Shown here: piece after piece, positions 1-64,000 of the stretch | How the letters are laid out: every line of letters begins with the position of its first letter | Numbering within the stretch: position 1 is the stretch's first letter | Source: Nitrospira lenta | GTDB taxonomy: Bacteria; Nitrospirota; Nitrospiria; Nitrospirales; Nitrospiraceae | Assembly: GCF_900403705.1 (NCBI RefSeq) | Contig: NZ_OUNR01000001.1 | Coordinates: forward strand, 496,001 to 560,000 | Direction of reading: 5' to 3' | Length of the DNA stretch: 64,000 bases | Notes under the pieces: generated by a model | The model's database searches: none | Told to the model about the DNA's origin: nothing | Seen by the model: only the letters and a program-made list of their open reading frames with translations | Made by a program: the position numbers and the translations under genes

Positions 1-1120
1 ACTCCAACTGTTCGGCTTCACGAAAGGATTCGAGCAGCCACAATTTGGAGGCCCAGTCGACACGCCCGACCAGCTTGGCATAGTCGCCGCGCAAGTCCGT
101 CAGGACAGACTCCCACTGGTCGAGCACCCAGTCCGTCTCCTCGTCCTGCCCGGCGTAGGCCTCGCGTGCCGCCGCAAGAAATTGTTCCTGAATATCGATC
201 GCCGAAATCGTCTTGCCCGATTGCAGCCGCACGATCCATTGGCGCTCTTGATCTTGGGAGATCTCTTGCAGGGTTTCGACCGGCTCATCGAGCTCCACAC
301 CGGCCGGCGCCTTCCCCTCTTCGATCAACTGCAACACCAATCCAGTCGTGCCCATTTTGAGCGCCGTGGCGACCTCGGCCATGTTGGAGTCACCGAGGAG
401 TAGATGGATCCGGCGGTATTGATTGGGATCCGCCAGCGGCTCGTCCCGCGTGTTCACGATCGCGCGGTTCTGCTGCACCCACTCGAAGAAATCGTTGACG
501 ATATGATCGGCCCGCTGTGAAATCTGATAAGGGATCATCGTCTGGGGGCCGTGCGAACGCAGCGCCCCGCGCGGCACAATCAGGCGATCCATCTGAATCC
601 AGGCATCCTGCGGATTCGCCGCCCCGATGCGGCCCGAGCCGGTGAAAATCTGTCTGGTGACTAAGAAAGTGACGAGAGGACTCAACCCTCTCCGGCTGAA
701 GGGAAACCGGCGAGTGACCAGATAGTTCTCGTGCGATCCAAACGTCGCGTCGGTCTCATGGTCAATATTGTTTTTGATGAGCGAAATGGTCTCGCCAAAA
801 CCCAACGCTTCAATCGCCTCCTGTAGCAGTTGATCCCCGGCCCGATCGACTGCAACGAGATCGGCGAGCGACTGACATTCGGGCGAAGCATATTCAAGGT
901 GCCCCATATCGAGATACATCCGCCCGGCATTCGTGAGAAAGCCTCCGTTCCCCGGAGGTTCATCGTGCCCGCGATGGTGCAGATCGAGCACTCCACGGCG
1001 CTGAACCTGGAACAGATAATTGCGGATCTGGTGAGCAAACCATGTCGGTGAGTGATCGGGACGATCCTCATTGACGAGGAGTCCGTACTCCGTTTCAAGG
1101 CCGAATATACGGTTCAGCAT
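1..1120 (-). CDS. pafA: Pup/UBact ligase PafA, 3' end outside window
   Basis: Carboxylate-amine ligase of the PafA/Dop family, expected to attach the C-terminal Glu of UBact to lysines of proteasome substrates. The ATG gives an N-terminus MLNRIFGLETEYG with the family's nucleotide-binding Glu motif. Later come a MYLDMGHLEYASPEC segment, FGSHENYL, INTRDEPLADP-type (here IVNTRDEP) and RRIHLLLGDSNMAE blocks. It lacks the roughly 40-residue Dop-loop region seen in the paralogue upstream of ubact, and the order mpa-dop-pup-prcB-prcA-pafA matches actinobacteria, so I call it PafA rather than Dop. About 373 residues are visible; the C-terminus lies beyond the left edge. Directly upstream is a decayed copy of its own 5' end. 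PafA versus Dop is inferred from synteny and the missing loop, not from catalytic residues. Confidence 0.8.
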   Translation of the reverse strand, partial: MLNRIFGLETEYGLLVNEDRPDHSPTWFAHQIRNYLFQVQRRGVLDLHHRGHDEPPGNGGFLTNAGRMYLDMGHLEYASPECQSLADLVAVDRAGDQLLQEAIEALGFGETISLIKNNIDHETDATFGSHENYLVTRRFPFSRRGLSPLVTFLVTRQIFTGSGRIGAANPQDAWIQMDRLIVPRGALRSHGPQTMIPYQISQRADHIVNDFFEWVQQNRAIVNTRDEPLADPNQYRRIHLLLGDSNMAEVATALKMGTTGLVLQLIEEGKAPAGVELDEPVETLQEISQDQERQWIVRLQSGKTISAIDIQEQFLAAAREAYAGQDEETDWVLDQWESVLTDLRGDYAKLVGRVDWASKLWLLESFREAEQLE

Positions 1121-1186
1121 GAATACGCACCCCGATGGCCCACATAAAATGGATGATCGTGACTCTGCGTGCCTCTGATGGACTAC

Positions 1187-1266
1187 CAAATCGGCAAGTG
1201 CTCGAGGCAGTCCCGATGCACCAGTAGTCCCTACTCCGTCTCAAGCCCGACTATACGGTTCAGCAG
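1187..1266 (-). pseudogene. Decayed tandem copy of the pafA 5' end
   Basis: Immediately after the prcA stop, the minus strand reads LLNRIVGLETE-stop-GLLVHRDCLEHLPIW-stop, clearly the first 28 or so codons of pafA (MLNRIFGLETEYGLLVNEDRPDHSPTW). The ATG has become CTG and two in-frame stops are present. The segment aligns without gaps to positions 1041-1119, with 60 of 79 bases identical by my count (period 146 bp). It is a relic of a tandem duplication at the prcA/pafA boundary and cannot encode a ligase. Confidence 0.8.
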
Positions 1267-1267
1267 A

Positions 1268-2095
1268 TTAGCGATTCACAACAGACTGAAAGTCGCCTGG
1301 AAGCAATCGCGCGAGTTCGGCGGACTTCAGTGCACGATACTTCGATGAACCGGCCTGCTGCCGCTCCAGGACCGCGCACTCCAGCGTCTTATCCGCCAGC
1401 ACCTCACGAAGATGCGCGAGCAATGCAGTCTGATCGGGAATCGCTGCAACCGTCTCACCACTAGTCTCATGTCCGCTATCAGCCGACGCCTCTGACGAAT
1501 CCTGCTGCTGATGCGCCAGCGATCCGATCGCCCAGGTGCGCAGAGCCAACTGCAAGCCCTGCTCAAGCGTGCAGGGAGACGGTTTCTGTGCCTTCAGATA
1601 CTCTTGCATGCGCGCCTGCACCTGCTTCGTCGCGGCCAGCACGGCATACTCCTTGAGTTCTTCGAACGTTCCGTCATAGTTGATCGTGAGTAGCGTATCC
1701 TTCTCCGGTTTCTGACCCAACTCGGCCAGAAGAATCCTGACGATAAACGGCGCCTTATACACTTCTTCGAAAGCCTGCTTGATGACCGGAGCAATTCCGT
1801 ATTTCACCAGGCGCGAACCGGTCACGTCGGACGGAGATCGGTTGAACCCTTCCGTATGCGCCATCTCTAACAGGCTGAATCGGAGCTTTTCCAGATCCGC
1901 CGGATGCCCCATGCCTCCGAGCGCAATCCGGTCGTAAATCTCATAGAGCTTCGACGTGCCTTTGCTGACGGTCGTCAGGAGAAGACCTCCGTCGTAGCCC
2001 AGAGCCACTACCGGACTCCCCTGCCTGAACTGCTCATCGAGGTAAGTCCGGCGATTGCCAACTGCTTCTACCCACCGATACGGCTCTTCATACAT
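1268..2095 (-). CDS. prcA: 20S proteasome alpha subunit
   Basis: Alpha-type subunit of the bacterial 20S core particle, forming the outer gate rings that dock the Mpa ATPase. The 275 residues begin MYEEPYRWVEAVGNRR, and the body has the proteasome-fold patterns GSPVVALGYDGGLLLTT and SKLYEIYDRIALGGMGHPADLE. It has no catalytic N-terminal Thr, as expected for alpha. The C-terminal third (SEASADSGHETSGE) is low complexity before a terminal helix, a usual PrcA feature. The ATG overlaps the TGA of a 34-codon mini-ORF (ATGTATGA), implying translational coupling. It is followed by the pafA relic. Confidence 0.93.
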   Translation of the reverse strand: MYEEPYRWVEAVGNRRTYLDEQFRQGSPVVALGYDGGLLLTTVSKGTSKLYEIYDRIALGGMGHPADLEKLRFSLLEMAHTEGFNRSPSDVTGSRLVKYGIAPVIKQAFEEVYKAPFIVRILLAELGQKPEKDTLLTINYDGTFEELKEYAVLAATKQVQARMQEYLKAQKPSPCTLEQGLQLALRTWAIGSLAHQQQDSSEASADSGHETSGETVAAIPDQTALLAHLREVLADKTLECAVLERQQAGSSKYRALKSAELARLLPGDFQSVVNR

Positions 2096-2216
2096 GGCAC
2101 ACCACCTTGGATTCGCAAGATAGATTCAATCGATTCTTAACCATCCGGCGATGGCCGAGTGATTCAATCCATCGATAACACTCTTCATACATGGCGAGAC
2201 ACCTTCGTTTCGAACA
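2052..2216. repeat. Tandem duplication of the prcB/prcA junction, period 97 bp
   Basis: Positions 2052-2119 (real prcA start plus leader) and 2149-2216 (prcB end plus next start) align without gaps, 50 of 68 bases identical by my count. Each copy carries the end of a reading frame (KVSRHV-stop or KVVCHV-stop), then the same 8-base ATGTATGA overlap, then MYEExYRWxExxGxRR. The divergence indicates an old event, yet both reading frames remain open. Confidence 0.85.
2088..2192 (-). CDS. 34-residue mini-ORF derived from the prcA N-terminus
   Basis: The ATG overlaps the prcB stop (ATGTATGA) and the TGA overlaps the prcA ATG in the same way, so ribosomes leaving prcB could pass through this frame to reach prcA. 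The product starts MYEECYRWIESLGHRR, like PrcA, and ends CESKVVCHV, like the PrcB tail (FETKVSRHV). It is too short for a proteasome fold. It could be a coupling relay, a small peptide of unknown role, or a neutral relic that happens to be open. I see no independent evidence of translation. Confidence 0.4.
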   Translation of the reverse strand: MYEECYRWIESLGHRRMVKNRLNLSCESKVVCHV

Positions 2217-2958
2217 ATTGTTTCAAGGTAGAATCCGGAACCGTCTTCAGTCCGTCCTGCGTAATGAACTTGATGACCGGATAGAGACTCGCTTCGCGGT
2301 TGACGCCGCCGGTGGCCGAATCGAACTCGGCGGCACTGGTTAGAAGCCGCAACGCTTGAATCGTCGCCTCCTCCTCCGTCATCACGGCCAGGGGACGCTC
2401 ACCCCAAGTATTCACATAATGCAGAATGCCGCGGATCGTCGGCGACCCGGAGCCTGACACTGCATATTCGACTCCTTCAAACTCGGCCCCGAGAATGTCG
2501 TAGAAGAATATCTTAGCCGCGCCCTGCTCGAAGTCATAGCCGGCAAATACCGGCACTACCGCGCCGGTTCCCGCCAAGGCCGCGGCCACATTCTCTTTCA
2601 AGAGTTTCGACACCGCGCGCAACTTCCCTTCGAAGCTCAACTCCTGAAGCTGAGTCCGCCGGTAATATTTGAACGAGTGCTCAAGAATCCGCACCATTTC
2701 ATAGGCCGTCGCCGGCACCCCCGCAATGGCCATCACGCTATGGCGATCGATTTCGAGGACCTTGTCCGTCCGGTCGTACATCACCATATTGCCGGCCGTC
2801 GCCCGGCGATCGCCGGCCACGAGGACGCCGTCACGATACTTGAACGCGAGAATCGTCGTCGCGCTCGGCAGATCGACTCCCGATCCGACAGCCGACGGCT
2901 GACCGAATTGATAGCCCTGCTCCTTCAACAGCTGAAAAAAATCTCCCTGCATTCCCAT
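2185..2958 (-). CDS. prcB: 20S proteasome beta subunit
   Basis: Catalytic beta subunit of the 20S core, an N-terminal-nucleophile threonine peptidase made with a propeptide. From the chosen ATG (MGMQGDFFQLL) the propeptide is about 33 residues, and cleavage at SA/TTILAFKYRDG frees Thr34. The Lys in AFKYR and the AGDRRATAGN segment match the usual active-site Lys and Asp regions. The open frame extends 34 codons further upstream, but those codons resemble no family member and AAGAGGG sits near this ATG; the second ATG two codons later is also possible. The stop overlaps the 34-codon mini-ORF. Confidence 0.93.
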   Translation of the reverse strand: MGMQGDFFQLLKEQGYQFGQPSAVGSGVDLPSATTILAFKYRDGVLVAGDRRATAGNMVMYDRTDKVLEIDRHSVMAIAGVPATAYEMVRILEHSFKYYRRTQLQELSFEGKLRAVSKLLKENVAAALAGTGAVVPVFAGYDFEQGAAKIFFYDILGAEFEGVEYAVSGSGSPTIRGILHYVNTWGERPLAVMTEEEATIQALRLLTSAAEFDSATGGVNREASLYPVIKFITQDGLKTVPDSTLKQLFETKVSRHV

Positions 2959-3079
2959 CCCTCTTACCTTACCCTTCTTTTCTAGGATAGCCGCCGTAGC
3001 CGCGGTTTCCAGCGCGCATCGAACGAGAGCCTTCTGAGGCCGCGCGTTGCGCGAGCACAAGCCCTGACTCGGCGCCCCG

Positions 3080-3274
3080 TTACTCCCCCGTCCGCTGCCG
3101 GTACCGTTCGGCCTGCTTCGGATCGACCTTCTTCATCCGCTTCATCAAACTATCCTTGTCGGGCGACCCAGTATCAGGGCGCCGTGGCCCGCCACCCTCT
3201 TCCGACGGGCTCGGCGCCTTCGGCATCGGATCAACCGGTCCCTCGCGTCGCTCAGGCATCATCTGGTAGATCAT
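3080..3274 (-). CDS. ubact: Prokaryotic ubiquitin-like protein UBact (Pup homologue)
   Basis: A 64-residue, very hydrophilic, Pro/Gly/Lys/Arg-rich protein, the normal Pup length, lying between dop and prcB. It ends YRQRTGE. In Mycobacterium, Pup ends Gly-Gly-Gln and needs deamidation by Dop before ligation; here the terminal Glu is encoded, so the modifier should be ready for PafA without deamidation. The Arg-x-Gly-Glu ending is the signature I know for the UBact group of Gram-negative and Nitrospirota Pup relatives. The ATG overlaps the dop stop (ATGA). A Pup-type protein is expected to be disordered with a helical C-terminal half that binds Mpa. Confidence 0.93.
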   Translation of the reverse strand: MIYQMMPERREGPVDPMPKAPSPSEEGGGPRRPDTGSPDKDSLMKRMKKVDPKQAERYRQRTGE

Positions 3275-4800
3275 GACTGTGATTCCTTTCTTATCTCCCA
3301 GGCGGCTACGGCATCGGCCGGAGAAGCCGCCCGTTCAAAAATCTCGGCACAGGCCCTCACCTCGGTTGGATTAAACAGGTCGCCCATCTCCAGGGTCTTC
3401 CTCTTCAACCTGCCCGAGAACTGAATACGCTCCCACTGCATCGATGCGATCTGATCGGGAAACCGCCGCACACAGAGCCCGCGCAACCCGCCACGAGTAT
3501 CGTGCGGACCGGCAGACAACGCCTGCTCGATGTCGGCTTCCGTGGTCATGCGCCAGGCCTTGCCTTCGGCCTCCAGACCGAGATACAGCCCGCGGTCGGC
3601 GTTCACATTGTGATATTCCAGATCCAGGCTCGCCAGCCATGGATCATCCCAGCCGATGCGTTCTTCCTGTACGAAGGTCTCCAGCAGCCACAGCTTCGTC
3701 ACCCAATCGAGCTTGCCGACCAATTGGCTGCGATCCTGCGTAAGCAGACGCAGCGTCTCACCCCATTCGCGCAACACCCAGTCTGTTTCAGCATCGGCGC
3801 CGGCCAGCATGCGTCTGGCCGCCGTATAATACTGTTCCTGAATCTCCACCCCGGAAAGAGCCGGTCCCTGCTTCTGCCGCACGGTCGCCTTGAGGTCGGG
3901 ATCCCGCGAAATCTGCTTCACCGCCGACACCGGATCGGCCAATTCAATCGCAGGAACGCCCCCCCGATCGATCAGATCGAGGACCAGCTGTGTCGTGCCC
4001 ACCTTCAACGCCGTCGCATACTCACACATGTTCGCATCGCCGATAATCAAATGCAGCCGCCGATACTTCTCTCGATCGGCATGCGGCTCATCCCTCGTAT
4101 TGAGAATGGGCCGGTTATGCATCGTATCGACGCTCAGATCCGTCTCCATGAAATCCGCCCGCTGAGAGAGCTGATACTGTCCCGGAACGAATCCGCTCTC
4201 CTGGGCCTCGATGCCGACTTTTCCCGCCCCGGCAATCACCTGGCGGCTGACGAGAAAGGGCAGGAGCCCTGCGACCAGTTGCGGGAATGGAATCGAGCGT
4301 GAGACGAGATAGTTGTCGTGGCAGCCATAGCTATGGCCGTGGAGATCCGTATTGTTCTTATAGAGCTGTACGTGCGGGCCACCGAGGGTACGATTCCTCC
4401 GCTCGGCCGCGCGCTGCACGACCCGCTCCCCGGCCCGGTCATGCGCAAGCAGATCGCGCAACGTTCGGCATTCGGGACTGGAGTATTCCGGGTGCGTATG
4501 GTCGTTGTAGAAGCGAGCGCCGTTCGGCAACACCAGATCGCTTTTCATCTCGTGAAATGAAAAGGGCCGGTGCGCATCGATCTTGGCGAAATCATCCTCT
4601 TCCTTATCCTGCTGGAGTCCGGACACCCGGAACCCCCGGGCGTCATCGTGCGGATCTTCGCCGCCGTAGTCCCAGCGCCGTTCGAACGAGGCCGTCAAAT
4701 GCGCCCGCACCAGCTCCATCGACTCAACGACCGGATCGACCTCATCGAGATCTTCACGCGTGATCCCGTATTCTGTTTCAATCCCAAAGAGACGCATCAT
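3271..4800 (-). CDS. dop: Depupylase Dop
   Basis: Paralogue of PafA that hydrolyses the isopeptide bond between Pup/UBact and substrate (and in other lineages deamidates Pup-Gln). The 509 residues match the length of mycobacterial Dop. Visible motifs: MMRLFGIETEYG nucleotide-binding start; an acidic WDYGGEDPHDDARGF stretch corresponding to the Dop loop; NGARFYNDHTHPEYSSPEC; YGCHDNYL; ILNTRDEPHAD; RRLHLIIGDANM. Because UBact already ends in Glu, removal of the modifier, not activation, should be its main task. The ATG overlaps the mpa stop (TAATG), and its own stop overlaps the ubact ATG. Confidence 0.9.
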   Translation of the reverse strand: MMRLFGIETEYGITREDLDEVDPVVESMELVRAHLTASFERRWDYGGEDPHDDARGFRVSGLQQDKEEDDFAKIDAHRPFSFHEMKSDLVLPNGARFYNDHTHPEYSSPECRTLRDLLAHDRAGERVVQRAAERRNRTLGGPHVQLYKNNTDLHGHSYGCHDNYLVSRSIPFPQLVAGLLPFLVSRQVIAGAGKVGIEAQESGFVPGQYQLSQRADFMETDLSVDTMHNRPILNTRDEPHADREKYRRLHLIIGDANMCEYATALKVGTTQLVLDLIDRGGVPAIELADPVSAVKQISRDPDLKATVRQKQGPALSGVEIQEQYYTAARRMLAGADAETDWVLREWGETLRLLTQDRSQLVGKLDWVTKLWLLETFVQEERIGWDDPWLASLDLEYHNVNADRGLYLGLEAEGKAWRMTTEADIEQALSAGPHDTRGGLRGLCVRRFPDQIASMQWERIQFSGRLKRKTLEMGDLFNPTEVRACAEIFERAASPADAVAAWEIRKESQS

Positions 4801-6542
4801 TAGATAATCTGATTGATCAATCGCTCTTCCGTCTGCCTGCCGCGCCGGAAAGACGATACCCCGACAACCTGTTCAGGATGATGGTCCAGCAACTTCAACC
4901 ATTCTTCCGCCGCATCGTCCGGTGGCAGCATCTCGCCTTCACGGAACTCTGCCAAGACGGCATCGGAGAGGTCCTGTGCGATGAGCCCGACCGACTGGCC
5001 GGATTGGATCATGCGATCAATTGCCGTTTCCTTCGCGCGCTGCACGATGGACGAGAGGATCGCCCCGCTCACGAGATCGCCCCGATAGAGCACCTTATTC
5101 TGGCCGCTGCGGAGGCGGATGGAGAGCAGTCGATTCTCATCCGTCCGTTTGTAAATCTGGTCGATGACCCCATCCACCAGCGAGGCAAAGGCTTTCGTCT
5201 TGTCTCCGCCTCGTTCGGCGATGAGCGCTTGATCCAGCGGCAACTCGTTCGTCAGATACACTTTCAAAATCTCAGCAGCCGACTCGCGATTCGGCCGGCT
5301 GACTTTGATCTTGCGGTCAATGCGCCCAGGCCGCAATACCGCAGGGTCGATCAGGTCCGGCCGATTCGACGCGAGGATGATCACGACATCCCGCAGAGAT
5401 TCAATGCCATCCATCTCGGAACAGAACATCGGCACGAGCGTGCTGGAAATATTGAACGAGCGCGACGCCCGTCTGGTCCCCAGAATCGACTCGGCTTCGT
5501 CGATGAAAATAAACGGGAGCGCCCCCTCGCGACGGCGGGCCCTGGCCTTGGCAAAGAGATCGCGGACCATCCGCTCCGACTCCCCAAGCCACATATTCAG
5601 AATCTCAGGCCCTTTAATATGGAGGAATGCCCCGCCGGTGATGGCAGGCAGGGTCTCGGTTTTTCCACCGGCCGCCATCGACTCACTCACGAGCTTCGAG
5701 AGGCTGGCGGCCGCCGCCTGACCGATCAACGTTTTCCCGCAGCCCGGCGGGCCGTAGAGCAGAAAGCCCTTGGGCTGTGTGAACTTGAACTGCTCAAACG
5801 TCTCCGCGTGCAGCAGCGGATATTCGATCGCCTTGCGGATCGCGCTGATCGCTTCCTGTTGGCCGCCGATCTGCTCCCAAGTGACAGTGGGCACCTCATC
5901 GAGGACGTGGGTCTTGGCCTTCCGGTCTTCCAGCTTCTCGATCGCGATCCGATGCCCCGGATCGATCCGTAATTCATCGCCCGCCTTCAGCTCCACCCCC
6001 ACAAGGTCGCTCGACCGTTGGAGGATCATAGACTGACGGCCCATCTCCTGCTCGAAACGCAGCCGCCCGTCCGGCAGCGCTTCCGTCAGCTTGAGCACCG
6101 GCCCGTTCAGGTCATACCCCAGCGTCTTGATGACCGCATAGGCTTCATTCACCAGAATCTGCGCGCCGATCTTGAGATCAGCGGCAGCCACACGCGGATC
6201 CACGTTCGCATAATACTCGGCCCCGCCGACGACGATCCTGGCCAGGCCTTCACCCGGCAGATCGAGCAACGTGCCGATCCGGTTGGCCGGCGCCGTCAGC
6301 TTTGCCACCACCTCGCTGATCTTTTTAAATTCCGCGTCCCGTTGCTGCTGACTCGCGGCGCTCAACATGACGGAGTGCCGGAGCTTGTAGAGAATCTGCT
6401 GGCGGGGATCGTTCTCAGGAAAAGAAGCCAGGCATTGCTCGATCAATTCGAGCGGGTCTGTCGTCGTCGATGACGCTCGTTTCCCCGCTCCTGTATCTGC
6501 TGGGCCACCCGGCCCCTTGTCGTCTGCGCGATGGTCGCTCAT
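4800..6542 (-). CDS. mpa: Proteasome-activating AAA+ ATPase Mpa/ARC
   Basis: Ring ATPase that recognises UBact-tagged proteins, unfolds them and feeds the 20S core. About 580 residues: an N-terminal coiled-coil region, the interdomain OB part, then one AAA+ module with Walker A GPPGCGKT, Walker B FIFIDEAES and an arginine-finger region ASNRPDLIDPAVLRPGRID. The open frame begins with an earlier TTG, but GGAG sits six bases before this ATG, so I chose MSDHRADDKG; another ATG lies two codons upstream. The protein ends LINQII, without the penultimate Tyr of the GQYL tail that docks mycobacterial Mpa to the core. Confidence 0.92.
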   Translation of the reverse strand: MSDHRADDKGPGGPADTGAGKRASSTTTDPLELIEQCLASFPENDPRQQILYKLRHSVMLSAASQQQRDAEFKKISEVVAKLTAPANRIGTLLDLPGEGLARIVVGGAEYYANVDPRVAAADLKIGAQILVNEAYAVIKTLGYDLNGPVLKLTEALPDGRLRFEQEMGRQSMILQRSSDLVGVELKAGDELRIDPGHRIAIEKLEDRKAKTHVLDEVPTVTWEQIGGQQEAISAIRKAIEYPLLHAETFEQFKFTQPKGFLLYGPPGCGKTLIGQAAAASLSKLVSESMAAGGKTETLPAITGGAFLHIKGPEILNMWLGESERMVRDLFAKARARRREGALPFIFIDEAESILGTRRASRSFNISSTLVPMFCSEMDGIESLRDVVIILASNRPDLIDPAVLRPGRIDRKIKVSRPNRESAAEILKVYLTNELPLDQALIAERGGDKTKAFASLVDGVIDQIYKRTDENRLLSIRLRSGQNKVLYRGDLVSGAILSSIVQRAKETAIDRMIQSGQSVGLIAQDLSDAVLAEFREGEMLPPDDAAEEWLKLLDHHPEQVVGVSSFRRGRQTEERLINQII

Positions 6543-6604
6543 GGTCATCTCCGGTTTGATCAAGCGTCATCATAACAACATGTCGGAGCCGGACGCTACC
6601 GGCC

Positions 6605-7741
6605 TCAATTGACCGCCTGGAGTGACACCGCCACCTGCTGCCGCTTATTTGCGCGAATGATATCGAGCGTCACCTGATCGCCGACCTTGCGCGCCTCCAT
6701 GAGATCCATCATATGGTCGATGGTTTCAACCGGCTTTCCGTCGATGGCCACGATAATGTCACCGAGTTCGATGCGACCAGCTTGCGTCTGGCGGGCGCCC
6801 CGGAGCCCGGCGCGATCGGCACTCCCGCCACGTGACACCTTCCCAATCACCAGCCCTTTGATCCCCCATCGTTTGACGATGGAATCGGGCACCAGCGACA
6901 CGCCTAACCCTGGCCTGATGAGCTTGCCGTGCTTGATCAGCTCCGGCACGATCCGATTCACCGTGTCCACCGGCACCGCGAAGCCGATACCGGCATAGGC
7001 GCCGCTGGGGCTGACGATTTGCGTGTTCACGCCGATCAATCGTCCGCTGTTGTCGAGCAGCGGGCCGCCGGAATTGCCGGGATTGATCGCCGCGTCGGTT
7101 TGCACCACGCCCTCAATCGTCCGGTTCGACATCGACTTGATCGTCCGCCCTAAGGCACTCACAACCCCCGTGGTCAAGGTATGGTCCAGCCCGAACGGAT
7201 TGCCGATGGCTAGAACTTTCTGCCCGACCCGCAAATCGTGCGACGCCCCGATCGCCAGCGGCTCCAGGAGATTCTCAGAAGCCTTGATCTGTAACACCGC
7301 CAGATCGTGATCCGGATCGGCCCCGACGATCTTGGCCTGGTGCTCACTCCGGTCGGCCAGCGTGACCTTAATGGTATCGGCCCCATAGATGACGTGGAAA
7401 TTCGTGACGAGATACCCTTGCTTACTCCAGACAAATCCGGAGCCGGATCCCTGCGGGACCTCCATCGTATCGAAGGACCAAATGTCGCGTTGAATCGCCG
7501 TATTGGCGATGAAGACCACCGACTTCGTGGCCCGCTCGAACACCGCGATGGTCGCGCGTTCATCCGGGCTCAATTCGGCCGGTGCGGGAGTGACCGGCCG
7601 AGGCTTGCCCTCCGTGCCGTCGTAGGTCCCGCCGAGCGGTTGACCCCAGTCCGCCGCCATAGCCCACAGGCTCAAGGCGAGAACGCTGGCTCCCGCCGTC
7701 ATACCAGCAAGACTTCGCATGATGCGCCGCAGGCTCATCAT
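6605..7741 (-). CDS. HtrA/DegP-family periplasmic serine protease with one PDZ domain
   Basis: ATP-independent quality-control endopeptidase of the periplasm. An N-terminal signal peptide (SLRRIMRSLAG, then a hydrophobic run ending AMAADWG) precedes a trypsin-like domain with the triad His in LVTNFHVI, Asp in DPDHDLAVL and Ser in NPGNSGGPLLD. One PDZ domain follows (RPGLGVSLVPDSIV to the end). At about 378 residues it is the single-PDZ (DegS-like) length, not the two-PDZ DegP length. The ATG overlaps the stop of the YjbQ gene (TGATG), so the two are coupled. It lies 62 bases upstream of mpa, possibly placing periplasmic and cytoplasmic proteolysis in one transcript. Confidence 0.9.
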   Translation of the reverse strand: MMSLRRIMRSLAGMTAGASVLALSLWAMAADWGQPLGGTYDGTEGKPRPVTPAPAELSPDERATIAVFERATKSVVFIANTAIQRDIWSFDTMEVPQGSGSGFVWSKQGYLVTNFHVIYGADTIKVTLADRSEHQAKIVGADPDHDLAVLQIKASENLLEPLAIGASHDLRVGQKVLAIGNPFGLDHTLTTGVVSALGRTIKSMSNRTIEGVVQTDAAINPGNSGGPLLDNSGRLIGVNTQIVSPSGAYAGIGFAVPVDTVNRIVPELIKHGKLIRPGLGVSLVPDSIVKRWGIKGLVIGKVSRGGSADRAGLRGARQTQAGRIELGDIIVAIDGKPVETIDHMMDLMEARKVGDQVTLDIIRANKRQQVAVSLQAVN

Positions 7742-8163
7742 CACTCACCGATGATTTGAAAAATCAGCTCGCGCGTGCGGGATCGCGTATCGAAGTCGAC
7801 CACGACGAGTTGCTGCCAGGTACCGAGCAGCAGCGTCCCGCCGGAAAACGGAATCGTGACAGATGGCCCTTGCAACTGCCCCCGGATATGGCTGTGCCCG
7901 TTGTCTTCCCCGGCATTTCTCGTATTGTGCTGCCAGGCCGGATCGGCCGGTACCGCCCGATCCCAGAACGCTTTCGTATCGGCTCGAATGCCCGGCTCGT
8001 CTTCGATGATCATGATCGACGCCGTCGTGTGCTTCACAAAGACCGTGACGATCCCGGCGCTCAGACCGGAATCGGCGACGGCAGTCTGGACTGACTTCGT
8101 CAAATTCTCGATATGCGTATCGCCCTGCATATCCACGCGAGCGGTCACAGTCTTCACAGCCAT
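7741..8163 (-). CDS. yjbQ: YjbQ-family (UPF0047) protein
   Basis: Small conserved cytoplasmic protein of 140 residues. Characteristic segments are VKHTTASIMIIEDEPGIRAD, NAGEDNGHSHIRGQLQGPS and GTWQQLVVVDFD, the last typical of the family. E. coli YjbQ has been given a weak thiamine-phosphate-synthase activity, but the true role of the family is unsettled. The ATG (MAVKTVTARVD) was chosen because the longer frame runs back into the HD-domain gene. It begins two bases after that gene's stop and ends overlapping htrA. Confidence 0.9.
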   Translation of the reverse strand: MAVKTVTARVDMQGDTHIENLTKSVQTAVADSGLSAGIVTVFVKHTTASIMIIEDEPGIRADTKAFWDRAVPADPAWQHNTRNAGEDNGHSHIRGQLQGPSVTIPFSGGTLLLGTWQQLVVVDFDTRSRTRELIFQIIGE

Positions 8164-8164
8164 A

Positions 8165-9031
8165 TCAACACTCCATCTGCCGAAGAAAGCGCCGTTCGCC
8201 CGGCGAAAGCCGGCCACCGCGCGCTTCTTCCAACACCCGGTCGAACTCGCCGGCAGCAGCCAGCTTTCGCAACGCCGTCATCACCGCCTGACTCACGATA
8301 CCTTCCCGCTGTAACGTCTCCAGATAGGCAAAGGCATCGGCAAGCGTTTCTTTTTTCCGCACATAATAGTCGCGCCCGCGCTGCTGATTGCTATACGCCT
8401 CGAACTGCTCGCAGGCGACCAGCACTTCCGCCAACTGCTTCACCCAGGCCGGGGCATCCGCCAGCTTCTCCGGATAATAGTAGTAGAGCATCACCCGCTG
8501 CATCCACGATTCCCATCGCACGCCCAGCTGCTTGATCTCGCCGCGCACGGCCCGCAGCCGCCGCGACAGCCGCCGGGAATACCCCAGCCGCATCTCGACC
8601 TGCTCCTTGGCCCAGGCCGTCATGGGGATACCGGCCGCATCGAGATCATCTCTATATCGACGCAGGAAAGCTTCGGTCTCGCGTCCATATGCGGTCTCCG
8701 GATGCAGGGCCCGCCATTCACGCGGCCTGGTCGGAATGCCATGCGCTTTCGCCCAGGACCAAATTTTTCCAAAGAGCACGCGATCTAATCCCGCCCGGCC
8801 CAAATCATGCAAAACACAAGCGATCTGATACTGACGCACTCGCGCAGAGTCGTGCCCCAATGCAGCGGCCACGGCCGCGCACATGCGCGCCGTGCGAACG
8901 GCATGCGGCCGGTCGTATCCGCGAATGATGCGGCGGGGAACCATCGGATGCGGATAGTCGTAGAGGCGCAGCAGCCGGGCCACGAGAGCTTTGGAAATCA
9001 ACAACGGGGCGCGAGAAGCCGTAGAGGTCAT
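8165..9031 (-). CDS. HD-domain phosphohydrolase-like protein
   Basis: The 288-residue protein carries an HD metal-binding pattern: His43 in RPHAVRTARM and the His75-Asp76 pair in ACVLHDLGR. A long Arg-rich helical C-terminal half follows (RRLSRRLRAVRGEIKQ; RGRDYYVRKKETLADAF). HD proteins hydrolyse phosphate esters of nucleotides or signalling nucleotides; no GYP motif is visible, so c-di-GMP hydrolysis is not indicated, and the substrate is unknown. It heads the unit that continues into yjbQ, htrA and the proteasome genes. Confidence 0.75.
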   Translation of the reverse strand: MTSTASRAPLLISKALVARLLRLYDYPHPMVPRRIIRGYDRPHAVRTARMCAAVAAALGHDSARVRQYQIACVLHDLGRAGLDRVLFGKIWSWAKAHGIPTRPREWRALHPETAYGRETEAFLRRYRDDLDAAGIPMTAWAKEQVEMRLGYSRRLSRRLRAVRGEIKQLGVRWESWMQRVMLYYYYPEKLADAPAWVKQLAEVLVACEQFEAYSNQQRGRDYYVRKKETLADAFAYLETLQREGIVSQAVMTALRKLAAAGEFDRVLEEARGGRLSPGERRFLRQMEC

Positions 9032-9141
9032 GCGTAATATGATCGGAAGGAGACTGCCATCGACTGCGCCGAGAATAGCGTTCGGCGAAACGAGGTGTCA
9101 AGGCAACGGACGGAGTCACCGGCAGACTTAAGGACTCGATC

Positions 9142-9153
9142 AATTCATGAATT
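9142..9153. promoter_or_regulatory. Palindrome in the divergent intergenic region
   Basis: AATTCATGAATT is a perfect 12-bp palindrome in the 180-bp gap between the HD gene and the secreted-protein gene. It is followed by TGCTATGCT, which resembles an extended -10 element for the rightward gene. An operator is possible, but nothing else supports it. Confidence 0.25.
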
Positions 9154-9211
9154 CTTGCTATGCTCCGCGGCGTTCTACCGTAGTCAATTTCCCTGAATCC
9201 TGAGGCGCACG

Positions 9212-9853
9212 ATGCAACGCAAAAGATCGCTGTTCACATGGCTTGTCGGCGCGGTGCTGTGCGCCGGAGCAATCGGTTTCAGTACGGACTCGCCGGCATC
9301 CCCGCTCGACCAGCTCACGGATCTGACCGGAAAAGTCACGGTCATTGTCACGCTCACCGGGCGTGATAACTTCACGAGCGAATATCGCTACGATGTCAGT
9401 GTCCGCAATATGACCGCCGATCCGCTGATCGCCGACACCCTGCTCATCGTCCTCGATAAAATTACGAACCTGGCCGGTGAAGACCATGAAGCGCTGACCA
9501 ATGAATCCTTCCTCAACCGGTTCGACATCCTCGGGCAGGATGGAGAAACCGACGAGAGGAAACCCTTCTTCCACATTCCACCCGGCAGCCCCGCGGATTT
9601 ACTCCCTCAAACCAATAGCCGCGCGGCCTCCGTCCGGATTCGCAATCGAGACTATGTCGCCGTCTTCACGCCGGCCTTCAAGGTCTACGGCAACAAACGG
9701 CCACCACCTGAACCGAAACAGCCGACAGCCCAGCAGGCACAACCTGCCGCCGCACAACGCCATACAGACAAGCAAGCAGAACGGCTGCTCCAGTTGCTGC
9801 TCAAGAAGGGCGTCATTACGGAAGAAGAATGGCGGAAGGCCAACCAGCCATGA
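9212..9853 (+). CDS. Secreted protein of unknown function with SHOCT-like tail
   Basis: A 213-residue protein with a signal peptide (MQRKRSLFTWLVGAVLCAGA, cleavage probably near SPASP). A beta-rich middle (VTVIVTLTGRDNFTSEYRYDVSVRNM) looks like a CARDB/Ig-type fold. A Pro/Gln-rich linker leads to a short amphipathic helix AERLLQLLLKKGVITEEEW, similar to the small SHOCT oligomerisation motif. I do not recognise a specific family. The stop overlaps the ATG of the HIT gene (ATGA). Confidence 0.7.
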   Translation: MQRKRSLFTWLVGAVLCAGAIGFSTDSPASPLDQLTDLTGKVTVIVTLTGRDNFTSEYRYDVSVRNMTADPLIADTLLIVLDKITNLAGEDHEALTNESFLNRFDILGQDGETDERKPFFHIPPGSPADLLPQTNSRAASVRIRNRDYVAVFTPAFKVYGNKRPPPEPKQPTAQQAQPAAAQRHTDKQAERLLQLLLKKGVITEEEWRKANQP

Positions 9854-10278
9854 CCGATCCAACATGCAAAGCTTGCCAAGGGATCTGGCCACAGGCCGAC
9901 CATTTCATCACCGATCTGGGGCTGTCTCAGGCCTACTTGCATGAAGATCAATTCTTCAAGGGCTGGACCGTCGTCGTCTTCCGGCGCCATGCCACCGAAC
10001 TCTTCCAGCTGGCCCCCACGGAGCGGATGCAGTTGATGGAGGAAGTCACCCTGGTAGCCAAGACCCTCGCGCAGGTCTTTGACGCCCGGAAGATCAATTA
10101 CGAACTGCTGGGCAATCAACTGCCGCACATCCATTGGCATCTCATCCCCCGCCTGGCGACCGACCCGGCTCCCTTGGAACCGGTCTGGCGAGTGCAACAT
10201 GAGCCGATCCAACCACCAGCCCATGAGCTCCAGGCCAGCATTGAACGGATCAAAGACGCGATGGCTAAGCTGCGCTAG
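9850..10278 (+). CDS. HIT-family nucleotide hydrolase/transferase
   Basis: A 142-residue histidine-triad protein. The C-terminal half has the HxHxH motif in LPHIHWHLIPR, where the central His is the nucleophile in adenylate hydrolysis. The start MTDPTCKACQG introduces a Cys pair of the kind seen in some HIT proteins. The start was chosen because its ATG overlaps the previous stop. Family members act on AMP-amidates, Ap3A/Ap4A or similar nucleotides; the substrate here cannot be told. Confidence 0.85.
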   Translation: MTDPTCKACQGIWPQADHFITDLGLSQAYLHEDQFFKGWTVVVFRRHATELFQLAPTERMQLMEEVTLVAKTLAQVFDARKINYELLGNQLPHIHWHLIPRLATDPAPLEPVWRVQHEPIQPPAHELQASIERIKDAMAKLR

Positions 10279-10333
10279 CCCGGTCACGTGCTCTATTTTG
10301 CCATTCCTACACTGTCTGCTCTGTCCGATCGGA

Positions 10334-10342
10334 TGCTATAAT
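10334..10342 (+). promoter_or_regulatory. Extended -10 promoter element
   Basis: TGCTATAAT combines a TGn extension with a perfect TATAAT hexamer, about 42 bases before the chosen start of the TPR/Sel1 gene. No good -35 is seen at 17 bp, which an extended -10 tolerates. It would place the transcript start near 10349. Confidence 0.5.
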
Positions 10343-10383
10343 AGCTCCCATCCATGCCCATCCCAGGAGAGTCACAGATTTCG

Positions 10384-11640
10384 ATGCGTCGTCTGGTAGG
10401 GCTCGTGACCATCCTTGTTGTTCCGCTGCTCTTCGAACTGCCCGGCGCGTCGTTCGCCCAAACGCCAGACGAACAGATTACGGATCCACCCATTCTCGAA
10501 TCTCCGGCTCCGGCCCCACCACCCCAGTCCCCGCAACAAGACGAGCACCGTCTCTCTGAATGGACGGAGCAAGAGCGCAACAACGCCGTCTTCATGCTGA
10601 GTGAGTTGCGCGAACGGGTCAGGACGTTTCCCGCCAGCGCAGAAGACCGTCTCAAGTTGGCGCAAGGCCTCTACCGCGTCGGCGATCTCGACGCCGCGCT
10701 CGACGAGTGCCGCGTCGCCCTTAAGCTCCAGCCGAACAACGCCCAAGCGCTGCTGCAACTCGGCATCGTGCTCATGGCGAAACAGGACGGGCGCGCGGCC
10801 GCTACTGCCCTGATGGAAGCCATTCTCCTCGACCCCGAGCTCACCCATGCGCACTACGCGCTCGGAGGGGTCCAATACGGACTAGGCAATGTCAAAGCGG
10901 CAATTCACTCGTATCGGCGAGCCATTGAGCTGCAACCGAACTTCCCCGACGCCCGCTATCGTCTCGCCCTATTACTGAAACTGACGAACCGCGATCAGGA
11001 AGCGGCGCAATTCATGGAAGAAGCGGCCGCCGGGGGAATCCCGCAAGCGCAATTTTTTTCAGGCAATGCCTACAAGAGCGGCCAGGGGGTCGCGAAAGAT
11101 CTTGGCCGGGCCATCTTCTGGTGGAATAAGGCGGCTGAGTTCGCCCACCAGCCGGCGGCGGACGCCCTGGCCAAACTCCGTCGGCAGGCCCTTTCGAACG
11201 ACCAGACAGACCGGCGACGAAACGACGCCCTCGAAGGATTTCGCACCTACCGCGCCCTGCTCTGGGCGGAGTTTCCTGATTACAGCCGATCGGGCGACCA
11301 GGACACAGTAGGAACGACGCTGCTCAAAGATCATCGTCTCGACGAGGCAGTCTCGATTCTCCTCCAAGAAAGCTATGCGCTGAGCGACGTGGCGCTGGAC
11401 GAACTCGCCAGACTCTACGAAACCGGGCTGGACCAGCACCTCGCCCCCTTCGACAAGAAAATGCTCAGCTGCATTGAGACCACCGCCGCCGAAGGTTTCG
11501 TCCCCGCCAAGAAAGCGCTCGCGCGCATCTACGGCCTCGGCCTCGGAGTGGCGCCGGATCGAGCCAAAGCAAAAGCCGCCCTTAAGGGCCTCCCGAAGCA
11601 AGAGGCACAGGCCCTCATGAATGAACTGAGCCTCCCATAA
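10384..11640 (+). CDS. Exported TPR/Sel1-repeat protein
   Basis: About 418 residues with a signal peptide (MRRLVGLVTILVVPLLFELP, ending SFAQ). TPR units follow (DAALDECRVALKLQPNNAQA; NVKAAIHSYRRAIELQPNFPDA) and then Sel1-like units (AQFFSGNAYKSGQGVAKDLG; LARIYGLGLGVAPDRAKAKAAL). Such proteins are protein-protein adaptors. An earlier in-frame ATG at 10354 would put ten extra residues ahead of the signal peptide, so I prefer the later one. Its stop is five bases before the CHASE2 activator gene, suggesting it may feed information to that sensor. Confidence 0.85.
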   Translation: MRRLVGLVTILVVPLLFELPGASFAQTPDEQITDPPILESPAPAPPPQSPQQDEHRLSEWTEQERNNAVFMLSELRERVRTFPASAEDRLKLAQGLYRVGDLDAALDECRVALKLQPNNAQALLQLGIVLMAKQDGRAAATALMEAILLDPELTHAHYALGGVQYGLGNVKAAIHSYRRAIELQPNFPDARYRLALLLKLTNRDQEAAQFMEEAAAGGIPQAQFFSGNAYKSGQGVAKDLGRAIFWWNKAAEFAHQPAADALAKLRRQALSNDQTDRRRNDALEGFRTYRALLWAEFPDYSRSGDQDTVGTTLLKDHRLDEAVSILLQESYALSDVALDELARLYETGLDQHLAPFDKKMLSCIETTAAEGFVPAKKALARIYGLGLGVAPDRAKAKAALKGLPKQEAQALMNELSLP

Positions 11641-11645
11641 TTCAC

Positions 11646-14264
11646 ATGTTCCACCGGCACACACTCTGGCGGCACTTCATCACCTCGCTGCCTCTCCAAG
11701 CGCTCACGATCGGGATACTCGCGACCCTGCTGGCCAAGCTGCTCTGGCTTGCCGCTCCCGCAACATTCACGGCTCTCGACTGGACGGTCTATGACACCTG
11801 GCTGCGTCATCGCGCTCCGATTGCCGTCAGTCCTGCCCTGACGATTATCGCGCGCGATCCCGTGAGCGAAGCGCAGTTCGGAGCCGGATCTTGGGACCGG
11901 GCTATCCTGGCTCAGCTCATCACCACGGCACATGAAACCGGCGCCGCCGCCATCGGCATCGACCACCGTTTCAACCAGGCCAGTCCTCCCCATTTGGGCG
12001 GAGCCGCCAGTGACGCGCTGCTCCTGGAAGCCACGACCGCGGCTGGCCACCTCGTCACCGTCTTCGCCGACGAGGCTCCACCGGCCATGGATGCCATCAT
12101 GCAAGGACACCTGATCCTGTCCCCTCATAGCGACCATGTCGCCCGTTCCCTCCCCTTCTTCGTCGAGCACGGATCTCAGACACTCCCCGCATTCGGACTG
12201 GCGCTGTTCTCTCTCACGAAAAACCAGCCTCTCCCCCACGAAACCGGCGCAACCGGCCTCGTGAACGCGGTTGGCAATGGGACACTGGCGGACTTGCCGA
12301 CCATTCCACTATCCAACGTGTGGGGCGCGATCCAGCGTCACGATAGTACCGCCCTCGATGGATGGATGAAGGACAAGGTCGTCGTCATTCTGTCTCAGCC
12401 CCCCGCACAGAACCTCTGGCTGCTACCGACGGGACAGTCCGTCGATGGGATGACCGCGCATCTCCAGTTCCTCAACAGTCTCCTCACGGACAACCGGCTC
12501 TGCCAGACCGGACCGCTCGGCCGCGCCGGCATCACCATGGTATTCGCGGCGTTCATTGCCTGGTGCCTGTTGCGATTTCACGGATCCATCAGTCTCGTAT
12601 TCGCCGCCGGCGTCATCGCGCTCTATGCCGCATTGACCGCCGCCGTGCTTGGCGGGCTGCATCTCGTGCTGCCGGTGGCGCTCCCCCTCACCGCCGCGCT
12701 CATCGTGTTGCTCGGCACGACCGCCTGGACGCACCTCACGGCAGGCCAACGCATGATGCTGTTGGAGCAAGACATGCTCCGCATCCAACAAGACACCGCC
12801 GCCGTGCGGGAAGCCCTCGTACTGCGGGAAAGTCGCGCCGACGCCCTACAAGAAGATTTGGATGCAGCCAAGGCCGCCGCCGCGCAATCAGCCGGCCAGC
12901 GGCAGGACCTCGCCCGCGCCACCGAATCCCTGCGGGCCGAACTGGCCGACGTGCAAATGCAGGAACAGACCGCCCGCGAACAGCTCGAAGGATTGGAGCG
13001 GCAACTCCACGATCTGCGCGCCGCCGGTTCCGAATCCGAAACCATCGGCGATACCGCGCTCACCCAACTGGCCATCGAATGTCGCCAGCTCGGGATCATG
13101 ACCAGGGATGCATCACTCCTGCGCCTGTTCCGAGACGTGAAGAAGGGCGCCGGATCGCCGCTGACCGTCCTGTTCCTTGGAGAACCGGGAACCGGCAAAG
13201 AACTCTTCGCCCGCGCGGTCCATCGGCTCAGCCCCAGATCAAGCCGGACCTTCATCGCCGTGAATATGGCGGCCATCTCGCCGGAACTGTTTGAAAGCGA
13301 ACTCTTCGGTCATACGAAAGGCAGTTTCACCGGCGCCACCGCCGACCGGCGCGGCTACTTCGAACTGGCCAACCACGGCACCATCTTCCTGGACGAAATC
13401 GGCGATTTACGGCTGGATCACCAGAGCAAACTCCTCCGCGTGTTACAGGAAAAATCCTTCTATCGGGTGGGGGCGACCATGCCCACGACCGTCGATGTCC
13501 GCATCGTGGCCGCGACCAATCGCGACCTGCAACGCGGGGTATCCGAAGGCTGGTTCAGAGAAGATCTCTATTTCCGGTTGAAGGGATTGGTCTTCAGGCT
13601 GCCGCCCCTCCGCGAACGGGCGGCGGATATCCCGCTTCTCGCCGACGTCTGCCTGGCCGAGATCGCCGGGCAGATGAGCCGGCCGACTCCCAAACTCTCC
13701 AATGAGGCCCTGCACTTGTTGACTGAATATGCCTGGCCAGGCAATGTCCGGGAATTCCGTCATGCACTGGAGCGAGCTGTCGCCTTAAGTGATGATCCGG
13801 TGCTGACGAGATCGGCCTTCTCCCTGGAAGGAGCTGGAGCGACACCGACGCTCCCGCTATTGAATCCGTCACGCCTACTGCCAGAACCGGCCGGGGACGC
13901 GGCCGTGCTGGGCTGCCTCAGGCAGCACGGATTCGACATGCAGGCCACGGCGAAAACCCTCGGCTGGGACCGCAGCACCGTGACACAACGCTTGAAAGGC
14001 CTCTGCTTTCAAGCCCTCGTGGAATCCAACGGCGACCAGGCCAAGGCCGCCCTCGCCATCGCCGGAGACCCGACCTATCTGAGGACCGTCGAACTCAAGC
14101 TGCTCGACTACCACAACCACCTCCTATCGGTTATCGCCCCGTTCAAGACCGCCGACGAGGCCCTGGCCGACTGCACCAGGCGTTTCAAAAACCTGCCGGA
14201 CCGGCATTTTGCCTCGGTTGACACCCTCGTCCGGGATCATTTTGCCAAGATTCCACCTCCCTGA
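11646..14264 (+). CDS. Membrane CHASE2-type sensor fused to a sigma-54 activator
   Basis: An 872-residue one-protein signalling system. Residues 20-290 are an extracytoplasmic CHASE2-like domain (LDWTVYDTWLRHRAP; GAAAIGIDHRF) after a first membrane helix. Residues 296-365 hold further membrane helices, and 375-465 form a coiled coil. A sigma-54 AAA+ module follows with Walker A GEPGTGKE (near 513), GSFTGA in place of GAFTGA (near 559) and Walker B IFLDEIGDL (near 580). A Fis-type helix-turn-helix (TAKTLGWDRSTVTQRLKG, near 765) and an extra 80-residue helical tail complete it. It should contact sigma-54 RNA polymerase through the GSFTGA loop while anchored in the membrane. The obvious target is the sigma-54 promoter directly downstream. 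Confidence 0.9.
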   Translation: MFHRHTLWRHFITSLPLQALTIGILATLLAKLLWLAAPATFTALDWTVYDTWLRHRAPIAVSPALTIIARDPVSEAQFGAGSWDRAILAQLITTAHETGAAAIGIDHRFNQASPPHLGGAASDALLLEATTAAGHLVTVFADEAPPAMDAIMQGHLILSPHSDHVARSLPFFVEHGSQTLPAFGLALFSLTKNQPLPHETGATGLVNAVGNGTLADLPTIPLSNVWGAIQRHDSTALDGWMKDKVVVILSQPPAQNLWLLPTGQSVDGMTAHLQFLNSLLTDNRLCQTGPLGRAGITMVFAAFIAWCLLRFHGSISLVFAAGVIALYAALTAAVLGGLHLVLPVALPLTAALIVLLGTTAWTHLTAGQRMMLLEQDMLRIQQDTAAVREALVLRESRADALQEDLDAAKAAAAQSAGQRQDLARATESLRAELADVQMQEQTAREQLEGLERQLHDLRAAGSESETIGDTALTQLAIECRQLGIMTRDASLLRLFRDVKKGAGSPLTVLFLGEPGTGKELFARAVHRLSPRSSRTFIAVNMAAISPELFESELFGHTKGSFTGATADRRGYFELANHGTIFLDEIGDLRLDHQSKLLRVLQEKSFYRVGATMPTTVDVRIVAATNRDLQRGVSEGWFREDLYFRLKGLVFRLPPLRERAADIPLLADVCLAEIAGQMSRPTPKLSNEALHLLTEYAWPGNVREFRHALERAVALSDDPVLTRSAFSLEGAGATPTLPLLNPSRLLPEPAGDAAVLGCLRQHGFDMQATAKTLGWDRSTVTQRLKGLCFQALVESNGDQAKAALAIAGDPTYLRTVELKLLDYHNHLLSVIAPFKTADEALADCTRRFKNLPDRHFASVDTLVRDHFAKIPPP

Positions 14265-14329
14265 CTCCCGTTGAGCCATCTACTCACCGTCTCCAGAGAA
14301 TATTCACTGACAGCAGGCTGACTGCGGTC

Positions 14330-14359
14330 GAGAACTCGCTCCACTCAAAGCGAATTCTC
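14330..14359. promoter_or_regulatory. Candidate upstream activator sequence (inverted repeat)
   Basis: GAGAACTCGCT, eight bases, then AGCGAATTCTC: an 11-bp inverted repeat with one mismatch. It is centred about 150 bp upstream of the sigma-54 -24 element, the usual distance for an enhancer bound by a Fis-type helix-turn-helix activator. The activator gene ends just upstream. Confidence 0.55.
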
Positions 14360-14495
14360 CGTCTGTGCATAATCGCCACAGACCATGAGGCAGTGTAGCG
14401 GCCATCACCTACACCTCTACAGAATCCGCGGATCCGGCATCCTACGATGCAACGATTATCAAGCTTTTTTCACATACCGACAGCGGGTATATCGC

Positions 14496-14510
14496 GGCAC
14501 CTGGATTGCA
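14496..14510 (+). promoter_or_regulatory. Sigma-54 (-24/-12) promoter
   Basis: GGCAC-CTGGA-TTGCA matches the sigma-54 consensus GGCAC-N5-TTGCA exactly, including the GG-to-GC spacing. Transcription would start near 14521, giving a 40-base leader before the ATG of the glycosyltransferase fusion gene. This also argues against an upstream in-frame ATG at 14447. Confidence 0.75.
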
Positions 14511-14560
14511 CATGTCCACGCGCCCACTGGGAACCACTTTTTATATTTTGGGACTTATCC

Positions 14561-17500
14561 ATGACACCCTCTTCCATCGTTCGCGAACTCCGCTTCACCC
14601 AGGTATCTCTCGCAGTCACCGCCACCGCCGCCGCCCTGCTGATCTGGTCGACCGGGACGGTCGCGACGACCGCCCTGGCTCACGGTCAGGTCGGGTATCT
14701 CCTGGAAGCCCTGCTCTTTGGAGCGCTCGCCGGATTCTTAGTCTACGGCAATCTGTGCTACCAATTGGCGCGGCTTGGACAGCTCAAACGAGAGGCTGCA
14801 TTCCGCCTGTCGGCCCTGGCGCCGGCCACACCCTTCGACCCACTATCAGCTCCGGCTCTCACCGTCCTGGTGCCGTCATACAAAGAAGAGCTCCCGGTCA
14901 TCCGTCAAACGCTCTTGTCCGCCGCCCTTCAGAACTATCCGAACAAGCGGGTCGTGCTGCTCTTGGACGATCCTCCTGCCCCCAAAACCAGGCCCGACAG
15001 AGCGGGATTATGGGCGGCGCGCAACCTTCCCTTCGAATTACAGGCCTTGCTCAACGAACCGGCCACCCACATGGCCCGAGCCCGGGCGGCATTCCAGGCC
15101 AGACAAGCTAACCACACCGTGGCCGTCAGCGACGAATGTGTCTGGCTCTCAGATTGTTTCAGACTGGCGACCCAGTGGTTTGAAACCCAGGCGAAGCACT
15201 CCCCGACCGAGACGCATACCGATATCTGGTTTGCCGAACATGTGCTCAGCCAATCCGCTGAATCCTACCGGGAACAGAGCGCCCAGTGGTTCGCCCGACG
15301 CAGAGAGCCCGCGCCTGTCTCCGACGGGCAACTTCTTGAAGAAATTGACGCCGCCTATACAGAGTTGGCCGCCCGTTTTCAGGTTGAATTCGATGTCTTT
15401 GAGCGGAAGCAATACTGCAACCTGTCGCACGAGCCCAACAAGGCGATGAATTTGAACAGCTATCTGGGTCTGATGGGCCGGCGCGTCCGTCCGGTGGTAC
15501 GCCAGGCAGGGCTCGCCCTAGAGGAAACCTCCTCGAGGGCCGGTAGCCGTCTGATTCCCAATACGCCCTACGTCATCACCCTGGATGCGGACAGCCTGTT
15601 GAAATCCAACTATGCCGGCACGCTGGTCCGCCTGATGGAACAGCCTGACTACGCGCGGGTGGCCGTCGCCCAAACGCCCTATAGCGCCTTCCCCAACGCA
15701 CCGGGTGTCTTGGAGCGGACCGCCGGAGCCACGACCGATATTCAATATCTCGTGCACCAGGGCTTCACCTACTTCGGCGCGACCTTTTGGGTCGGGGCCA
15801 ATGCCTTGCTGAGAACGTCGGCGCTCGAAGAGATCTGCCTTGAATCCACCGAAGGCGGGCACCTCGTTCGCCGTTACATTCAGGACCGAACGGTCATTGA
15901 AGATACCGAATCGACCGTCGATCTCCTGGCTAAAGGATGGTCGCTGCATAATCACCCCGAGCGGCTGGCCTATAGCGCCACCCCGCCGGACTTCGGATCG
16001 CTGGTCATTCAACGGGCACGGTGGGCCAACGGGGGCTTGATCATTCTGCCCAAGTTGCTGTCCTTCCTGCGCCGGACACCGAAGCAGGCGAGAACGGTTC
16101 CGCAAGCCCTGCTGCAAATTCATTATTTGACCTCGCTGGCCTTCGGCCCCTTGAGTGTCTTGCTCCTGTTGGCGATTCCATTTTCCGCCGAATTGATGAC
16201 ACCCTGGATGTTCATCGCCGCGCTGCCCTACTTCGTCCTCTATACCAGGGACCTGGCGAATATGGGCTATCGGCCGTTCCGGGATTTCGTTCGCGTCTAC
16301 GCGCTCAATCTGCTCTTAATTCCCATCCACCTCACCGGCGCAGCCACCTCCATGCGACAAGCCATCGCCGGCATCAAGATTCCATTTCGCCGGACTCCCA
16401 AAATCTCCGGGCGAACCAGAACAGCGGGACTGGATCTGGCCCTCCAGCTGGGCATGGCACTCTCCAGCCTGGCCTTAGGGCTCTACTACGTCGCGCAGGC
16501 CCGATGGATGGCCGGCGCCTTTCCCCTCGCCAATGCGGGCCTGTTGATCTACGGCATCCGCCAATTCATCGGCTTTGCCGAAATGCGGCAGGATCTTCGT
16601 TTGAGTCTCACGGAAACGTTCAGCGCCATGGCAGATCGCGCACGGCGGGCACGCGCGCGGTTCATGCCCGGCGCGCTCGCTCCGCTGACCCCGGTGATCG
16701 AGTGGAGCAAAGAACTCCTTCTTCCAATACGGGCGCGATTCGCCTCCCGCCAGATTCTCTGGAGTCTGTTGGTTGCGCTCGAAGTCGTCTCCCCCGCCCT
16801 CGCCACCGGACAATCCACGGCCCCGCTCAACGCCATTCAAATTGAGAATCGCAAACCCGGCACCAGCGACTGGATTCTGGCCAAGCCGGCCCAAAACCAT
16901 GAGATCGAAGGCTATGCCTCCGCAACCAGCGTCAATCAAGGCGAGACGATTCGCTTTTATGTCCATTCGACCGCACCCACCTACCGCCTCACGATCTATC
17001 GCATGGGATGGTACGGCGGGCTCGGCGCGCGGCAAATATCTGAATCGATGGAACTGCCGGGGCACCGGCAACCAGCCCCTGCCGTAGACAATGACACCGG
17101 CCTGATCGAATGCCGATGGGAACACCCGGTCGTGCAAACCATTCCAACCGGCCGCCAAGGCGAGAACGCCTGGCCATCAGGGTACTACCTGGCAAAGCTG
17201 ACGGCGGAACCTACAGGAGAGGAGAGCTACATTCTATTTATCGTCCGGGATGATCAGCGCCCCTCGGCCTATCTCGTCCAGGCCAGCGTCACAACCTATC
17301 AGGCCTATAACAATTGGGGCGGCCGCTCGCTGTATTCGTTCAACAGTCCCGGAGGCCAAGCCGCGAAGGTCTCGTTCGACCGTCCCTACGCCGGCAGTGC
17401 CATTCCTGCTGCCGCCTCAGGAACCGGGGCGGGCGATTTCCTGACGTCCAACTCGATCCCACCCGGCTATCCGGCCTCCCCTGCCGGCTGGGAATACAAT

Positions 17501-18268
17501 ATGGTCCGCTGGCTGGAGCAAGAAGGGTACGACGTCACCTATGCCACCAACCTCGATGTGCATGCGAACCCCGCGCTGCTCGCCTCGCACCGCGCCTTCC
17601 TCTCGATCGGGCACGATGAATATTGGACCTGGGAAATGCGGCGCCACATCGAACAAGCGCGCGACCGAGGCATTCATCTGGGTATCTTCTCCTCGAATAC
17701 CTGCTATTGGCAGATCCGCATAGAACCCAGCCGCGTCACCGGTGACCCACTCCGGACCATGGTGGCCTACAAAGAGAATACGCCACGGCGCGACCCCTTC
17801 TTGAGCGACCAAAGTCCGGACAACGATTACCTCGCCACCACACGCTGGCGTAATGCGCCCGTGAGTCGCCCCGAGGCAGGCCTGCTCGGCACCATGTATC
17901 TTGAAGTCGAGAACCCCGTCGATAGCGCGTATGTGATTGAGGAGGCTGACGCCTGGATGCTCGCACAGACCGGTCTCACCAAAGGCTCGTCACTGCCGGG
18001 CGTCGCCGGCTATGAAGTCGATGGACTGAGCGCCGCCAGCCCGGCCGGCACACACATCATCGCCCGCATGCCCGCGGGCCAACTCGCCGGCGCCGTCACC
18101 CTCTATCGGGCCGCCAGCAACGCGCTGGTCTTTTCAAGCGGATCGATGCAATGGAGTTGGGGACTGGATGATTTCCAGGCCCCACACCTGCGCAAGTCCG
18201 TGCTGAACCCGGCGGTTCAGCAGATCACCCGCAACGTACTGGCTCGATTCACCCGCGCAGAAGACTAA
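14561..18268 (+). CDS. Membrane glycosyltransferase-2 fused to DMF-amidohydrolase-like domain
   Basis: About 1235 residues. The N-terminal half is a processive, cellulose-synthase-like GT2: membrane helices at 20-70, TVLVPSYKEELP, the metal-binding DADS (near 342), IEDTES and QRARW (near 484), followed by several membrane helices. From about residue 760 to the end it resembles the large C-terminal domain of the N,N-dimethylformamidase beta-subunit group: IYRMGWYGGLGAR, VTTYQAYNNWGGRS, HDEYWTWEMR, NTCYWQIR and MQWSWGLDDF. That domain probably acts outside the membrane. The likely role is synthesis and modification or export of a surface polysaccharide. Transcription from the sigma-54 promoter fixes this start. 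I know of no characterised protein with this fusion. Confidence 0.85.
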   Translation: MTPSSIVRELRFTQVSLAVTATAAALLIWSTGTVATTALAHGQVGYLLEALLFGALAGFLVYGNLCYQLARLGQLKREAAFRLSALAPATPFDPLSAPALTVLVPSYKEELPVIRQTLLSAALQNYPNKRVVLLLDDPPAPKTRPDRAGLWAARNLPFELQALLNEPATHMARARAAFQARQANHTVAVSDECVWLSDCFRLATQWFETQAKHSPTETHTDIWFAEHVLSQSAESYREQSAQWFARRREPAPVSDGQLLEEIDAAYTELAARFQVEFDVFERKQYCNLSHEPNKAMNLNSYLGLMGRRVRPVVRQAGLALEETSSRAGSRLIPNTPYVITLDADSLLKSNYAGTLVRLMEQPDYARVAVAQTPYSAFPNAPGVLERTAGATTDIQYLVHQGFTYFGATFWVGANALLRTSALEEICLESTEGGHLVRRYIQDRTVIEDTESTVDLLAKGWSLHNHPERLAYSATPPDFGSLVIQRARWANGGLIILPKLLSFLRRTPKQARTVPQALLQIHYLTSLAFGPLSVLLLLAIPFSAELMTPWMFIAALPYFVLYTRDLANMGYRPFRDFVRVYALNLLLIPIHLTGAATSMRQAIAGIKIPFRRTPKISGRTRTAGLDLALQLGMALSSLALGLYYVAQARWMAGAFPLANAGLLIYGIRQFIGFAEMRQDLRLSLTETFSAMADRARRARARFMPGALAPLTPVIEWSKELLLPIRARFASRQILWSLLVALEVVSPALATGQSTAPLNAIQIENRKPGTSDWILAKPAQNHEIEGYASATSVNQGETIRFYVHSTAPTYRLTIYRMGWYGGLGARQISESMELPGHRQPAPAVDNDTGLIECRWEHPVVQTIPTGRQGENAWPSGYYLAKLTAEPTGEESYILFIVRDDQRPSAYLVQASVTTYQAYNNWGGRSLYSFNSPGGQAAKVSFDRPYAGSAIPAAASGTGAGDFLTSNSIPPGYPASPAGWEYNMVRWLEQEGYDVTYATNLDVHANPALLASHRAFLSIGHDEYWTWEMRRHIEQARDRGIHLGIFSSNTCYWQIRIEPSRVTGDPLRTMVAYKENTPRRDPFLSDQSPDNDYLATTRWRNAPVSRPEAGLLGTMYLEVENPVDSAYVIEEADAWMLAQTGLTKGSSLPGVAGYEVDGLSAASPAGTHIIARMPAGQLAGAVTLYRAASNALVFSSGSMQWSWGLDDFQAPHLRKSVLNPAVQQITRNVLARFTRAED

Positions 18269-18330
18269 GCCGTTTCAATCCGGCCTCCCCGGCCCGACCA
18301 GAAACCCACACGCTTCCGCTGACAATCACT

Positions 18331-19401
18331 ATGGCAATCGCATCGACATCCCTCCCGCAGGCGGAACCGCCCCAGGGTCACCCCAAGCCTCATTCACGCT
18401 CGGCCCGATACGATGTCCTGCGAGTCAGCGCCTGCCTAGCCGTTATTCTGCTGCACCTCTCTGCCACGATCGTGATGGATCGTGAGTTGGTCTGGTCCGC
18501 TGGCTGGTATATCTCCCTGGCGATAGACGCCGCCACACGCTGGTGCGTGGTGGGCTTCATCATGTTGAGCGGCGCACTCTTACTCAGCCCCGACAAACAC
18601 ACCCACCCGAATGCGTTCTGGGAAAAACGGCTGCACCGGCTCCTGCCCGCGCTGATTGCCTGGTCGGCCATCTATCTCGCCTGGCGCGCGCTCTTCTGGC
18701 ACCAATCGCTCACACCGGCGCTCATTCTGCATGATCTCATCGCCGGCAGACCATACATCCACCTGTACTTTCTATTTCTCATTGCGGGGCTCTATCTCGT
18801 AACCCCATTACTCGCCGCAATCGTCAATCGTCTCAGCCCCGCTCAACTCCTAGAAGCCATCCTCATCATCGGCATGCTGGCCATGGCAGCCAACCTGTTC
18901 GATTTTTTGGCGTCCAGTGCCTTTACGATGTTCGTCCCCTACCTCGCCTACTACTTAGCCGGATGGTATTGCGTGCACGTGATGGATAATCCGCCTCGCC
19001 GGTATGCGCTGCTCATCGGCGGAACCGTTGCCGTCATGACCGTCACCACCGTGTATTTAGTCTACGCCCTGGGACTAGACAACCGCTGGAGCTTCTACCC
19101 GTTTGAAGACTTCAGCCCCACCGGCATCGCACTGGCAATCGCCATGTTCACATTCATCATGCACGGCCGCATCTCCCCGCGCATCGAAGCGCTCGCACAG
19201 CCGCTCGCGCCGTTGACGCTCGGCGTCTACCTGGCTCACCCCATCGTGGTGGAGCTGCTGCGGTATGGCTACTTTCTGGCGATGCCGATCTTGCTCCAGC
19301 CTCCTTACTACGTGCCCGTCACCTTTCTCCTCACGTGCGCCATCACCTTCGGCCTCGTCACGCTCATGCAGCGAATCCCGGGCTTGCGGCGGATCGTATA
19401 G
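18331..19401 (+). CDS. Membrane acyltransferase (acyltransferase-3 family)
   Basis: A 356-residue polytopic membrane protein with about ten hydrophobic segments. The family start RYDVLRVSACLAVILLHLSA carries the conserved Arg and the His in LLHLS. Acyltransferase-3 enzymes move acetyl or succinyl groups across the membrane onto sugars of exopolysaccharide, O-antigen or peptidoglycan. It starts 62 bases after the glycosyltransferase fusion and is probably transcribed with it, so the likely acceptor is that polysaccharide. Confidence 0.85.
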   Translation: MAIASTSLPQAEPPQGHPKPHSRSARYDVLRVSACLAVILLHLSATIVMDRELVWSAGWYISLAIDAATRWCVVGFIMLSGALLLSPDKHTHPNAFWEKRLHRLLPALIAWSAIYLAWRALFWHQSLTPALILHDLIAGRPYIHLYFLFLIAGLYLVTPLLAAIVNRLSPAQLLEAILIIGMLAMAANLFDFLASSAFTMFVPYLAYYLAGWYCVHVMDNPPRRYALLIGGTVAVMTVTTVYLVYALGLDNRWSFYPFEDFSPTGIALAIAMFTFIMHGRISPRIEALAQPLAPLTLGVYLAHPIVVELLRYGYFLAMPILLQPPYYVPVTFLLTCAITFGLVTLMQRIPGLRRIV

Positions 19402-19491
19402 CGGATTACGTACCGAGAGCAGGCTCACTCAGGCATGGTGGAGGGACAGGAAGACCAGGCAGGAGCAATGGTAGGCTCAAAAGACGGCCGA

Positions 19492-20400
19492 TTACCGCCA
19501 ATTTTGAGGGACCGAGTTCTGGCTGGCATAGCGATCGAGTTTTTCGAGCAATTTATCCACCTCCATCACCTGGCGACTCGCAAACCGCGATGGCCCATAT
19601 TGAGCCTGCCACAGTTGTTCCTGAGGCACTAAGCGCTTCCATGCCGCCCGCACACTATTCAATTCCTTAAAGCGATCCCGCCACCATCGTTCCGGGCGCC
19701 CGCCCGGCCAGTTCGAATTGGCCGGGATCTCCTCAAAGATCACAACCTGCCGCACCGAATCGATTTTGAATGAATACTTGGACATGAAATGCATCCCCAG
19801 GAGCCCCTCAAAGGAACCCGATATCGACCGAGTTACCGTGGCAGGGATGAAACTATCCCTGGCTTCCCCTACCTGAATTTTATCCAGAAAGGTCAGCAGC
19901 GCGGGCACCGAGCCCCCAATGCCGCCGGCCTGAATCAGGACCTTCCCTTCATCGCTCCCATAGATACCAAGCTGCCCGGCAAGTTTCGGTGAAATCAACA
20001 CACCCGGCGCACCTGTGTCGATCGCCATCGGAGCCGTCACAGAATCGTTGAACTTGACCGAGACGATCACTCGTTGCGCGGTGCCCTCATAGGCTTCGAA
20101 CGGCACCTCAAAACTATTCAGCTTCGGTGGCTGCTCCCTTGCTTCAAGCATACTCCCAAGAATGAGAGCATCCGCACTCGAGAGCCCCCCGGCCGAGTTC
20201 ACGGAAGATCGTTGAGGATTCTTGTCCTTGAATTTGTCCTGCTTCGCATGATGGCGAAATTTCTGGGGCACATTGTCCAAAGAGTCGGAGAAATGAACCA
20301 TCCCCTTCTCATCGGTCCATTGCACCAGGTCTCCGGCGAACAGAGCGCAGGGGAACACAACCAGCGCCAGGACAACACCCTTCACAAAAGCGTTCACCAT
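19492..20400 (-). CDS. Exported retropepsin-like aspartic protease with DUF4124 start
   Basis: About 302 residues. A signal peptide (MVNAFVKGVVLALVVFP) is followed by a DUF4124-type segment (DLVQWTDEKGMVHFSD), a basic linker and a single-lobe aspartic protease fold with the DTGA motif in PMAIDTGAPGVLIS (near 127) and a LLGMHFMSKY strand. Such half-size domains work as dimers and are often found in the periplasm. The start was chosen because GAAGGG lies six bases upstream; an ATG two codons earlier is possible. It converges with the acyltransferase gene. Confidence 0.8.
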   Translation of the reverse strand: MVNAFVKGVVLALVVFPCALFAGDLVQWTDEKGMVHFSDSLDNVPQKFRHHAKQDKFKDKNPQRSSVNSAGGLSSADALILGSMLEAREQPPKLNSFEVPFEAYEGTAQRVIVSVKFNDSVTAPMAIDTGAPGVLISPKLAGQLGIYGSDEGKVLIQAGGIGGSVPALLTFLDKIQVGEARDSFIPATVTRSISGSFEGLLGMHFMSKYSFKIDSVRQVVIFEEIPANSNWPGGRPERWWRDRFKELNSVRAAWKRLVPQEQLWQAQYGPSRFASRQVMEVDKLLEKLDRYASQNSVPQNWR

Positions 20401-20625
20401 ACTCATCCCTTCTGGTGTCCGTCGCGATCCGACAACAGAATCATGTTCGCAACGCAGACACACTGCGCGTATTTCCAGGATTCCCTATCGAAAACTCTAG
20501 CAGAGGGCGGCTCTTTCACGAAGCAGAAAGCCAAATACCTTCGCTCTCCTAAACACAGAGCGTCAACGCCTGACCAGATACCACGGCAGGCCTTTCATGT
20601 TGGTAGGATCGGCAGGAGTAGCTGA

Positions 20626-21132
20626 TTAGGCGCCGCTGGGCTGCCAGGTCGACGGTTTGAAGTAGGCTTGGCGTTGGTTCTGATTAACTGCCTTGCGGAT
20701 GACGAGAAAGTGCTCGGAGCAGGACAGGGTGTCGATCTCGCTTGGAGAGAAGAAGCGCGCATCGGAGGTCTCTTCGTGATCGGGACGAGGCGTTCCTCGA
20801 ATGACACGCGCAGAAAATACGGTCGTGACGGCGGCGAGCTGATCGCCATTGTCGTAGGTCTTAGAGAAGTGCTCACCCGCAAAAACGCCGAGGAGGTGGG
20901 TCAACTCGACGAAGACTCCGGCTTCCTCCCACGCCTCCCGCACCGCCGCGTCAGACGGCAATTCATGCGGGTCGATGATCCCGCTCGGCGCGCTCCAGCG
21001 GCCAGAGTCCTTATCCTGAATCAGTAAGAGCCGCCCGCTGTCGTCGTACGCGAACACCATCGCGGTCGGAACTTGCAACAGCTCCGTGCCGATCTTGGAA
21101 CGGAGTGATTTAATGAAGTCTGGAATGGGCAT
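20626..21132 (-). CDS. Nudix hydrolase
   Basis: A 168-residue protein with a complete Nudix box (GIIDPHELPSDAAVREAWEEAGV), preceded by the substrate-side strand TAMVFAYDDSGRLLLIQD. Nudix enzymes hydrolyse nucleoside diphosphates linked to other groups, and substrates cannot be told from the box. It is the last of a run of small minus-strand genes. The roughly 160 bases separating it from the aspartic protease gene hold nothing I recognise. Confidence 0.88.
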   Translation of the reverse strand: MPIPDFIKSLRSKIGTELLQVPTAMVFAYDDSGRLLLIQDKDSGRWSAPSGIIDPHELPSDAAVREAWEEAGVFVELTHLLGVFAGEHFSKTYDNGDQLAAVTTVFSARVIRGTPRPDHEETSDARFFSPSEIDTLSCSEHFLVIRKAVNQNQRQAYFKPSTWQPSGA

Positions 21133-21150
21133 AGGTATGAAAGAGGCGAC

Positions 21151-21465
21151 TCAGGAGGCAACCTTCAACGCCTTTAATCCAGTCCATGGCTTGATCTTCG
21201 ACAACTTCGGCCCCAACGCCCGCTCGGCAACTTCCGTGTCATAGGCAGCCTGAGCCCGCAGCCAATAGCCATTCGACAAGCCAAAGAACCGACAGAGGCG
21301 CAAGTCAGTGTCGGCTGTAATAGAACGCTTGTCGCCCACAATGTCGCCGATCCGCTGCGCCAGAACCCCGACTTCCTTTGCCAGCCGATATTGACTGATC
21401 TCCATCGGCTTCAAGAATTCCTCCAACAACAGCTCGCCGGGAGTGACAGGTTTAAGCTTACGCAT
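21151..21465 (-). CDS. higA: HigA-family antitoxin-like helix-turn-helix protein
   Basis: A 104-residue protein of the HigA addiction-module type: VTPGELLLEEFLKPMEISQYRLAKEVGV, then the DNA-reading helix region and GLSNGYWLRAQAAYD. HigA normally sits just downstream of the HigB RNase. No HigB-like frame is present; the gene upstream encodes a DUF2283 protein instead. It may be an orphan antitoxin or a stand-alone repressor. Confidence 0.82.
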   Translation of the reverse strand: MRKLKPVTPGELLLEEFLKPMEISQYRLAKEVGVLAQRIGDIVGDKRSITADTDLRLCRFFGLSNGYWLRAQAAYDTEVAERALGPKLSKIKPWTGLKALKVAS

Positions 21466-21514
21466 TGCGATATTCTCTTAGCTGGATTTAATAACAGTCG
21501 GAACCCTGCCGTTC

Positions 21515-21712
21515 TCAGGCGGCAATTTGTTCGAACGAAAAATGGGGAATGTCCGCTCGATCCCATGCATGCTCAATCGTCATCGCACAAATATTGCCTT
21601 CTTTATCGAAGTCGAGTTGTGTATTCTCATCCAAATCTCTCGTTTCTGCGACCGCTGCAACTCGAAACTCGATGTGGAGCGTGTCGGTGTCCTGAAAATA
21701 CTTGATGGTCAT
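21515..21712 (-). CDS. DUF2283 small protein
   Basis: A 65-residue acidic protein with the DUF2283 pattern: MTIKYFQDTDTLHIEF, then ETRDLDENTQLDFDKEGNICAMTIEHA. Members often sit beside toxin-antitoxin genes (commonly beside DUF4258 proteins), and their function is not settled. Here it lies between the HigA-like gene and the BrnT pair. Confidence 0.75.
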   Translation of the reverse strand: MTIKYFQDTDTLHIEFRVAAVAETRDLDENTQLDFDKEGNICAMTIEHAWDRADIPHFSFEQIAA

Positions 21713-21739
21713 GGGTTAAGCCTCTGCAGGCGAGAGGGA

Positions 21740-22012
21740 TTACGCAGCCGTTCGCTTACGCCGTGCGGGCGCCCGACGCGCACGGCGAGGTTGCCCTGCA
21801 GTCGCACCAGCAGCATCACGCAGAACACGCAACGCCCGATTCACCGAAGCCGCATCAGGAAATACCTTGGCTAGGTCAGGATCAACCAGCACAAGATTCG
21901 TCCCTGCCATTGCCCGCTGATAATACTTCCCCCGGATACCCCCCTTGAGTTTCGTCAAATCATATTCGGCCCGGAGTTCATCCTTGACTGATTTAGCTGA
22001 GGCCTTCCGCAT
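21740..22012 (-). CDS. Probable antitoxin partner of BrnT
   Basis: A 90-residue protein: YDLTKLKGGIRGKYYQRAMAG, then NLVLVDPDLAKVFPDAASVNRALRVLRD, and a very basic Ala/Arg tail (ARRAPARRKR). The middle resembles short antitoxin-type proteins commonly found next to BrnT-like toxins. The ATG lies eight bases beyond the brnT stop. It is not a clear BrnA homologue, so the pairing rests on position and size. Confidence 0.65.
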   Translation of the reverse strand: MRKASAKSVKDELRAEYDLTKLKGGIRGKYYQRAMAGTNLVLVDPDLAKVFPDAASVNRALRVLRDAAGATAGQPRRARRAPARRKRTAA

Positions 22013-22020
22013 ATTGCTTC

Positions 22021-22272
22021 CTATCTGTTGGAGTCGCCCGCCTGGCGGCTTATAATCCGAATCCGCCCCTCACGCTCACAATGCGAGAGGACCAGCACGC
22101 GACCCTCTGTCGATATCCCAATCGTAATTTCTCTTGGCTCGTCATCCGAATGGTCCGGATCGTCATACGTCAGGGCCGCTCCATCATGAAATACCGACGC
22201 GGCTTCCTCAAATGACACGCCGTGTTTCCGCTTATTGGCATGAGCCTTTCTAGGATCCCATTCATAAATCAC
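22021..22272 (-). CDS. brnT: BrnT-family toxin
   Basis: An 83-residue RelE-fold ribonuclease toxin. The family start YEWDPRKAHANKRKHGVSFEEAASVF and the end EGRIRIISRQA are both present. In known systems BrnT cleaves RNA and is neutralised by its downstream partner, which also represses the promoter. The start codon is GTG. A promoter with an overlapping palindrome lies 33-63 bases upstream. Confidence 0.85.
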   Translation of the reverse strand: MIYEWDPRKAHANKRKHGVSFEEAASVFHDGAALTYDDPDHSDDEPREITIGISTEGRVLVLSHCEREGRIRIISRQAGDSNR

Positions 22273-22304
22273 GCGTCAACGGTACCATGGCTCGGCTCCG
22301 CAAG

Positions 22305-22335
22305 GCTAATAGCAGGGTATTAGCATGGCTGGCAA
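22305..22335 (-). promoter_or_regulatory. brnT promoter with overlapping operator
   Basis: On the minus strand: TTGCCA, 18 bases, TATTAG. A perfect 7-bp inverted repeat GCTAATA-N6-TATTAGC (22305-22324) covers the -10 element and half of the spacer. This placement suits autorepression by the toxin-antitoxin pair. Confidence 0.55.
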
Positions 22336-22418
22336 CTCATCGGAAACTGAGTGAAGAACAAAGGGGCCTTCGCCTATCACCCCACGCGCCACAGCAACAG
22401 CGTCCGCCCGCGCACTAT

Positions 22419-22517
22419 CTAGCGCGCCAGATACTCCCTCATCGCCGGCTCCGGCACGTCCGTATCCCAGAACACCTCGCCTTTTTGATACTGCTCATCC
22501 CAGTCGATGCGCGCCAT
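22419..22517 (-). pseudogene. N-terminal remnant of a SAM methyltransferase
   Basis: An ATG opens a 32-codon frame reading MARIDWDEQYQKGEVFWDTD and ending at a TAG after EPAMREYLAR. The pattern WDxxYxxGxxxWD followed by a Pro-rich turn is how small thiopurine-methyltransferase-like enzymes begin. The SAM-binding GxGxG region is absent: the next in-frame codons (IVRGRTLLLW) are broken by stops. I read it as a truncated relic between brnT and the acetyltransferase gene. Confidence 0.5.
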
Positions 22518-22566
22518 AGATTATTTCATCAGCACAGGGTCGCTCGCGAGAAATTCAGCATGTCTC

Positions 22567-23139
22567 CTATCTTCCCCCTGCGACATGCTCTAACCATTGG
22601 TCGCGGGATAATCGATACAAACAATGCTTCCGCAGCGTACTCCCGACCGGAATGGCCGGGTGTTCAAAGGATTCATCTGTCTGCCACATACCAAGTCGCT
22701 CCATAACGGCACGGGACCGGAGGTTGCCGATTGAAGTGAACGACACGATTTCCGGTAACGCGAGCGACTCAAAGCCCGTGCGAAGCGCGCCGCGCGCTGC
22801 CTCGGTGGCGAAACCTTTCCCCCAATGCTCTGCAGCCAGCCTCCAGCCGACCTCGACACAGGGAGAGAATGGAAGCTCTGACGCCGGTATATGCAGGCCG
22901 ACATAGCCGATAAACTCATGGATGTCTTTCTTTTCCACAGCCCAAAGCCCCCAGCCACGTTCAGTGATGAGGCTTTGGCAACGATTCGCCATGGCATCGC
23001 TTTCTGTGCGACTGAGGGGCGCAGGATAGAACTGCATGACCGCTGGATCGGCATTGAGCGCAGCGAAGGGTCCGAGGTCGGCATCATTCCATTGACGCAG
23101 CAGCAATCGTTCTGTGTCGAATTCAATGAGCTTGGCCAT
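22567..23139 (-). CDS. GNAT acetyltransferase (RimJ/RimL-like)
   Basis: About 190 residues. The start MAKLIEFDTERLLLRQWNDADL is typical of RimJ/RimL-type N-acetyltransferases, and the acetyl-CoA segment EHWGKGFATEAARGALRTGFE and the strand IVSFTSIGNLRSRAVMERLGM follow. It would transfer acetyl groups to a protein N-terminus or a small amine; the substrate is unknown. The longer frame upstream lacks family similarity, so I took the ATG at MAKLIEF. Confidence 0.85.
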   Translation of the reverse strand: MAKLIEFDTERLLLRQWNDADLGPFAALNADPAVMQFYPAPLSRTESDAMANRCQSLITERGWGLWAVEKKDIHEFIGYVGLHIPASELPFSPCVEVGWRLAAEHWGKGFATEAARGALRTGFESLALPEIVSFTSIGNLRSRAVMERLGMWQTDESFEHPAIPVGSTLRKHCLYRLSRDQWLEHVAGGR

Positions 23140-23214
23140 GAACGCGTAGACCGATCCACACAAAAAGCGGAGCGGCTGACTCCGTAGGTCTACCACACCA
23201 CTATTGATTGTTCT

Positions 23215-23583
23215 TCAATCCGTGTTCTGGCCGATTCGCCAGAGGACACCAGAGGGATCGGAAAGACAAAAGTCCCGCATTCGCCACGGCTGACTTTCGA
23301 TTTCTGTTACGCGCACACCGTATTTTGACACGACTCCGCTGGCCAGGACGTGGTTCCGCCACGCGCCTACATCTTCTACGAGGATGTGCATCATGAAGTT
23401 CTCCGCCAGCGACGCTGCGCAGAAGTCTTGCAACAGAAAGCTGACGTGCCCGAAGTGAAAGTAGGCGACACCGCCTCCTTCCGACGCCATCGTGAAGCCC
23501 AGGTCCTTGTAGAATTGCTTGGAGAGCTCGAAGTCTTTGGCCGGCACGAACGCCTTGATTTCCGTAATGCGAAGGTTGGACAC
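23215..23583 (-). CDS. VOC/glyoxalase-fold protein
   Basis: A 122-residue protein of the vicinal-oxygen-chelate fold: ITEIKAFVPAKDFELSKQFYKDLGF, HFGHVSFLLQD and the closing FCLSDPSGVLWRIGQ. Members include glyoxalases, dioxygenases and antibiotic-binding proteins. The conserved Glu usually found near the end (DPxGxxxE) is not present, which favours a binding role over catalysis. The start codon is GTG. Confidence 0.82.
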   Translation of the reverse strand: MSNLRITEIKAFVPAKDFELSKQFYKDLGFTMASEGGGVAYFHFGHVSFLLQDFCAASLAENFMMHILVEDVGAWRNHVLASGVVSKYGVRVTEIESQPWRMRDFCLSDPSGVLWRIGQNTD

Positions 23584-23644
23584 GGTTATCCTTTTCGATG
23601 TTGGCGTTGGGCAGAAATACAGATGACCGACGCCGGTGTGTGCA

Positions 23645-24112
23645 TCACAACTGCAATTCCATAAAAACCGTCTCCCGCAAGGGCGTGTCGTAATAGGCCG
23701 ACCGCCGCACGAACCCCAAAGATTCGTAGAGCTGAATCGCGCGGTGCATCAACGGCAACGTATCCAGCCTCATCGCCGAATAGCCACAGCCCCGCGCGTC
23801 GGAAATCACGCGCTGCGCCAGCGTGCGTCCTAAACCGCATCCCTGATATGCAGGCCGTACATACAGACGCTTCATCTCACAGACCGTCTCGCCCATCGGA
23901 CGTAGCGCGACACAGCCCGCCGATCCATCAGTGCCTGTCGCCAAAAGCAGACAGCCTCGCGGCGGCGCATAGAGGCCGGGCAGAGTCATCATCTCGTCGG
24001 CAAATCCCTGAAAGCTCAGGTCGATGCGAAGCCAAGCGGCATACTCCTGAAAGAGATCGCGTACCGCTCCGATGTGTTTCGATGTGGTGGCTTGGGCTAT
24101 CTGCACATGCAT
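23645..24112 (-). CDS. GNAT acetyltransferase
   Basis: A 155-residue N-acetyltransferase. The acetyl-CoA-binding block VCEMKRLYVRPAYQGCGLGRTLAQRVI contains the GCGLG pyrophosphate loop, and the end has AIQLYESLGFVRR. The substrate is unknown. It is one of several unrelated small-enzyme genes in a row, as often seen in accessory DNA. Confidence 0.88.
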   Translation of the reverse strand: MHVQIAQATTSKHIGAVRDLFQEYAAWLRIDLSFQGFADEMMTLPGLYAPPRGCLLLATGTDGSAGCVALRPMGETVCEMKRLYVRPAYQGCGLGRTLAQRVISDARGCGYSAMRLDTLPLMHRAIQLYESLGFVRRSAYYDTPLRETVFMELQL

Positions 24113-24135
24113 GCTCGCGCCTATCCTTCACTGGA

Positions 24136-24918
24136 CTAGAACACACTGCGGACAAGACCACCCTCCGCCCGGATACTGGATCCGTTGATGACAGAAGCCC
24201 TTGGGCTACAGAGGAACGCAACGATGTCTCCTATTTCTTTGGGATCGATCAGGCGGTTGATCAGTGAAGTAGGCCGGTTTTCCGACATGAATCGGCGCTC
24301 GGCTTCTGACGGCGCTAAGTCGGGAAACACGTCCTGAATGAATTTCTCCACGCTCGCCGTGCGGGTGGGGCCGGGCAGGACACAATTCACCGTGACTTGA
24401 GTTCCTTTTGTCAGTTCGGCCAGTGACCGGGAGATTCCCAGCTGCATCGTTTTTGTGGCGCTGTAGTGCGCCATCTCGGGCGCCGGAGAAATTCCGGATT
24501 CGCTGGAGATAAACACCACGCGCCCGTGCCCTCGCGTGAGCATGCCTTGGAGATACTGACGGGCAAGCCGAACCCCGCTCATGATGTTGACCTCAAAGAG
24601 CCGTTGCCAAGATTCATCGGTTTCATCAAAAAATCCGACGGCTTCATAGATGCCGAGATTGTTGACGAGAATATCGACCTCTGCCACTTGCGAGAGTGTT
24701 GCCGCGCATCCTGCTTCCGTTCCATTATCGGCAACCAATGGGATGAGCCCAGCACCAGGTCCGCCCAAGCTCTCTATCGCTTGCTCCACGCTTGCGTGAG
24801 TTCGACCGTTGACGATGACGACGGCTCCTTCAGCAGCTAACGAACGGGCGATCTCCAAACCGATGCCACCCGATGACGCGGTCACCAAGGCTGTTTTGCC
24901 TTCTATGCCTAGTTTCAT
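24136..24918 (-). CDS. Short-chain dehydrogenase/reductase
   Basis: A 260-residue NAD(P)-dependent oxidoreductase of the classical SDR family: cofactor motif [15 protein letters not shown], the NNLGIY structural motif, the catalytic Ser region SSESG and the YSATK pair. Position 32 onwards ([13 protein letters not shown]) carries an Arg two residues after the second strand, suggesting NADPH preference. The start [14 protein letters not shown] was chosen over a longer frame without homology. Its substrate cannot be told. Confidence 0.88.
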
Positions 24919-25237
24919 AATGGATATCCTTTGGTTCGATGGCTTGTCACTGCCTATGCGGGAGAACCGGCCCCTTACTCCATCTTTGCTTCTCCCTGCA
25001 TAAAACATGTGGTTTCTAGAATTCTTTTTTCACCTCACGGACTATTGTAATACCGTGCGGTTTTCAGAAGAAAGTACGACGTCAGCCAACAGGAGTTTTC
25101 CTGCCGCATGCCGCCCGTCACGGGCAGCGCGCCTCAGCCGACCATGAACTTGCAAACTTCGCTGACCCTGATGACAGTGGATGCCGATACGAGAAGAAGT
25201 GCAGCGGTCCGATACCTTCGTTTTGGCGAGTCGCGTG

Positions 25238-25597
25238 TTATGCGGCGACTGTTGTGAGGTAAGGCGTGATATTCTTCATGGCCCGATCGACATACTCTTC
25301 TTTTTCGCCAACGGGCGCCACATAGTGCAACGCAGAGCGCGCTGCCTCTTCGCCCTCGAATCGGGCGATGATCCATGCCGACAAGTACTGCGAAGCAAGA
25401 AAGTGAATACCGGTGTCAGGAACCAATGCCTGCCAAAATCCCCAACCGTCAGTCCGAACAATGGTTCCTGACACCTTTGTTTTTCTCGGATAGCTGGAAT
25501 CATTCAGATCACCGAGCGGGAACAGCCACTCCAGCGAGTCGTCTTCGGTTGCGATGAATCCGTCAAGACTTGTGGCTGTGTAGTACTGCGTTTTCAT
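25238..25597 (-). pseudogene. Dihydrofolate-reductase-like (RibD C-terminal) remnant broken by a REP-like insert
   Basis: The first 37 codons (MKTQYYTATSLDGFIA, then SLEWLFPLGDLNDSSYP) match the start of the small dihydrofolate-reductase/RibD-C family. The similarity ends where a 64-bp palindromic element enters. The frame stays open through the insert and reads on into unrelated codons (SQYLSAWIIARFEG to the end). The family is normally about 180-220 residues, so the reductase is destroyed. The downstream codons may belong to a second broken gene. Confidence 0.6.
25412..25475. repeat. REP-like palindromic element
   Basis: GGTGTCAGGAACCA at 25412-25425 and its exact reverse complement at 25462-25475 flank a 36-bp centre. 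Palindromes with a TGTCAGGAACC core are typical of REP/REPIN elements mobilised by RayT-type transposases in other bacteria. I saw no second copy in the window. It interrupts the reductase remnant. Confidence 0.6.
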
Positions 25598-25755
25598 GAT
25601 GTGAGTTTCGGCGCGCCATGAGGTCTGACCACCTTGATTCCCTCACCCAAGAAGATGCTGGCTCCTGCCCGGCGCTCCCCACCGGCAGAAATGTAGGATG
25701 GCCCCGTTTTTCTGTCTCTAGGATCTTGAATGCAAACAGACACCTTTTTCTTCGT

Positions 25756-26727
25756 CTACTTCGATATCTGCCAGATCGCGGCATTATTTCCGCAATCACC
25801 AGTGACAACGGCTCCTCCGTTTCCACCAAACGAAAATACACATTCGTTGGTGCCAGGACGACCATAAAGCCTGATTTTGTCTTGGCTTCTCAAGTAGCTG
25901 GCGTCGTTGAGCTTCACATAGCGACCGTCGTTTGTTGCAACCTGGGTCGTAAGCGCCCCGATTTGGCCTTTCGCTGATTCAATATCGCGGCCAATTGCGC
26001 TCGCCATGTCTTCGGGCAGTCGCTCGTCACGTGGCCAAAGAACGTTATAGTTTCCAAAATTCGTGGATACAACGATTGATGATTCCGGGTAGGTATTGAC
26101 CTTTTGCGCGTTCGAATCGGGTGTTCGAGTGCAGGTGAAATTCTGCGACTTTGAAATCACCACGTTCGTAGATTGGTTAAATGCAGCTTTCTTACCTGCA
26201 ATCTGCCCTGCGCATACTACAGGCCCGCTTACCGACACGCCGCTCAAGGTAATCTTTTGCTCGACTGCCGACTTTAGAAAGAACGCCGACGTGTCCCGAT
26301 TAACGATGTCATGGGTAATTGTTACGCCTTGGGTCTGCAAGCGGAGGCAGTCGGTGACTGTATCAAGTGCTTTGCTCGCAATCCGCTCTTCATACGAAAA
26401 CTTTCGTTCTTGCATAGCAGTAGTGCCTGCATAGCTCTTACAGAAATTTTTCATTGCCTCCTCGCTGTTGGAGGCGGATCCTGTGAACTTAATCGGTATG
26501 GCCTTAACGACTGCGTCGAGTCCTAAGCTACCACTCGAGGTCTTCGTATTGCCGCTTGCTTCACAATAACTATCGAAAACTGAATTGAGGTAGCTAGAGG
26601 AAGACGTAGAAATCGAGAATTCTTTAAGTGTCCTTGCTATATCCGTACACTGCAGTGCTTGCGGAAAGGCAATTGAAGGAAAACCGAGAACAATCAGTGT
26701 AAATAGTAGACGGCGATTGTCTTTCAT
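25756..26727 (-). CDS. Secreted protein of unknown function
   Basis: About 323 residues with a signal peptide (MKDNRRLLFTLIVLGFPSIA, then FPQA). The mature part is Ser/Thr/Asn-rich with several Cys (QCTDIAR; DSYCEAS; CKSYAG; DCLRLQ; ECVFSFGG; GDCGNN). It ends in a Gly-rich segment FSFGGNGGAVVTGDCG, reminiscent of a carbohydrate-binding module, but I do not recognise a family. A strong AAGGAGG lies before the ATG. Codon use looks more AT-rich than in flanking genes. It is downstream of the HEPN gene on the same strand. Confidence 0.75.
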   Translation of the reverse strand: MKDNRRLLFTLIVLGFPSIAFPQALQCTDIARTLKEFSISTSSSSYLNSVFDSYCEASGNTKTSSGSLGLDAVVKAIPIKFTGSASNSEEAMKNFCKSYAGTTAMQERKFSYEERIASKALDTVTDCLRLQTQGVTITHDIVNRDTSAFFLKSAVEQKITLSGVSVSGPVVCAGQIAGKKAAFNQSTNVVISKSQNFTCTRTPDSNAQKVNTYPESSIVVSTNFGNYNVLWPRDERLPEDMASAIGRDIESAKGQIGALTTQVATNDGRYVKLNDASYLRSQDKIRLYGRPGTNECVFSFGGNGGAVVTGDCGNNAAIWQISK

Positions 26728-26834
26728 GTGACTCCTCCTTTGGAGCGTTGGTTGAGGCAAGAAGATCGTACGCGAGAAGTAGCGTTTTCCCCACATCCAG
26801 AAGTTCAGAATGTCCCCGTTTCACATCCTCCGTC

Positions 26835-27419
26835 CTAAGCACTAATTCGGAACCAATCCTTGACCAGCAAATGAAAACGAAGAATTTCGTCGTCATTCAG
26901 TTCAACACTATGAGCTATGACATTCCGGACCATATTGAACTGAGTCAGAATTTGCTGAGCTGCCTTCTGGCTTCTTAGAGTGTCTGAAAAATCTACCCAA
27001 TTGGCATTTAGAATATCGATCAGCTCTCCAAAATTCGTGTAAGTCAACGGGTCATCAGATCGAATCGACATTGGCGTATCTTTTTCTTTCTTCTGTTTGT
27101 CTGCCACGCTTGTTCTAACGCCAACTGGGACTTTCTGCTCCCACCAATCCACGCCGTGCTTCTCGAGAAGTCTTCCCGAAATCAGCCGTCGAATGGTATT
27201 CTCAAGACTGTAGTAGAGGACGTAGAAGTCAGCCATTCGTCGCGCTGCCTGTCGAATGTCTGACTCAATAAGGTCACTATCCACTAAATTATCTTTCTTT
27301 AGCGTCTTCGCATGGCCAAGCTCAATGCCTCGCTTCTCCAGCGCAATTAGATCTGCCTCCAGCATCAAATTCCGCATCCCAAAGAGGCGCAGTCGATCAC
27401 TTCCCCCACTTTTAGCCAT
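26835..27419 (-). CDS. Swt1-type HEPN-domain protein, putative RNase
   Basis: A 194-residue helical protein with the HEPN catalytic signature Arg165-x4-His170 (MVRNVIAHS), preceded by a helix with YVLYYSLENTIRRLISGRLLEKHG. This pattern is typical of the Swt1 HEPN group, many of which are metal-independent RNases in toxin-antitoxin or defence loci. It overlaps the end of the DUF5343 gene by eight bases, so the two are probably co-translated. The surrounding DNA looks AT-rich, suggesting acquisition. Confidence 0.78.
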   Translation of the reverse strand: MAKSGGSDRLRLFGMRNLMLEADLIALEKRGIELGHAKTLKKDNLVDSDLIESDIRQAARRMADFYVLYYSLENTIRRLISGRLLEKHGVDWWEQKVPVGVRTSVADKQKKEKDTPMSIRSDDPLTYTNFGELIDILNANWVDFSDTLRSQKAAQQILTQFNMVRNVIAHSVELNDDEILRFHLLVKDWFRISA

Positions 27420-28107
27420 CGAGTAAATGCTCCTTCAGGCTTTTAAATATAGCATTGAAGACCTCAATCTCCGTCGTAGCAGGGAGGTTAAGGTTAATCG
27501 TGTACGAAATCCCCACCGACCCATGCAGTAACCGACGCTGAGCACCCTCGTCAGCACCTTTTTTCCCCTTTGCATCGTCGTCCGCTGCCAGAAGCTTTAT
27601 CGGAGCTGCTGTGGCCTTGAAATTAGCCAGCTTCGCCAATTCCATGAAAGTCGCAACAACAGCCGGAATAGTAGGATCGTCTTCAGCCGTACCAATAAGA
27701 GCCCGAAGTTTTGATTGCAGTTCATCCTTCTTCAGATTGTGCGCATACTCGTTCGCCTTGTATAGATCGGAATAGGCCAAGCGAATTTGCGCTGCCATTA
27801 CAGCCCCCTGCTGCTCGTCGTCTCTGTAGTTTTTGTAGGCCTCCGTTGGCACATTCGCTGCATCGATGAAACCAAGTTTCTTGAGAAGTGGAACCAGGGC
27901 TCTGTGGCTTGAAGATTTAAGTTCAAGGACTGTTTCCATGAAGTCTTGTGTGAACTTGGGGGGAACTGAGGCTTTACGAATCTCGGAGAATAGCTTTGGA
28001 ATAGAACCATACCCATTCACATAAGGCGGGTACTTAATGGCACCTTTCACCTTTTTATCGGTTTGTTCAGCCGTGGCATCTTCATTCTCATTCTTCTTCG
28101 CAGCCAT
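27412..28107 (-). CDS. DUF5343 protein
   Basis: A 231-residue soluble protein. KYPPYVNGYGSIPKLFSEIRKASVPPKFTQ followed by SSSHRALVPLLKKLGFID matches the DUF5343 domain, which has a winged-helix look. A charged middle leads to a strand-rich end (HGSVGISYTINLNLPATTEI). The domain occurs in accessory loci and has no defined activity that I know of. GGGGGG precedes the ATG. With the overlapping HEPN gene it resembles a two-component regulator/RNase pair. Confidence 0.75.
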   Translation of the reverse strand: MAAKKNENEDATAEQTDKKVKGAIKYPPYVNGYGSIPKLFSEIRKASVPPKFTQDFMETVLELKSSSHRALVPLLKKLGFIDAANVPTEAYKNYRDDEQQGAVMAAQIRLAYSDLYKANEYAHNLKKDELQSKLRALIGTAEDDPTIPAVVATFMELAKLANFKATAAPIKLLAADDDAKGKKGADEGAQRRLLHGSVGISYTINLNLPATTEIEVFNAIFKSLKEHLLDG

Positions 28108-28286
28108 AAATCCCCCCCTCTAGCGTGGTATCTAGCAATCACTCATGAAGGTCATTGATTAATTTATGCATCATCGCCTGCCTTTCAGAAAACTGTATAT
28201 GACCAGATACGACGTCAAAGAATATCCTTCCGAGATGACCCTTTATCACAATAAATTGACTGATCTGGCGTAACTTTGATTAATCG

Positions 28287-29087
28287 CTACGTATGGTTTT
28301 CGATGTCGGCCTTCCTTGCTACTTTCTTTGACACCAGCTCCATCTCGTAGATCCTTGCAACAAAATCGGCCGACAGCTTGATCTTTGATGAAAAACCACG
28401 CCCCTTTTGCTCGGGAGGGTAACCACGAACAAACTCAACCGCACCAACATGCTTTCCACGACGCTTCATAAGATCTATTGAAGGGATGCTATCGGCATCA
28501 CCGGAAACGACGACCGCCACATCGTAATTACTCTCAAGGGCAACCATATCGACAGCAAGTCGTGTATCCAGCCCTTTCTCTTCGCATGCATGCGAAAACA
28601 AATCTACCTTCCAATGGCCCACCTCAAGAATGTCAATAAGATCGGTGGAACTTTGAACACCATGATGAAACCGTTTCATGCCATCTAATGTCCGCTTCTT
28701 TCCTTCGTACCATGCTCGGAGTTCGTCAAAGCATAGCGACCATGCTTTTCTGGCTACAGCATCTTGGCCCTGACTTGATAACATCTTTCCTGCCATCGCC
28801 ATGTATCCAGCTTTGGCTTGCTTGCTCTCTTCGAATCGTTCTCGCAGATAAGCTTGCGCCTGCGCCTCATCTAAATTCCAGGAATCAATAGAGCCCACTT
28901 GGTACCAGTACACACGCTGTAGCAATGTGATCGTGCTCTGGCCCGCACCGACCGAGAAGCGCCATTGTTGTTCCGCTACTTTGAAAAGATAAGTAAAGAA
29001 GGTCTGATAATCATCAACCTCTATACCCATTCCCTTCAGCGATCCAAATAGATTCGACCCATCCACAAAAAACGCGAATCTAGCCAT
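28287..29087 (-). CDS. NYN/PIN-like nuclease (LabA/DUF88 type)
   Basis: A 266-residue protein. The NYN domain starts FAFFVDGSNLFG with metal-binding Asp9. The second acidic cluster is DTRLAVDMVALESNYDVAVV followed by SGDADSIPSIDLMKRRGKHV, the typical LabA/DUF88 arrangement. An inserted helical region (residues about 70-150) precedes GMKRFHHGVQSSTDLIDIL. NYN proteins are divalent-metal RNases, so two different potential RNases lie within 2.3 kb. A 180-bp gap separates it from the DUF5343 gene and holds no reading frame I would support. The ATG at MARF is preferred to a TTG four codons earlier. Confidence 0.8.
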   Translation of the reverse strand: MARFAFFVDGSNLFGSLKGMGIEVDDYQTFFTYLFKVAEQQWRFSVGAGQSTITLLQRVYWYQVGSIDSWNLDEAQAQAYLRERFEESKQAKAGYMAMAGKMLSSQGQDAVARKAWSLCFDELRAWYEGKKRTLDGMKRFHHGVQSSTDLIDILEVGHWKVDLFSHACEEKGLDTRLAVDMVALESNYDVAVVVSGDADSIPSIDLMKRRGKHVGAVEFVRGYPPEQKGRGFSSKIKLSADFVARIYEMELVSKKVARKADIENHT

Positions 29088-29792
29088 TGCGCCCCTCAAT
29101 TTTAGATGCTTCTACCTCGGCCATTCCCTGCAATATAACGCGGCAGTCTACTTCAAAGTCTATTAGGTATCCAATACCTCCATTCGGGGTATACCAGGAT
29201 GTTCAAACTGGTCGTCCCGCAAGTCCACGATATATCAATGCTCCCTCCAAGCTTGCTCGTTGCCCTCTCCTCTAGAACAACGCCCGCGCTAGTTCCCCTG
29301 CGCCCGTCGAGCGAGCACCTCACTCCTCTTCTCAACACCCACACCTTCTTCCCCAGGGAGCTGCCAGACCGTCCTTCACCGCGCGCATTGAGCGACCACC
29401 GTTTCATCGTGGGGGCTCAGCGAGCAAGAAGGATGGTCTGGCGGCTCCCCCTTCTTAGTCCGCACATACCGCGAGCAGGAGGATGACTAGCCTCCACCTC
29501 ATTTTTTTGCGGGGATAGCCCCGCATCCCCTGATGGAATTCATCTCCCCGCATCGCGTTCACTCCTCCCCCACTCTCTGAACCCCTGAATTTTCCTCACA
29601 TCTTTCTTAATTCCCTCGCACGTTCCCACCGGCACTCCGGTTGCTCAAGCACAGGACCGTCGGCGGGCGGCGCGGAGGGCCGGAAAGGGGGTGAGCAGGA
29701 ACGAGGCCGTCGCAAGTGCCGGATCGCCGCCGGATCAGCCGACGAGAGACACGACAACTTTCAACAATTGAACGTACGAGGAGGAAGCCATC
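29088..29792. other. 700-bp non-coding region with repeats
   Basis: No frame here looks coding. It begins after the NYN gene and ends at the ribosome-binding site of the OmpA-like gene (GAGGAGG). It holds an AGGATGTTCAAACTGG segment at about 29197, similar to the start of the 40.2-kb repeat, and a long inverted repeat at 29356-29449. It also holds a hairpin GCGGGG-atag-CCCCGC near 29511 whose T-run is on the wrong side for a terminator. It marks the boundary between the accessory block and the sortase region. Confidence 0.5.
29356..29449. repeat. MITE-like inverted repeat
   Basis: Arms at 29356-29376 and 29429-29449 are 21 bases each and complementary except at two positions (GGGAGCTGCCAGACC and GGTCTGGCGGCTCCC at the outer ends). 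The loop is 52 bases. It could be a small mobile element, a non-coding RNA or a protein-binding palindrome. Confidence 0.5.
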
Positions 29793-30596
29793 ATGCAAAA
29801 AGGTCCATCCCAGATTTCGTCAGGTAACATCAGCCCCGCCGTCATGGGGCCGCAGAAAGACACCAAAGACATCGTCATCCTCTCCAGCCTCGTCCTGATC
29901 CTGGCAGGCCTCTCGGCCGTGGCCTGGATCTATACCGAAACCAAAGATCCGAAAGCCCTCACCGCCCCATCAGACAAGGTCGAGTCGGCCAGGGTATCGG
30001 AGATCCTCAAGAAGGCCAGCGGGCTCTCTCAAGCCGAAGCCTCCATCTCCTCCTCCACCCCGGTGACTGCCCCGGTCTCGACCGTGGCCGACATCATTCA
30101 CAGCGATGTCTACTTCGAAGTGGGCCGCAAGGGCCTCACGGATGAAGCCAAGGCGCAACTCGCCGTCCAAGGCGATCTGCTCAAGCAGAACCAGGACTAT
30201 GCCGTGCTGATCCAGGGCTATACCGACCAGCAGGGATCGGCCACCTACAACAAGAAGCTGGGGATGAAGCGGGCCGAAACCGTGAAGCAGGAACTCCTGA
30301 ACGCCGGAGTGGCCGAACATCAGATGAAAGTCGTCAGCCTCGGTGAAGACGGCGTGCTCTGCATCGACAACAGCGATACCTGCCGGCACCTCAATCGCCG
30401 GGTGCACCTGGACATCCGGAAGATCGGCCAGGAGCACCTGGTCATCCCGGCGGTCGCTGCGACGACGGCCATCGATCCGGCTGATTCGTCTATCGAGCAG
30501 AATGCCACGGGGCAAGACGCGGGCTCGACCGGCAACGTCCCACCCTCCTCGTCCGATCCGGCCGTCACCACATTCGACCCGGCATCGGGCAGCTAA
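29793..30596 (+). CDS. OmpA/MotB-domain peptidoglycan-binding protein
   Basis: A 267-residue protein anchored by one N-terminal membrane helix (IVILSSLVLILAGLSAVAWIY), followed by a linker and an OmpA-like domain (DVYFEVGRKGLTDEAKAQL; IQGYTDQQGSATYNKKLGMKRAE; LNRRVHLDIRK) that binds diaminopimelate in the cell wall. A low-complexity tail of about 60 residues, rich in Ser, Asp, Ala and Thr, follows. The start has a strong GAGGAGG. It precedes the sortase pair and may tether a surface structure to peptidoglycan. Confidence 0.87.
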   Translation: MQKGPSQISSGNISPAVMGPQKDTKDIVILSSLVLILAGLSAVAWIYTETKDPKALTAPSDKVESARVSEILKKASGLSQAEASISSSTPVTAPVSTVADIIHSDVYFEVGRKGLTDEAKAQLAVQGDLLKQNQDYAVLIQGYTDQQGSATYNKKLGMKRAETVKQELLNAGVAEHQMKVVSLGEDGVLCIDNSDTCRHLNRRVHLDIRKIGQEHLVIPAVAATTAIDPADSSIEQNATGQDAGSTGNVPPSSSDPAVTTFDPASGS

Positions 30597-30614
30597 CATT
30601 CGTCCTGGTTAGGT

Positions 30615-30642
30615 TCTGCGCGAGGTGCATACCTCGCGCAGA
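30615..30642 (+). terminator. Strong hairpin after the OmpA-like gene
   Basis: A perfect 12-bp stem (TCTGCGCGAGGT and ACCTCGCGCAGA) with a GCAT loop lies 18 bases after the OmpA-like stop and 41 before the VIT/VWA start. There is no clear T-run, so it may be a terminator of low efficiency or an mRNA processing signal. Confidence 0.45.
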
Positions 30643-30683
30643 CTAGCCTTCATCCACCACCGACTGATGCAGACGAGGACTCT

Positions 30684-32777
30684 ATGACCAGACATCTCTT
30701 ACTTCGCGCCACGCTCGCCCTCTTCCTCTCGCTGGGCGCCGGCAGCCTGTCGCTCGCCCCGGCCTGCGGGAATGAACTGGAACAATCGGACCAGACCATT
30801 TCGTTGAATGAAGTGAAAGGCGGTAGGCTGCTCTTCAAGACGGCTCAGCCTGGCCGCTTTCTTCCCGCCCCTACACTTAAGACCGACGTCCGCATCTCCG
30901 TCACCGGGCTCATCGCCCGCGCCACCGTCTCACAGGAATTTTTGAACCCGAGCTTGGAGAAAGACGCCTGGGCCGAGGGGGTCTATGTGTTCCCCCTTCC
31001 TGAAACCGCCGCGGTCGATCATCTCCGCATGAAGATCGGCGAGCGGATCATCGAAGGCCAGATCAAGGAAAAGGCGGAGGCCAAGAAGGTCTATGAGCAG
31101 GCGAAGCAGGAGGGCAAACGGGCCAGCCTGGTCGAGCAGGAACGGCCGAACATCTTTACAACCTCCGTGGCCAACATCGGCCCCGGCGAGCGGATCACGG
31201 TCGAAATCGAATATCAGGAAACGATCCGTTACGACCAGGGCGCTTTCTCGCTGCGGTTCCCCATGGTCGTCGGCCCTCGCTACATCCCCGGCACCGCGAT
31301 GGTGATGGAGGATCAACCGCCCGGCAACGGCTGGTCACTCGATACAGATCGCGTGCCGGATGCCTCAAGGATCACTCCGCCAGTGCAACATCCGAACGCA
31401 GGACCGATTAACCCGGTCAGCTTGAACATCGATCTCGCTCCAGGCTTTCCTCTCGGCAAGCTTGAGTCGCCCTATCACCAGGTTCTCACCATCGCCGAAC
31501 CGGATGGCCGGCAGCACATCACGCTGCGCGAAGATGCGGTCCCCGCCGATCGGGACTTCGTGCTCACCTGGAAACCAACGGCAGGTCAGGCTCCCACCCT
31601 CTCCGTCTTTCGCGAACAGCGCGGCAATGAGCAGTACGCCTTCCTGATGGCGATGCCTCCGATTGGCTCGGATCATCAGCCGACAACCGTGGCCCGTGAA
31701 ACGATCTTTGTCATCGACACCTCTGGGTCCATGTCAGGCACCTCGATCGAGCAGGCTAGGGCCGCGCTGCTGCTCGCCCTGAATCGCCTGACCGCGCAAG
31801 ATCGCTTCAACGTGATTCAATTCAACAGCGTCACCCATGTGCTGTTTTCCCAAGCCCAGCCGGTTACGCCACAGACCCTGCGCAAAGCCCTGCACTATGT
31901 CGACAACTTGAAAGCCAACGGAGGAACGGAGATTCTCCCCGCGTTGAAGATGGCCTTGAAAGGCAGCGCGCCGACCTCTCACCTGCGGCAAGTGATCTTT
32001 CTGACGGATGGGCAGGTCGGCAACGAAGACGAGTTGTTCGAGATTATTCGCACCCAGCTCGGCACGAGCCGCCTCTTCACCATCGGTATCGGCTCGGCCC
32101 CGAACAGCCACTTCATGCGGAAGGCCGCCGAGTTCGGACGCGGCACCTTCACCCATATCGGCAGCACCAGCGAAGTGCAGGCTCAGATGGATGCCATCTT
32201 CCGCAAGCTGGAACGGCCGGTACTGACCGATCTCCGCATCGACGGGATCGACGATCGAGTCGAGATGTTTCCCCCGCGTATCCCCGACCTCTACGAGGGC
32301 GAGCCGGTTGTCGTCGTACTGAAGGGGCCTGCGCTTCCGGAGACCGTCACGGTCCAGGGCCTGATCGGGTCCGCTCCATGGACAACGTCGATCACACTGA
32401 AGCACCGTGACCCTCGTGAAGGATTGTCCGTCTTCTGGGCGCGGCAGAAGATTGCAGCCTTGATGGATCAACAGCGCTATAACCAGGACGAGGCCGCGAC
32501 GAAACAGGCCGTGCTCGATGTGGCGCTACCCCATCACCTCGTCAGCAAATACACCAGTCTGATCGCCGTGGATGTGACGCCGGTGCGCCCGGCTGACAAG
32601 CTGCTCCAGACTCATGCGATGAAAACGAATCTGCCGGACGGGCAGGACTATCAGGCGATCTTCGGCCTGCCTCAGACCGCCACGAGCGGGCAACTCCAGA
32701 TTCTGCTGGGACTCGCCACGCTGCTGGCGGCCTGGTTGACGTGGAACGTGCGGGCATGCAGGAAACGCATCGCATGA
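30684..32777 (+). CDS. VIT/VWA-domain sortase target protein
   Basis: A 697-residue exported protein of the type called marine proteobacterial sortase target. A signal peptide is followed by a VIT domain (ARATVSQEFLNPSLEKDAWAE; KIGERIIEGQIKEKAEAKKV) and a von Willebrand A domain with an intact MIDAS (DTSGSMSG near residue 347). The C-terminus has the sorting signal LPQTATSG, a hydrophobic helix and a basic end (RACRKRIA). The signal would be cut between Thr and Ala by the neighbouring sortase. The stop overlaps the sortase ATG. VWA with VIT suggests an adhesive surface or secreted protein. Confidence 0.9.
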   Translation: MTRHLLLRATLALFLSLGAGSLSLAPACGNELEQSDQTISLNEVKGGRLLFKTAQPGRFLPAPTLKTDVRISVTGLIARATVSQEFLNPSLEKDAWAEGVYVFPLPETAAVDHLRMKIGERIIEGQIKEKAEAKKVYEQAKQEGKRASLVEQERPNIFTTSVANIGPGERITVEIEYQETIRYDQGAFSLRFPMVVGPRYIPGTAMVMEDQPPGNGWSLDTDRVPDASRITPPVQHPNAGPINPVSLNIDLAPGFPLGKLESPYHQVLTIAEPDGRQHITLREDAVPADRDFVLTWKPTAGQAPTLSVFREQRGNEQYAFLMAMPPIGSDHQPTTVARETIFVIDTSGSMSGTSIEQARAALLLALNRLTAQDRFNVIQFNSVTHVLFSQAQPVTPQTLRKALHYVDNLKANGGTEILPALKMALKGSAPTSHLRQVIFLTDGQVGNEDELFEIIRTQLGTSRLFTIGIGSAPNSHFMRKAAEFGRGTFTHIGSTSEVQAQMDAIFRKLERPVLTDLRIDGIDDRVEMFPPRIPDLYEGEPVVVVLKGPALPETVTVQGLIGSAPWTTSITLKHRDPREGLSVFWARQKIAALMDQQRYNQDEAATKQAVLDVALPHHLVSKYTSLIAVDVTPVRPADKLLQTHAMKTNLPDGQDYQAIFGLPQTATSGQLQILLGLATLLAAWLTWNVRACRKRIA

Positions 32778-33388
32778 ATCCGATCCGACCTACTCCCCGC
32801 GCGCTGACTGGGCTGATGGTGTGCCTCCTCGCTATCGGAGGTTGGCAGATCGGGGAAGGGTCGTGGATTTATGCGAAGGCCGGGCTCGCGCAGCACTTGC
32901 TGCAGCGGACCTGGTCCCGCACGCTCGCCGGGGAAACCGGCGCGAAGCCCTGGCCCTGGGCCGACACCTGGCCGGTAGCGCGGTTGATGGTTCCCTCGCT
33001 GCATATCGATCAGATTGTTCTGGAAGGCGCCTATGGAAGAACGCTGGCTTTCGGTCCTGGCCATGTCGAATCGGCAGGGGTGATCGGCTCGTCAGGCATC
33101 ACCATCCTGACCGGCCATCGCGATACTCATTTCAGATTTCTGAAACGATTGCGGCTGAACGATGTGATTGAGCTGGACCAGCCGACCGGCATCCGCCGGC
33201 GCTATCGGGTAGCGGAGACGCGTATTGCCGACTCGCGCAGCGCGTCGATCGGCATCGCGCAGGGCCAGGCTCAACTCGTGCTGATCACGTGCTATCCCTT
33301 CGATGCCATCCAAGCCGGCGGGCCGCTGCGCTATGTGGTCACGGCTGTGCCTGATGATGAGCCATCGTCAGACCGGTCAGTCCTCTAA
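32774..33388 (+). CDS. Class GN (Gram-negative) sortase
   Basis: A 204-residue membrane-anchored cysteine transpeptidase with one N-terminal helix. Catalytic residues are visible: His in TGHRDTHFRFL, Cys in LITCYPF and Arg in GGPLRYVV. It is expected to process the LPQTA signal of the adjacent VIT/VWA protein, the usual dedicated pair. The ATG MNPIRPTPRAL overlaps the partner's stop (ATGA); the longer frame lies inside that gene. Its 3' end overlaps that of the convergent RND pump by about 12 bases. Confidence 0.9.
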   Translation: MNPIRPTPRALTGLMVCLLAIGGWQIGEGSWIYAKAGLAQHLLQRTWSRTLAGETGAKPWPWADTWPVARLMVPSLHIDQIVLEGAYGRTLAFGPGHVESAGVIGSSGITILTGHRDTHFRFLKRLRLNDVIELDQPTGIRRRYRVAETRIADSRSASIGIAQGQAQLVLITCYPFDAIQAGGPLRYVVTAVPDDEPSSDRSVL

Positions 33389-36300
33389 CTCTGAATCCCG
33401 CCTGCGATGCCAGAGACGATACAAAATCGGTAACACCACGAGAATCAGCACGGCCGAGGTCAGCATGCCTCCCACGACGACGCGAGCGAGGGGCTGTTGC
33501 GATTGCGAGCCGATCCCCGTCGCCACCGCCGCAGGCAGCAATCCGATGGCGGCGGCGAGGGACGTCATCAACACCGGACGGAGCCGTACTTCGGCGCTTT
33601 GCATGATCGCCTCGTCCATCGGATGCCCCTCATGGACAAGGTCTTGAATGCGGCTGATCAGAATCAGCGCCCCCTGCACCGCTACGCCAAAGAGCGAGAT
33701 AAAGCCCACCGCGGCGGAAATGCTGAAATGCGTACCGGTCAGCGCCAGCGCCAGAATCCCGCCGACCAGTGAAAAGGGCACCGCAATCAATACCAGCACG
33801 GCATCCCGCATCGAGTGCAGCACGAAATAGACCAGCAGGAAGATGATCAGCAGCGTGATCGGCACGATCTTGGCCAATCGCAGCTTCTCTTCCTGCAGTT
33901 GATCGTATTCCCCATGCCATTCGGTTCGAAACCCTTCCGGCAGTGTGACCTGCTCGGCGATGCGCTGTTGCGCATCCATCACGGTGCTTTCCAGATCGCG
34001 CCCGCGCACACTGAACTTAATCGGAATATAGCGCTCGTTGTTTTCTCGATAGACGATGAACGCGCCGGTTTTCTCAGAAATCGTCGCGAGCTGTTTGATG
34101 GGAATTCGCGCCCCGTCCGGCGTGCTGATCAGAATGCGCCCGATCGTATCGATGTCACGCCGGTATTCCGGCAGGAACCGCACGACCAGGTCGAACCACT
34201 TTTCCCCCTCATACACCTGCGTCACGGCCTGCCCGCCGATGGCGGCTTGAATCACGTCGTTCACATCGCCGACCTGCAACCCGTACCGCGCGCACTCCTT
34301 GCGATTCACCTCGATGATCAGATTCGGCTGCCCCATGAGATGAAATGTCCCGAGGTCCTTCACCCCGGGCACCTCTTTCATAATTGTTTCAATTTTGGCG
34401 GCTTCGGCTTCCAGCTGCTGAAGATCGTTTCCGTACAGCTTGATCGCATTTTCACCTTTGACGCCTGACATCGCCTCCTGAACGTTATCCTGAATCGCCT
34501 GGGAGAAATTGAAGTTGACCCCGGGAATCGCCGCCAGCTCCTTTTCAATTTCCTCAATCAATGCATGTTTGGTGGGAACCGCCGCGCGCCATTCTTTGGA
34601 AGGTTTGAGCGTGACCAGGAACTCGGCATTGAAGAAGCTGGTCGGGTCGGTGCCGTCGTCGGGGCGGCCCAACTGCGAGGCCACGTCGATCACCTCGGGA
34701 TACTTGCGGAAGATCAGCCGCACATCCGTGGCCAACTGGGCCGCCTGCTCGAATGAAATATCGACCGGCATGGTCGCCCGCATCCAGATATTCCCCTCCT
34801 CCAACGCCGGCATGAACTCTCCGCCGACGAACGGTACGGTGACGATCGCCACCGCCAGCGCGACACCGGCACACCCGATGACCAGCCACTCATGATTGAG
34901 TGCCCAGCGGAGCACGACCAGATAGTGCCCCTTGATCCAGGCCACGATCCAGGTATCCCGCTCTTCCACCTTGTCGGTTATCAGCAAGGTGCAGAGCGCG
35001 GGCGCCAGGGTGAAGGCCATCAGCAGTGCGCCGGTGAGCGCCAGGCCATAGGTCATCGACATGGGCGCGAAGATCTTGCCCGGCACGCCGGTCATGGTGA
35101 ACAGCGGCAGGAACGCCACCACGATGATCGTCGTCGCAAAAAAGATCGGCCGGCCGACCTCACGCGCCGCCCGCATCACGTGCATCGGCACGGTCAGCCC
35201 CTGCGAGCGCTTGTGCGAGATGTGATAGAAAATACTCTCCACCATGATAAGCGTCGAATCGACGATGATGCCGAAGTCGATCGCGCCGAGCGAAATCAGA
35301 TTCGCCGACTCCCCGCGCAGCACCATGATCCCGAACGTAAACAGCAGGGCAACCGGCACGGTGAGCGCCACGATCACGGCCGTGCGCAAGTGCCCGATGA
35401 ACACATAGAGAATCACGGACACCAACAGCACCCCGGCGATGAGCACGTCGATGACGGTTTCAATGGTGGTGTGGATCAGGACCGTCCGGTCGTAAAAGGT
35501 CTTCAGCTGCACCCCGGCCGGCAACCGGCGTTCGTTCAATTCCTGCATCTTCTTATGGACACGGTCGAGGACCGGCAGGGCTTTCTCTCCGCGTTGCAAC
35601 AGGATGACGCCTTCCACCACATCATCCCGTTCATCGATCCCGACTTTCCCCAAGCGGACGCGATAGCCCACGCTGGTGTTGCCGAGATTGCGCACGAAGA
35701 TCGGCGTGCCGTCCTTCTCCGTCACGACGGTGTCGGCGATGTCGTCGAGATCGCGCATCAAGCCCATGCCGCGCACATTGAAGCTCTGGGCGCCCATCGT
35801 GAGATAGTTGCCGCCCACATCGGCATTGTTTTGCGTGAGTCCTTGAATGACCTGATCCAGCGACACGTTGAATCCCAAGAGGGCTCCCGGATCGAGGTCG
35901 ACGTGATACTCCTTGGTCGTGCCGCCGTAGGTGCTGACATCGATCACGCCCGGCACCCGCTTGAATTCCCGCCGGATCTGCCAGTCCTGAATGGTCTTCA
36001 GATCGGTCAGGCTCTTGCCCGGTCCGATTACTTCGTAGCGAAAGATTTCGGCAATGGCCGACCAAGGCGAGATTGCCGGCTGGACGTTCTGCGGCAGCGT
36101 GATCGTCTGCAACCGGTTGAGGACTTCTTGCCGGTCTCGAAAATATTCCGTCCCAAAATCGAAATACACTTTGACGTCGCTCAGCCCAAAGATGGAGAGG
36201 GAACGGATATCGGTGAGACCCGGCATACCCTGAAGCGCGATTTCGATCGGCAGGGTGATGGCCCGCTCCATTTGCTCGGCCGACCATCCGCTGTACTGGG

Positions 36301-36451
36301 TGATGACCTCGATCATGGGCGGAGACGGATCCGGATAGGCCACGACATCCAGCACGTGGAACGCGTAGAGCCCTCCGAACAGCAAGACCAGCCCGGCGAA
36401 GCAGACAAACAAGCGCTGGGTCAGCGCAAAGCCGATCACTTTATCGATCAT
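33377..36451 (-). CDS. Heavy-metal-type RND efflux pump (CusA/CzcA family)
   Basis: A 1024-residue inner-membrane proton antiporter. It has the usual twelve-helix plan with two large periplasmic loops. The heavy-metal RND signature DFGIIVDSTLIMVE in helix 4 supplies the proton-relay acidic residues; the family normally reads DFGxxVDGAVxxxEN, so Ser replaces Gly and the closing Asn is absent. A strong AGAAGGAG precedes the ATG. No membrane-fusion protein or outer-membrane channel gene is adjacent, so it must use partners elsewhere. The substrate is probably a metal cation, inferred from family only. Confidence 0.9.
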   Translation of the reverse strand: MIDKVIGFALTQRLFVCFAGLVLLFGGLYAFHVLDVVAYPDPSPPMIEVITQYSGWSAEQMERAITLPIEIALQGMPGLTDIRSLSIFGLSDVKVYFDFGTEYFRDRQEVLNRLQTITLPQNVQPAISPWSAIAEIFRYEVIGPGKSLTDLKTIQDWQIRREFKRVPGVIDVSTYGGTTKEYHVDLDPGALLGFNVSLDQVIQGLTQNNADVGGNYLTMGAQSFNVRGMGLMRDLDDIADTVVTEKDGTPIFVRNLGNTSVGYRVRLGKVGIDERDDVVEGVILLQRGEKALPVLDRVHKKMQELNERRLPAGVQLKTFYDRTVLIHTTIETVIDVLIAGVLLVSVILYVFIGHLRTAVIVALTVPVALLFTFGIMVLRGESANLISLGAIDFGIIVDSTLIMVESIFYHISHKRSQGLTVPMHVMRAAREVGRPIFFATTIIVVAFLPLFTMTGVPGKIFAPMSMTYGLALTGALLMAFTLAPALCTLLITDKVEERDTWIVAWIKGHYLVVLRWALNHEWLVIGCAGVALAVAIVTVPFVGGEFMPALEEGNIWMRATMPVDISFEQAAQLATDVRLIFRKYPEVIDVASQLGRPDDGTDPTSFFNAEFLVTLKPSKEWRAAVPTKHALIEEIEKELAAIPGVNFNFSQAIQDNVQEAMSGVKGENAIKLYGNDLQQLEAEAAKIETIMKEVPGVKDLGTFHLMGQPNLIIEVNRKECARYGLQVGDVNDVIQAAIGGQAVTQVYEGEKWFDLVVRFLPEYRRDIDTIGRILISTPDGARIPIKQLATISEKTGAFIVYRENNERYIPIKFSVRGRDLESTVMDAQQRIAEQVTLPEGFRTEWHGEYDQLQEEKLRLAKIVPITLLIIFLLVYFVLHSMRDAVLVLIAVPFSLVGGILALALTGTHFSISAAVGFISLFGVAVQGALILISRIQDLVHEGHPMDEAIMQSAEVRLRPVLMTSLAAAIGLLPAAVATGIGSQSQQPLARVVVGGMLTSAVLILVVLPILYRLWHRRRDSELED

Positions 36452-36575
36452 AGACCCTACTCCTTCTCCACCATGCTGTATCGGTGTGGATGGCGCAAAC
36501 TTGACGCAGAAGTCGGGCCATCACAGGCCGATGAGGACATGCCATAACATGAAATGCGGGAAGAGAAAGAGGGGC

Positions 36576-36893
36576 TCAGATCCTGAACTGCGAGACTTGG
36601 AGATAGAGAGGGGGAACCGCACGCTGTTCATACGGCGCAGTCAAGACAAACCAATTTTGAGAAGAAAGACCCACGGCTTGATCGCGACGAGACTCCGTCT
36701 CATGACGAAGCAGCGGCAGCAGATCATCATCGAGCTCTTCGACTTCCGGCTCGACCGCGACGCCCGCCACCGTGAGCGGCTGAAGCAATTCGTCGTTCAA
36801 GTCACAGAAATCGACCGCTGCTAACCCGCAGAGGAGCAACCAGACGGCAATGATGAAATAGAGACGATGGGAATGGGCGAAGGAATGGAGCAT
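36576..36893 (-). CDS. Small single-helix membrane protein, unknown
   Basis: A 105-residue frame with one hydrophobic segment near the start (LYFIIAVWLLLCGLAAV), then an acidic periplasmic-type part (EPEVEELDDDLLPLLRHETES). No family recognised and no clear ribosome-binding site. It lies upstream of the RND pump gene on the same strand, 124 bases away, and could be a small accessory protein or a spurious frame. Confidence 0.45.
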   Translation of the reverse strand: MLHSFAHSHRLYFIIAVWLLLCGLAAVDFCDLNDELLQPLTVAGVAVEPEVEELDDDLLPLLRHETESRRDQAVGLSSQNWFVLTAPYEQRAVPPLYLQVSQFRI

Positions 36894-36945
36894 GAGGGGA
36901 ACTACGAATTCTGCATCTTGGAGTCGAACTGGCGCTGGCTGTGTA

Positions 36946-37021
36946 TGGAGCCGACGACCCGGATTGAACGGGCGACCTGCTGTTTACGAAACAGCTGCTC
37001 TACCAACTGAGCTACGTCGGC
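36946..37021 (-). tRNA. tRNA-Thr (CGT)
   Basis: Reading the minus strand: acceptor GCCGACG pairs with CGTCGGC, D-arm AGCTCAGTTGGTAGAGC, anticodon arm GCTGT-TTCGTAA-ACAGC with anticodon CGT, T-arm with GTTCAATCC, then discriminator T and an encoded CCA. The anticodon reads ACG, threonine. Confidence 0.93.
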
Positions 37022-37135
37022 GATCCTGACACACGGCGAACGGCGCTGAACTTCAGCAACCTATCCGGCAAACCTGGCGCAATGATAGCGGCGTACCCTG
37101 TGACCTGTCAACGAAGGAGCGTCGCTCCGTCACAT

Positions 37136-39187
37136 TTATTGACCTGGCCCGACTCCCGCCGACGATGACGGGGCCCCCTCTCCTCGTCCGGAGGCCTCTT
37201 TCTTGACCGGCAGTACCGGTTTCGGATTGTTTCCTTTTGCCATTGGATGGATCCGAACCAAGGCCCCTTGACCGGGAGCCGGCAGACAGACCGGCTGCTG
37301 ACTATTCCCGATCTGCTCACTCGTCAAGCGGGCCACTTCTCCGCGGGCAAAGGCGCAGAGCTCGCCCGCCACCACCGTCCCGTCGCGGTCGAGATCGGCC
37401 GGTCCTTGCAGTCCCCGCAGCAACTGATAGGTGAACAGTCCGTGCCGGCCCGCCTCAAAGGCCCGAGCCTCTTGAAGTCCATTGTTTCCAATCATCCACA
37501 TCATTTTGGCGCTCGCGTCCGCCGCGCCGATCTCCCATACCGGAGCCGCGCCGGTCGCCGGTTCGGCTCCGGCTGCATGTTCCAAGGAGACATCGAACAT
37601 GAGAATGGCCCGCTGAATCGGCAGACGCGCCAGTGATTCTTGCAATCGGCGAAGAGAATACACGCGGCTCATCGACAGGGTCGTACCGTCATACGGCACC
37701 AGCGAGACCGCGCCGGTCACGCCGTCTACCAGCGCCCGCCCGGCTATATAGATGTAGACGACGGTGTTGGAATCGACACGCTTCGGCAGCCACTCTTCGA
37801 ACGCCTCGGCAAAGTCCTGTTTGAGCGCATGTCCGTCGGTCAGGATACGCACGCGGTCGGCGGACAGCCCGGCAATGGATTGAAGATAGGCGGCCATGAC
37901 CTCGGCGTCCCGCGCCGCAAATTTCACGGACGGCACTTGAGGATCACGATACCGGCCCACCCCAATGGCGACCACGACCGCTTTCGGTTGCTTGAGCGCC
38001 GCCGTTCCATTCGGCGGCAGATCGACATCGATCGCGGACAGAGCCCCGTCCGCCAGCCCCGGCCTGACGAGGACCGTGAACTTCTTCACCGGCGGGATCT
38101 GGGCCAGAGGCGAGACGGAACGCAGGCCGAATAGCAATTCCCCGCGCAGCGACTCTTTCGCCCCGGTCATCGGCTTCGTTACGGTCACGCGCTTGATTTC
38201 TCCCGGCAGGACATCGCCGACGGCCATGGGTGACGGAAACCGGTCGGTCAGGACCCCGGCCCCTTCCACCACAACCTCCACGCCTTGCGCCTCCGTGCGC
38301 CCTTCATTCTTCACTTCTACATCGATCGTCAACGGCTCATCCGGCTGGAGCATGTGATCCCGGTTGTCATCCCGCAGAAGGACCCGGAAGGTGAGTACCG
38401 CCGAAGCCTCTCCCGTTTGATTCGACAGGACCGCCGTCGCACTCTGAGCAGCGGGCAGCCTTTCTAGCGATGTCGACGCCGCCGGCTCCATGGATCGTGC
38501 CGGCACAGCCGCGATATCGGGAGCGGCAACGGGCTGCGTGGCGGAAGCCGGTGCGAGGGACGGTCCGCGGCTTGGCTTGGCCTCGGCATATTCACGAATC
38601 TTAGTCGAGTCGCTGATCTGTTTGGCCACGCCTTCAGCCACCAGATCGACCGCCTCCTTGATTACCGGTTCCAGCCCCATCACATCGCACGTGGTCTCCT
38701 GCACTTCAACTTCGCCGAGACCGGAGCTTTGCAGCTTCTTCGTCCACAATGTCGAGCCATCGCCGGCCAGATACGCAACGTCGAGGCCGACGGTGACTGT
38801 TACAGGATAGGATTTCTTGATGCGCCGGGGAATCGCCAGATCGATCTGCTTGAACCCGACCGCGACGTCGATCACCCCGTCCGGCGACCCGGCAGGATCC
38901 AATGAGACGCGCTGAAACACGCGGCCCATTTTCTGCTGAAGGGCCGCCACTAAGGGACTGCCGATCTGGATGGTGGCCGGCGCCCCGCACGCGTTTTGGT
39001 AGGTAAGGGTCGTCGCGGCCAGCGAAGACGGCACGTGCAAGGCCGGCGAAAGCGCGATTGGCGTAATCCCCGCCAAACCATCGGCACGCTTGAACCAAGC
39101 GCAGGCCGTCCATGTGCTCAGCGAAATCCCCATGAGGAGGAGCCCGATGGCAGCACGAAAACACGCCGCTGTAGATCGTCGTTGCAT
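37136..39187 (-). CDS. Caspase-like (peptidase C14) protein lacking catalytic His and Cys
   Basis: About 683 residues. The start MQRRSTAACFRAAIGLLLMG is a signal, possibly a lipoprotein one (Cys in WTACAW). A CARDB-like segment (residues about 260-360; LTIDVEVKNEGRTEAQGVEV) precedes a C-terminal caspase fold beginning AVVVAIGVGRYRDPQVPSVKFAARDAE. Where active members have a SGHG-type His, this has YIYIAGRAL (near 481), and where they have DxC, it has FDVSLEH (near 531). It should be a pseudo-protease, perhaps a binding scaffold. A good promoter lies 19-47 bases upstream. Confidence 0.75.
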   Translation of the reverse strand: MQRRSTAACFRAAIGLLLMGISLSTWTACAWFKRADGLAGITPIALSPALHVPSSLAATTLTYQNACGAPATIQIGSPLVAALQQKMGRVFQRVSLDPAGSPDGVIDVAVGFKQIDLAIPRRIKKSYPVTVTVGLDVAYLAGDGSTLWTKKLQSSGLGEVEVQETTCDVMGLEPVIKEAVDLVAEGVAKQISDSTKIREYAEAKPSRGPSLAPASATQPVAAPDIAAVPARSMEPAASTSLERLPAAQSATAVLSNQTGEASAVLTFRVLLRDDNRDHMLQPDEPLTIDVEVKNEGRTEAQGVEVVVEGAGVLTDRFPSPMAVGDVLPGEIKRVTVTKPMTGAKESLRGELLFGLRSVSPLAQIPPVKKFTVLVRPGLADGALSAIDVDLPPNGTAALKQPKAVVVAIGVGRYRDPQVPSVKFAARDAEVMAAYLQSIAGLSADRVRILTDGHALKQDFAEAFEEWLPKRVDSNTVVYIYIAGRALVDGVTGAVSLVPYDGTTLSMSRVYSLRRLQESLARLPIQRAILMFDVSLEHAAGAEPATGAAPVWEIGAADASAKMMWMIGNNGLQEARAFEAGRHGLFTYQLLRGLQGPADLDRDGTVVAGELCAFARGEVARLTSEQIGNSQQPVCLPAPGQGALVRIHPMAKGNNPKPVLPVKKEASGRGEGAPSSSAGVGPGQ

Positions 39188-39205
39188 GACTCGTTGCACC
39201 ACTGC

Positions 39206-39234
39206 TTTATACAAAACTCGCAGACCGATCACAA
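39206..39234 (-). promoter_or_regulatory. Promoter of the caspase-like gene
   Basis: Minus strand TTGTGA, 17 bases, TATAAA, about 19 bases before the ATG. Spacing and both hexamers fit a sigma-70 promoter, giving a short leader of about 12 bases. Confidence 0.5.
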
Positions 39235-39247
39235 CTCAGGCTACAAA

Positions 39248-39276
39248 TTGACAGCCCTGCGGCCCTACGTTAAGGT
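39248..39276 (+). promoter_or_regulatory. Possible promoter of the UbiA-like gene
   Basis: TTGACA, 17 bases, TAAGGT, with the start codon only eight bases after the -10. If used, the mRNA would be leaderless or nearly so. The -10 is weak. Confidence 0.33.
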
Positions 39277-39283
39277 CCCGCCC

Positions 39284-40177
39284 ATGCGCGAGCATCCGAC
39301 AGAGAGGCCGACCTCGTCCGACTCGATTCCATGGGACGCCGGGCTGCGATTGATCCGTTTTCGCAATCAAACCGGCACAGCCCTCTTATTGCTGCCGACC
39401 TGCTGGGCGCTGGTCCTGGCCGAGCGCGGATTTCCTTCGCCGCGCCTGCTTATGATTTTCATCGCCGGCTCATTCCTCATGCGCAGCGCCGGTGTGGTGC
39501 TGAACGATCTCGCCGATCAATCGTTCGATCGCCGGGTTGCGAGGACAACAACCCGTCCGCTGGCATCTGGAGAATTGACGAGACGGCAAGCCTTCGTCAT
39601 TCTGGCGATCCTCCTACTTCCGGCGGCCGGTCTCTTGTGGCTGCTCAATCCGCTGACCCTATGGCTCTCACCGATTGCGCTGGCCTTGGCCGCACTGTAC
39701 CCCTTTTCCAAACGCGTGCTGCATATTCCCCAGGCGATGCTCGGGCTGGCGTTCGGCTGGGGCACCATCATGGCCTGGGCGGCCGCCAGGGGAACGCTCG
39801 AACCGACTGCGTGGACCGTCTTTGCCGCTACCATTGCCTGGGCAATTGCCTACGACACCATTTATGCCATTCAAGATCTGGAAGATGATCGGCGCATCGG
39901 CGTGAAATCGTCCGCGCTGTTCTTCGGCTCATCCCTCTGGCTCGCGGTCGGTCTGATGCTGGGCGTGATGCTGGTGCTGTTACTGGCAGCAGGCCTGCAG
40001 ACCGGAATCGGCTGGCCCTACTTTCTGATGCTGGGCGCTGTGAGTGTATTTTTCGCGATGCAGACTGGAACCCTGCGCGGAGTGGTCACCCCGCCGCAGG
40101 CATTCCGAATGTTTCAGGCTCACGTGTGGGTCGGGCTGGCGATCTTTGTCGGACTGATCGCAGGATTTCTCGCGTAA
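39284..40177 (+). CDS. UbiA-family polyprenyltransferase
   Basis: A 297-residue membrane enzyme that transfers a prenyl chain to an aromatic acceptor. It has eight or so hydrophobic segments and both Asp-rich sites: NDLADQSFD (binding prenyl diphosphate through Mg) and YAIQDLEDD. The size and motifs fit 4-hydroxybenzoate octaprenyltransferase (UbiA), but related menaquinone-pathway or other prenyltransferases cannot be excluded, and Nitrospira relatives use menaquinone. The ATG at MREHPTERP was chosen; the longer frame runs into the divergent gene. Confidence 0.85.
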   Translation: MREHPTERPTSSDSIPWDAGLRLIRFRNQTGTALLLLPTCWALVLAERGFPSPRLLMIFIAGSFLMRSAGVVLNDLADQSFDRRVARTTTRPLASGELTRRQAFVILAILLLPAAGLLWLLNPLTLWLSPIALALAALYPFSKRVLHIPQAMLGLAFGWGTIMAWAAARGTLEPTAWTVFAATIAWAIAYDTIYAIQDLEDDRRIGVKSSALFFGSSLWLAVGLMLGVMLVLLLAAGLQTGIGWPYFLMLGAVSVFFAMQTGTLRGVVTPPQAFRMFQAHVWVGLAIFVGLIAGFLA

Positions 40178-40182
40178 CAGCA

Positions 40183-40263
40183 CACTGAACAATTCCTTCA
40201 GCGGCGTTCTCGCGGCGCTTAACGGCTTCACGTACCACTACAGAGTACGCCTCCGCCTCTTTG
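40183..40263. repeat. Dispersed-repeat-like element between convergent genes
   Basis: The minus strand reads AGGATGCTCAAAGAGG, then GCGTACTCTGTAGTGGTACG, then CGCCGCGAGAACGCCGC, then TTGTTCAGTGTGCTG. The two ends are imperfect inverted repeats (AGGATGCTCAAA against TTGTTCAGTGTGCT). It fills the gap between convergent ubiA-like and cytochrome genes, where a bidirectional terminator or small mobile repeat would sit. It resembles intergenic elements I recall from Nitrospira genomes; this is from memory, not a search. Confidence 0.5.
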
Positions 40264-40286
40264 AGCATCCTGCGATGGCTCTTCGC

Positions 40287-41306
40287 TCAGCTCGCCGGCT
40301 TCTCTGCGGCCGGCTCTTCGGCCTTCGGGGCGCGCATGGTGTTCAGATACATGCTCACCGCTTTGGCGTCTGCGTCACTGAGACCCAACGCCGGCATCCT
40401 GGTCTCGGCCTTCATCGCCTGTGGATTTTTGAGCCAGCGATAGACCCAGGTCGAGTTCAGCCGGAAGCCCGCGCGATCCAAAGCCGGACCGACCTTGCCG
40501 CCTTCGCCATCCAGGCTGTGGCACCCGTTACATCCATACTTATTCTGATAGAGACGCTTGCCAATCTCCGCCTGTTGCGCGGCTTGTTCTGCCGTCATCG
40601 TCATGTCCGGACGGGCGATGTTCAGCCCTTTGCCCGGGCGCGTGTTGAAATTATTGAGCATGACTTGCGCGGCATCGAGCGTCTTCTTGGCGGCAACCAT
40701 CGCTGCCTGTTCTTTCGCATAGGACGCTTCATCCACTTCCACATCCTTCTTCGTCGCTTCACTTTTCTGTTCAGCCTCGTCGCTGGCTTTCTTTTCGGCG
40801 GCTTCAAAGGTCTGCTTGGACTGGTCGAAACTCTCCTGGGCCGTCTTGAGTGCATCGGCCAGTTCTTTCTTGCGCTCTTCAACCTTGAATTCCAGCTTCA
40901 TGCCGTGCAAGGTCCGCACATAGCCGACGATCGCCCAAACTTCATCCTCGGAAAGCGTGTACTTGAACGTGGGCATGGTCGGCACGGCGAAATCGTCGTC
41001 GCCGATCTTATCTCCCCCCGGGCTGGTGTCCTTCATATCGCGGGAGATCGTGTTGAAGATATCCTCGTCCTTGAAGGTGCTCATTTCAGACTTGTTCGAA
41101 AGGTCTTTAGGCTTGGGGTCCGGCATGGACGACCAATTGAACCCTTCGTTCTGCCGGCCGCTCTCGCCGTGACAATGCATGCAGTAGTGGGCATACAATT
41201 CATGCCCCTTCTTCTGCTGCTCATTGGCGCAGCCGCCTGCGGTCATGGCCCAGATTCCAATCAGGCCGGCGACCGCTCCTATGACTTGTACCCTTGCCGC
41301 CTTCAT
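40287..41306 (-). CDS. Diheme lipoprotein cytochrome c with coiled-coil insert
   Basis: A 339-residue periplasmic electron carrier, last gene of the respiratory operon. A lipobox-like end of the signal (MTAGGC) predicts a lipid anchor. Heme sites are CMHCH (42-46) and CNGCH (259-263). Between the two cytochrome domains lies a Lys/Glu/Ala-rich coiled coil of about 90 residues (near 140-230). The second domain has GPALDRAG and MPALGLSD for the Met ligand. The ATG overlaps the stop of the heme-b subunit gene (ATGA). Confidence 0.9.
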   Translation of the reverse strand: MKAARVQVIGAVAGLIGIWAMTAGGCANEQQKKGHELYAHYCMHCHGESGRQNEGFNWSSMPDPKPKDLSNKSEMSTFKDEDIFNTISRDMKDTSPGGDKIGDDDFAVPTMPTFKYTLSEDEVWAIVGYVRTLHGMKLEFKVEERKKELADALKTAQESFDQSKQTFEAAEKKASDEAEQKSEATKKDVEVDEASYAKEQAAMVAAKKTLDAAQVMLNNFNTRPGKGLNIARPDMTMTAEQAAQQAEIGKRLYQNKYGCNGCHSLDGEGGKVGPALDRAGFRLNSTWVYRWLKNPQAMKAETRMPALGLSDADAKAVSMYLNTMRAPKAEEPAAEKPAS

Positions 41307-42148
41307 GCTGCCTGTCCTTTCTTCAATTTTCTGATCAGGACAAACTGGAATCCCAACGCCAGGGCCGCCGCGAAGGCCGCATAGTAGTACCCGGAATAGT
41401 CCGGCGGCGCTTCAGCGCGGAAATACCACCAGGACGAAACGGCCTTCTGAGAGCCCTTCTCGACCAGGTCCCCCGAGCCGTCTTTACGCCCGTCCCAAAC
41501 CGCAAAGGCAATGTTGATGAAACCGCCAGGAACCAGCTGCGTATCCTCGTCGGCATGCTCCGTGGCGAGCGGTCTGGTAAAGACCACTTTCCACGTTCCG
41601 TTTGAAAAGGCGCCGGTGGCTTTCACGTCTTGATGGGTTTGGACCTTCAACGTCCCAAATCCCATGGCGTTCATATCCACGCCCTTCTTATCCTTATTCT
41701 TCCAGAACCAGATATTGACCGGGCCGCCTTCCACTTGAGACATCGGCTGACCGTGGGCAAAGTGGGCTTTCTTATCGCCGACCATGAATTCGATGGCCGC
41801 GGCATCATCAGGGTCTTCCGTCGGATCGGCGTATTCCAGCAACACGGCCACCTGCGTGCCGTCGTGCAGCGCCCGCACAGAAACATCCTTGACGGTGGTT
41901 TCCAGAATGCGATTGGGCCAATGAACCTGCGGAGACATCGGGAATTTCGCCGGCTTGGCCGTGCTCCAGATGGCTGCATTGGGATCATCGACGGGAAGCG
42001 TTCCCTTGACCATCGGCGCGCTCACGGATACGCTTTCGCTTTCGCCTTCTTCCGCCAAGCCAGGAGCTGCCCCGGACAGAATGAGAGCCGTCACTGCGAC
42101 CGCTCCGACTCCGTTCACCCATTGTCTGATCTGATTCGCCGGTATCAT
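41303..42148 (-). CDS. Heme-b gamma subunit-like protein (EbdC/NxrC type)
   Basis: A 281-residue exported protein with an N-terminal signal, a beta-rich domain of the ethylbenzene-dehydrogenase gamma family (DDPNAAIWSTAKPAKFPM; RALHDGTQVAVLLEYADPTED; SNGTWKVVFTRPL) and one C-terminal membrane helix (AAFAAALALGFQFVLIRKLK). Family members bind one heme b through Met and Lys ligands and pass electrons between a molybdenum enzyme and the chain. No catalytic alpha or beta subunit is nearby, so here it probably serves the respiratory complex encoded around it. Confidence 0.8.
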   Translation of the reverse strand: MIPANQIRQWVNGVGAVAVTALILSGAAPGLAEEGESESVSVSAPMVKGTLPVDDPNAAIWSTAKPAKFPMSPQVHWPNRILETTVKDVSVRALHDGTQVAVLLEYADPTEDPDDAAAIEFMVGDKKAHFAHGQPMSQVEGGPVNIWFWKNKDKKGVDMNAMGFGTLKVQTHQDVKATGAFSNGTWKVVFTRPLATEHADEDTQLVPGGFINIAFAVWDGRKDGSGDLVEKGSQKAVSSWWYFRAEAPPDYSGYYYAAFAAALALGFQFVLIRKLKKGQAA

Positions 42149-42200
42149 ACGGGCCTCGTATTCGATTCACAGAAGGACAACGACCGATCGTCGCGTCGCA

Positions 42201-42920
42201 TTATTCCCACGTTCTCGGTGACTGGTGGGCGCCGTCGTACTCGCCCATGATGATCTTCCAGATCCACTCATCCGGCAATTCCACTTCCCAGCGCGGCATC
42301 GCCGACTTCCAGGGCATGCCCTCGATCGGGAGACCGACGCCGCCCTTCTTGATCCGCCAGAACAAATAGCTTTCTTGGAGCATGGCGATCGTTGTGGGGT
42401 CGGAGAAATTGGCGGGCGGGGGATTGAAGCCGCGAGCCGCCGGGCCTTTGCCGTCAAACTTGCCGCCGTGACAGGGCGAACAGAAGGCGGCGTAGAAGCC
42501 CTTTCCCTGCATGATATTTTCAGGCGTCTTCGAGACCGGATTCGACAGGCCGGTGTACTCTCCCGGAGGAGCCGGATGGATGGTGCGGTTTTCCGCGGGA
42601 GGCGCATCGCTCGTCGCGGTGCTCCCGTAGGTTTGCCAGCCGACCAACAACGGGAAGAGGATCAAGAAGCCGTAGCGGGCGGCTTGCATGGCACCGATGT
42701 TTTCGCCCGTGAGAAAATTCAGAATCGGTGCGAAGAAGGCGTCCTTCGATTCGCGGCTCAGGGTCGCGAAAATGACGATGCCCGTCGTCGTCAGCATGAG
42801 GTAGAGAAAAATCAGGCTGGACGGCAAGGGCGCGGAGCCTGGAATATTCGGCACGACGAATTTCAGAAACACATACATCAAAAGAATCAGCACTACTGGT
42901 CTCACGAGGGAGCCGCCCAT
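42201..42920 (-). CDS. Membrane-anchored monoheme cytochrome c
   Basis: A 239-residue protein with three hydrophobic segments (VVLILLMYVFLKFVV; IFLYLMLTTTGIVIFA; FLILFPLLVGWQTYG) followed by a periplasmic cytochrome c domain with CSPCH and a MPWKSAMP Met region. The arrangement, helices first and heme domain last, recurs in several genes of this operon and suggests a subunit of one membrane complex. Confidence 0.88.
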   Translation of the reverse strand: MGGSLVRPVVLILLMYVFLKFVVPNIPGSAPLPSSLIFLYLMLTTTGIVIFATLSRESKDAFFAPILNFLTGENIGAMQAARYGFLILFPLLVGWQTYGSTATSDAPPAENRTIHPAPPGEYTGLSNPVSKTPENIMQGKGFYAAFCSPCHGGKFDGKGPAARGFNPPPANFSDPTTIAMLQESYLFWRIKKGGVGLPIEGMPWKSAMPRWEVELPDEWIWKIIMGEYDGAHQSPRTWE

Positions 42921-42929
42921 ATCCCCTCC

Positions 42930-43553
42930 TTACTTCGCTTGCGCGACAGTCACGGTTTCAGCTTGAGCCGACTTCACGGGAGCCGCCGGAGCCGCCCCCG
43001 GCATTTCCAGTTCAGACGGATTCACCGAGATCGGTTCGCCGCTCATCTGCTGCAGGAACGCGATCACGGAGAGAATTTCGTTTTTTGACAGCCCGATGGG
43101 ATTCTTATTGATGTAGGGCATGCGGGCCGGATATTCCTTCGGCAGCCCTTCGTGGCGATAGTCGAGATAGATGTAGGCCTGCGGCTGAGTCAAACTTTCG
43201 AAGATGAATTCCCGGCTCAGCTTGGCCCCGATACCTTTGAGATCGGGACAGCGGGCGGACTCGCTCGGACCAATGGTATGGCAGAGGGCGCACTGGCCCT
43301 TGCTGAAGAAAATCTTCTGGCCGATCGAGGCCATATCGGCCGGCGTCTTGATACTGGCGATATCGATACTTTCTTCCGCCGGTGGCAAGGAGGCCATCTG
43401 GGGTACCGCCAAGGCGACCAGCGAGAAGAGGCCGAGGACGATAGCCACAAATCCGATCACCCGCAAAAACTGCGAGCGGATAAAAAGCAGAATAAGGACT
43501 CCGCTCCCGATAACCGAGAGGCCAATCAACTGCAATTTGACGACTTCACTCAT
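42930..43553 (-). CDS. Membrane-anchored monoheme cytochrome c
   Basis: A 207-residue protein with two N-terminal membrane helices (LIGLSVIGSGVLILLFI; FVAIVLGLFSLVALAV), then a cytochrome c domain with CALCH and ARMPYINKNP supplying the likely Met ligand, and an Ala/Pro-rich tail. The domain resembles the small c-type subunits of bc or alternative quinol-oxidising complexes. It lies ten bases upstream of the next cytochrome gene. Confidence 0.88.
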   Translation of the reverse strand: MSEVVKLQLIGLSVIGSGVLILLFIRSQFLRVIGFVAIVLGLFSLVALAVPQMASLPPAEESIDIASIKTPADMASIGQKIFFSKGQCALCHTIGPSESARCPDLKGIGAKLSREFIFESLTQPQAYIYLDYRHEGLPKEYPARMPYINKNPIGLSKNEILSVIAFLQQMSGEPISVNPSELEMPGAAPAAPVKSAQAETVTVAQAK

Positions 43554-43580
43554 AGGACTCCTCTGAGCAAGACGATCCGG

Positions 43581-45437
43581 TTAGATCTGCTTGTCCAATG
43601 TTTGAGAGCCACCCGCCATAGCCGGCAACGCCCCATGGCCTTCGCCACTCTTTTCATTGCCGCCGTGCGTATGTTTCGCTTTATCGCCCATGGTGGCCAC
43701 CCAGAAGATGAACGCCACGATCATGCAGAACATAAACGTGTTGGCAGCCATCAGCGCCGCAGCATACCCCAAGGCAGGAGAGAATGCGTATTGCGATGAG
43801 TCTCGCATGACCCCGTACACATGCCAGTGGACGCGTGAGGAGGATCGCGCATAGCCCATCAAGGTCATCAGGAGAATAACCATGATGGCGTTCAGCACCA
43901 ACGCATATCCAGCGCGCGGAGGCATTTTCCCCCAGACCATCTCAGTGGTAGTTTTTGCGCTTTTCAGGAGCAACGCCGTCAATGGCGTGATGGTGACCAT
44001 AACAAAGATGACGAGCAACACCTGAGAGGTCGAGAAGTAGTTGATGCGGACAATGGCCGGGACGAAGTAACCCCAGACGCCCAACACCACCACCACGATA
44101 CCCGCAATGATGAGCACGGCGCCCATCACGGCGTTGGCCAGCTTCGCCCACGTCGCGGTGTCTTCCTTACCGGCCCGCCAGTACATGATGAAGCTCATGA
44201 AGGTGACGAGAATCATGAGATTCGACACCGTCATTTTGGCCGACATGACGCCGAAGACGCCCAGCAAGGGATGATGCGTGCCACCCATCTTTCTGGCCTC
44301 TTCCAGACTCGCCACGAGTGAGTGGGGAGTCATCCAGACGCCCAGACAGAGCAGCAGGATAATGAGCATGGCCAAAATCGGTTTGCGATAGCGCAGCTCC
44401 GACCCAGGGATGCGATGCGTGATGCCCATCCAAAAGTAGTAATTGGAGCCAAGGAACAAGACGCCGATCAACATGGCTTGTAGAATGAACAGCCAAGAGA
44501 GGAATCCACCCATGAGGGTGATGCCCATCTGCTGGTTGTACTGATAGATTTCACGCATCAGCCAGTAGCCGGCAAACGGCAAGGGGAGCAGACCGAATAC
44601 GCCGATGAAATTTCCGACGTACCCCATCCAATCATAATGCTCGCGTTCTTCCGGGGTCCGCGCGGAGAGATAACGAATACCCGCATACGCGCCGCAGATG
44701 TAGCCGCCGAGCACGACGTTGGCGATCAGCCGATGGATATTGACCGGCCACCACGTGGGATTCCACGTCGCCGCCCAGGCCCTCGCCATATCCGACCCTT
44801 CGGCAATGACGACCGGACTCGCCTGGAACGTCGCCCAGGAGTTCGGGATGATCATGATGAAGAAGGCAAACACGTTCAGCAGGAAACCCAACACCAGGTG
44901 AAAGACCTTGCTGCGGCCTTCCGACATGGCATCCCACCCATACCAGTACATGTAGAGGGTGGCGGTTTCGAGCAGGAACAACGCGCAATAGACCATGAAC
45001 GAGGGGAAAAAGATGTCGCTAAGATACGCCATCAGCTTGGGATAGGCGCCGATGAGGATGAACAACAGAATACCGCCGAACAAGGCAGTGGTCGAATAGG
45101 CGGAACTCAACAGCTTGGTAAACTCTTTGGCCAGCTTGTCGTACCGCTTTTCTCCGCTCTTCCAGCCGACTACTTCACACAACCACGCGAAAATCGGCAC
45201 ACCGAGCACGAAACCCGCGAGCAAAAGATGCAGCTGCGCGACGATCCATACCAGGTTCCGGCTCCCGATACCGGGCACGTCACGATAGGCCACGGCCGAT
45301 GCACCGCCGGAATCCGCCGCCCACCCGACAACCGGAGCGGCAAGCGCCCCCAGGGTCGCCACGAAGGCAGCCACTGCAGCAGGCGATTCGGTACAGAACC
45401 GAATAAGCCGTTCAAACATTCCAGGCCGTTGCATCAT
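43581..45437 (-). CDS. Cytochrome bd-like oxidase large subunit (first copy)
   Basis: A polytopic protein of about 618 residues with 14 or more membrane helices. The start of the core, VWIVAQLHLLLAGFVLGVPIF, has the His corresponding to a CydA heme ligand. Other family segments are NIHRLIANVVLGGYICG, HYDWMGYVGNFIGVFGLLPLPFAGY and WHVYGVMRD. It is longer than E. coli CydA (about 520), and no CydB is present. The second copy (49.4-51.1 kb) is clearly related. ATG chosen because GGAGAGG lies eight bases upstream. It could reduce oxygen, or act as a membrane electron module. Confidence 0.85.
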   Translation of the reverse strand: MMQRPGMFERLIRFCTESPAAVAAFVATLGALAAPVVGWAADSGGASAVAYRDVPGIGSRNLVWIVAQLHLLLAGFVLGVPIFAWLCEVVGWKSGEKRYDKLAKEFTKLLSSAYSTTALFGGILLFILIGAYPKLMAYLSDIFFPSFMVYCALFLLETATLYMYWYGWDAMSEGRSKVFHLVLGFLLNVFAFFIMIIPNSWATFQASPVVIAEGSDMARAWAATWNPTWWPVNIHRLIANVVLGGYICGAYAGIRYLSARTPEEREHYDWMGYVGNFIGVFGLLPLPFAGYWLMREIYQYNQQMGITLMGGFLSWLFILQAMLIGVLFLGSNYYFWMGITHRIPGSELRYRKPILAMLIILLLCLGVWMTPHSLVASLEEARKMGGTHHPLLGVFGVMSAKMTVSNLMILVTFMSFIMYWRAGKEDTATWAKLANAVMGAVLIIAGIVVVVLGVWGYFVPAIVRINYFSTSQVLLVIFVMVTITPLTALLLKSAKTTTEMVWGKMPPRAGYALVLNAIMVILLMTLMGYARSSSRVHWHVYGVMRDSSQYAFSPALGYAAALMAANTFMFCMIVAFIFWVATMGDKAKHTHGGNEKSGEGHGALPAMAGGSQTLDKQI

Positions 45438-45463
45438 GGATATCACCTCTCCGTCGCCCAGTC

Positions 45464-46459
45464 TTAGGGTGTTGCTGGAGCCTTCACCGGTGCCTTGGCA
45501 TCAGCGGGCTTGGCCTTGCCGGCCTTCCCCTTATCTTTCTCGTTGGCTGCCTCTTCTTCGGCTTTCTGCTTTTCAAGCGCCTCGACCTGTACCGCGAGCT
45601 GGGCCACATTCTTTTCAGCCTTATTGAGCGTATCAACTGGCTTGTAGAGCGGCGCGGCTTTGACTTCAGGCTTTTTGCAGCATTCGTGCGGATGGGGCGT
45701 ACTCACCGGCAGGCCGGACCAAAACAGCATGGAGAGGACCGCGCCCACCAGCGTCGTGGCCGTCAGCATGAGCCCTTGATCGGCCGGCACACGCATCAGA
45801 TCCCACCGCTTCACCAACGCTTGATAGTCCCCTGCTGCCGGAGCCGCGCTCTGAGCCGCACTCCTGATAACGCGTCCGACAAGAGACACACCCAACAGCA
45901 TCATGACGATGAGAACCGTGGTGGAGGCGCCGCCCCAAAGAGTGAGTTCGATCCCAATTTTTTCGGCAACGGGAACCGCCTTCAGCATCTCCGTTTCAAA
46001 GAGGCTGTGCGACAATTCGATAGACGTCTGCGTGGCAAAGCTCACCACCACCCACAAAATCGGCATAAAAAGCGCGCCCACGAAAGCGGTCTTGAGCCAA
46101 AGCGATAACCCAAGTCCCTCCGGAGGCTCTTTGCCGAGCTTATCGAGAAAGAATGTCCTAGCCACGACCCCGGTAGCCCAAATATCTATGGGAATACAAA
46201 TCAGAAAGAGGAGGGCAATCCCGGCGCCTTCCCCGAGATGCGGCTCGGCCACCATGGCGAGAATCGGCATGGCGAACACGGTCACGGGACTGGCGAGATA
46301 CATCAAAAACGCCAAGCCGATCCGAGTCTCAAAGTGAATGAGGCCCAGCGCCATGAACAAAAGGCAAATGCCGATCTTGATTGGGAACCCGGTCCAACAG
46401 GTGGACCAGAGGACGTTCAATCCAAGCTTGACAGGGGATGGTAGTTCTCGCTCGGTCAT
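45464..46459 (-). CDS. Conserved membrane protein of the respiratory operon, unknown
   Basis: A 331-residue protein, MTERELPSPVKLGL onward, with about seven membrane helices (IGICLLFMALGLIHF; GIALLFLICIPIDIWA; AFVGALFMPILWVVVSF; TVLIVMMLLGVSLVG; LTATTLVGAVLSMLFW). After the last helix comes a HPHECCKK motif, a possible metal or heme site, then a coiled coil and a Lys/Ala/Pro-rich tail. I do not recognise the family. The frame is open much further upstream, but that part lies over the cytochrome b gene and lacks sense. Confidence 0.78.
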   Translation of the reverse strand: MTERELPSPVKLGLNVLWSTCWTGFPIKIGICLLFMALGLIHFETRIGLAFLMYLASPVTVFAMPILAMVAEPHLGEGAGIALLFLICIPIDIWATGVVARTFFLDKLGKEPPEGLGLSLWLKTAFVGALFMPILWVVVSFATQTSIELSHSLFETEMLKAVPVAEKIGIELTLWGGASTTVLIVMMLLGVSLVGRVIRSAAQSAAPAAGDYQALVKRWDLMRVPADQGLMLTATTLVGAVLSMLFWSGLPVSTPHPHECCKKPEVKAAPLYKPVDTLNKAEKNVAQLAVQVEALEKQKAEEEAANEKDKGKAGKAKPADAKAPVKAPATP

Positions 46460-46497
46460 AGTTTCATCTAGGGCGCGGTTCACGTCGCCCCGCTCAA

Positions 46498-47610
46498 CTA
46501 GTCCAAAAATTCCCGGTTGATAATGGCGGCCACGGTAAAGAGCAGAATCATTGCCATCACGACAATCCAGCCGATCAGGGCAATGGGGCGCTTGAAAATG
46601 TTCCGCTCCGGATCTTTGTCGATGAAGGGCAACGCGGCCAGCAGGGCCATGAACGCGCCCGGCAAGGCGATGGCGCCCAGAAACTGACCGAACTCGCCGC
46701 CGAACATCTTGAGCCGCAACAATTGAAACAGGAACAGGAAATACCACTCCGGCTCAGGATGATAGTCGCCCGGATCGGGCGTCGCTTCTTCGAGCAGCAC
46801 CACCGGCTCCCAGAAGGCCAGCGCGCAGATGGTGAAAAACACGGCGATCATCCCGACGATATCTTTCCAGATTTGGCGCGGGAAGAAGTAGTCCGTCTTC
46901 GCCTTGATCTCCTCGGTCGTGCCGCGGAAAGGACCGGCAGGACCGGCCGCTCGGAACAGGAAAATATGCAAACCGGCCAGGCCCATCAAGGCCGCAGGCA
47001 GAATCATCACATGTACGACAAAGAAGCGGCTGAGCGTCATTTGTCCTGGAATCGCCCCCCCCTTGAGGAAGCGGGCCATGAAATCTCCGATGACCGGCGT
47101 CTTGTCCATGATTTCCACGCCGACCGTAGTCGCCCAATAGGCGCGCTGATCCCACGGAAGCAGATAGCCGGTAAACCCAAAACCCATGACGATGCCGAAG
47201 AGAGCCAGACCAACCAGCCAGATCAATTCACGCGGGCTCTTGTAGGCACCCCAGAGAAAGACCTGAGACATATGCGCAAAGACGCAGACCACCATCGCAG
47301 TGGAGCCCCAGAAGTGGTAACTAAGGAGGAACCACCCGTAATCGACTTCATGAATGATGTATTGCGTGCTGGCAAACGCGTGGTCGGCGGTCGGCACATA
47401 GTAGAACATCAGCAGAATGCCGGTGACGGCCTGCATGATGAAAATGAACAAAAGAATGGAGCCGAAGACGTAGGCCCAGCGAGAGCCTCCGGGAACCGGC
47501 TCATTGAGCATCTTCGCTTGAATCGTCTTAAGGCCGACCCGCTCATCGACAAAGGCAATGACCTTTTCGAGTGCGGAAAGCTCAGTTGAGGAGGGCGGTG
47601 TCTGTTGCAT
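46498..47610 (-). CDS. Cytochrome b of a bc/b6f-type quinol-oxidising complex
   Basis: A 370-residue membrane subunit carrying the two b hemes and quinone sites. Heme-ligand His pairs are seen in SYHFWGSTAMVVCVFAHMSQ and FVVHVMILPAALMGLAGLHIF. The PEWY quinol-site motif is present (HPEPEWYFLFLFQLLRLK), as is GYLLPWDQRAYWATTVG. It is the length of a fused b6 plus subunit IV rather than mitochondrial cytochrome b (about 400). The Rieske gene ends five bases upstream. Confidence 0.93.
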   Translation of the reverse strand: MQQTPPSSTELSALEKVIAFVDERVGLKTIQAKMLNEPVPGGSRWAYVFGSILLFIFIMQAVTGILLMFYYVPTADHAFASTQYIIHEVDYGWFLLSYHFWGSTAMVVCVFAHMSQVFLWGAYKSPRELIWLVGLALFGIVMGFGFTGYLLPWDQRAYWATTVGVEIMDKTPVIGDFMARFLKGGAIPGQMTLSRFFVVHVMILPAALMGLAGLHIFLFRAAGPAGPFRGTTEEIKAKTDYFFPRQIWKDIVGMIAVFFTICALAFWEPVVLLEEATPDPGDYHPEPEWYFLFLFQLLRLKMFGGEFGQFLGAIALPGAFMALLAALPFIDKDPERNIFKRPIALIGWIVVMAMILLFTVAAIINREFLD

Positions 47611-47615
47611 AGTGA

Positions 47616-48551
47616 TCAGATGATCCGGATTTGAGATTTAGTACCGGCCTTAAATTCCATATCGATAATTTCGACTTCGCCCGTCGCCGATACCCGAATA
47701 GGAAGCGAGTCGAGCGCGCGCGGTGCTGGTCCGTCGAGCACTTTTCCGGACGCGTCATAGATGCTCAAATGGCAGGGACACAGGAATACCTGCCCCAAGA
47801 CTTTATGCTGGCGCCACTTGTAACCGCAGCCCAAGTGCGGACATTTCCCTGAATAGGCCACATAGGGAAAATCTTTCTTGTTCGTCCAGACTGTCTTCCC
47901 GGAGGCATCCTTAAACTCCATGTCCTTGCCCTGGTAGATCTTTTCCTGAACGGCAGGAGTCACCTTCAGTACCCAGACGTTTTTTTCAATCTCGGATTCC
48001 GGCATGTAGGCTTCTTTGACCTTGCGCTTGTACTTAAACTGGAAGCCGATATCGTCCTGCTTAATCTTGCTGACGTTGCCGATCTTCAGCCACCCATTAT
48101 CGAACGGTGAATACATCGGCTTCATGAGGTAGCGCAGAACCGGAAAGGCAATCGGAAGGCCGATCAAGAAACCGATGACGTGGGTGAAATTCATGAAGAA
48201 CGTACGGCGCTTGACGCTCTTCTCCAGCTCAGGGAAGGGCACCAGCACTTCACCCGGCGTAACATGAATCTTGTCCTCAAGATGCGCGATCTCGACCTCG
48301 TGCGTCGTCACATAGTCGTCACGCTTGAACGGCGGCAGCTCGAGAATGTCGCCGGCGGCGGCGCGCAATTCAACAAGGTCGTCGGTCACGGCCTGCACGA
48401 ATGTCATGGGAACCTGACGCTCCCCGTTGCCATTCATCGACACAACGATATGGCTGATCTCGTGCGAGAGCGGATCGACGATGACCTTTGAGACTTCCCC
48501 GATTTCGCGGTCCGTCGCGCGGACTTTGGATGTGAGTTTCGGCTGCATCAT
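47616..48551 (-). CDS. PRC-barrel/Rieske iron-sulfur protein fusion
   Basis: A 311-residue protein. Residues 1-75 look like a PRC-barrel domain (KVRATDREIGEVSKVIVDPLSHEISHIVV). A membrane helix follows (FTHVIGFLIGLPIAFPVLRYL), then a periplasmic Rieske domain. The 2Fe-2S ligands are in CPHLGC and CPCH; the canonical second box is CPCHGS, but here it is CPCHLS. It would pass electrons from quinol to the c-type cytochromes. The ATG overlaps the upstream cytochrome stop (TAATG). Confidence 0.9.
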   Translation of the reverse strand: MMQPKLTSKVRATDREIGEVSKVIVDPLSHEISHIVVSMNGNGERQVPMTFVQAVTDDLVELRAAAGDILELPPFKRDDYVTTHEVEIAHLEDKIHVTPGEVLVPFPELEKSVKRRTFFMNFTHVIGFLIGLPIAFPVLRYLMKPMYSPFDNGWLKIGNVSKIKQDDIGFQFKYKRKVKEAYMPESEIEKNVWVLKVTPAVQEKIYQGKDMEFKDASGKTVWTNKKDFPYVAYSGKCPHLGCGYKWRQHKVLGQVFLCPCHLSIYDASGKVLDGPAPRALDSLPIRVSATGEVEIIDMEFKAGTKSQIRII

Positions 48552-49354
48552 TACTTCATCTTGATGGGTTTCGGAGTATTGACCGACGTATTCTTGAACG
48601 TCGCGAGCCAGGCAGCCAAGGCCTGCACATCCTTAAGCTCCATCAAGTCCTTATATTTATCCGGCATCTTTCCCTTGTCGTACTCGGCATCGAAGCCTTC
48701 CGCCTTATAGGACTTCGGATCGAGAATCTTTCTGGCGATCTCCTCTTGCGGCAAGAGCGTCCCGATATTATCGAGCTCTGGGCCGCGCTTCTTCCCGCCT
48801 TCGCCATTCAACTTGTGGCAGTTGTAGCACTCCTGAAGCTGCCATTGCTCTTCACCGATCTTGAGAACATCGCCGCCGGAGGCGCCCGCAGCCACAGGGG
48901 CCGCCGCCGCGCCGGTTTCTTGACCGGCAGCGCCCTGCACGGTCCCCAGCGCCTTGATCCGCTCGGTCAATTCCTTAGCCTTGAGATCCAATTCCTTGGT
49001 GCGCGCGATGACTTCATCGGCCTTCCAGGGATCGAGTATGTTGGGCTTGCCTTTCAGAATCTTGACGATTTTTCCTTTTTCATCTTCCGGATCGTACTGC
49101 GGCCAGAGCGACGCACCGGAAATGAATACCGTACACAAAATCGCGTAGAAGACCAGGAGGGACACGAGCGCTTTGCCGCCGCTCATCACCTTCATCGTCG
49201 GCGCATCCAGAATCAGGAACACGATGGTACCCAGCACGGCATACCCAAAGAAAAGCCATCGGAAGACAGGCGGAAAATCAAGCGCCATCGTGGCCACATA
49301 GAGGCCGACGCCGATCACGAGTCCGACGATAATCTTGATGATTGCCTTGCCCAT
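48551..49354 (-). CDS. Membrane-anchored monoheme cytochrome c
   Basis: A 267-residue protein with three N-terminal membrane helices (IIVGLVIGVGLYVATMAL; LFFGYAVLGTIVFLIL; LVSLLVFYAILCTVFI), a helical charged linker (DEVIARTKELDLKAKELTER) and a C-terminal heme domain with CYNCH. MPDKYKDLMEL supplies the likely Met. It opens the bc-complex part of the operon and overlaps the Rieske gene, so it probably serves as the cytochrome c1 equivalent. Confidence 0.88.
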   Translation of the reverse strand: MGKAIIKIIVGLVIGVGLYVATMALDFPPVFRWLFFGYAVLGTIVFLILDAPTMKVMSGGKALVSLLVFYAILCTVFISGASLWPQYDPEDEKGKIVKILKGKPNILDPWKADEVIARTKELDLKAKELTERIKALGTVQGAAGQETGAAAAPVAAGASGGDVLKIGEEQWQLQECYNCHKLNGEGGKKRGPELDNIGTLLPQEEIARKILDPKSYKAEGFDAEYDKGKMPDKYKDLMELKDVQALAAWLATFKNTSVNTPKPIKMK

Positions 49355-49404
49355 AATGCTCCTCGTTCTAGATCCCTATGAATGCACCAGGATAAATTCG
49401 ACCG

Positions 49405-51108
49405 TTACTTCGCCCCAGCCGGAACCGGACTGCCCTCAGGCGCATGCTCTTTGGGATGCGATGCGCGCAGCGTCACGATAATCGCGAAACTGACCACCGC
49501 ATAGAACACCACGGTAATACCCGTGATGTACCACGCCGAATACGCCAAGGTCGGGGTAAACGATTCCGCCGTAAAGTCCGGCAGCAAGTTATACGTGTGA
49601 AAGTACTTCCGCAGGAGCGAGCGAACCGCGCCCATTAGCCCCATCGTCCAAATCGCGCTGAAGGCCAGGAAAATCAAGACGAATTGCGAGGCATAATCGA
49701 TCTTGCCCCAGACGATGGTCCCTTGCGTCACCGCTCGATTATAGATGATGTAATTGACGACCGTGACAAAGACGAGTGTGAACGCCGCTGAATTCTTCGC
49801 CGGCATCAACGCCAGGAAGTTCCAATCTGACGGCAATTCCAATTCAGCCACCAGCTTGGCTCCCGTCGGCGCAAACCCGTGCGGCGTGAGCCAGATTGCA
49901 TTTCCCACCACCACCATCAGGAAGCCGATCTTGATGACCGTCCGCGAGGAGACCGTGATCGGGATAAAGCGGCCGAGAATGGCCGGCGCCAGCAACATCG
50001 GCACGAGGAACATCAGCGACTTAGGATCGGGTGCCGGATAGTCCGTCAACACCTTGGTCATGACCAAGGGAAGTATGATCATGACGATCGGGGCGATGAT
50101 GGTCATGCGGACCTTCTCGACTCCCTCGATACGCTTCATACTGAGCCAAATGTAATAGTTACTGGCCAGGAAGATGAGGCCGATCATCGCCCCCTGCATT
50201 TCAAAGAACATCGATAACTGGTCAGCCATCATGTAGGGACAGATCGACGCATCGTAGTCGCACAACTCATAGGCCAACAGATAGCCCATGAACGGAAGGA
50301 ACAGAAGCGCTCCCACGCCGATCATATTGCCGACGAATCCCATCCAATCGTAATAGGCCCGCTCTTCGTCCTTCGTCGACCCCATGTACATGTACGCGGC
50401 AATCAGTCCGGCCACGAACCCGCCGAACGTCACGTTCCCGACGAGTCGATGCATGTTGAGCGGCATCCAACTGTAGTTGAACATCTTGTCCCAGATGCTC
50501 GCGGTCGCCAGGAACTCAACGGGCGATACGCCCTCAGCCTTGACCGGGGTGTTCATGAAGGAGGTAGGACCGTCGATCACGAAGAGCGTAATCGACCCGA
50601 TCAAATTCAAGAGCACGCCAAGCGCAATGTGACGCGCCTTCTTGTTCCCCTTCCATGAGTCCCACGTATAGAAATACATGTAGAGCACGAATGTCTCGCC
50701 GATGAACAGCAGCGGATAGATCACGGCGAAGACAATGAAGAAGTGATTGATCAGCCAGGTCGTGAACTGCGGATAGGTCGCCAACAACACGAAGATGAAC
50801 AATCCGCCGGTCAACGCCGTCATACTGTAAAGAATAACCGTGACCTTCGTGACCTCTTTTGCCAATCGATCGTAGCGCGGATCCTGCTTCCGGTACCCCA
50901 GCCACTCCGATATCACCACGAATATCGGAGCCCCAAGAATGAATCCCGCAAACAAGATATGGAGCTGAGCGACGATCCAGACCGCTGTCCGGTTCCCGGT
51001 ATACGGGAATTCAACCGGCGGCGTGCCTGGTGCCTGCGCATAGGCCGTCCCGCCGAACAGCGCCAGAAGCGCAATGAGAGCCATGAGACTGCGCTGCCAT
51101 GTTTTCAT
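49405..51108 (-). CDS. Cytochrome bd-like oxidase large subunit (second copy)
   Basis: A polytopic protein of about 567 residues with a signal-like start (MKTWQRSLMALIALLALFGG). Core segments VWIVAQLHILFAGFILGAPIF, NMHRLVGNVTFGGFVAG and YYDWMGFVGNMIGVGALLFLPFMGY align with the first copy, although the two have diverged widely. Two CydA-like subunits and no CydB suggest a heterodimer of two related large subunits. The frame is open further upstream, but it lies over the next cytochrome gene, so I chose the ATG with a clear signal. Confidence 0.85.
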   Translation of the reverse strand: MKTWQRSLMALIALLALFGGTAYAQAPGTPPVEFPYTGNRTAVWIVAQLHILFAGFILGAPIFVVISEWLGYRKQDPRYDRLAKEVTKVTVILYSMTALTGGLFIFVLLATYPQFTTWLINHFFIVFAVIYPLLFIGETFVLYMYFYTWDSWKGNKKARHIALGVLLNLIGSITLFVIDGPTSFMNTPVKAEGVSPVEFLATASIWDKMFNYSWMPLNMHRLVGNVTFGGFVAGLIAAYMYMGSTKDEERAYYDWMGFVGNMIGVGALLFLPFMGYLLAYELCDYDASICPYMMADQLSMFFEMQGAMIGLIFLASNYYIWLSMKRIEGVEKVRMTIIAPIVMIILPLVMTKVLTDYPAPDPKSLMFLVPMLLAPAILGRFIPITVSSRTVIKIGFLMVVVGNAIWLTPHGFAPTGAKLVAELELPSDWNFLALMPAKNSAAFTLVFVTVVNYIIYNRAVTQGTIVWGKIDYASQFVLIFLAFSAIWTMGLMGAVRSLLRKYFHTYNLLPDFTAESFTPTLAYSAWYITGITVVFYAVVSFAIIVTLRASHPKEHAPEGSPVPAGAK

Positions 51109-51142
51109 GATGCCTCGCCGCTCCTCCTCACTAGAGTGAATC

Positions 51143-51700
51143 CTACTTGCCAGCCGGAGCCGGGGCAGCCGGTGCCGCTTCAGGTGCCGCTGGTGCCGCC
51201 GCCGCAGGAGCCGCCGACACAGCCGCCGCATCAACCCACGCCTTCTTGCCTTCATCCCAGCCCTTACCGGCCAAGCCGAAGTTGCGCTCATACAACACGA
51301 GCTTCCAGCGATCTTCGTCCGACAACTTACTCTTCCAGGCTTTCATCTTGGTGTTCGGCACGCCCTCAGAAATACGCCAGAACCACACGGCATCGGAGTA
51401 CAACTTCATTCGATCGCTGACGCGGAAATCGCGAGCGCCCGCCTTGACCGGCTTGCCATCCTTACCGTGACAGCTAGCACAATTCACATCGGGATTCGTT
51501 TCGCCGATAAACAACTTCCGACCCTCTTCGAGCTTGGCAGCATCCGCCCACCAACCGGCCGGCATATGCTTGTCAGCGTACTCAGCAGGGGCAGGAGGAG
51601 GAGGAACCACCGGGCCTTCACCACCACCCTCACCTCCGCCGCAACCAGCCAGCGTCAAACCCAGACCCAGCACCATCATCAAATGCCATGACATTTTCAT
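51143..51700 (-). CDS. Lipoprotein monoheme cytochrome c
   Basis: First gene of the respiratory operon, 185 residues. Lipobox LAGC gives a mature Cys20 lipid anchor, followed by a Gly/Pro linker. The heme site CASCH is at 74-78, with NTKMKAWK as the likely Met region. An Ala/Pro-rich tail of about 35 residues ends the protein. AGGAGTGGAGG precedes the ATG. It probably carries electrons from the periplasm to the oxidase modules. Confidence 0.88.
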   Translation of the reverse strand: MKMSWHLMMVLGLGLTLAGCGGGEGGGEGPVVPPPPAPAEYADKHMPAGWWADAAKLEEGRKLFIGETNPDVNCASCHGKDGKPVKAGARDFRVSDRMKLYSDAVWFWRISEGVPNTKMKAWKSKLSDEDRWKLVLYERNFGLAGKGWDEGKKAWVDAAAVSAAPAAAAPAAPEAAPAAPAPAGK

Positions 51701-51770
51701 ATAATTTCCTCCACTCCTTTCCTGCGTTCCACAAAGCTTTTCAAGACCGGCACATTCACCATCAAGGCAG

Positions 51771-51790
51771 AAAAAAACGCCTCCGCAAGG
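51771..51790 (-). terminator. Weak intrinsic terminator-like hairpin
   Basis: On the minus strand CCTT-GCG-GAGG, then CG and seven T. The stem is only four pairs, one a wobble. It lies between the end of the transthyretin-like gene and the start of the respiratory operon and could terminate the former. Confidence 0.33.
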
Positions 51791-51907
51791 GGCCAACCCT
51801 TACAAAAGCGCTATTCTGCGTTCACCCAACACACCACAGCTGTACATTCTCCAACATCTCGAACCTTCCACTCCGGCAAGCGCCCATCATGCTCACGGAC
51901 CGGCTGA

Positions 51908-52453
51908 TTACTTTTTCTGCTTACCCTGCCCCTTCTCTCGCCTTCCACCTGACTTACGCTGAGACCGGACGACTTTCACCCCAACCAAGAGAGCCACCGC
52001 CCCACCGACTACCCCAAGAACAATCCACAACCAGGCCGGAGGCGCCGAACGATCATGCACACAACCGGACCCGAAATTGACCTGGATCTTTCGTTCGCTC
52101 TCAAGATCCTTCGGGTCGAACTGAATTTTATGATGCTGCTGCTCGCCCTTCGCCTCAACCAGGAGCGGATCACCTAGATTGTCATTGTGCAGGTGAAACG
52201 CCGCCCTATAATACCCGCCGTCATCCGTAATGACGGTCTGCCCATATGAGACTCGCGTATCCTTGACTAAAACTTCGGTATTGGCGCTCGGCTTCCCATC
52301 GGCGCTACATACGAATCCTTCGACCGTATACCGATGGTCTGCTTCATGAGTGGCGTACAGAACGGCTGGATGTACAACGAAGGCGCAGATACCAGCTATG
52401 GCGACGACGACTATCCACCGAAAGCCAGACTTCCTTCTTGTTTTCCACTCCAC
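51908..52453 (-). CDS. Membrane protein with carboxypeptidase-regulatory-like domain
   Basis: A 181-residue protein with one N-terminal helix (WIVVVAIAGICAFVVHPAVL), an extracytoplasmic beta-sandwich like the carboxypeptidase regulatory domain (TVEGFVCSADGKPSANTEVLVKD; ITDDGGYYRAAFHLHN), a second membrane helix (AWLWIVLGVVGGAVALLVGV) and a very basic tail (RREKGQGKQKK). Start codon is GTG. The function is unknown; its position just upstream of the respiratory operon may be chance. Confidence 0.72.
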   Translation of the reverse strand: MEWKTRRKSGFRWIVVVAIAGICAFVVHPAVLYATHEADHRYTVEGFVCSADGKPSANTEVLVKDTRVSYGQTVITDDGGYYRAAFHLHNDNLGDPLLVEAKGEQQHHKIQFDPKDLESERKIQVNFGSGCVHDRSAPPAWLWIVLGVVGGAVALLVGVKVVRSQRKSGGRREKGQGKQKK

Positions 52454-52603
52454 TCGTCCGTGCCAATCCTCTCATTCCGGCCCAACTTATAGCGCGCTAC
52501 GACGCGCGGCGAATCACTGAATATCGTCCACTGCACCAGTCAATTTTGAGGCCGATCCTTCTAACATGGTCCCTATTTTTTGTCAATTACAGGACGGGGA
52601 AGA

Positions 52604-52726
52604 ATGGCCCGTGCGCGCGATGAATTTCGAATGAATAAAAAGACAGTTGACGACAATAAAGCGGCTATGCTTGCCGGAGAAATCCGGCAGAAAAAACCTG
52701 GCAGACGGCTCGCAAGAATGGGGTAG
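52604..52726 (+). CDS. Possible 40-residue basic small protein
   Basis: A short frame, MARARDEFRMNKKTVDDNKA to GRRLARMG, on the opposite strand to its neighbours and with GGGGAAG directly before the ATG. It is rich in Arg and Lys. No homologue recognised. It might simply be a chance frame in a 280-bp gap. Confidence 0.22.
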   Translation: MARARDEFRMNKKTVDDNKAAMLAGEIRQKKPGRRLARMG

Positions 52727-52732
52727 CAACGG

Positions 52733-53125
52733 CTAGAGGAGGCCACGCGCGCGCGCATCGGCCTCAACACGATCAGCCTCCGCGCGCCGCTCCGAGTCTT
52801 TTTTCAATGCCCAGGCTTCCCATGAATTGCCGCTGGCAGTATCCGCCCCCGTAAATGCGATGGAGGCGATCTCGGCATAGGGAATCTGCCTAGGAACGGA
52901 ACTGTCGGTCGGGAAAATTTCGATGACAGGATGGGCGCCCGTCGCGAGCCTGTTGTAGATGTACCCTTTGAGCGATTCGCCGGCGCGAAGTTCGAGCGTC
53001 ACATCGCCACGGTAATCGAACGCGAGGTCGATGGCCTCCGCGGTTTCACTAGTAGAGGCAGGGCGAAACACCCGCCCCTCAAGCGAACCGCTGCCTCCAG
53101 TCTCATGGCTCTTTGTGTCCGTCAT
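52733..53125 (-). CDS. Conserved hypothetical protein linked to hpnH
   Basis: A 130-residue soluble protein. A beta-rich middle (EAIDLAFDYRGDVTLELRAG; KGYIYNRLATGAHPVIEIFP; PYAEIASIAFTGADTA) suggests a small SH3/Sm-like barrel. The end is a charged helix (KKDSERRAEADRVEADARAR). No family recognised. It starts 19 bases after hpnH, so the pair is probably co-transcribed. Confidence 0.7.
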   Translation of the reverse strand: MTDTKSHETGGSGSLEGRVFRPASTSETAEAIDLAFDYRGDVTLELRAGESLKGYIYNRLATGAHPVIEIFPTDSSVPRQIPYAEIASIAFTGADTASGNSWEAWALKKDSERRAEADRVEADARARGLL

Positions 53126-53144
53126 AGTACAACCCGCCCCTTAT

Positions 53145-54161
53145 TTACCGCGACGTAGGCAACAGCGTGAGCTTGGCGGTCCGAGCAAATCCTGACACCG
53201 TGCCGAACGTGTCGCTGACCGCTGAAGCTTCGTACCCACAATGCACCATGCATTCGGCGCATTTTTCATTCTTACTCGTCCCGTAATCCTGCCACTCGGT
53301 CGTTTCCATCAACTCGCGAAACGTCGTGGCGTAGCCTTCCTGCAGGAGATAGCAGGGCTTCTGCCATCCGAACACGTTGTACGTCGGGTTCCCCCAAGGC
53401 GTGCACTGATATTCTTTCTTCCCCATCAAGAAATCGAGAAAAAGCGGCGATTGATTGAACTTCCATCTCGCCTTCGGCCGACCCAGGATTTTTGAGAACA
53501 GGTCGCGCGTCTTCGCCTTCTTCAAGAAATGCTGTTGATCGGGAGCCTTCTGGTAGCTGTACCCCGGTGAGATCATCATGCCCTCGACGCCCAGATCCAT
53601 CATTTCGTCGAAGAACTTTCTCACGCGGTCAGGATTGGCGTCATCGAACAACGTGGTGTTCGTCGTGACCCGATGCCCGCGCTTCAACGCCTCTTTGATT
53701 GCCTTCACCGCAATCTCGTAGACCCCGTCCCGGCAGACCGCAAGGTCGTGCTCGTTCTTCAGCCCGTCCATATGGACACTGAAGGTCAGATACTTTGACG
53801 GTGTAAACTCCTTGAGTTTCCGCTCCAGCAAAATGGCGTTCGTGCACACGTAGAGATACCGCTTTTGCGCCACCAAACCTTCGACGATCCGCCCGATCTC
53901 AGGATGGATCAGAGGCTCACCACCGGGAATCGCCACGATCGGCGCGCCACATTCCTCAGCCGCGGCCCAACATTGCTCAGGAGTCAATCGCTTGTCGAGA
54001 ATGTGGTCGGGATATTGGATCTTTCCACAACCGGCGCAGGCCAGATTGCAGCGAAAGAGCGGCTCAAGCATCAAGACTAGCGGATAGCGCTTCACTCGCT
54101 TGAACTTCTGGCCAAGCACGTACGACGCGACTGTATACATTTGGGAAACCGGAACGGCCAT
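53145..54161 (-). CDS. hpnH: HpnH radical-SAM adenosylhopane synthase
   Basis: A 338-residue radical-SAM enzyme that adds the 5'-deoxyadenosyl group to diploptene, making adenosylhopane, the first step of the bacteriohopanetetrol side chain. The 4Fe-4S motif is CNLACAGC (CxxxCxxC). Other family blocks are IPGGEPLIHPEIG, GYSYQKAPDQQHFL, QKPCYLLQEGYA and a C-terminal Cys cluster KCAECMVHCG. A strong GGAAGGAG precedes the ATG. shc and hpnG lie about 10 kb upstream on the same strand. Confidence 0.93.
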   Translation of the reverse strand: MAVPVSQMYTVASYVLGQKFKRVKRYPLVLMLEPLFRCNLACAGCGKIQYPDHILDKRLTPEQCWAAAEECGAPIVAIPGGEPLIHPEIGRIVEGLVAQKRYLYVCTNAILLERKLKEFTPSKYLTFSVHMDGLKNEHDLAVCRDGVYEIAVKAIKEALKRGHRVTTNTTLFDDANPDRVRKFFDEMMDLGVEGMMISPGYSYQKAPDQQHFLKKAKTRDLFSKILGRPKARWKFNQSPLFLDFLMGKKEYQCTPWGNPTYNVFGWQKPCYLLQEGYATTFRELMETTEWQDYGTSKNEKCAECMVHCGYEASAVSDTFGTVSGFARTAKLTLLPTSR

Positions 54162-54193
54162 TTCCCACTCCTTCCGACGAAGTTATATGGTGA

Positions 54194-54212
54194 CGGCTGC
54201 TGATTGCAGCCG
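54194..54212. promoter_or_regulatory. Short perfect hairpin upstream of hpnH
   Basis: CGGCTGC-TGATT-GCAGCCG, a 7-bp perfect stem about 35 bases before the hpnH ATG. With no T-run following, it could be a leader hairpin or the terminator stem of the preceding transcript. Confidence 0.3.
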
Positions 54213-54404
54213 GACATGGAAGCATTACGAAATCCGGCGGATTTTAACACCTACCCCAAACCCCGTCAATTTCAGCGCGAGCAGATCACGGTGCCGGCAA
54301 TGCTCCGGTCATGCCATTGCGACCTCGATCAGATAACCACACCCGTCGCGTACAGGATCTGCACAGGCTCTGACTCTTGACGAGAGGATCGGGCGGAGAG
54401 AAAT

Positions 54405-54479
54405 TGGAGGCGCCGAGCGGGTTCGAACCGCTGCATCGCAGTTTTGCAGACTGCTCCCTTACCACTTGGGTACGGCGCC
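54405..54479 (-). tRNA. tRNA-Cys (GCA)
   Basis: Minus strand: acceptor GGCGCCG pairs with CGGCGCC; anticodon arm GCAGT-CTGCAAA-ACTGC with anticodon GCA; T-arm GGTTCGAACCC; discriminator T, as typical of tRNA-Cys, and an encoded CCA. It sits between ispG and hpnH. Confidence 0.93.
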
Positions 54480-54568
54480 TCACGAAGGTGCGCATTATAG
54501 CGGGCCTTCATCTGGTATCTCAACAACCGTTTTAGCAGGAGCTCATGCCGGGGCGCGGAAATATCGCC

Positions 54569-55753
54569 CTAGCGATTGGGCAAAACAGGAATCTCTTTAC
54601 CTAACGTCGTCGACTGCGAGGGATCCGGCCCTAGCGACTCCCATCCCTCGTGAGAGGAAGAGGCCACGATCTCACCGCTCGCCTCAGCCTCTTTTTCTTT
54701 TGCGAGAAGCTCCACTTCTTCGATCAGCGTATCCATCAGCTCTTCGATGGGCACCTTGCGAACGAGCTTGCCCTTCTTGAATAAAATTCCCTTGCCTTCG
54801 CCGCCAGCCACGCCGATGTCCGCTTCCTTGCCCTCGCCGATGCCATTCACGACGCACCCGAGCACCGACACGTTGAGCGGTGTCTTGATATGACCGAGTT
54901 TCTTTTCGAGCTCGTTGGCCATCTTCACCACATCGATTTCGACGCGGCCGCAGGTCGGACAGGCAATGACGTTGATCCCGCGATGACGCAGCTCCAGCGA
55001 TTTCAAAATCTCAAAGCCGACTTTTACTTCCTCGACAGGGTCCGCCGCGAGAGACACCCGCAACGTATCACCGATTCCCTGCGAGAGCAGATATCCAAGC
55101 CCCATGGCCGACTTGACAGCACCGGTCATAGCCGTCCCGGCTTCGGTGATACCGATATGGATCGGGTAATCTGATTGATGGGCGAACAACCAATAGGCAT
55201 CGATGGCGTGGTGCACATCGGAGGCTTTCAGCGACACCTTCATGTTGGTGAAGCCGACATCTTCCAAAGCATGGACCGCATTCAATGCCGATTCGGCCAG
55301 AGCTTCCGGAGAAGGCCATCCATACTTGTCGAGCAGATGGCGCTCCAGCGATCCACCGTTGACCCCGACGCGCAACGGAATGCCCCGTTCATTCACAGCC
55401 TTGATGACTTCTTCGACTTTCCACCAAGCGCCGATATTGCCCGGATTGATGCGCACACAATCGACAACTTCTGCGGCCTTCAGTGCCAGCCGGTGATCGA
55501 AGTGAATGTCGGCGATAAGCGGAACGGTCATCGCCGCCTTAATCTTGGGAAGAGCCGCAGCCGCCTCATCATCCGGCACCGCGACACGAATCACTTCACA
55601 GCCGGCTGTTTCCAGCTGACGAATTTGCTCAACCGTTGCGGCCACATCGCGGGTATCTGTCGAGCACATCGACTGAACAGACACCGGGGCGTCTCCCCCG
55701 ATCTTGAGAGAACCGACCTTAATCTGCCTGGTTTTTCGTCTGGCAATATGCAT
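54569..55753 (-). CDS. ispG: 4-hydroxy-3-methylbut-2-enyl-diphosphate synthase IspG
   Basis: A 394-residue 4Fe-4S enzyme of the MEP isoprenoid pathway, converting MEcPP to HMBPP. Family blocks: VQSMCSTDTRD, ADIHFDHRLAL, RINPGNIG, LRVGVNGGSL, and the cluster Cys in CPTCGR and LGCVVNGIGE. The ATG at MHIARRKTRQ was chosen; the longer frame lies over dxs. It starts 13 bases after the dxs stop, so two non-adjacent steps of the pathway are co-transcribed. The C-terminal 50 residues are low in similarity to the family. Confidence 0.95.
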   Translation of the reverse strand: MHIARRKTRQIKVGSLKIGGDAPVSVQSMCSTDTRDVAATVEQIRQLETAGCEVIRVAVPDDEAAAALPKIKAAMTVPLIADIHFDHRLALKAAEVVDCVRINPGNIGAWWKVEEVIKAVNERGIPLRVGVNGGSLERHLLDKYGWPSPEALAESALNAVHALEDVGFTNMKVSLKASDVHHAIDAYWLFAHQSDYPIHIGITEAGTAMTGAVKSAMGLGYLLSQGIGDTLRVSLAADPVEEVKVGFEILKSLELRHRGINVIACPTCGRVEIDVVKMANELEKKLGHIKTPLNVSVLGCVVNGIGEGKEADIGVAGGEGKGILFKKGKLVRKVPIEELMDTLIEEVELLAKEKEAEASGEIVASSSHEGWESLGPDPSQSTTLGKEIPVLPNR

Positions 55754-55766
55754 GGTGTGAGATCGC

Positions 55767-57716
55767 TCAGCTCCCCTGCTCGTCCCCGTGCGGGAGATGA
55801 TCGAGCGACGCGCCGACGGCGAACCGATCCTGCTTCGTGACAGGAGCTTTCCCGACCAGTTCCTTGACGCTTTGATAAATGCCTTCCGCCGTGAGCCCAT
55901 ACCGCTCACGCAATAAATCCTGAGGACCCTGCTCGATATACCAATCCGGGAGCCCCAGCATCTTGGTCGTCACGTCGGTGATACGAGCATCGGACAACGC
56001 TTCGAGTACAGCGGAACCGAAGCCGCCCATCTTGCAGCCCTCTTCCACCGTCACCACATAGCGCACCCGCTTGGCCACATCGACAATCAGATCCTGATCG
56101 ATCGGCTTCACGAACCGCGCGTTCACCACGGCAGTTGAAATACCTTCCTTGGTAAGCCGCTCGGCCGCTTGCATCGCCTGCCAGACCGAAACTCCGATGG
56201 CCATGATGGCGACATCCGATCCATCCTTCATCAACTCGCCCTTCCCGATCGGGAGTGCGGCGGGAACGGCGTCCATCGAAACGCCGAGGCTGACCCCACG
56301 CGGATAGCGGATCGACACCGGTCCGTCATGCTGGATACAGGTCTTCATCATGTGCTGCAATTCGTTTTCGTCCTTCGGCGCCATCACCACCATATTCGGA
56401 GCATGCCGCAGATAGGCATAGTCAAACGCCCCGTGGTGCGTGGTGCCGTCTTCAGCAACCAGGCCGCCGCGATCGATACAGAACACGACTGGGAGATTCT
56501 GCGTGGCCACGTCGTGCACCACTTGATCGTAGGCGCGCTGCAAGAAGGTCGAGTACATCACCACGACAGGCTTCAAACCCTGCGTTGCAAGTCCGGCTGC
56601 GAACGTCACGGCATGCTGTTCGGCGATGCCCACATCATACAACCGGTCCGGAAATTCTTTTTCGAACCCGGTGAGTCCGGTTCCTTCGCACATCGCCGCC
56701 GTAATGGCGACGATACGCTGATCTTCACGAGCCAGCTTCACCAATGAGTCCATGGCGAATTGAGTATAGGAGGGGCGAGCGGCTTTTTTAGCCGGCGCAC
56801 CTGTCTCGCGCACAAAAGGCGGGCAGGCATGGAACCAGACCGGATTATTGATGGCCGGCTCGTACCCAAGCCCCTTCTTCGTAATCACATGCAGCAACAC
56901 CGGCCCCTTCATCTTCAGCACGTTCTCCAAGGTCGGGAGCAAATGTTCGAAGTTGTGGCCATCGATCGGGCCATAGTATTGAAAGCCCAGCTCTTCAAAC
57001 AGCAGCCCGGGAAGAATCGCACCCTTCGCCAGCTCTTCCGCCCGGCGAGCCAGCTTCTGCATATCTTCACCGATGTGGGGAATCTTTCGCAGGAGTTGAC
57101 CGGTTTCTTCCCGCATCTTCCCGTAGAATTCACCGGAAATGGTTCGGCTCAGGTACGCGGAGATGGCGCCGACGTTCTTCGAGATCGACATTTGATTGTC
57201 GTTCAAGACCACCAGAAAATCCTTGCCCAATCCGCCGGCGTGGTGCAACCCTTCCAGCGTCATTCCCGCCGTCATCGCGCCGTCTCCGACGACACACACG
57301 ACTTTGTTTTTCTGCTTCAGTTGCTCCCGCGCCTCGACCAGTCCGAATGCCGCCGAGACGCCGGTGCCGGCATGTCCGGCATTGAAGGAATCGTATTCGC
57401 TTTCTTCTCTTTTACAAAATCCACTGAGCCCGCCGTACTGACGCAGCGTATGGAATTGTTCACGACGGCCCGTCAGCAACTTATGTGTGTAGGCCTGATT
57501 GCTGGTATCCCAGACGATCTTATCGGCCGGTGTTTTCAGGAGGTAATGCAACGCCACCGTGAGTTCCACCACGCCGAGATTCGACGCCAAGTGTCCGCCG
57601 ACGCTCGATACCGTACCAATGATCTGCTCACGGATTTCTTCGCACAGTTCGGGTAATTGGCTTGGCAACACCCGCTTGAGATCTGCCGGACTTTGAATTG
57701 TCTTGAGGATCGACAT
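55767..57716 (-). CDS. dxs: 1-deoxy-D-xylulose-5-phosphate synthase
   Basis: A 649-residue thiamine-diphosphate enzyme making DXP from pyruvate and glyceraldehyde-3-phosphate, entry to the MEP pathway. Motifs: GGHLASNLGVVELTVALHY, the ThDP-binding VVGDGAMTAGMTLEG with the following NDNQMSIS, the catalytic region DVGIAEQHAVTFAAG, and FCIDRGGLVAEDGTTHHG. The start MSILKTIQSPADL has GGGAGA upstream; the longer frame lacks similarity. It probably feeds the hopanoid and menaquinone side chains made by neighbouring genes. Confidence 0.96.
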   Translation of the reverse strand: MSILKTIQSPADLKRVLPSQLPELCEEIREQIIGTVSSVGGHLASNLGVVELTVALHYLLKTPADKIVWDTSNQAYTHKLLTGRREQFHTLRQYGGLSGFCKREESEYDSFNAGHAGTGVSAAFGLVEAREQLKQKNKVVCVVGDGAMTAGMTLEGLHHAGGLGKDFLVVLNDNQMSISKNVGAISAYLSRTISGEFYGKMREETGQLLRKIPHIGEDMQKLARRAEELAKGAILPGLLFEELGFQYYGPIDGHNFEHLLPTLENVLKMKGPVLLHVITKKGLGYEPAINNPVWFHACPPFVRETGAPAKKAARPSYTQFAMDSLVKLAREDQRIVAITAAMCEGTGLTGFEKEFPDRLYDVGIAEQHAVTFAAGLATQGLKPVVVMYSTFLQRAYDQVVHDVATQNLPVVFCIDRGGLVAEDGTTHHGAFDYAYLRHAPNMVVMAPKDENELQHMMKTCIQHDGPVSIRYPRGVSLGVSMDAVPAALPIGKGELMKDGSDVAIMAIGVSVWQAMQAAERLTKEGISTAVVNARFVKPIDQDLIVDVAKRVRYVVTVEEGCKMGGFGSAVLEALSDARITDVTTKMLGLPDWYIEQGPQDLLRERYGLTAEGIYQSVKELVGKAPVTKQDRFAVGASLDHLPHGDEQGS

Positions 57717-57831
57717 AGGATGGTCTCCCTTGAATCGTATCTCAGCCACTCTGCTTGGTTTTGACGGACTACGGGGCAGAAGACGTGGATGCAACCGCAT
57801 CACTGTCCATATAAGGTAAAATTACTTTTCA

Positions 57832-57859
57832 GTTTTACACAAGGCCCCTTTGCTGTCAA
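57832..57859 (-). promoter_or_regulatory. Promoter of dxs-ispG
   Basis: Minus strand TTGACA, 16 bases, TAAAAC, about 115 bases before the dxs ATG. The -35 is perfect; the -10 is weaker. It suggests that dxs begins a new transcript after the outer-membrane genes. Confidence 0.5.
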
Positions 57860-57893
57860 GCAGTTAGGTGGGCCACCGAACAACTCGAGTGCG

Positions 57894-58907
57894 TCACGAC
57901 CCCAATTGAAAGGTCATTACCGTGGAGAGTGTAAAGTCAGCGGCACTCCCGACGATGAAGTCGAGATTTTCAACGGCATAGACTTGCCAAAGCAACTGCG
58001 GGCGCAGACGATAACTAAAACCGAGGACGCCTTCCGTCACGCCCTTGTCGAACACATGCGTGCCGGTTCCTTTCACCGGCGAGGAGAAGTAGTCGAAATG
58101 TCCTAGGATGGAAAAGTTCTCCGACCAGAGATACTCCACCGCGACCAGGCCAGAAATAACCGGCTGCAACTCAAATCCTGCAATGCGGCCGGTCGGAATC
58201 ACACCATTGAGATTCGCATAGACCATCCAGTTCTTGGCCACATGTTTCTCCATGGCCACACCCAACCCGTAATCCGGACTCCCGCTTCCCAGAAGGTTCG
58301 ACTCGTCTCCCGTCGGAAGTTTGATCGCCGCGCGAAACGACAACGCCGGCAACACACTAGTCTCCGTCAAGACCTGATACTTTCCCATCACCGACGCATC
58401 GCCCAATCCGACCACACCCTCTCGCGCATTGATCGCGTTGCGTCCGTTCGACGTCACGTGATAGGCGTATCCCGTCCCATCGAGTGCCTTCCGATCGGGC
58501 GCCAAACCGGTCGTCGCCCGCTCCACAGCCGTGATCATGCCATCCATGATGCCCCGGTACCGGTTCACGACCGGCACTTCCACGGCCACCTCCAGTCGCT
58601 CAGTCACTCCGTAACGGAGAAAGAACCCTGACCGGATACTCTCAAACTTCATCGTGACGGACGCCTGCGGCGTGGTATCGGAAAAGACGTTGGCCGTATT
58701 GGCGAGTTCAATACGAAGATCGAGCGCTCCAGGCGCCAAGACCGTCGCGCGATCACCGGGCATTCCCAGCACTAACTGGTGAAGTGGCTGGAAGTTTCTC
58801 ACGGGAAACGGTCCAAACCCCTCCGCCAACACCAGCCGGGGACTTCCCCCACCGGCCAAGACAAAACTTATAAAGAGAATGGCAAAAACACACTGTCCCC
58901 ACGGCAT
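57894..58907 (-). CDS. DUF3187 outer-membrane beta-barrel protein
   Basis: A 337-residue exported protein (signal CVFAILFISFVLAGGGSP). The mature part is a run of amphipathic strands with aromatic girdles (RSGFFLRYGVTERLEVAVEVPV; YGLGVAMEKHVAKNWMVYANL; FSILGHFDYFSS), and it starts GPFPVRNFQPLHQLVLGM, as in the DUF3187 family. Function unknown. It follows the Omp85-like gene by 14 bases and ends the mla unit. Confidence 0.82.
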   Translation of the reverse strand: MPWGQCVFAILFISFVLAGGGSPRLVLAEGFGPFPVRNFQPLHQLVLGMPGDRATVLAPGALDLRIELANTANVFSDTTPQASVTMKFESIRSGFFLRYGVTERLEVAVEVPVVNRYRGIMDGMITAVERATTGLAPDRKALDGTGYAYHVTSNGRNAINAREGVVGLGDASVMGKYQVLTETSVLPALSFRAAIKLPTGDESNLLGSGSPDYGLGVAMEKHVAKNWMVYANLNGVIPTGRIAGFELQPVISGLVAVEYLWSENFSILGHFDYFSSPVKGTGTHVFDKGVTEGVLGFSYRLRPQLLWQVYAVENLDFIVGSAADFTLSTVMTFQLGS

Positions 58908-58921
58908 CCTATGCCTCGCTC

Positions 58922-60124
58922 CTAGTAAGGAAAATCAAGGCCGGCAAAAATGGCCCCGCCTTCACGACTGAATCCATAATCAAGCCGTCCCACGACATTC
59001 GGCCGCACAATGCCGCGAATGCCGATCCCCGGAGTCATCCGGTAATCTTTGACGCTGACATCTTTGAAATCCCCGAACACTTGCCCGGTATCAAGAAACG
59101 GGGCCACTTCAAAGTCCGCCATGACCCCGGCCAGCCTGGTGCGGGCGATATGGATTCGCTCCTCGATACTCACGGCAATCAAATGCTTGTCGATGAACCG
59201 GTCGACACCGAACCCGCGGAGATTATTCTGCCCGCCCAGCGAGCTTTGCTCGTAAAACGGAACCTGCGTGCCGATCGTCGCCTGCAAATTCGCCCGGATG
59301 ACAAGAATGGCCCGCTTCGATTCGCTGGGAAACAGCTTTTTGATGTCGAGTTCGTAGCGCGAATACACCGGATGCTCACCGTTTCTCACATTCTGATTCA
59401 ACTCCGCATACGCCGTAACGGCCATCCCGTCCGTCGGGGTCACTAAGTTATTGCGGGTATCATAGTAAAAGCTTGCGCGGTGCCCGACGATGATCGATTC
59501 CCCTTTGACTCCATCCACGGCGCCAAACCGCTCGCCCGTGAAGGGAAGATTCGTGGCGCCGCGCTGAAGCTGCACATCCCGGACACGCTGAGCCAGCGCG
59601 ATTTGCGTCACCTCGTTCAGATAGACGCCGAACCGCCAGTTCGCCCGAATTTCACGAGCGGTGTAATTGGTTTCGTTCGCTTCCAGCGAGTCTTGCCCGG
59701 AACCGAAAAACCGGGACGTGGCGTTCTTGAAGAACGATCCGCCGAACTGGAGAAAATACCGGCCGTTACTGAAGGCGGGATCCACATAGGAAAATACGAG
59801 CTTGCGCTCGATCTTTTCCGTGTACGAACCGATAAATTGAATTTGCCGCCCGCCCGGTTCGTACTGAAAGAAATTGAACGCGCCTCGGGTTCCGACAATC
59901 GAATTCCGGATCAACATCGGAGCCATCAGATATTTCAGCTCGCCGTCGGGATCCGTCACGAGAATCGGCATGATCAGCCCGAGATCATTACCGTCGTTGC
60001 GCGTCGTCGACACAGACGGGACGGGGATGACTTGCGTGTCGGCCCAGGCAGAGACAAGGCACACTCCGCCTATCTCAATCCACAAGCACATGATCGCAAT
60101 AGCAAGTCGATGCAGGGGAAACAT
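58922..60124 (-). CDS. Omp85-superfamily (D15) outer-membrane protein without POTRA
   Basis: A 400-residue protein with a signal peptide and a C-terminal 16-strand-type barrel: TRNNLVTPTDGMAVTAYAELN, FYEQSSLGGQNNLRGFG (the conserved RGF/Y-type loop motif), DTGQVFGDF and a terminal aromatic residue (AGLDFPY). There is no room for POTRA domains. Relatives include patatin-associated and TamA-like barrels. It lies directly after mlaC, so an outer-membrane partner for the Mla lipid carrier is a reasonable idea. Confidence 0.82.
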   Translation of the reverse strand: MFPLHRLAIAIMCLWIEIGGVCLVSAWADTQVIPVPSVSTTRNDGNDLGLIMPILVTDPDGELKYLMAPMLIRNSIVGTRGAFNFFQYEPGGRQIQFIGSYTEKIERKLVFSYVDPAFSNGRYFLQFGGSFFKNATSRFFGSGQDSLEANETNYTAREIRANWRFGVYLNEVTQIALAQRVRDVQLQRGATNLPFTGERFGAVDGVKGESIIVGHRASFYYDTRNNLVTPTDGMAVTAYAELNQNVRNGEHPVYSRYELDIKKLFPSESKRAILVIRANLQATIGTQVPFYEQSSLGGQNNLRGFGVDRFIDKHLIAVSIEERIHIARTRLAGVMADFEVAPFLDTGQVFGDFKDVSVKDYRMTPGIGIRGIVRPNVVGRLDYGFSREGGAIFAGLDFPY

Positions 60125-60145
60125 GAACAGGCGGCCTGACTGGTC

Positions 60146-60802
60146 TTACGGAGATTTAAGCTTATCGGATTTTTTCCTGAGCTGATCGACGAGGTCGGGG
60201 TAGGACGACGCGCGAAGAATCTTGGTAAATTGCCCGCGATAGTTGTTTACCAAACTGACGCCATCGACAACCACATCATACACCCGCCAATCGGCACCAT
60301 GATTAAGGAGACGGTAGTCGAGCGGGATTTCCGTTTTCCCGGAGAGAATCTTGGTTCGCACTTCGGCATAGTCTTTTTCAGTCCGTTCATTCACATACTG
60401 CACGCCTTCGCCTGAGTAGGACTCCACTTTTTCTGCGTACGAATTGGTCAAGAGCGTCTGAAACAAGGACACGAACTCTTGCTTCTCCTTGTCCGACAAC
60501 TGATTCCAGGGAGCACCAAGGGCGCGACGCGACATCTCCTGATAATCAAACCGCTCGGCCACCACTTTCTCCAGCAATGACCGCCGCTCTTCGGCCTTGG
60601 CCGCCTGCTTCAATTCTTTATCGCGAATGATGCGCAGCACCTCGTCGATCGTGCTTTTCATCGAATCCGTCGGAGGACCGGCAAGGGCCTGAGAGTGAGT
60701 GAACCCGAGCGACAGACACAGTCCCATCAGCCCGATCAGGACCATCCGGCCAATCCGCCGCATCATTGCGCCATCGAGAACCGTCGTACCATGCGTCGTC
60801 AT
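60146..60802 (-). CDS. mlaC: MlaC-family periplasmic phospholipid carrier (possibly HpnM)
   Basis: A 218-residue exported protein. After the signal (MVLIGLMGLCLSLGFTHSQA) come MlaC blocks: IDEVLRIIRDKELKQAAKAEE, VVAERFDYQEMSRRALG, FVSLFQTLLTNSYAEKVESY and DWRVYDVVVDGVSLVNNYR. MlaC ferries lipids between the inner-membrane MlaFED complex and the outer membrane. The related HpnM protein is found in hopanoid loci, and the position here between hpnG and hpnH makes that equally likely. ATG chosen because GAGGAG lies nine bases before it. Confidence 0.88.
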   Translation of the reverse strand: MTTHGTTVLDGAMMRRIGRMVLIGLMGLCLSLGFTHSQALAGPPTDSMKSTIDEVLRIIRDKELKQAAKAEERRSLLEKVVAERFDYQEMSRRALGAPWNQLSDKEKQEFVSLFQTLLTNSYAEKVESYSGEGVQYVNERTEKDYAEVRTKILSGKTEIPLDYRLLNHGADWRVYDVVVDGVSLVNNYRGQFTKILRASSYPDLVDQLRKKSDKLKSP

Positions 60803-60859
60803 CAAAAAACTCCTCTATGCAAACGGCCCCGCGGAAGGCCTTACGGAAGAGCGCCCAAA

Positions 60860-61309
60860 TCAGTTCACCTTACCATGCACATACTGACTAACCAACTCCT
60901 CAAGATCCAGACCGGACTCGGTATCCCGAATAGTATCACCGGGCTTCAACGGATCTCCGCCGCCGCCGGGCGACAGCGCCAGAAATTTTTCCCCGATAAT
61001 CCCTCTCGTTTTGATCGACGCAATAGTATCCGTATAGAGCTTGACCCCGTTGTCGACGGCGAGCGTGACGATTGCGCGATCTTCCTTGAGCGCGATACTC
61101 CTCACACGCCCCACCTCCACACCCGCAATTTCAATGGTTGCTCCCGATTTCAGGCCGGTCGCGGTATTGAACAACGCGGTGACTTCATACAGATCGCCGC
61201 CGATCACCTCCAGCTTCCCCAGCTTAATAGAGAGGTAGCCCAGACACAGGATCCCGACCAGGACAAACGCGCCGACCACCAGTTCGAGCTTGGTATTTTC
61301 CATCGCCAT
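60860..61309 (-). CDS. mlaD: MlaD-type MCE protein
   Basis: A 149-residue lipid-binding MCE subunit with one N-terminal membrane helix (LVVGAFVLVGILCLGYLSI) and one MCE domain (DLYEVTALFNTATGLKSGATIEIAGVEVG; IGEKFLALSPGGGGDPLKPGD). It forms the hexameric ring on MlaFE through which lipids pass. Length matches single-MCE MlaD (about 180) slightly shortened at the C-terminus. Confidence 0.93.
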   Translation of the reverse strand: MAMENTKLELVVGAFVLVGILCLGYLSIKLGKLEVIGGDLYEVTALFNTATGLKSGATIEIAGVEVGRVRSIALKEDRAIVTLAVDNGVKLYTDTIASIKTRGIIGEKFLALSPGGGGDPLKPGDTIRDTESGLDLEELVSQYVHGKVN

Positions 61310-61316
61310 ACTCCCG

Positions 61317-62075
61317 TTACGAGCTTGCAGCGGCGCCGGACAGCACGACCGGCCCCCCGACTGAAATAAATTCCTGGATCTCCGGATCTGTCGTTCGTAT
61401 GAATTCGGCAGGCGGGGCCATCACCGCAATCCGTCCCTGTTTCAACATGGCAACGTAGTCGGAGAAGAAGAAAATCTCCGGAATTTCATGACTGACCATG
61501 ACCGCCGTAAACCCAAACTGCCGCTGCGTCTTGGTAATCAACTCATGAATGGATTTCGCCATCAATGGATCCAACCCCGTGGTCGGTTCATCGAACAACA
61601 CAATCTCAGGCCGCATCACCAACGCACGCGCCAATCCGGCGCGCTTTCTCATCCCGCCGCTGAGCTCAGCCGGAAATTTGTGCCCCATGCCGGCTAATCC
61701 GACCTGTTCAAGTATCTCGTCCACTCGCGTCGCCACCTCGGGACCCTTCATCCGCAGCTTTTCCTTTAAGGGAAAGGCCACGTTCTCAAAGACGGACATC
61801 GAGTCGAACAGCGCCGCCCCCTGGAACAACATCGCAAATTGCTTCCGCACTTCATTCAACGGCCGGCCGCGCAGATGGGAGATATCGATATCCCCGACCC
61901 AAACCTGTCCCTCGTCCGGCTGGAGCAGTCCGATCATGTGCTTCAACAGCACACTCTTCCCTTCTCCGCTGCGCCCGATAATCGTCGTCAACTTTCCGGA
62001 AGGGATCGTGAGGTCAACCCCTCGCAACACGGCCTGCGTCCCTAACGTTTTTTTGACACCGACAAGCTTGAGCAT
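61317..62075 (-). CDS. mlaF: MlaF-type ABC ATPase
   Basis: A 252-residue ATPase of the lipid-transport ABC system. Walker A GRSGEGKS, Q-loop FQGAALFDS, signature LSGGMRKRAGLARAL and Walker B IVLFDEPTTGLDP, as in MlaF. The ATG at MLKLVGVKKT is two bases after the mlaE stop and was preferred to an earlier in-frame start inside mlaE. Confidence 0.94.
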   Translation of the reverse strand: MLKLVGVKKTLGTQAVLRGVDLTIPSGKLTTIIGRSGEGKSVLLKHMIGLLQPDEGQVWVGDIDISHLRGRPLNEVRKQFAMLFQGAALFDSMSVFENVAFPLKEKLRMKGPEVATRVDEILEQVGLAGMGHKFPAELSGGMRKRAGLARALVMRPEIVLFDEPTTGLDPLMAKSIHELITKTQRQFGFTAVMVSHEIPEIFFFSDYVAMLKQGRIAVMAPPAEFIRTTDPEIQEFISVGGPVVLSGAAASS

Positions 62076-62077
62076 GC

Positions 62078-62845
62078 TTACAACAAGATCGACGTCAGGA
62101 AATAATCCCACACCAGGATCAACACCGAAGACAACACCACCGCCTCAGTCGTCGCCGAACCCAATCCCTCGGCACTCATCCGGGTATAGAAGCCCTTGTA
62201 GCAGCAGACCCAGCTGATGATCAATCCGAAGCTGATCGACTTGAGGATACCGCCGTAAATATCTTTCCATTCGACAGCGGACTCAATCGATGTCCAGTAG
62301 GATCCGGCATTGACGCCGAGCAAATCCACACCGACCAAATAGCCGCCGTAAATCCCGACGACGTCGAACAGCGCCACCAGCAACGGCACGCCGATCAAGC
62401 CCCCGATTATTTTTGGCGCAATCAGATATTGAAGCGGATTGATCGCCATAGTATCGAGCGCGTCGATCTGTTCCGTGATGCGCATAATGCCGATTTCAGC
62501 GGTCATGGCGGAACCGGCCCGAGCCGTTACCATCAGCGCCGCTAACACAGGTCCGAGCTCACGAATCATACTCAACGCCACGGCGGACCCGAGCAATCCC
62601 TCAGAACCGAACTTCCGCAACGTGTAATAGCCCTGAAGGGCGAGCACCATGCCGGTGAATCCGGCCGTCAACACGACAACGAATGTGGATTTATAGCCGA
62701 TGAAGTGCAGCTGTTTGACGAACTGGAAGAACCGAAACGGCGGTCGCAGCAACCACCCGAACGATGACACGAGAAAAATGAGCATCCGCCCCATTTCCCG
62801 GACATTTCGCAAGACCGGCCGCCCTATTGCTGCAAGCACTGTCAT
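62078..62845 (-). CDS. mlaE: MlaE-type ABC permease
   Basis: A 255-residue integral membrane permease. Family blocks: FTGMVLALQGYYTLRKFGSEG, MIRELGPVLAALMVTARAGSAMTAEIG and MRITEQIDALDTMAINPLQYL. Its ATG overlaps the TGA of a 37-codon mini-ORF that repeats its own N-terminus, so translation may be coupled through that frame to hpnG. Confidence 0.95.
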   Translation of the reverse strand: MTVLAAIGRPVLRNVREMGRMLIFLVSSFGWLLRPPFRFFQFVKQLHFIGYKSTFVVVLTAGFTGMVLALQGYYTLRKFGSEGLLGSAVALSMIRELGPVLAALMVTARAGSAMTAEIGIMRITEQIDALDTMAINPLQYLIAPKIIGGLIGVPLLVALFDVVGIYGGYLVGVDLLGVNAGSYWTSIESAVEWKDIYGGILKSISFGLIISWVCCYKGFYTRMSAEGLGSATTEAVVLSSVLILVWDYFLTSILL

Positions 62846-63017
62846 GATCTCATCGTCCTGTGTACATCGAGCCTGGCTCTGAACCGAGCATCGGCCACGA
62901 TCCGCGCTCGGACAGATCGCAAGATCGGCCGCCCTATTGCTGCGAGCACTGTCATGATCTCATCGTCCTGTGGGAATCCGGCCCGACTCCGAATCGAGCA
63001 TTGATCACGGTCCGCAG
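62800..63017. repeat. Tandem duplication of the hpnG/mlaE junction, period 110 bp
   Basis: Positions 62800-62907 and 62910-63017 are two copies of the last 20 or so codons of hpnG plus the first 14 or so codons of mlaE. Over the central 56 bases (62807-62862 against 62917-62972) only two differ. Each copy contains the ATGA stop/start overlap. Much younger than the two duplications in the proteasome locus. Confidence 0.92.
62842..62955 (-). CDS. 37-residue mini-ORF at the hpnG/mlaE duplication
   Basis: Opens with an ATG overlapping the hpnG stop and closes with a TGA overlapping the mlaE ATG. It reads MTVLAAIGRPILRSVRARIV (MlaE-like: MTVLAAIGRPVLRNV) and ends RLDVHRTMRS (HpnG-like: GPDSHRTMRS). 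It is open because the 110-bp duplication happens to leave the stop in frame. Translation is plausible because the start context is the same as that of mlaE; a function for the peptide is not implied. Confidence 0.4.
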   Translation of the reverse strand: MTVLAAIGRPILRSVRARIVADARFRARLDVHRTMRS

Positions 63018-63806
63018 GCTGTTCGTGAGCGTCGCCGCCGCAACGGCGCTTTGCCGCCGCAGCCGGTTAAGCCCTAACAAGCTCGACGGATGCACAAGTA
63101 GGGACCCTAGGCCTTTCACCCACCCAGTGGGCCTGAGAAACAGATTGAAGTCAAGAGGCAGTTCTTCCAGAACTAAGTCCGACACTGACCGCACGATAAG
63201 GAACGGCACCTGAGCCGCCTTCGCCTCACTCGCCAGCGCCGCGCTCTCCATATCCAACCCCGTCGCGTGCGTGCGTTCCGCCAGCGCCACTTTCTCCGCG
63301 GCGCGGTAGATGATGCGGTCCGCGGAGATAAACGCGCCGGCGGTGGCGCGGACCTCGTTTCCGCTGAACAATGCGCACCACCGCTGCCGCTCGTCTCCCG
63401 CCATCTCAAGATAGTCGAGCGACCCTCCGTCACGAATCGGCGCCACGGTAGTTCCAATCAAAATATCGCCGATGGCGGACGGCACCAGCGCGCAGGCGAA
63501 TCCACTTGAAATAACCAAGGCAAAGGCCTGTTGAGACAGAACGTCCCGCGCAGCGGCATGCGCCCGCTGCGGGCCCACCCCGGTCTGAATCACCCAGCAT
63601 TCATTCCCGCCTACCGACGCGCAATACCGCGGTCGCCCCTGTAGCTTGTCCGTATGGCCTCCGGGAACGGCGGCCCGCACCGCGGCAAACTCCCAGACGG
63701 TCGCGACAAAAATCACCAAGCTGATGGGGACCGGAGAAGCGACAGGAGGAGCAGACGGCACCGTCGTCGGAACGTGCGCGTCCGTCAATGATCGAACCGA
63801 TAGCAA
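62952..63806 (-). CDS. hpnG: HpnG-type adenosylhopane nucleosidase
   Basis: A 284-residue member of the nucleoside phosphorylase/MTA-SAH nucleosidase fold, expected to remove adenine from adenosylhopane made by HpnH, giving ribosylhopane. Motifs: VIQTGVGPQRAHAAAR, VISSGFACAL and the substrate-binding GLDMESAALASEAK; the SVSDLVLEELPLDFN block matches HpnG. Start codon is TTG, and a second TTG six codons later is also possible; the gene overlaps the shc end by 22 bases. C-terminal codons are duplicated downstream. Confidence 0.88.
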   Translation of the reverse strand: MLSVRSLTDAHVPTTVPSAPPVASPVPISLVIFVATVWEFAAVRAAVPGGHTDKLQGRPRYCASVGGNECWVIQTGVGPQRAHAAARDVLSQQAFALVISSGFACALVPSAIGDILIGTTVAPIRDGGSLDYLEMAGDERQRWCALFSGNEVRATAGAFISADRIIYRAAEKVALAERTHATGLDMESAALASEAKAAQVPFLIVRSVSDLVLEELPLDFNLFLRPTGWVKGLGSLLVHPSSLLGLNRLRRQSAVAAATLTNSLRTVINARFGVGPDSHRTMRS

Positions 63807-64000
63807 CCGGAAGACTCAACCTGTTCCTGAAGCTCTTCTGACCGCATGCGGCCCCGCGACCGGAGATTGCGATACATCGCGAGCGCCCACAGAGGAAAAT
63901 ACTGGCAGTACCAGTGGTAGCGAAGATAGAACACCCGCGGAAAGCCCGTGCCGGTGTGCATGACTTCTTCCCAAGAGCCGTCCTTGAGCTGATGCCTCAA
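63785..64000 (-). CDS. shc: Squalene-hopene cyclase, C-terminal end only
   Basis: About 71 residues of the C-terminus are visible: DGSWEEVMHTGTGFPRVFYL and RYHWYCQYFPLWALAMYRNL are the conserved last repeat of squalene-hopene cyclases, which fold squalene into hopene/hopanol. The catalytic DxDD lies outside the window to the right. Its stop overlaps the start of hpnG, so cyclisation and side-chain addition are on one transcript. Confidence 0.9.
   Translation of the reverse strand: MRHQLKDGSWEEVMHTGTGFPRVFYLRYHWYCQYFPLWALAMYRNLRSRGRMRSEELQEQVESSGCYRFDH

Follow-up and report, generated by a model that had tools for sequence, protein, structure and literature searches.

Translational coupling of overlapping genes by termination-reinitiation is common between the subunit genes of one complex (Huber et al. 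2019, PMC6728339; 2023, PMC10666635). In such pairs the upstream stop overlaps the next start, and short upstream remnants suffice (PMC6728339, PMC10666635). The process requires overlaps or very short gaps, a remnant of 15 nt of the upstream gene being enough, and gaps of approximately 20 nt nearly eliminate reinitiation (PMC10666635). Expression leaders of the bicistronic design (BCD) are an engineered counterpart (e.g., PMC5995908, PMC10367133). In a BCD leader, a short cistron precedes the gene that it feeds, and its stop codon overlaps that gene's start. Partial tandem gene duplication followed by decay leaves direct repeats and two breakpoints, which then diverge neutrally. Features of all three are found at the boundary between the proteasome genes prcB and prcA in a UBact-proteasome operon of Nitrospira. 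No prior report of such relay ORFs was found in the open-access literature.

The duplicated prcB/prcA junction

The window (the whole 64-kb stretch of DNA that was analyzed, from genome G000) carries on its minus strand, in one direction, the gene set known from the UBact/Pup-proteasome operon of Nitrospira: an ATPase gene (6563-4800), a Dop/PafA-like gene (4800-3271), UBact (3274-3080), prcB for the beta subunit (2185-2952), prcA for the alpha subunit (1268-2095), and pafA (from 1120). The UBact model scored above its curated cut-off (NF033388, 79.9 bits vs. 35), next to prcB, prcA, and Pup-ligase-type genes (PF03136, PF00227). The best matches of prcB (TIGR03690) and prcA (TIGR03691) stayed under the curated cut-offs, with the correct Pfam family. 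What departs from the described operon is that, in a few related species, gene heads have been duplicated at two of its boundaries.

At the prcB/prcA boundary, a direct repeat of 83 nt was found, 75% identical and with a start-to-start spacing of 97 nt. One copy (2144-2226, minus strand) covers the true prcB tail and the head of a mini-ORF, and the other (2047-2129, minus strand) spans the tail of that mini-ORF together with the genuine head of prcA. Direct repeats of 50 nt with at least 76% identity and a spacing of 40-400 nt occur at only three places in the window, so this one is not a product of chance. The fixed spacing, together with the single-copy junction of relatives, is what a partial tandem duplication leaves behind. 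The earlier note had read from the letters both a duplication of the prcB end and prcA start with a 97-bp period and an open middle frame overlapping its two neighbours, and both readings held. The middle frame is a mini-ORF of 34 codons (2192-2088, minus strand; translation MYEECYRWIESLGHRRMVKNRLNLSCESKVVCHV, then stop), in which degenerate copies of the prcA head (MYEECYRWIESLGHRR) and of a prcB tail (RLNLSCESKVVCHV) are fused. Its start codon (ATG) shares bases with the stop of prcB, and its stop codon (TGA) with the start of prcA, each via ATGTATGA; the stop/start overlap of coupled gene pairs is therefore present at both ends. It differs from the known overlapping pairs in that a third, duplication-made ORF stands between the two genes, so that two successive reinitiations would be needed.

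A Shine-Dalgarno-like AAGGTG motif lies 7 nt upstream of the mini-ORF ATG (2200-2205, minus strand) and again 7 nt upstream of the prcA ATG, within the mini-ORF tail (2103-2108, minus strand). A BCD leader contains the Shine-Dalgarno motif of the gene that it feeds, and the same layout is seen here, with the prcA AAGGTG inside a short ORF whose TGA overlaps the prcA ATG. BCD leaders are engineered; the one seen here in Nitrospira derives from the head of the very gene that follows it, duplicated and since decayed, and such leaders often carry the tail of the upstream gene as well. An RNA element, internal promoter, or terminator was ruled out as the function of the insert, given that its predicted fold did not stand out from shuffles (z -0.62) and that it contained nothing resembling a promoter, a terminator, or an Rfam family.

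The same 97-nt insert is present in G013, G067, and G068, four genomes in total with G000, which rules out an assembly or scaffolding artefact. Two look-alikes (L155, L156), prcA in G074 and prcB-prcA in G024, flank runs of approximately 100 Ns and are probably scaffolding artefacts.

Evolution and spread of the insert

Among the four carriers, the mini-ORF showed 24 variable sites and zero indels, its length, ATG, and overlapping TGA being kept. Its dN/dS reached 1.1-2.3 in the informative pairs vs. 0.04-0.10 for the whole prcA and prcB. Between the window and G013, changes at codon positions 1/2/3 numbered 8/4/3 in the mini-ORF and 21/5/76 in prcA. The peptide is thus free of purifying selection of the kind expected of a functional small protein. 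A functional peptide was rejected on the dN/dS values and the codon-position counts. The earlier note had suggested that a PrcA-N-terminal peptide competes in ring assembly, and over its opening 16 codons the mini-ORF does resemble the PrcA head. However, the true PrcA head has undergone no amino-acid change in these 16 codons in the four genomes, whereas the mini-ORF changed mainly at codon positions 1 and 2, reads MHEARCRWLGSVGSCRTG in G067 and G068, and matched no protein family model. That the peptide itself acts, e.g., as a mimic of the PrcA N-terminus in the assembly of the alpha ring, is highly improbable.

The insert may also be no more than the relic of an old partial tandem duplication, decaying neutrally, with a frame that stayed open by chance; its conserved ends would follow from the stop of prcB and from the start and Shine-Dalgarno motif of prcA. 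In neutral simulations, the mini-ORF stayed open in all four genomes with P ~0.29-0.31 when only stops were counted, and with P of 0.17 or 0.09 when indels were added at 0.05 or 0.1 per substitution, respectively. Openness of this one ORF is compatible with neutral decay (P ~0.1-0.3), and its frame retention alone was dropped as a proof of selection. The high dN/dS without third-position bias, the inconspicuous RNA fold, and the lack of promoter-, terminator- or Rfam-like elements speak for such a relic, and so does the total divergence of the insert (0.155-0.186), close to the 0.16-0.19 of an aligned segment that lies upstream of the gene for the ATPase. Its absence from a near relative and the broken copy at pafA, both described below, agree as well. 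As an account of the phase and indel data presented in the last section it fares worse, and we consider it possible but rather doubtful.

The spread of the insert was followed in 80 prcA loci retrieved by protein search, prcA having been sought in 79 genomes of the genus, and with the mini-ORF DNA as a query against 175 genomes of the family. The full insert was found solely in G000, G013, G067, and G068, always 97 nt long and with the frame open. None of the remaining genomes of the genus that were searched has it, among them G022, a near relative, as well as G070, G039, G038, G069, and G010. The rpoB tree places G022 as sister to the window genome (support 97), whereas in gyrB the window genome falls outside a group containing G022. 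Since the two placements disagree, both a loss in G022 and a transfer into the window lineage fit. The earlier note had named absence or frameshift of the ORF in close relatives, or neutrally evolving codons, as observations that would tell against its reading. The ORF is indeed missing from G022 and its codons are neutral; yet an open frame of the same length was kept in G013, G067, and G068.

The prcB tail has a history of its own. In the window it belongs to the STLKQLFETKVSRHV class, whereas the tails of G013, G067, and G068, together with the tail of the mini-ORF, belong to the RLKPLFESKVVRHV class. Divergence reaches 0.255-0.262 in the tail vs. 0.077-0.102 over the first 480 nt of prcB. 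The duplicate may be a recombination scar: two diverged prcB tail alleles would circulate, and DNA of another lineage would have recombined at the junction, with one homologous and one illegitimate end, creating or reshaping the duplicate. It would account for the mosaic of alleles but not for the phase, and the direction of transfer cannot be fixed from these genomes. We regard it as unlikely; addressing origin only, it can hold alongside either a relay or a plain relic. The distribution of the STLKQLFETKVSRHV and RLKPLFESKVVRHV alleles (window 2185-2330) also conflicts with the species tree, even between genomes as closely related as G069 and G010, and this conflict points to recombination within the last 150 nt of the gene.

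Duplicated heads of other genes

A scan of 1.66 of the 3.76 Mb of G000 revealed five duplicated gene heads, those of prcA, pafA, mlaE, plsX, and a regulator of the NtrC type. In G039 and G002, of which 0.4 Mb each was scanned, no case turned up, a sample too small to show a difference in rate. The recurrence of the architecture at mlaE, plsX, and the NtrC-type regulator rules out a cause specific to the proteasome operon.

The second scar in the window lies where prcA meets pafA and consists of a duplicated head of pafA (1121-1266, minus strand; period 146). It is broken, its start codon having changed to CTG and an in-frame TAG having arisen, whereas in G067, G068, and G038 the scar has a period of 137 and an open ORF of 47 codons terminating on the pafA start. 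The four scar copies cluster together, separate from the true pafA heads, which suggests a single old origin with losses or transfer.

The third case in the window lies between a PNP_UDP_1 phosphorylase gene and mlaE, where a duplication with a 110-bp period (62799-63015) has produced a chimeric ORF of 37 codons (62842-62955, minus strand; MTVLAAIGRPILRSVRARIVADARFRARLDVHRTMRS, then stop), private to the window genome among 76 genomes searched. The genome scan added the plsX relay (G000:C1:638299-638162, period 134) and the NtrC-type relay (G000:C17:205319-205203, period 113). The former gene we take to be plsX from the resemblance of its head, MKIALDAMGGDHGPAP, and the latter is presumably an NtrC-type regulator, judging from its receiver-like head VDDEPLMR. 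The middle ORFs at mlaE and the NtrC-type regulator join the downstream head to the upstream tail in frame and have ATGA overlaps at both of their ends; the plsX case has a non-overlapping upstream gene.

In a protein-level scan, the four intact ORFs ranked at the top. Three of them scored 63, 62, and 48 against a shuffled-null maximum of 34, whereas plsX, at 29, was inside the null and draws its support from DNA identity and relatives. All 146 bases of the plsX insert were matched, at 85-86%, in each of G067, G068, G013, and G039, with no net indel at the level of the match. In G022, the NtrC-type relay has kept both its length and an open frame; 12 of its 38 residues differ.

Phase, indels and the proposed relay

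The ORF opened by a duplicated head ends on the true start in only one period class modulo 3, which is set by the overlap: 1 for ATGTATGA and 2 for ATGCTGA/ATGA. All five periods (97; 146 or 137; 110; 134; 113) are in this relay phase; the head duplications in G000 had been found without phase as a filter. When the requirement for a start codon was dropped, no head duplication in the other out-of-frame phase appeared in the 1.66 Mb of G000. The remaining matches of the scan comprised the antisense shadow of the NtrC-type case and periods that were multiples of three, mostly in repetitive or antisense frames. The chance of five out of five is (1/3)^5 = 0.004, or 0.012 without prcA, the case that prompted the idea; with in-frame duplications taken as undetectable (one in two), it is 0.03 and 0.06, respectively. 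Five cases are few, and the test was devised after three of them were known.

Indels were considered as a second measure. At the calibrated intergenic rate of 0.055 indels per substitution, approximately 106 substitutions in the relays (prcA 24, NtrC-type 24, plsX 21, pafA 37) lead to an expectation of approximately 5.8 frameshifts. None was observed, with a Poisson probability of ~0.003 from rough counts and a rough rate, the broken pafA copy of the window being excluded. Both the shared phase and the missing frameshifts in relatives argue against a plain relic. What sets these repeats apart from ordinary partial tandem duplication and decay is that every survivor sits in one and the same phase out of three.

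On this evidence, we lean towards the reading that partial tandem duplications survive if the duplicated start hands its ribosomes over, by termination-reinitiation, to the genuine one. Within Nitrospira, the ancestor of a small clade may have tandemly duplicated the prcB end and the prcA start with a period of 97, the prcA ribosome-binding site and start codon being copied along. Ribosomes finishing prcB, or binding at the first site, would then initiate on the duplicate, translate its 34 codons, and terminate at the TGA overlapping the true prcA ATG, where they could restart. Without translation of the mini-ORF, prcB and prcA are separated by a gap of 89 nt. The duplicate would act as a translational relay that depends on the frame, comparable to a bicistronic leader of natural origin, and the peptide would be a by-product. 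A duplicated start would be a decoy unless its frame terminated on the real start, so relay-phase duplications would be those that persist. That captured ribosomes reach the real start only in relay phase would explain the phase, the freely evolving peptide, and the plsX case. Translation, reinitiation, and selection on the frame are what we infer here from the structure and recurrence of the repeats.

More broadly, though with somewhat less than even confidence, we propose that the clade repeatedly gains duplicated gene heads and that selection retains a copy only where its mini-ORF terminates at the true start. Relay ORFs would then form a class of translated element that recurs and has been overlooked, selected on frame and not on peptide, and nature would have set up an experiment on translational coupling. 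Should the phase rule hold more widely, duplicated heads could serve as a test of coupling, three phases being possible and the survivors visible, and annotators would be warned that a small ORF similar to the head of the gene after it is a relay or a relic and not a small protein.

The earlier claim that the mini-ORF keeps beta and alpha coupled stands in part. AAGGTG precedes both starts by 7 nt, the frame is kept in four of four carriers, and five of five heads are in relay phase, whereas the openness of a single ORF fits neutrality. Coupling can be lost, because the pafA relay is broken in the window genome, with no visible consequence, and 42 of the 80 prcA loci lack the 8-nt prcB-prcA overlap. 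A relay is thus not indispensable. The overlap was found in 38 loci; the gaps of 10-222 nt in the others indicate that prcB-prcA coupling is itself dispensable in Nitrospira, and one of these 42 loci is an insert carrier.

Follow-up and report, generated by a model that had tools for sequence, protein, structure and literature searches.

A run of four genes of low GC content in Nitrospira lenta raises the question of which of the encoded proteins belong together and what they might do in concert. The genes occupy positions 25756-29087 of the window, by which we mean the entire 64,000-nucleotide stretch that was analyzed, and all four lie on the minus strand: a gene with an NYN domain (28287-29087; Pfam NYN, E 2.4e-8; ATG start, with an alternative TTG start possible at 29099), a DUF5343 gene (27412-28107; 231 aa; Pfam PF17278, 2e-46), a gene for a Swt1-type HEPN protein (26835-27419; 194 aa; Pfam PF18731, HEPN_Swt1, 9.8e-13), and a gene for a signal-peptide protein (25756-26727). 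The last was listed as an open reading frame from 26796, of which the ATG at 26727 is the likelier start, and Pfam, PADLOC, NCBIfam, and PHROGs gave no family for it. A sequence-only reading had proposed that the four genes constitute a new defense cassette with NYN and HEPN effectors. Its description of the locus was accurate with respect to the common strand, to the 8-bp overlap of the DUF5343 and HEPN genes (bases 27412-27419, minus strand, read directly from the sequence), and to base composition: GC across 25756-29087 is 0.476, lower than in any of the 108 other blocks of 3.3 kb in the window (minimum 0.546, mean 0.585, sd 0.022).

Only two of the four genes behave as a unit, namely DUF5343 and HEPN, which sit together as a conserved operon. 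When genome contigs were scanned using a DUF5343 alignment, 137 relatives came up; the best 80 of these, together with six viral contigs from IMG/VR that all carry the pair, make up a set of 86 loci. Among these, a Swt1-type HEPN gene lies directly downstream on the same strand in 84; the two exceptions (L089 and L142) end at a contig edge, and the pairing thus holds in 84 of 84 loci with room for it, bearing out the co-occurrence suggested by the sequence-only reading. Within the same set (best 80 of 137 plus six viral), the spacing is within 20 bp in 83 of 84 pairs, with overlap in 59; the most common value, −8 (20 of 84), is that of the window, and −4 occurs in 18. The records span 17 assigned phyla of bacteria and archaea, with Pseudomonadota the most frequent (39) and four of them archaeal. 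Given that the scan selected on the tail sequence described below, the pairing applies to tail-type DUF5343 proteins rather than to every DUF5343. A single DUF5343 was present per genome in all 44 genomes tested. Searches of phages with the window DUF5343 protein gave no match, and viral scans with HEPN, a Ymh-type DUF5343, and a DUF4145-like partner retrieved no relatives. Searching viral contigs for the tail pattern as DNA yielded five stretches, including one (L246) that encodes a DUF5343-like/DUF4145-like pair; a second tail pattern had no match there.

The genes surrounding the pair are far less constant. Immediate neighbors (148 of 1085 neighbor ORFs) include restriction, Drt5, Cas1, and PADLOC candidate proteins, reported here as raw presence with no enrichment claimed; the most common family matched 3 of these 148 proteins, and no neighbor family was seen in more than 7 of the 84 pair loci (best 80 of 137 plus six viral). 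Homologs of the window NYN and secreted proteins were absent (phmmer, E<0.01) from the 86 loci in this set, with flanks of up to 8 kb, and from the larger phylum loci. At one further DUF5343 locus (L207), an NYN-like gene lies ~0.9 kb away, and an NYN model built from this sequence and that of the window found, besides L207, one weak match in 135 loci at E<0.001. With no recurrence beside other pairs, the NYN gene, previously cast as a second effector, and the secreted protein, previously counted as part of the cassette, were rejected as module components and are regarded as neighbors only.

The setting of the pair is itself variable. The AT-rich cargo (25712-29298) is bounded by two junctions, at window positions 25711 and 29299, that are both found in congener G088. 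Sequence on the OmpA side is common to nine congener flanks, with a NUDIX gene on the opposite side in four, and the content between differs. Cargo was scanned for four of the nine flanks (G088, G254, G280, and G110). Between its junctions, G088 carries PARIS-like AriA/AriB ORFs (AriAB, 1e-49; L058:6087-7699, apparently split in two frames). Beside the OmpA flank, PADLOC retrieved PDC-S54 (7e-162) and PDC-S31 (2.5e-26) in G254, PDC-S45 (1.7e-114) in G280, and weak matches only in G110. The variable stretch of the window also holds a BrnT toxin gene (22021-22272; 2.7e-25) and an HTH gene (21151-21465). Given the AriAB ORFs, the PADLOC candidates, BrnT, and the presence of DUF5343 in only 5 of 77 congener genomes, we favor interpreting the site as a defense hotspot with turnover. 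At the edge of the cargo lies a dispersed repeat (29299-29454) with many copies in congener genomes. A short copy of a RibD_C-domain gene (25238-25597) diverges in sequence after its first third; the G088 version encodes 187 aa (L058:4011-4574).

RNases of the HEPN type act widely as effectors in prokaryotic conflicts, and the second protein of the pair has sequence features of one. It scores 48.8 bits against the HEPN_Swt1 profile (cut-off, 27.5), and the R-x4-H motif reported earlier is present as R165-N-V-I-A-H170 (codons at 26910-26927, minus strand). In an alignment of 87 HEPN proteins (from the best 80 of 137 plus six viral), R165 and H170 are retained in 86, the remaining sequence having a gap, and E73 and R77 are retained in all 87. 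The AlphaFold2 model (mean pLDDT 90) was most similar by VIA-align to PbAbiF with its ncRNA (8vz6; Z 9.3, rmsd 3.7, 134 aligned), followed by HepT, Csm6, and AbiA (each Z 5.3); the yeast Swt1 C-terminal domain gave Z 4.5. We take AbiF, HepT, Csm6, and AbiA to be HEPN proteins. Since chance alone can give helical bundles a Z as high as 13, the HEPN assignment rests on the Pfam match and the motif. Foldseek of the model against the PDB returned nothing at E≤0.001, and absence of a fold from the VIA list does not exclude it. Structure alignments used 79 of the 84 pairs. The protein is a predicted RNase effector that would cut RNA through R165 and H170.

The AlphaFold2 model of DUF5343 (mean pLDDT 84.8) comprises a confident head (residues 28-165; 27613-28026, minus strand), a disordered linker, and a C-terminal segment. 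Confidence within the head exceeds 90 up to residue 160 and is 84 for residues 161-170. The tail (residues 200-229; 27421-27510, minus strand) includes a predicted helix at residues 214-229, preceded by a segment that, read from its sequence, is a likely strand. This tail is the most conserved part of the protein and is near-invariant in 86 distinct sequences (from the best 80 of 137 plus six viral), with the consensus YTINLNLPATxDxxVFNAIFKSLKEHLL. Folded head, disordered linker, and tail together make up what, in the model, is an antitoxin-like layout. The three top VIA matches of DUF5343 were SspB (Z 5.8, rmsd 4.5), the BpuJI recognition domain (Z 5.0, rmsd 4.3), and SspB again (Z 4.8), the highest of these being within the range of common arrangements. 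SspB and the BpuJI recognition domain are presumably DNA-recognition folds with winged helices, and the weak resemblance of the head to tandem winged-helix restriction domains is suggestive only. Foldseek against the PDB and a search of a viral fold library returned nothing for DUF5343 at E≤0.001. Searches by sequence for solved relatives gave none that was meaningful.

Does the tail mark the HEPN association? Searches of the PF17278 family in seven groups, less selected than the contig scan, gave 59 loci; removal of 7 (the window and six chosen centers) and of 5 in which the profile found no DUF5343 ORF (L013, L014, L208, L209, and L223) left a table of 47. By a tail rule written after the data had been seen, and with partner models built partly from the same loci, a HEPN or HEPN-like gene lies directly downstream in 27 of 27 cases in which DUF5343 ends in the tail: Swt1 in 15, Ymh in 7, DUF4145-like in 3, and RNECAH in 2. 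By the same post-hoc rule, 19 of the 20 tail-less DUF5343 proteins in the table have no HEPN; the exception (L211) has a Swt1 HEPN and a DUF5343 tail that is out of frame. The 19 include TPR or HEAT-like fusions, an Acidobacteriota group, several rows beside an apparent secA, and one (L010) truncated by a contig end. In Acidobacteriota (L229, L230, and L233-L241), the DUF5343-like proteins carry a C-terminal end that is related yet distinct, they lack a HEPN neighbor, and several are beside an apparent secA; they are perhaps a housekeeping branch. In Bacteroidota (L217-L219), DUF5343 domains occur on proteins of 504-559 aa encoded directly after apparent response-regulator genes, and Pfam gives TPR matches for a related protein (L216, 376 aa).

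Pfam, which names partners independently of our models, identified Ymh in 5 of 5 Ymh-type partners tested; these also match PADLOC PD-Lambda-3_B and Aga_HEPN. On a Klebsiella plasmid (L244), a Ymh gene (TIGR02391) also lies directly ahead of genes for DUF1837 and DEAD/DEAH helicase proteins. For DUF4145, one of four partners was above the Pfam cut-off and three were below it. The DUF4145-like partners keep the His of R-x4-H and lack the Arg, making their activity doubtful. Neither of the two RNECAH partners tested had a HEPN match by Pfam; their assignment rests on the R-x4-H motif, and one has a sub-threshold match to PIN_4 (0.0026). Comparison of the four partner groups by hhalign revealed no significant similarity. 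Ymh, DUF4145, and Swt1 are listed as HEPN families in Anantharaman et al. 2013 (PMC3710099).

Trees of the DUF5343 heads, using about every fifth Swt1-type row, suggest how these partners were distributed. On a tree of 49 rows, partner labels change 6 times, compared with a mean of 19.6 for shuffled labels, and none of 200 shuffles was as low. Once the non-HEPN rows are dropped, together with L207 and L242, which are divergent, the number of changes falls to the minimum, 3. With L246 added and the non-HEPN rows out, the Swt1-linked heads group in a single clade (99/94). A single clade was rejected for the DUF4145-linked (AU p 4.4e-7) and Ymh-linked (3.9e-4) heads, both represented by few, long-branched rows, and the heads of L242 and L246 fall below the Pfam cut-off for DUF5343. 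These trees indicate that partners were mostly inherited with the head and exchanged a few times. As a tentative generalization, for which the odds are somewhat short of even, DUF5343 may be a plug-in receptor of prokaryotic immunity, in which one strand-helix plug docks at least four mutually dissimilar HEPN or HEPN-like families and the effectors are exchanged. If true, the plug would allow HEPN partners to be predicted from sequence. A link between one DUF5343 scaffold and multiple HEPN families seems not to have been described in the literature searched, which covers few subscription papers or preprints.

For the window, we consider it fairly probable that the pair is a two-gene PDC-M34 effector module in which DUF5343 acts as the infection sensor and its tail holds HEPN back until HEPN is freed and cuts RNA. 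DUF5343 would be made first, and its head would probably recognize nucleic acid or another infection cue. The strand-helix tail, at the end of a flexible linker, is proposed as the HEPN-docking element on the basis of its conservation and its tracking of a downstream HEPN gene; binding there would keep HEPN inactive. Upon infection, the trigger would be contact with the cue, which would alter or release the DUF5343-HEPN complex. HEPN, probably as a dimer, would then cut RNA through R165/H170, and the resulting toxicity would halt growth or phage production, conferring an anti-phage effect. The sequence-only reading had cast DUF5343 as a sensor or antitoxin for HEPN; this reading, with HEPN as the RNase, fits, and the four-gene cassette around it has been reduced to two genes.

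The same architecture could describe a plain type II toxin-antitoxin system that is self-maintaining, with DUF5343 as DNA-binding antitoxin and autorepressor, HEPN as toxin, and any anti-phage effect a by-product. Antitoxin-first order with overlap, the head-linker-tail layout, the weak winged-helix matches, and the nearby BrnT gene are all consistent with this explanation, which we nonetheless judge unlikely. Queries of four types retrieved no DUF5343 from 72,556 plasmid records, and the sole Swt1-HEPN plasmid match has no adjacent DUF5343, a distribution unusual for addiction modules. Autoregulatory palindromes upstream of the pair were also sought and set aside, being only slightly in excess (mean arm 6.06 vs 5.39 shuffled, n=80). 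More doubtful is a restriction-like sensor, whose DUF5343 head would read modified or foreign DNA in the manner of SspB or BpuJI and switch HEPN on instead of restraining it. The identity of the three top VIA matches fits such a role, but their Z values are low; for other systems, recognition of invading DNA by a wHTH coupled to a HEPN suicide effector is proposed in Anantharaman et al. 2013 (PMC3710099). A cassette of all four genes, with NYN serving as its second effector, is scarcely credible: the adjacency, shared strand, and similarly low GC of the genes and the NYN-like gene at L207 speak for it, against which stand gaps of 179 bp ahead of DUF5343 and 107 bp beyond HEPN and the recurrence of neither outer gene of the window at any other locus searched.

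The two-gene module can be set beside several known systems. Like HEPN-MNT (MntA-HepT), it has two genes, a HEPN toxin candidate with a HepT fold match (Z 5.3), and a small regulator, but here the regulator is DUF5343, for which Pfam gives only that domain and no nucleotidyltransferase match. AbiF (PbAbiF with ncRNA) is the best fold match of HEPN (Z 9.3 over 134 residues), but the window HEPN has a protein partner and no evident ncRNA. Control by an ncRNA as in AbiF was rejected: structure in the upstream sequence does not exceed that downstream (mean z −0.89 vs −0.70, n=80), and Rfam gave no match at the gathering score. Swt1-type HEPN domains also appear in a defense setting in the DUF499-HEPN ATPase of Hma/BREX-related systems (PMC3710099, PMC12839542); there HEPN is fused to a large ATPase. 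Nine HEPN_Swt1 matches in frames of ~1120 aa within the class are taken to be such ATPases. With type II toxin-antitoxin systems, the pair shares a regulator gene that comes first and is close to or overlaps the HEPN gene. HEPN similarity was noted in 6 of 21 systems by Vassallo et al. 2022 (PMC9519451).

The closest counterpart is PDC-M34, and the pair is accordingly not new, contrary to what had been proposed. In PADLOC-DB, DUF5343 matches PDC-M34A (2.7e-55 over residues 28-228) and HEPN matches PDC-M34B (5.1e-45), encoded adjoining M34A; with both proteins matching and encoded together, the window pair shows no difference from the family. These profile matches place it as a member of an already cataloged candidate family (PADLOC-DB 2.0). 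PADLOC candidates of this type reportedly came from guilt-by-embedding, and most of those in the core defensome still await validation (PMC12988326). We found no mention of DUF5343 or PDC-M34, and no published test of PDC-M34, in the literature searched, which covers few subscription papers or preprints. The PDC-M34A profile extends to DUF5343 proteins that are paired with something other than M34B. A short shared tail marking the partners of several HEPN families would make the control protein recognizable by a rule of sequence and would supply a defined peptide for docking tests. With the pair already a cataloged candidate, what merits following is the tail, along with the way a single DUF5343 scaffold has exchanged HEPN partners.
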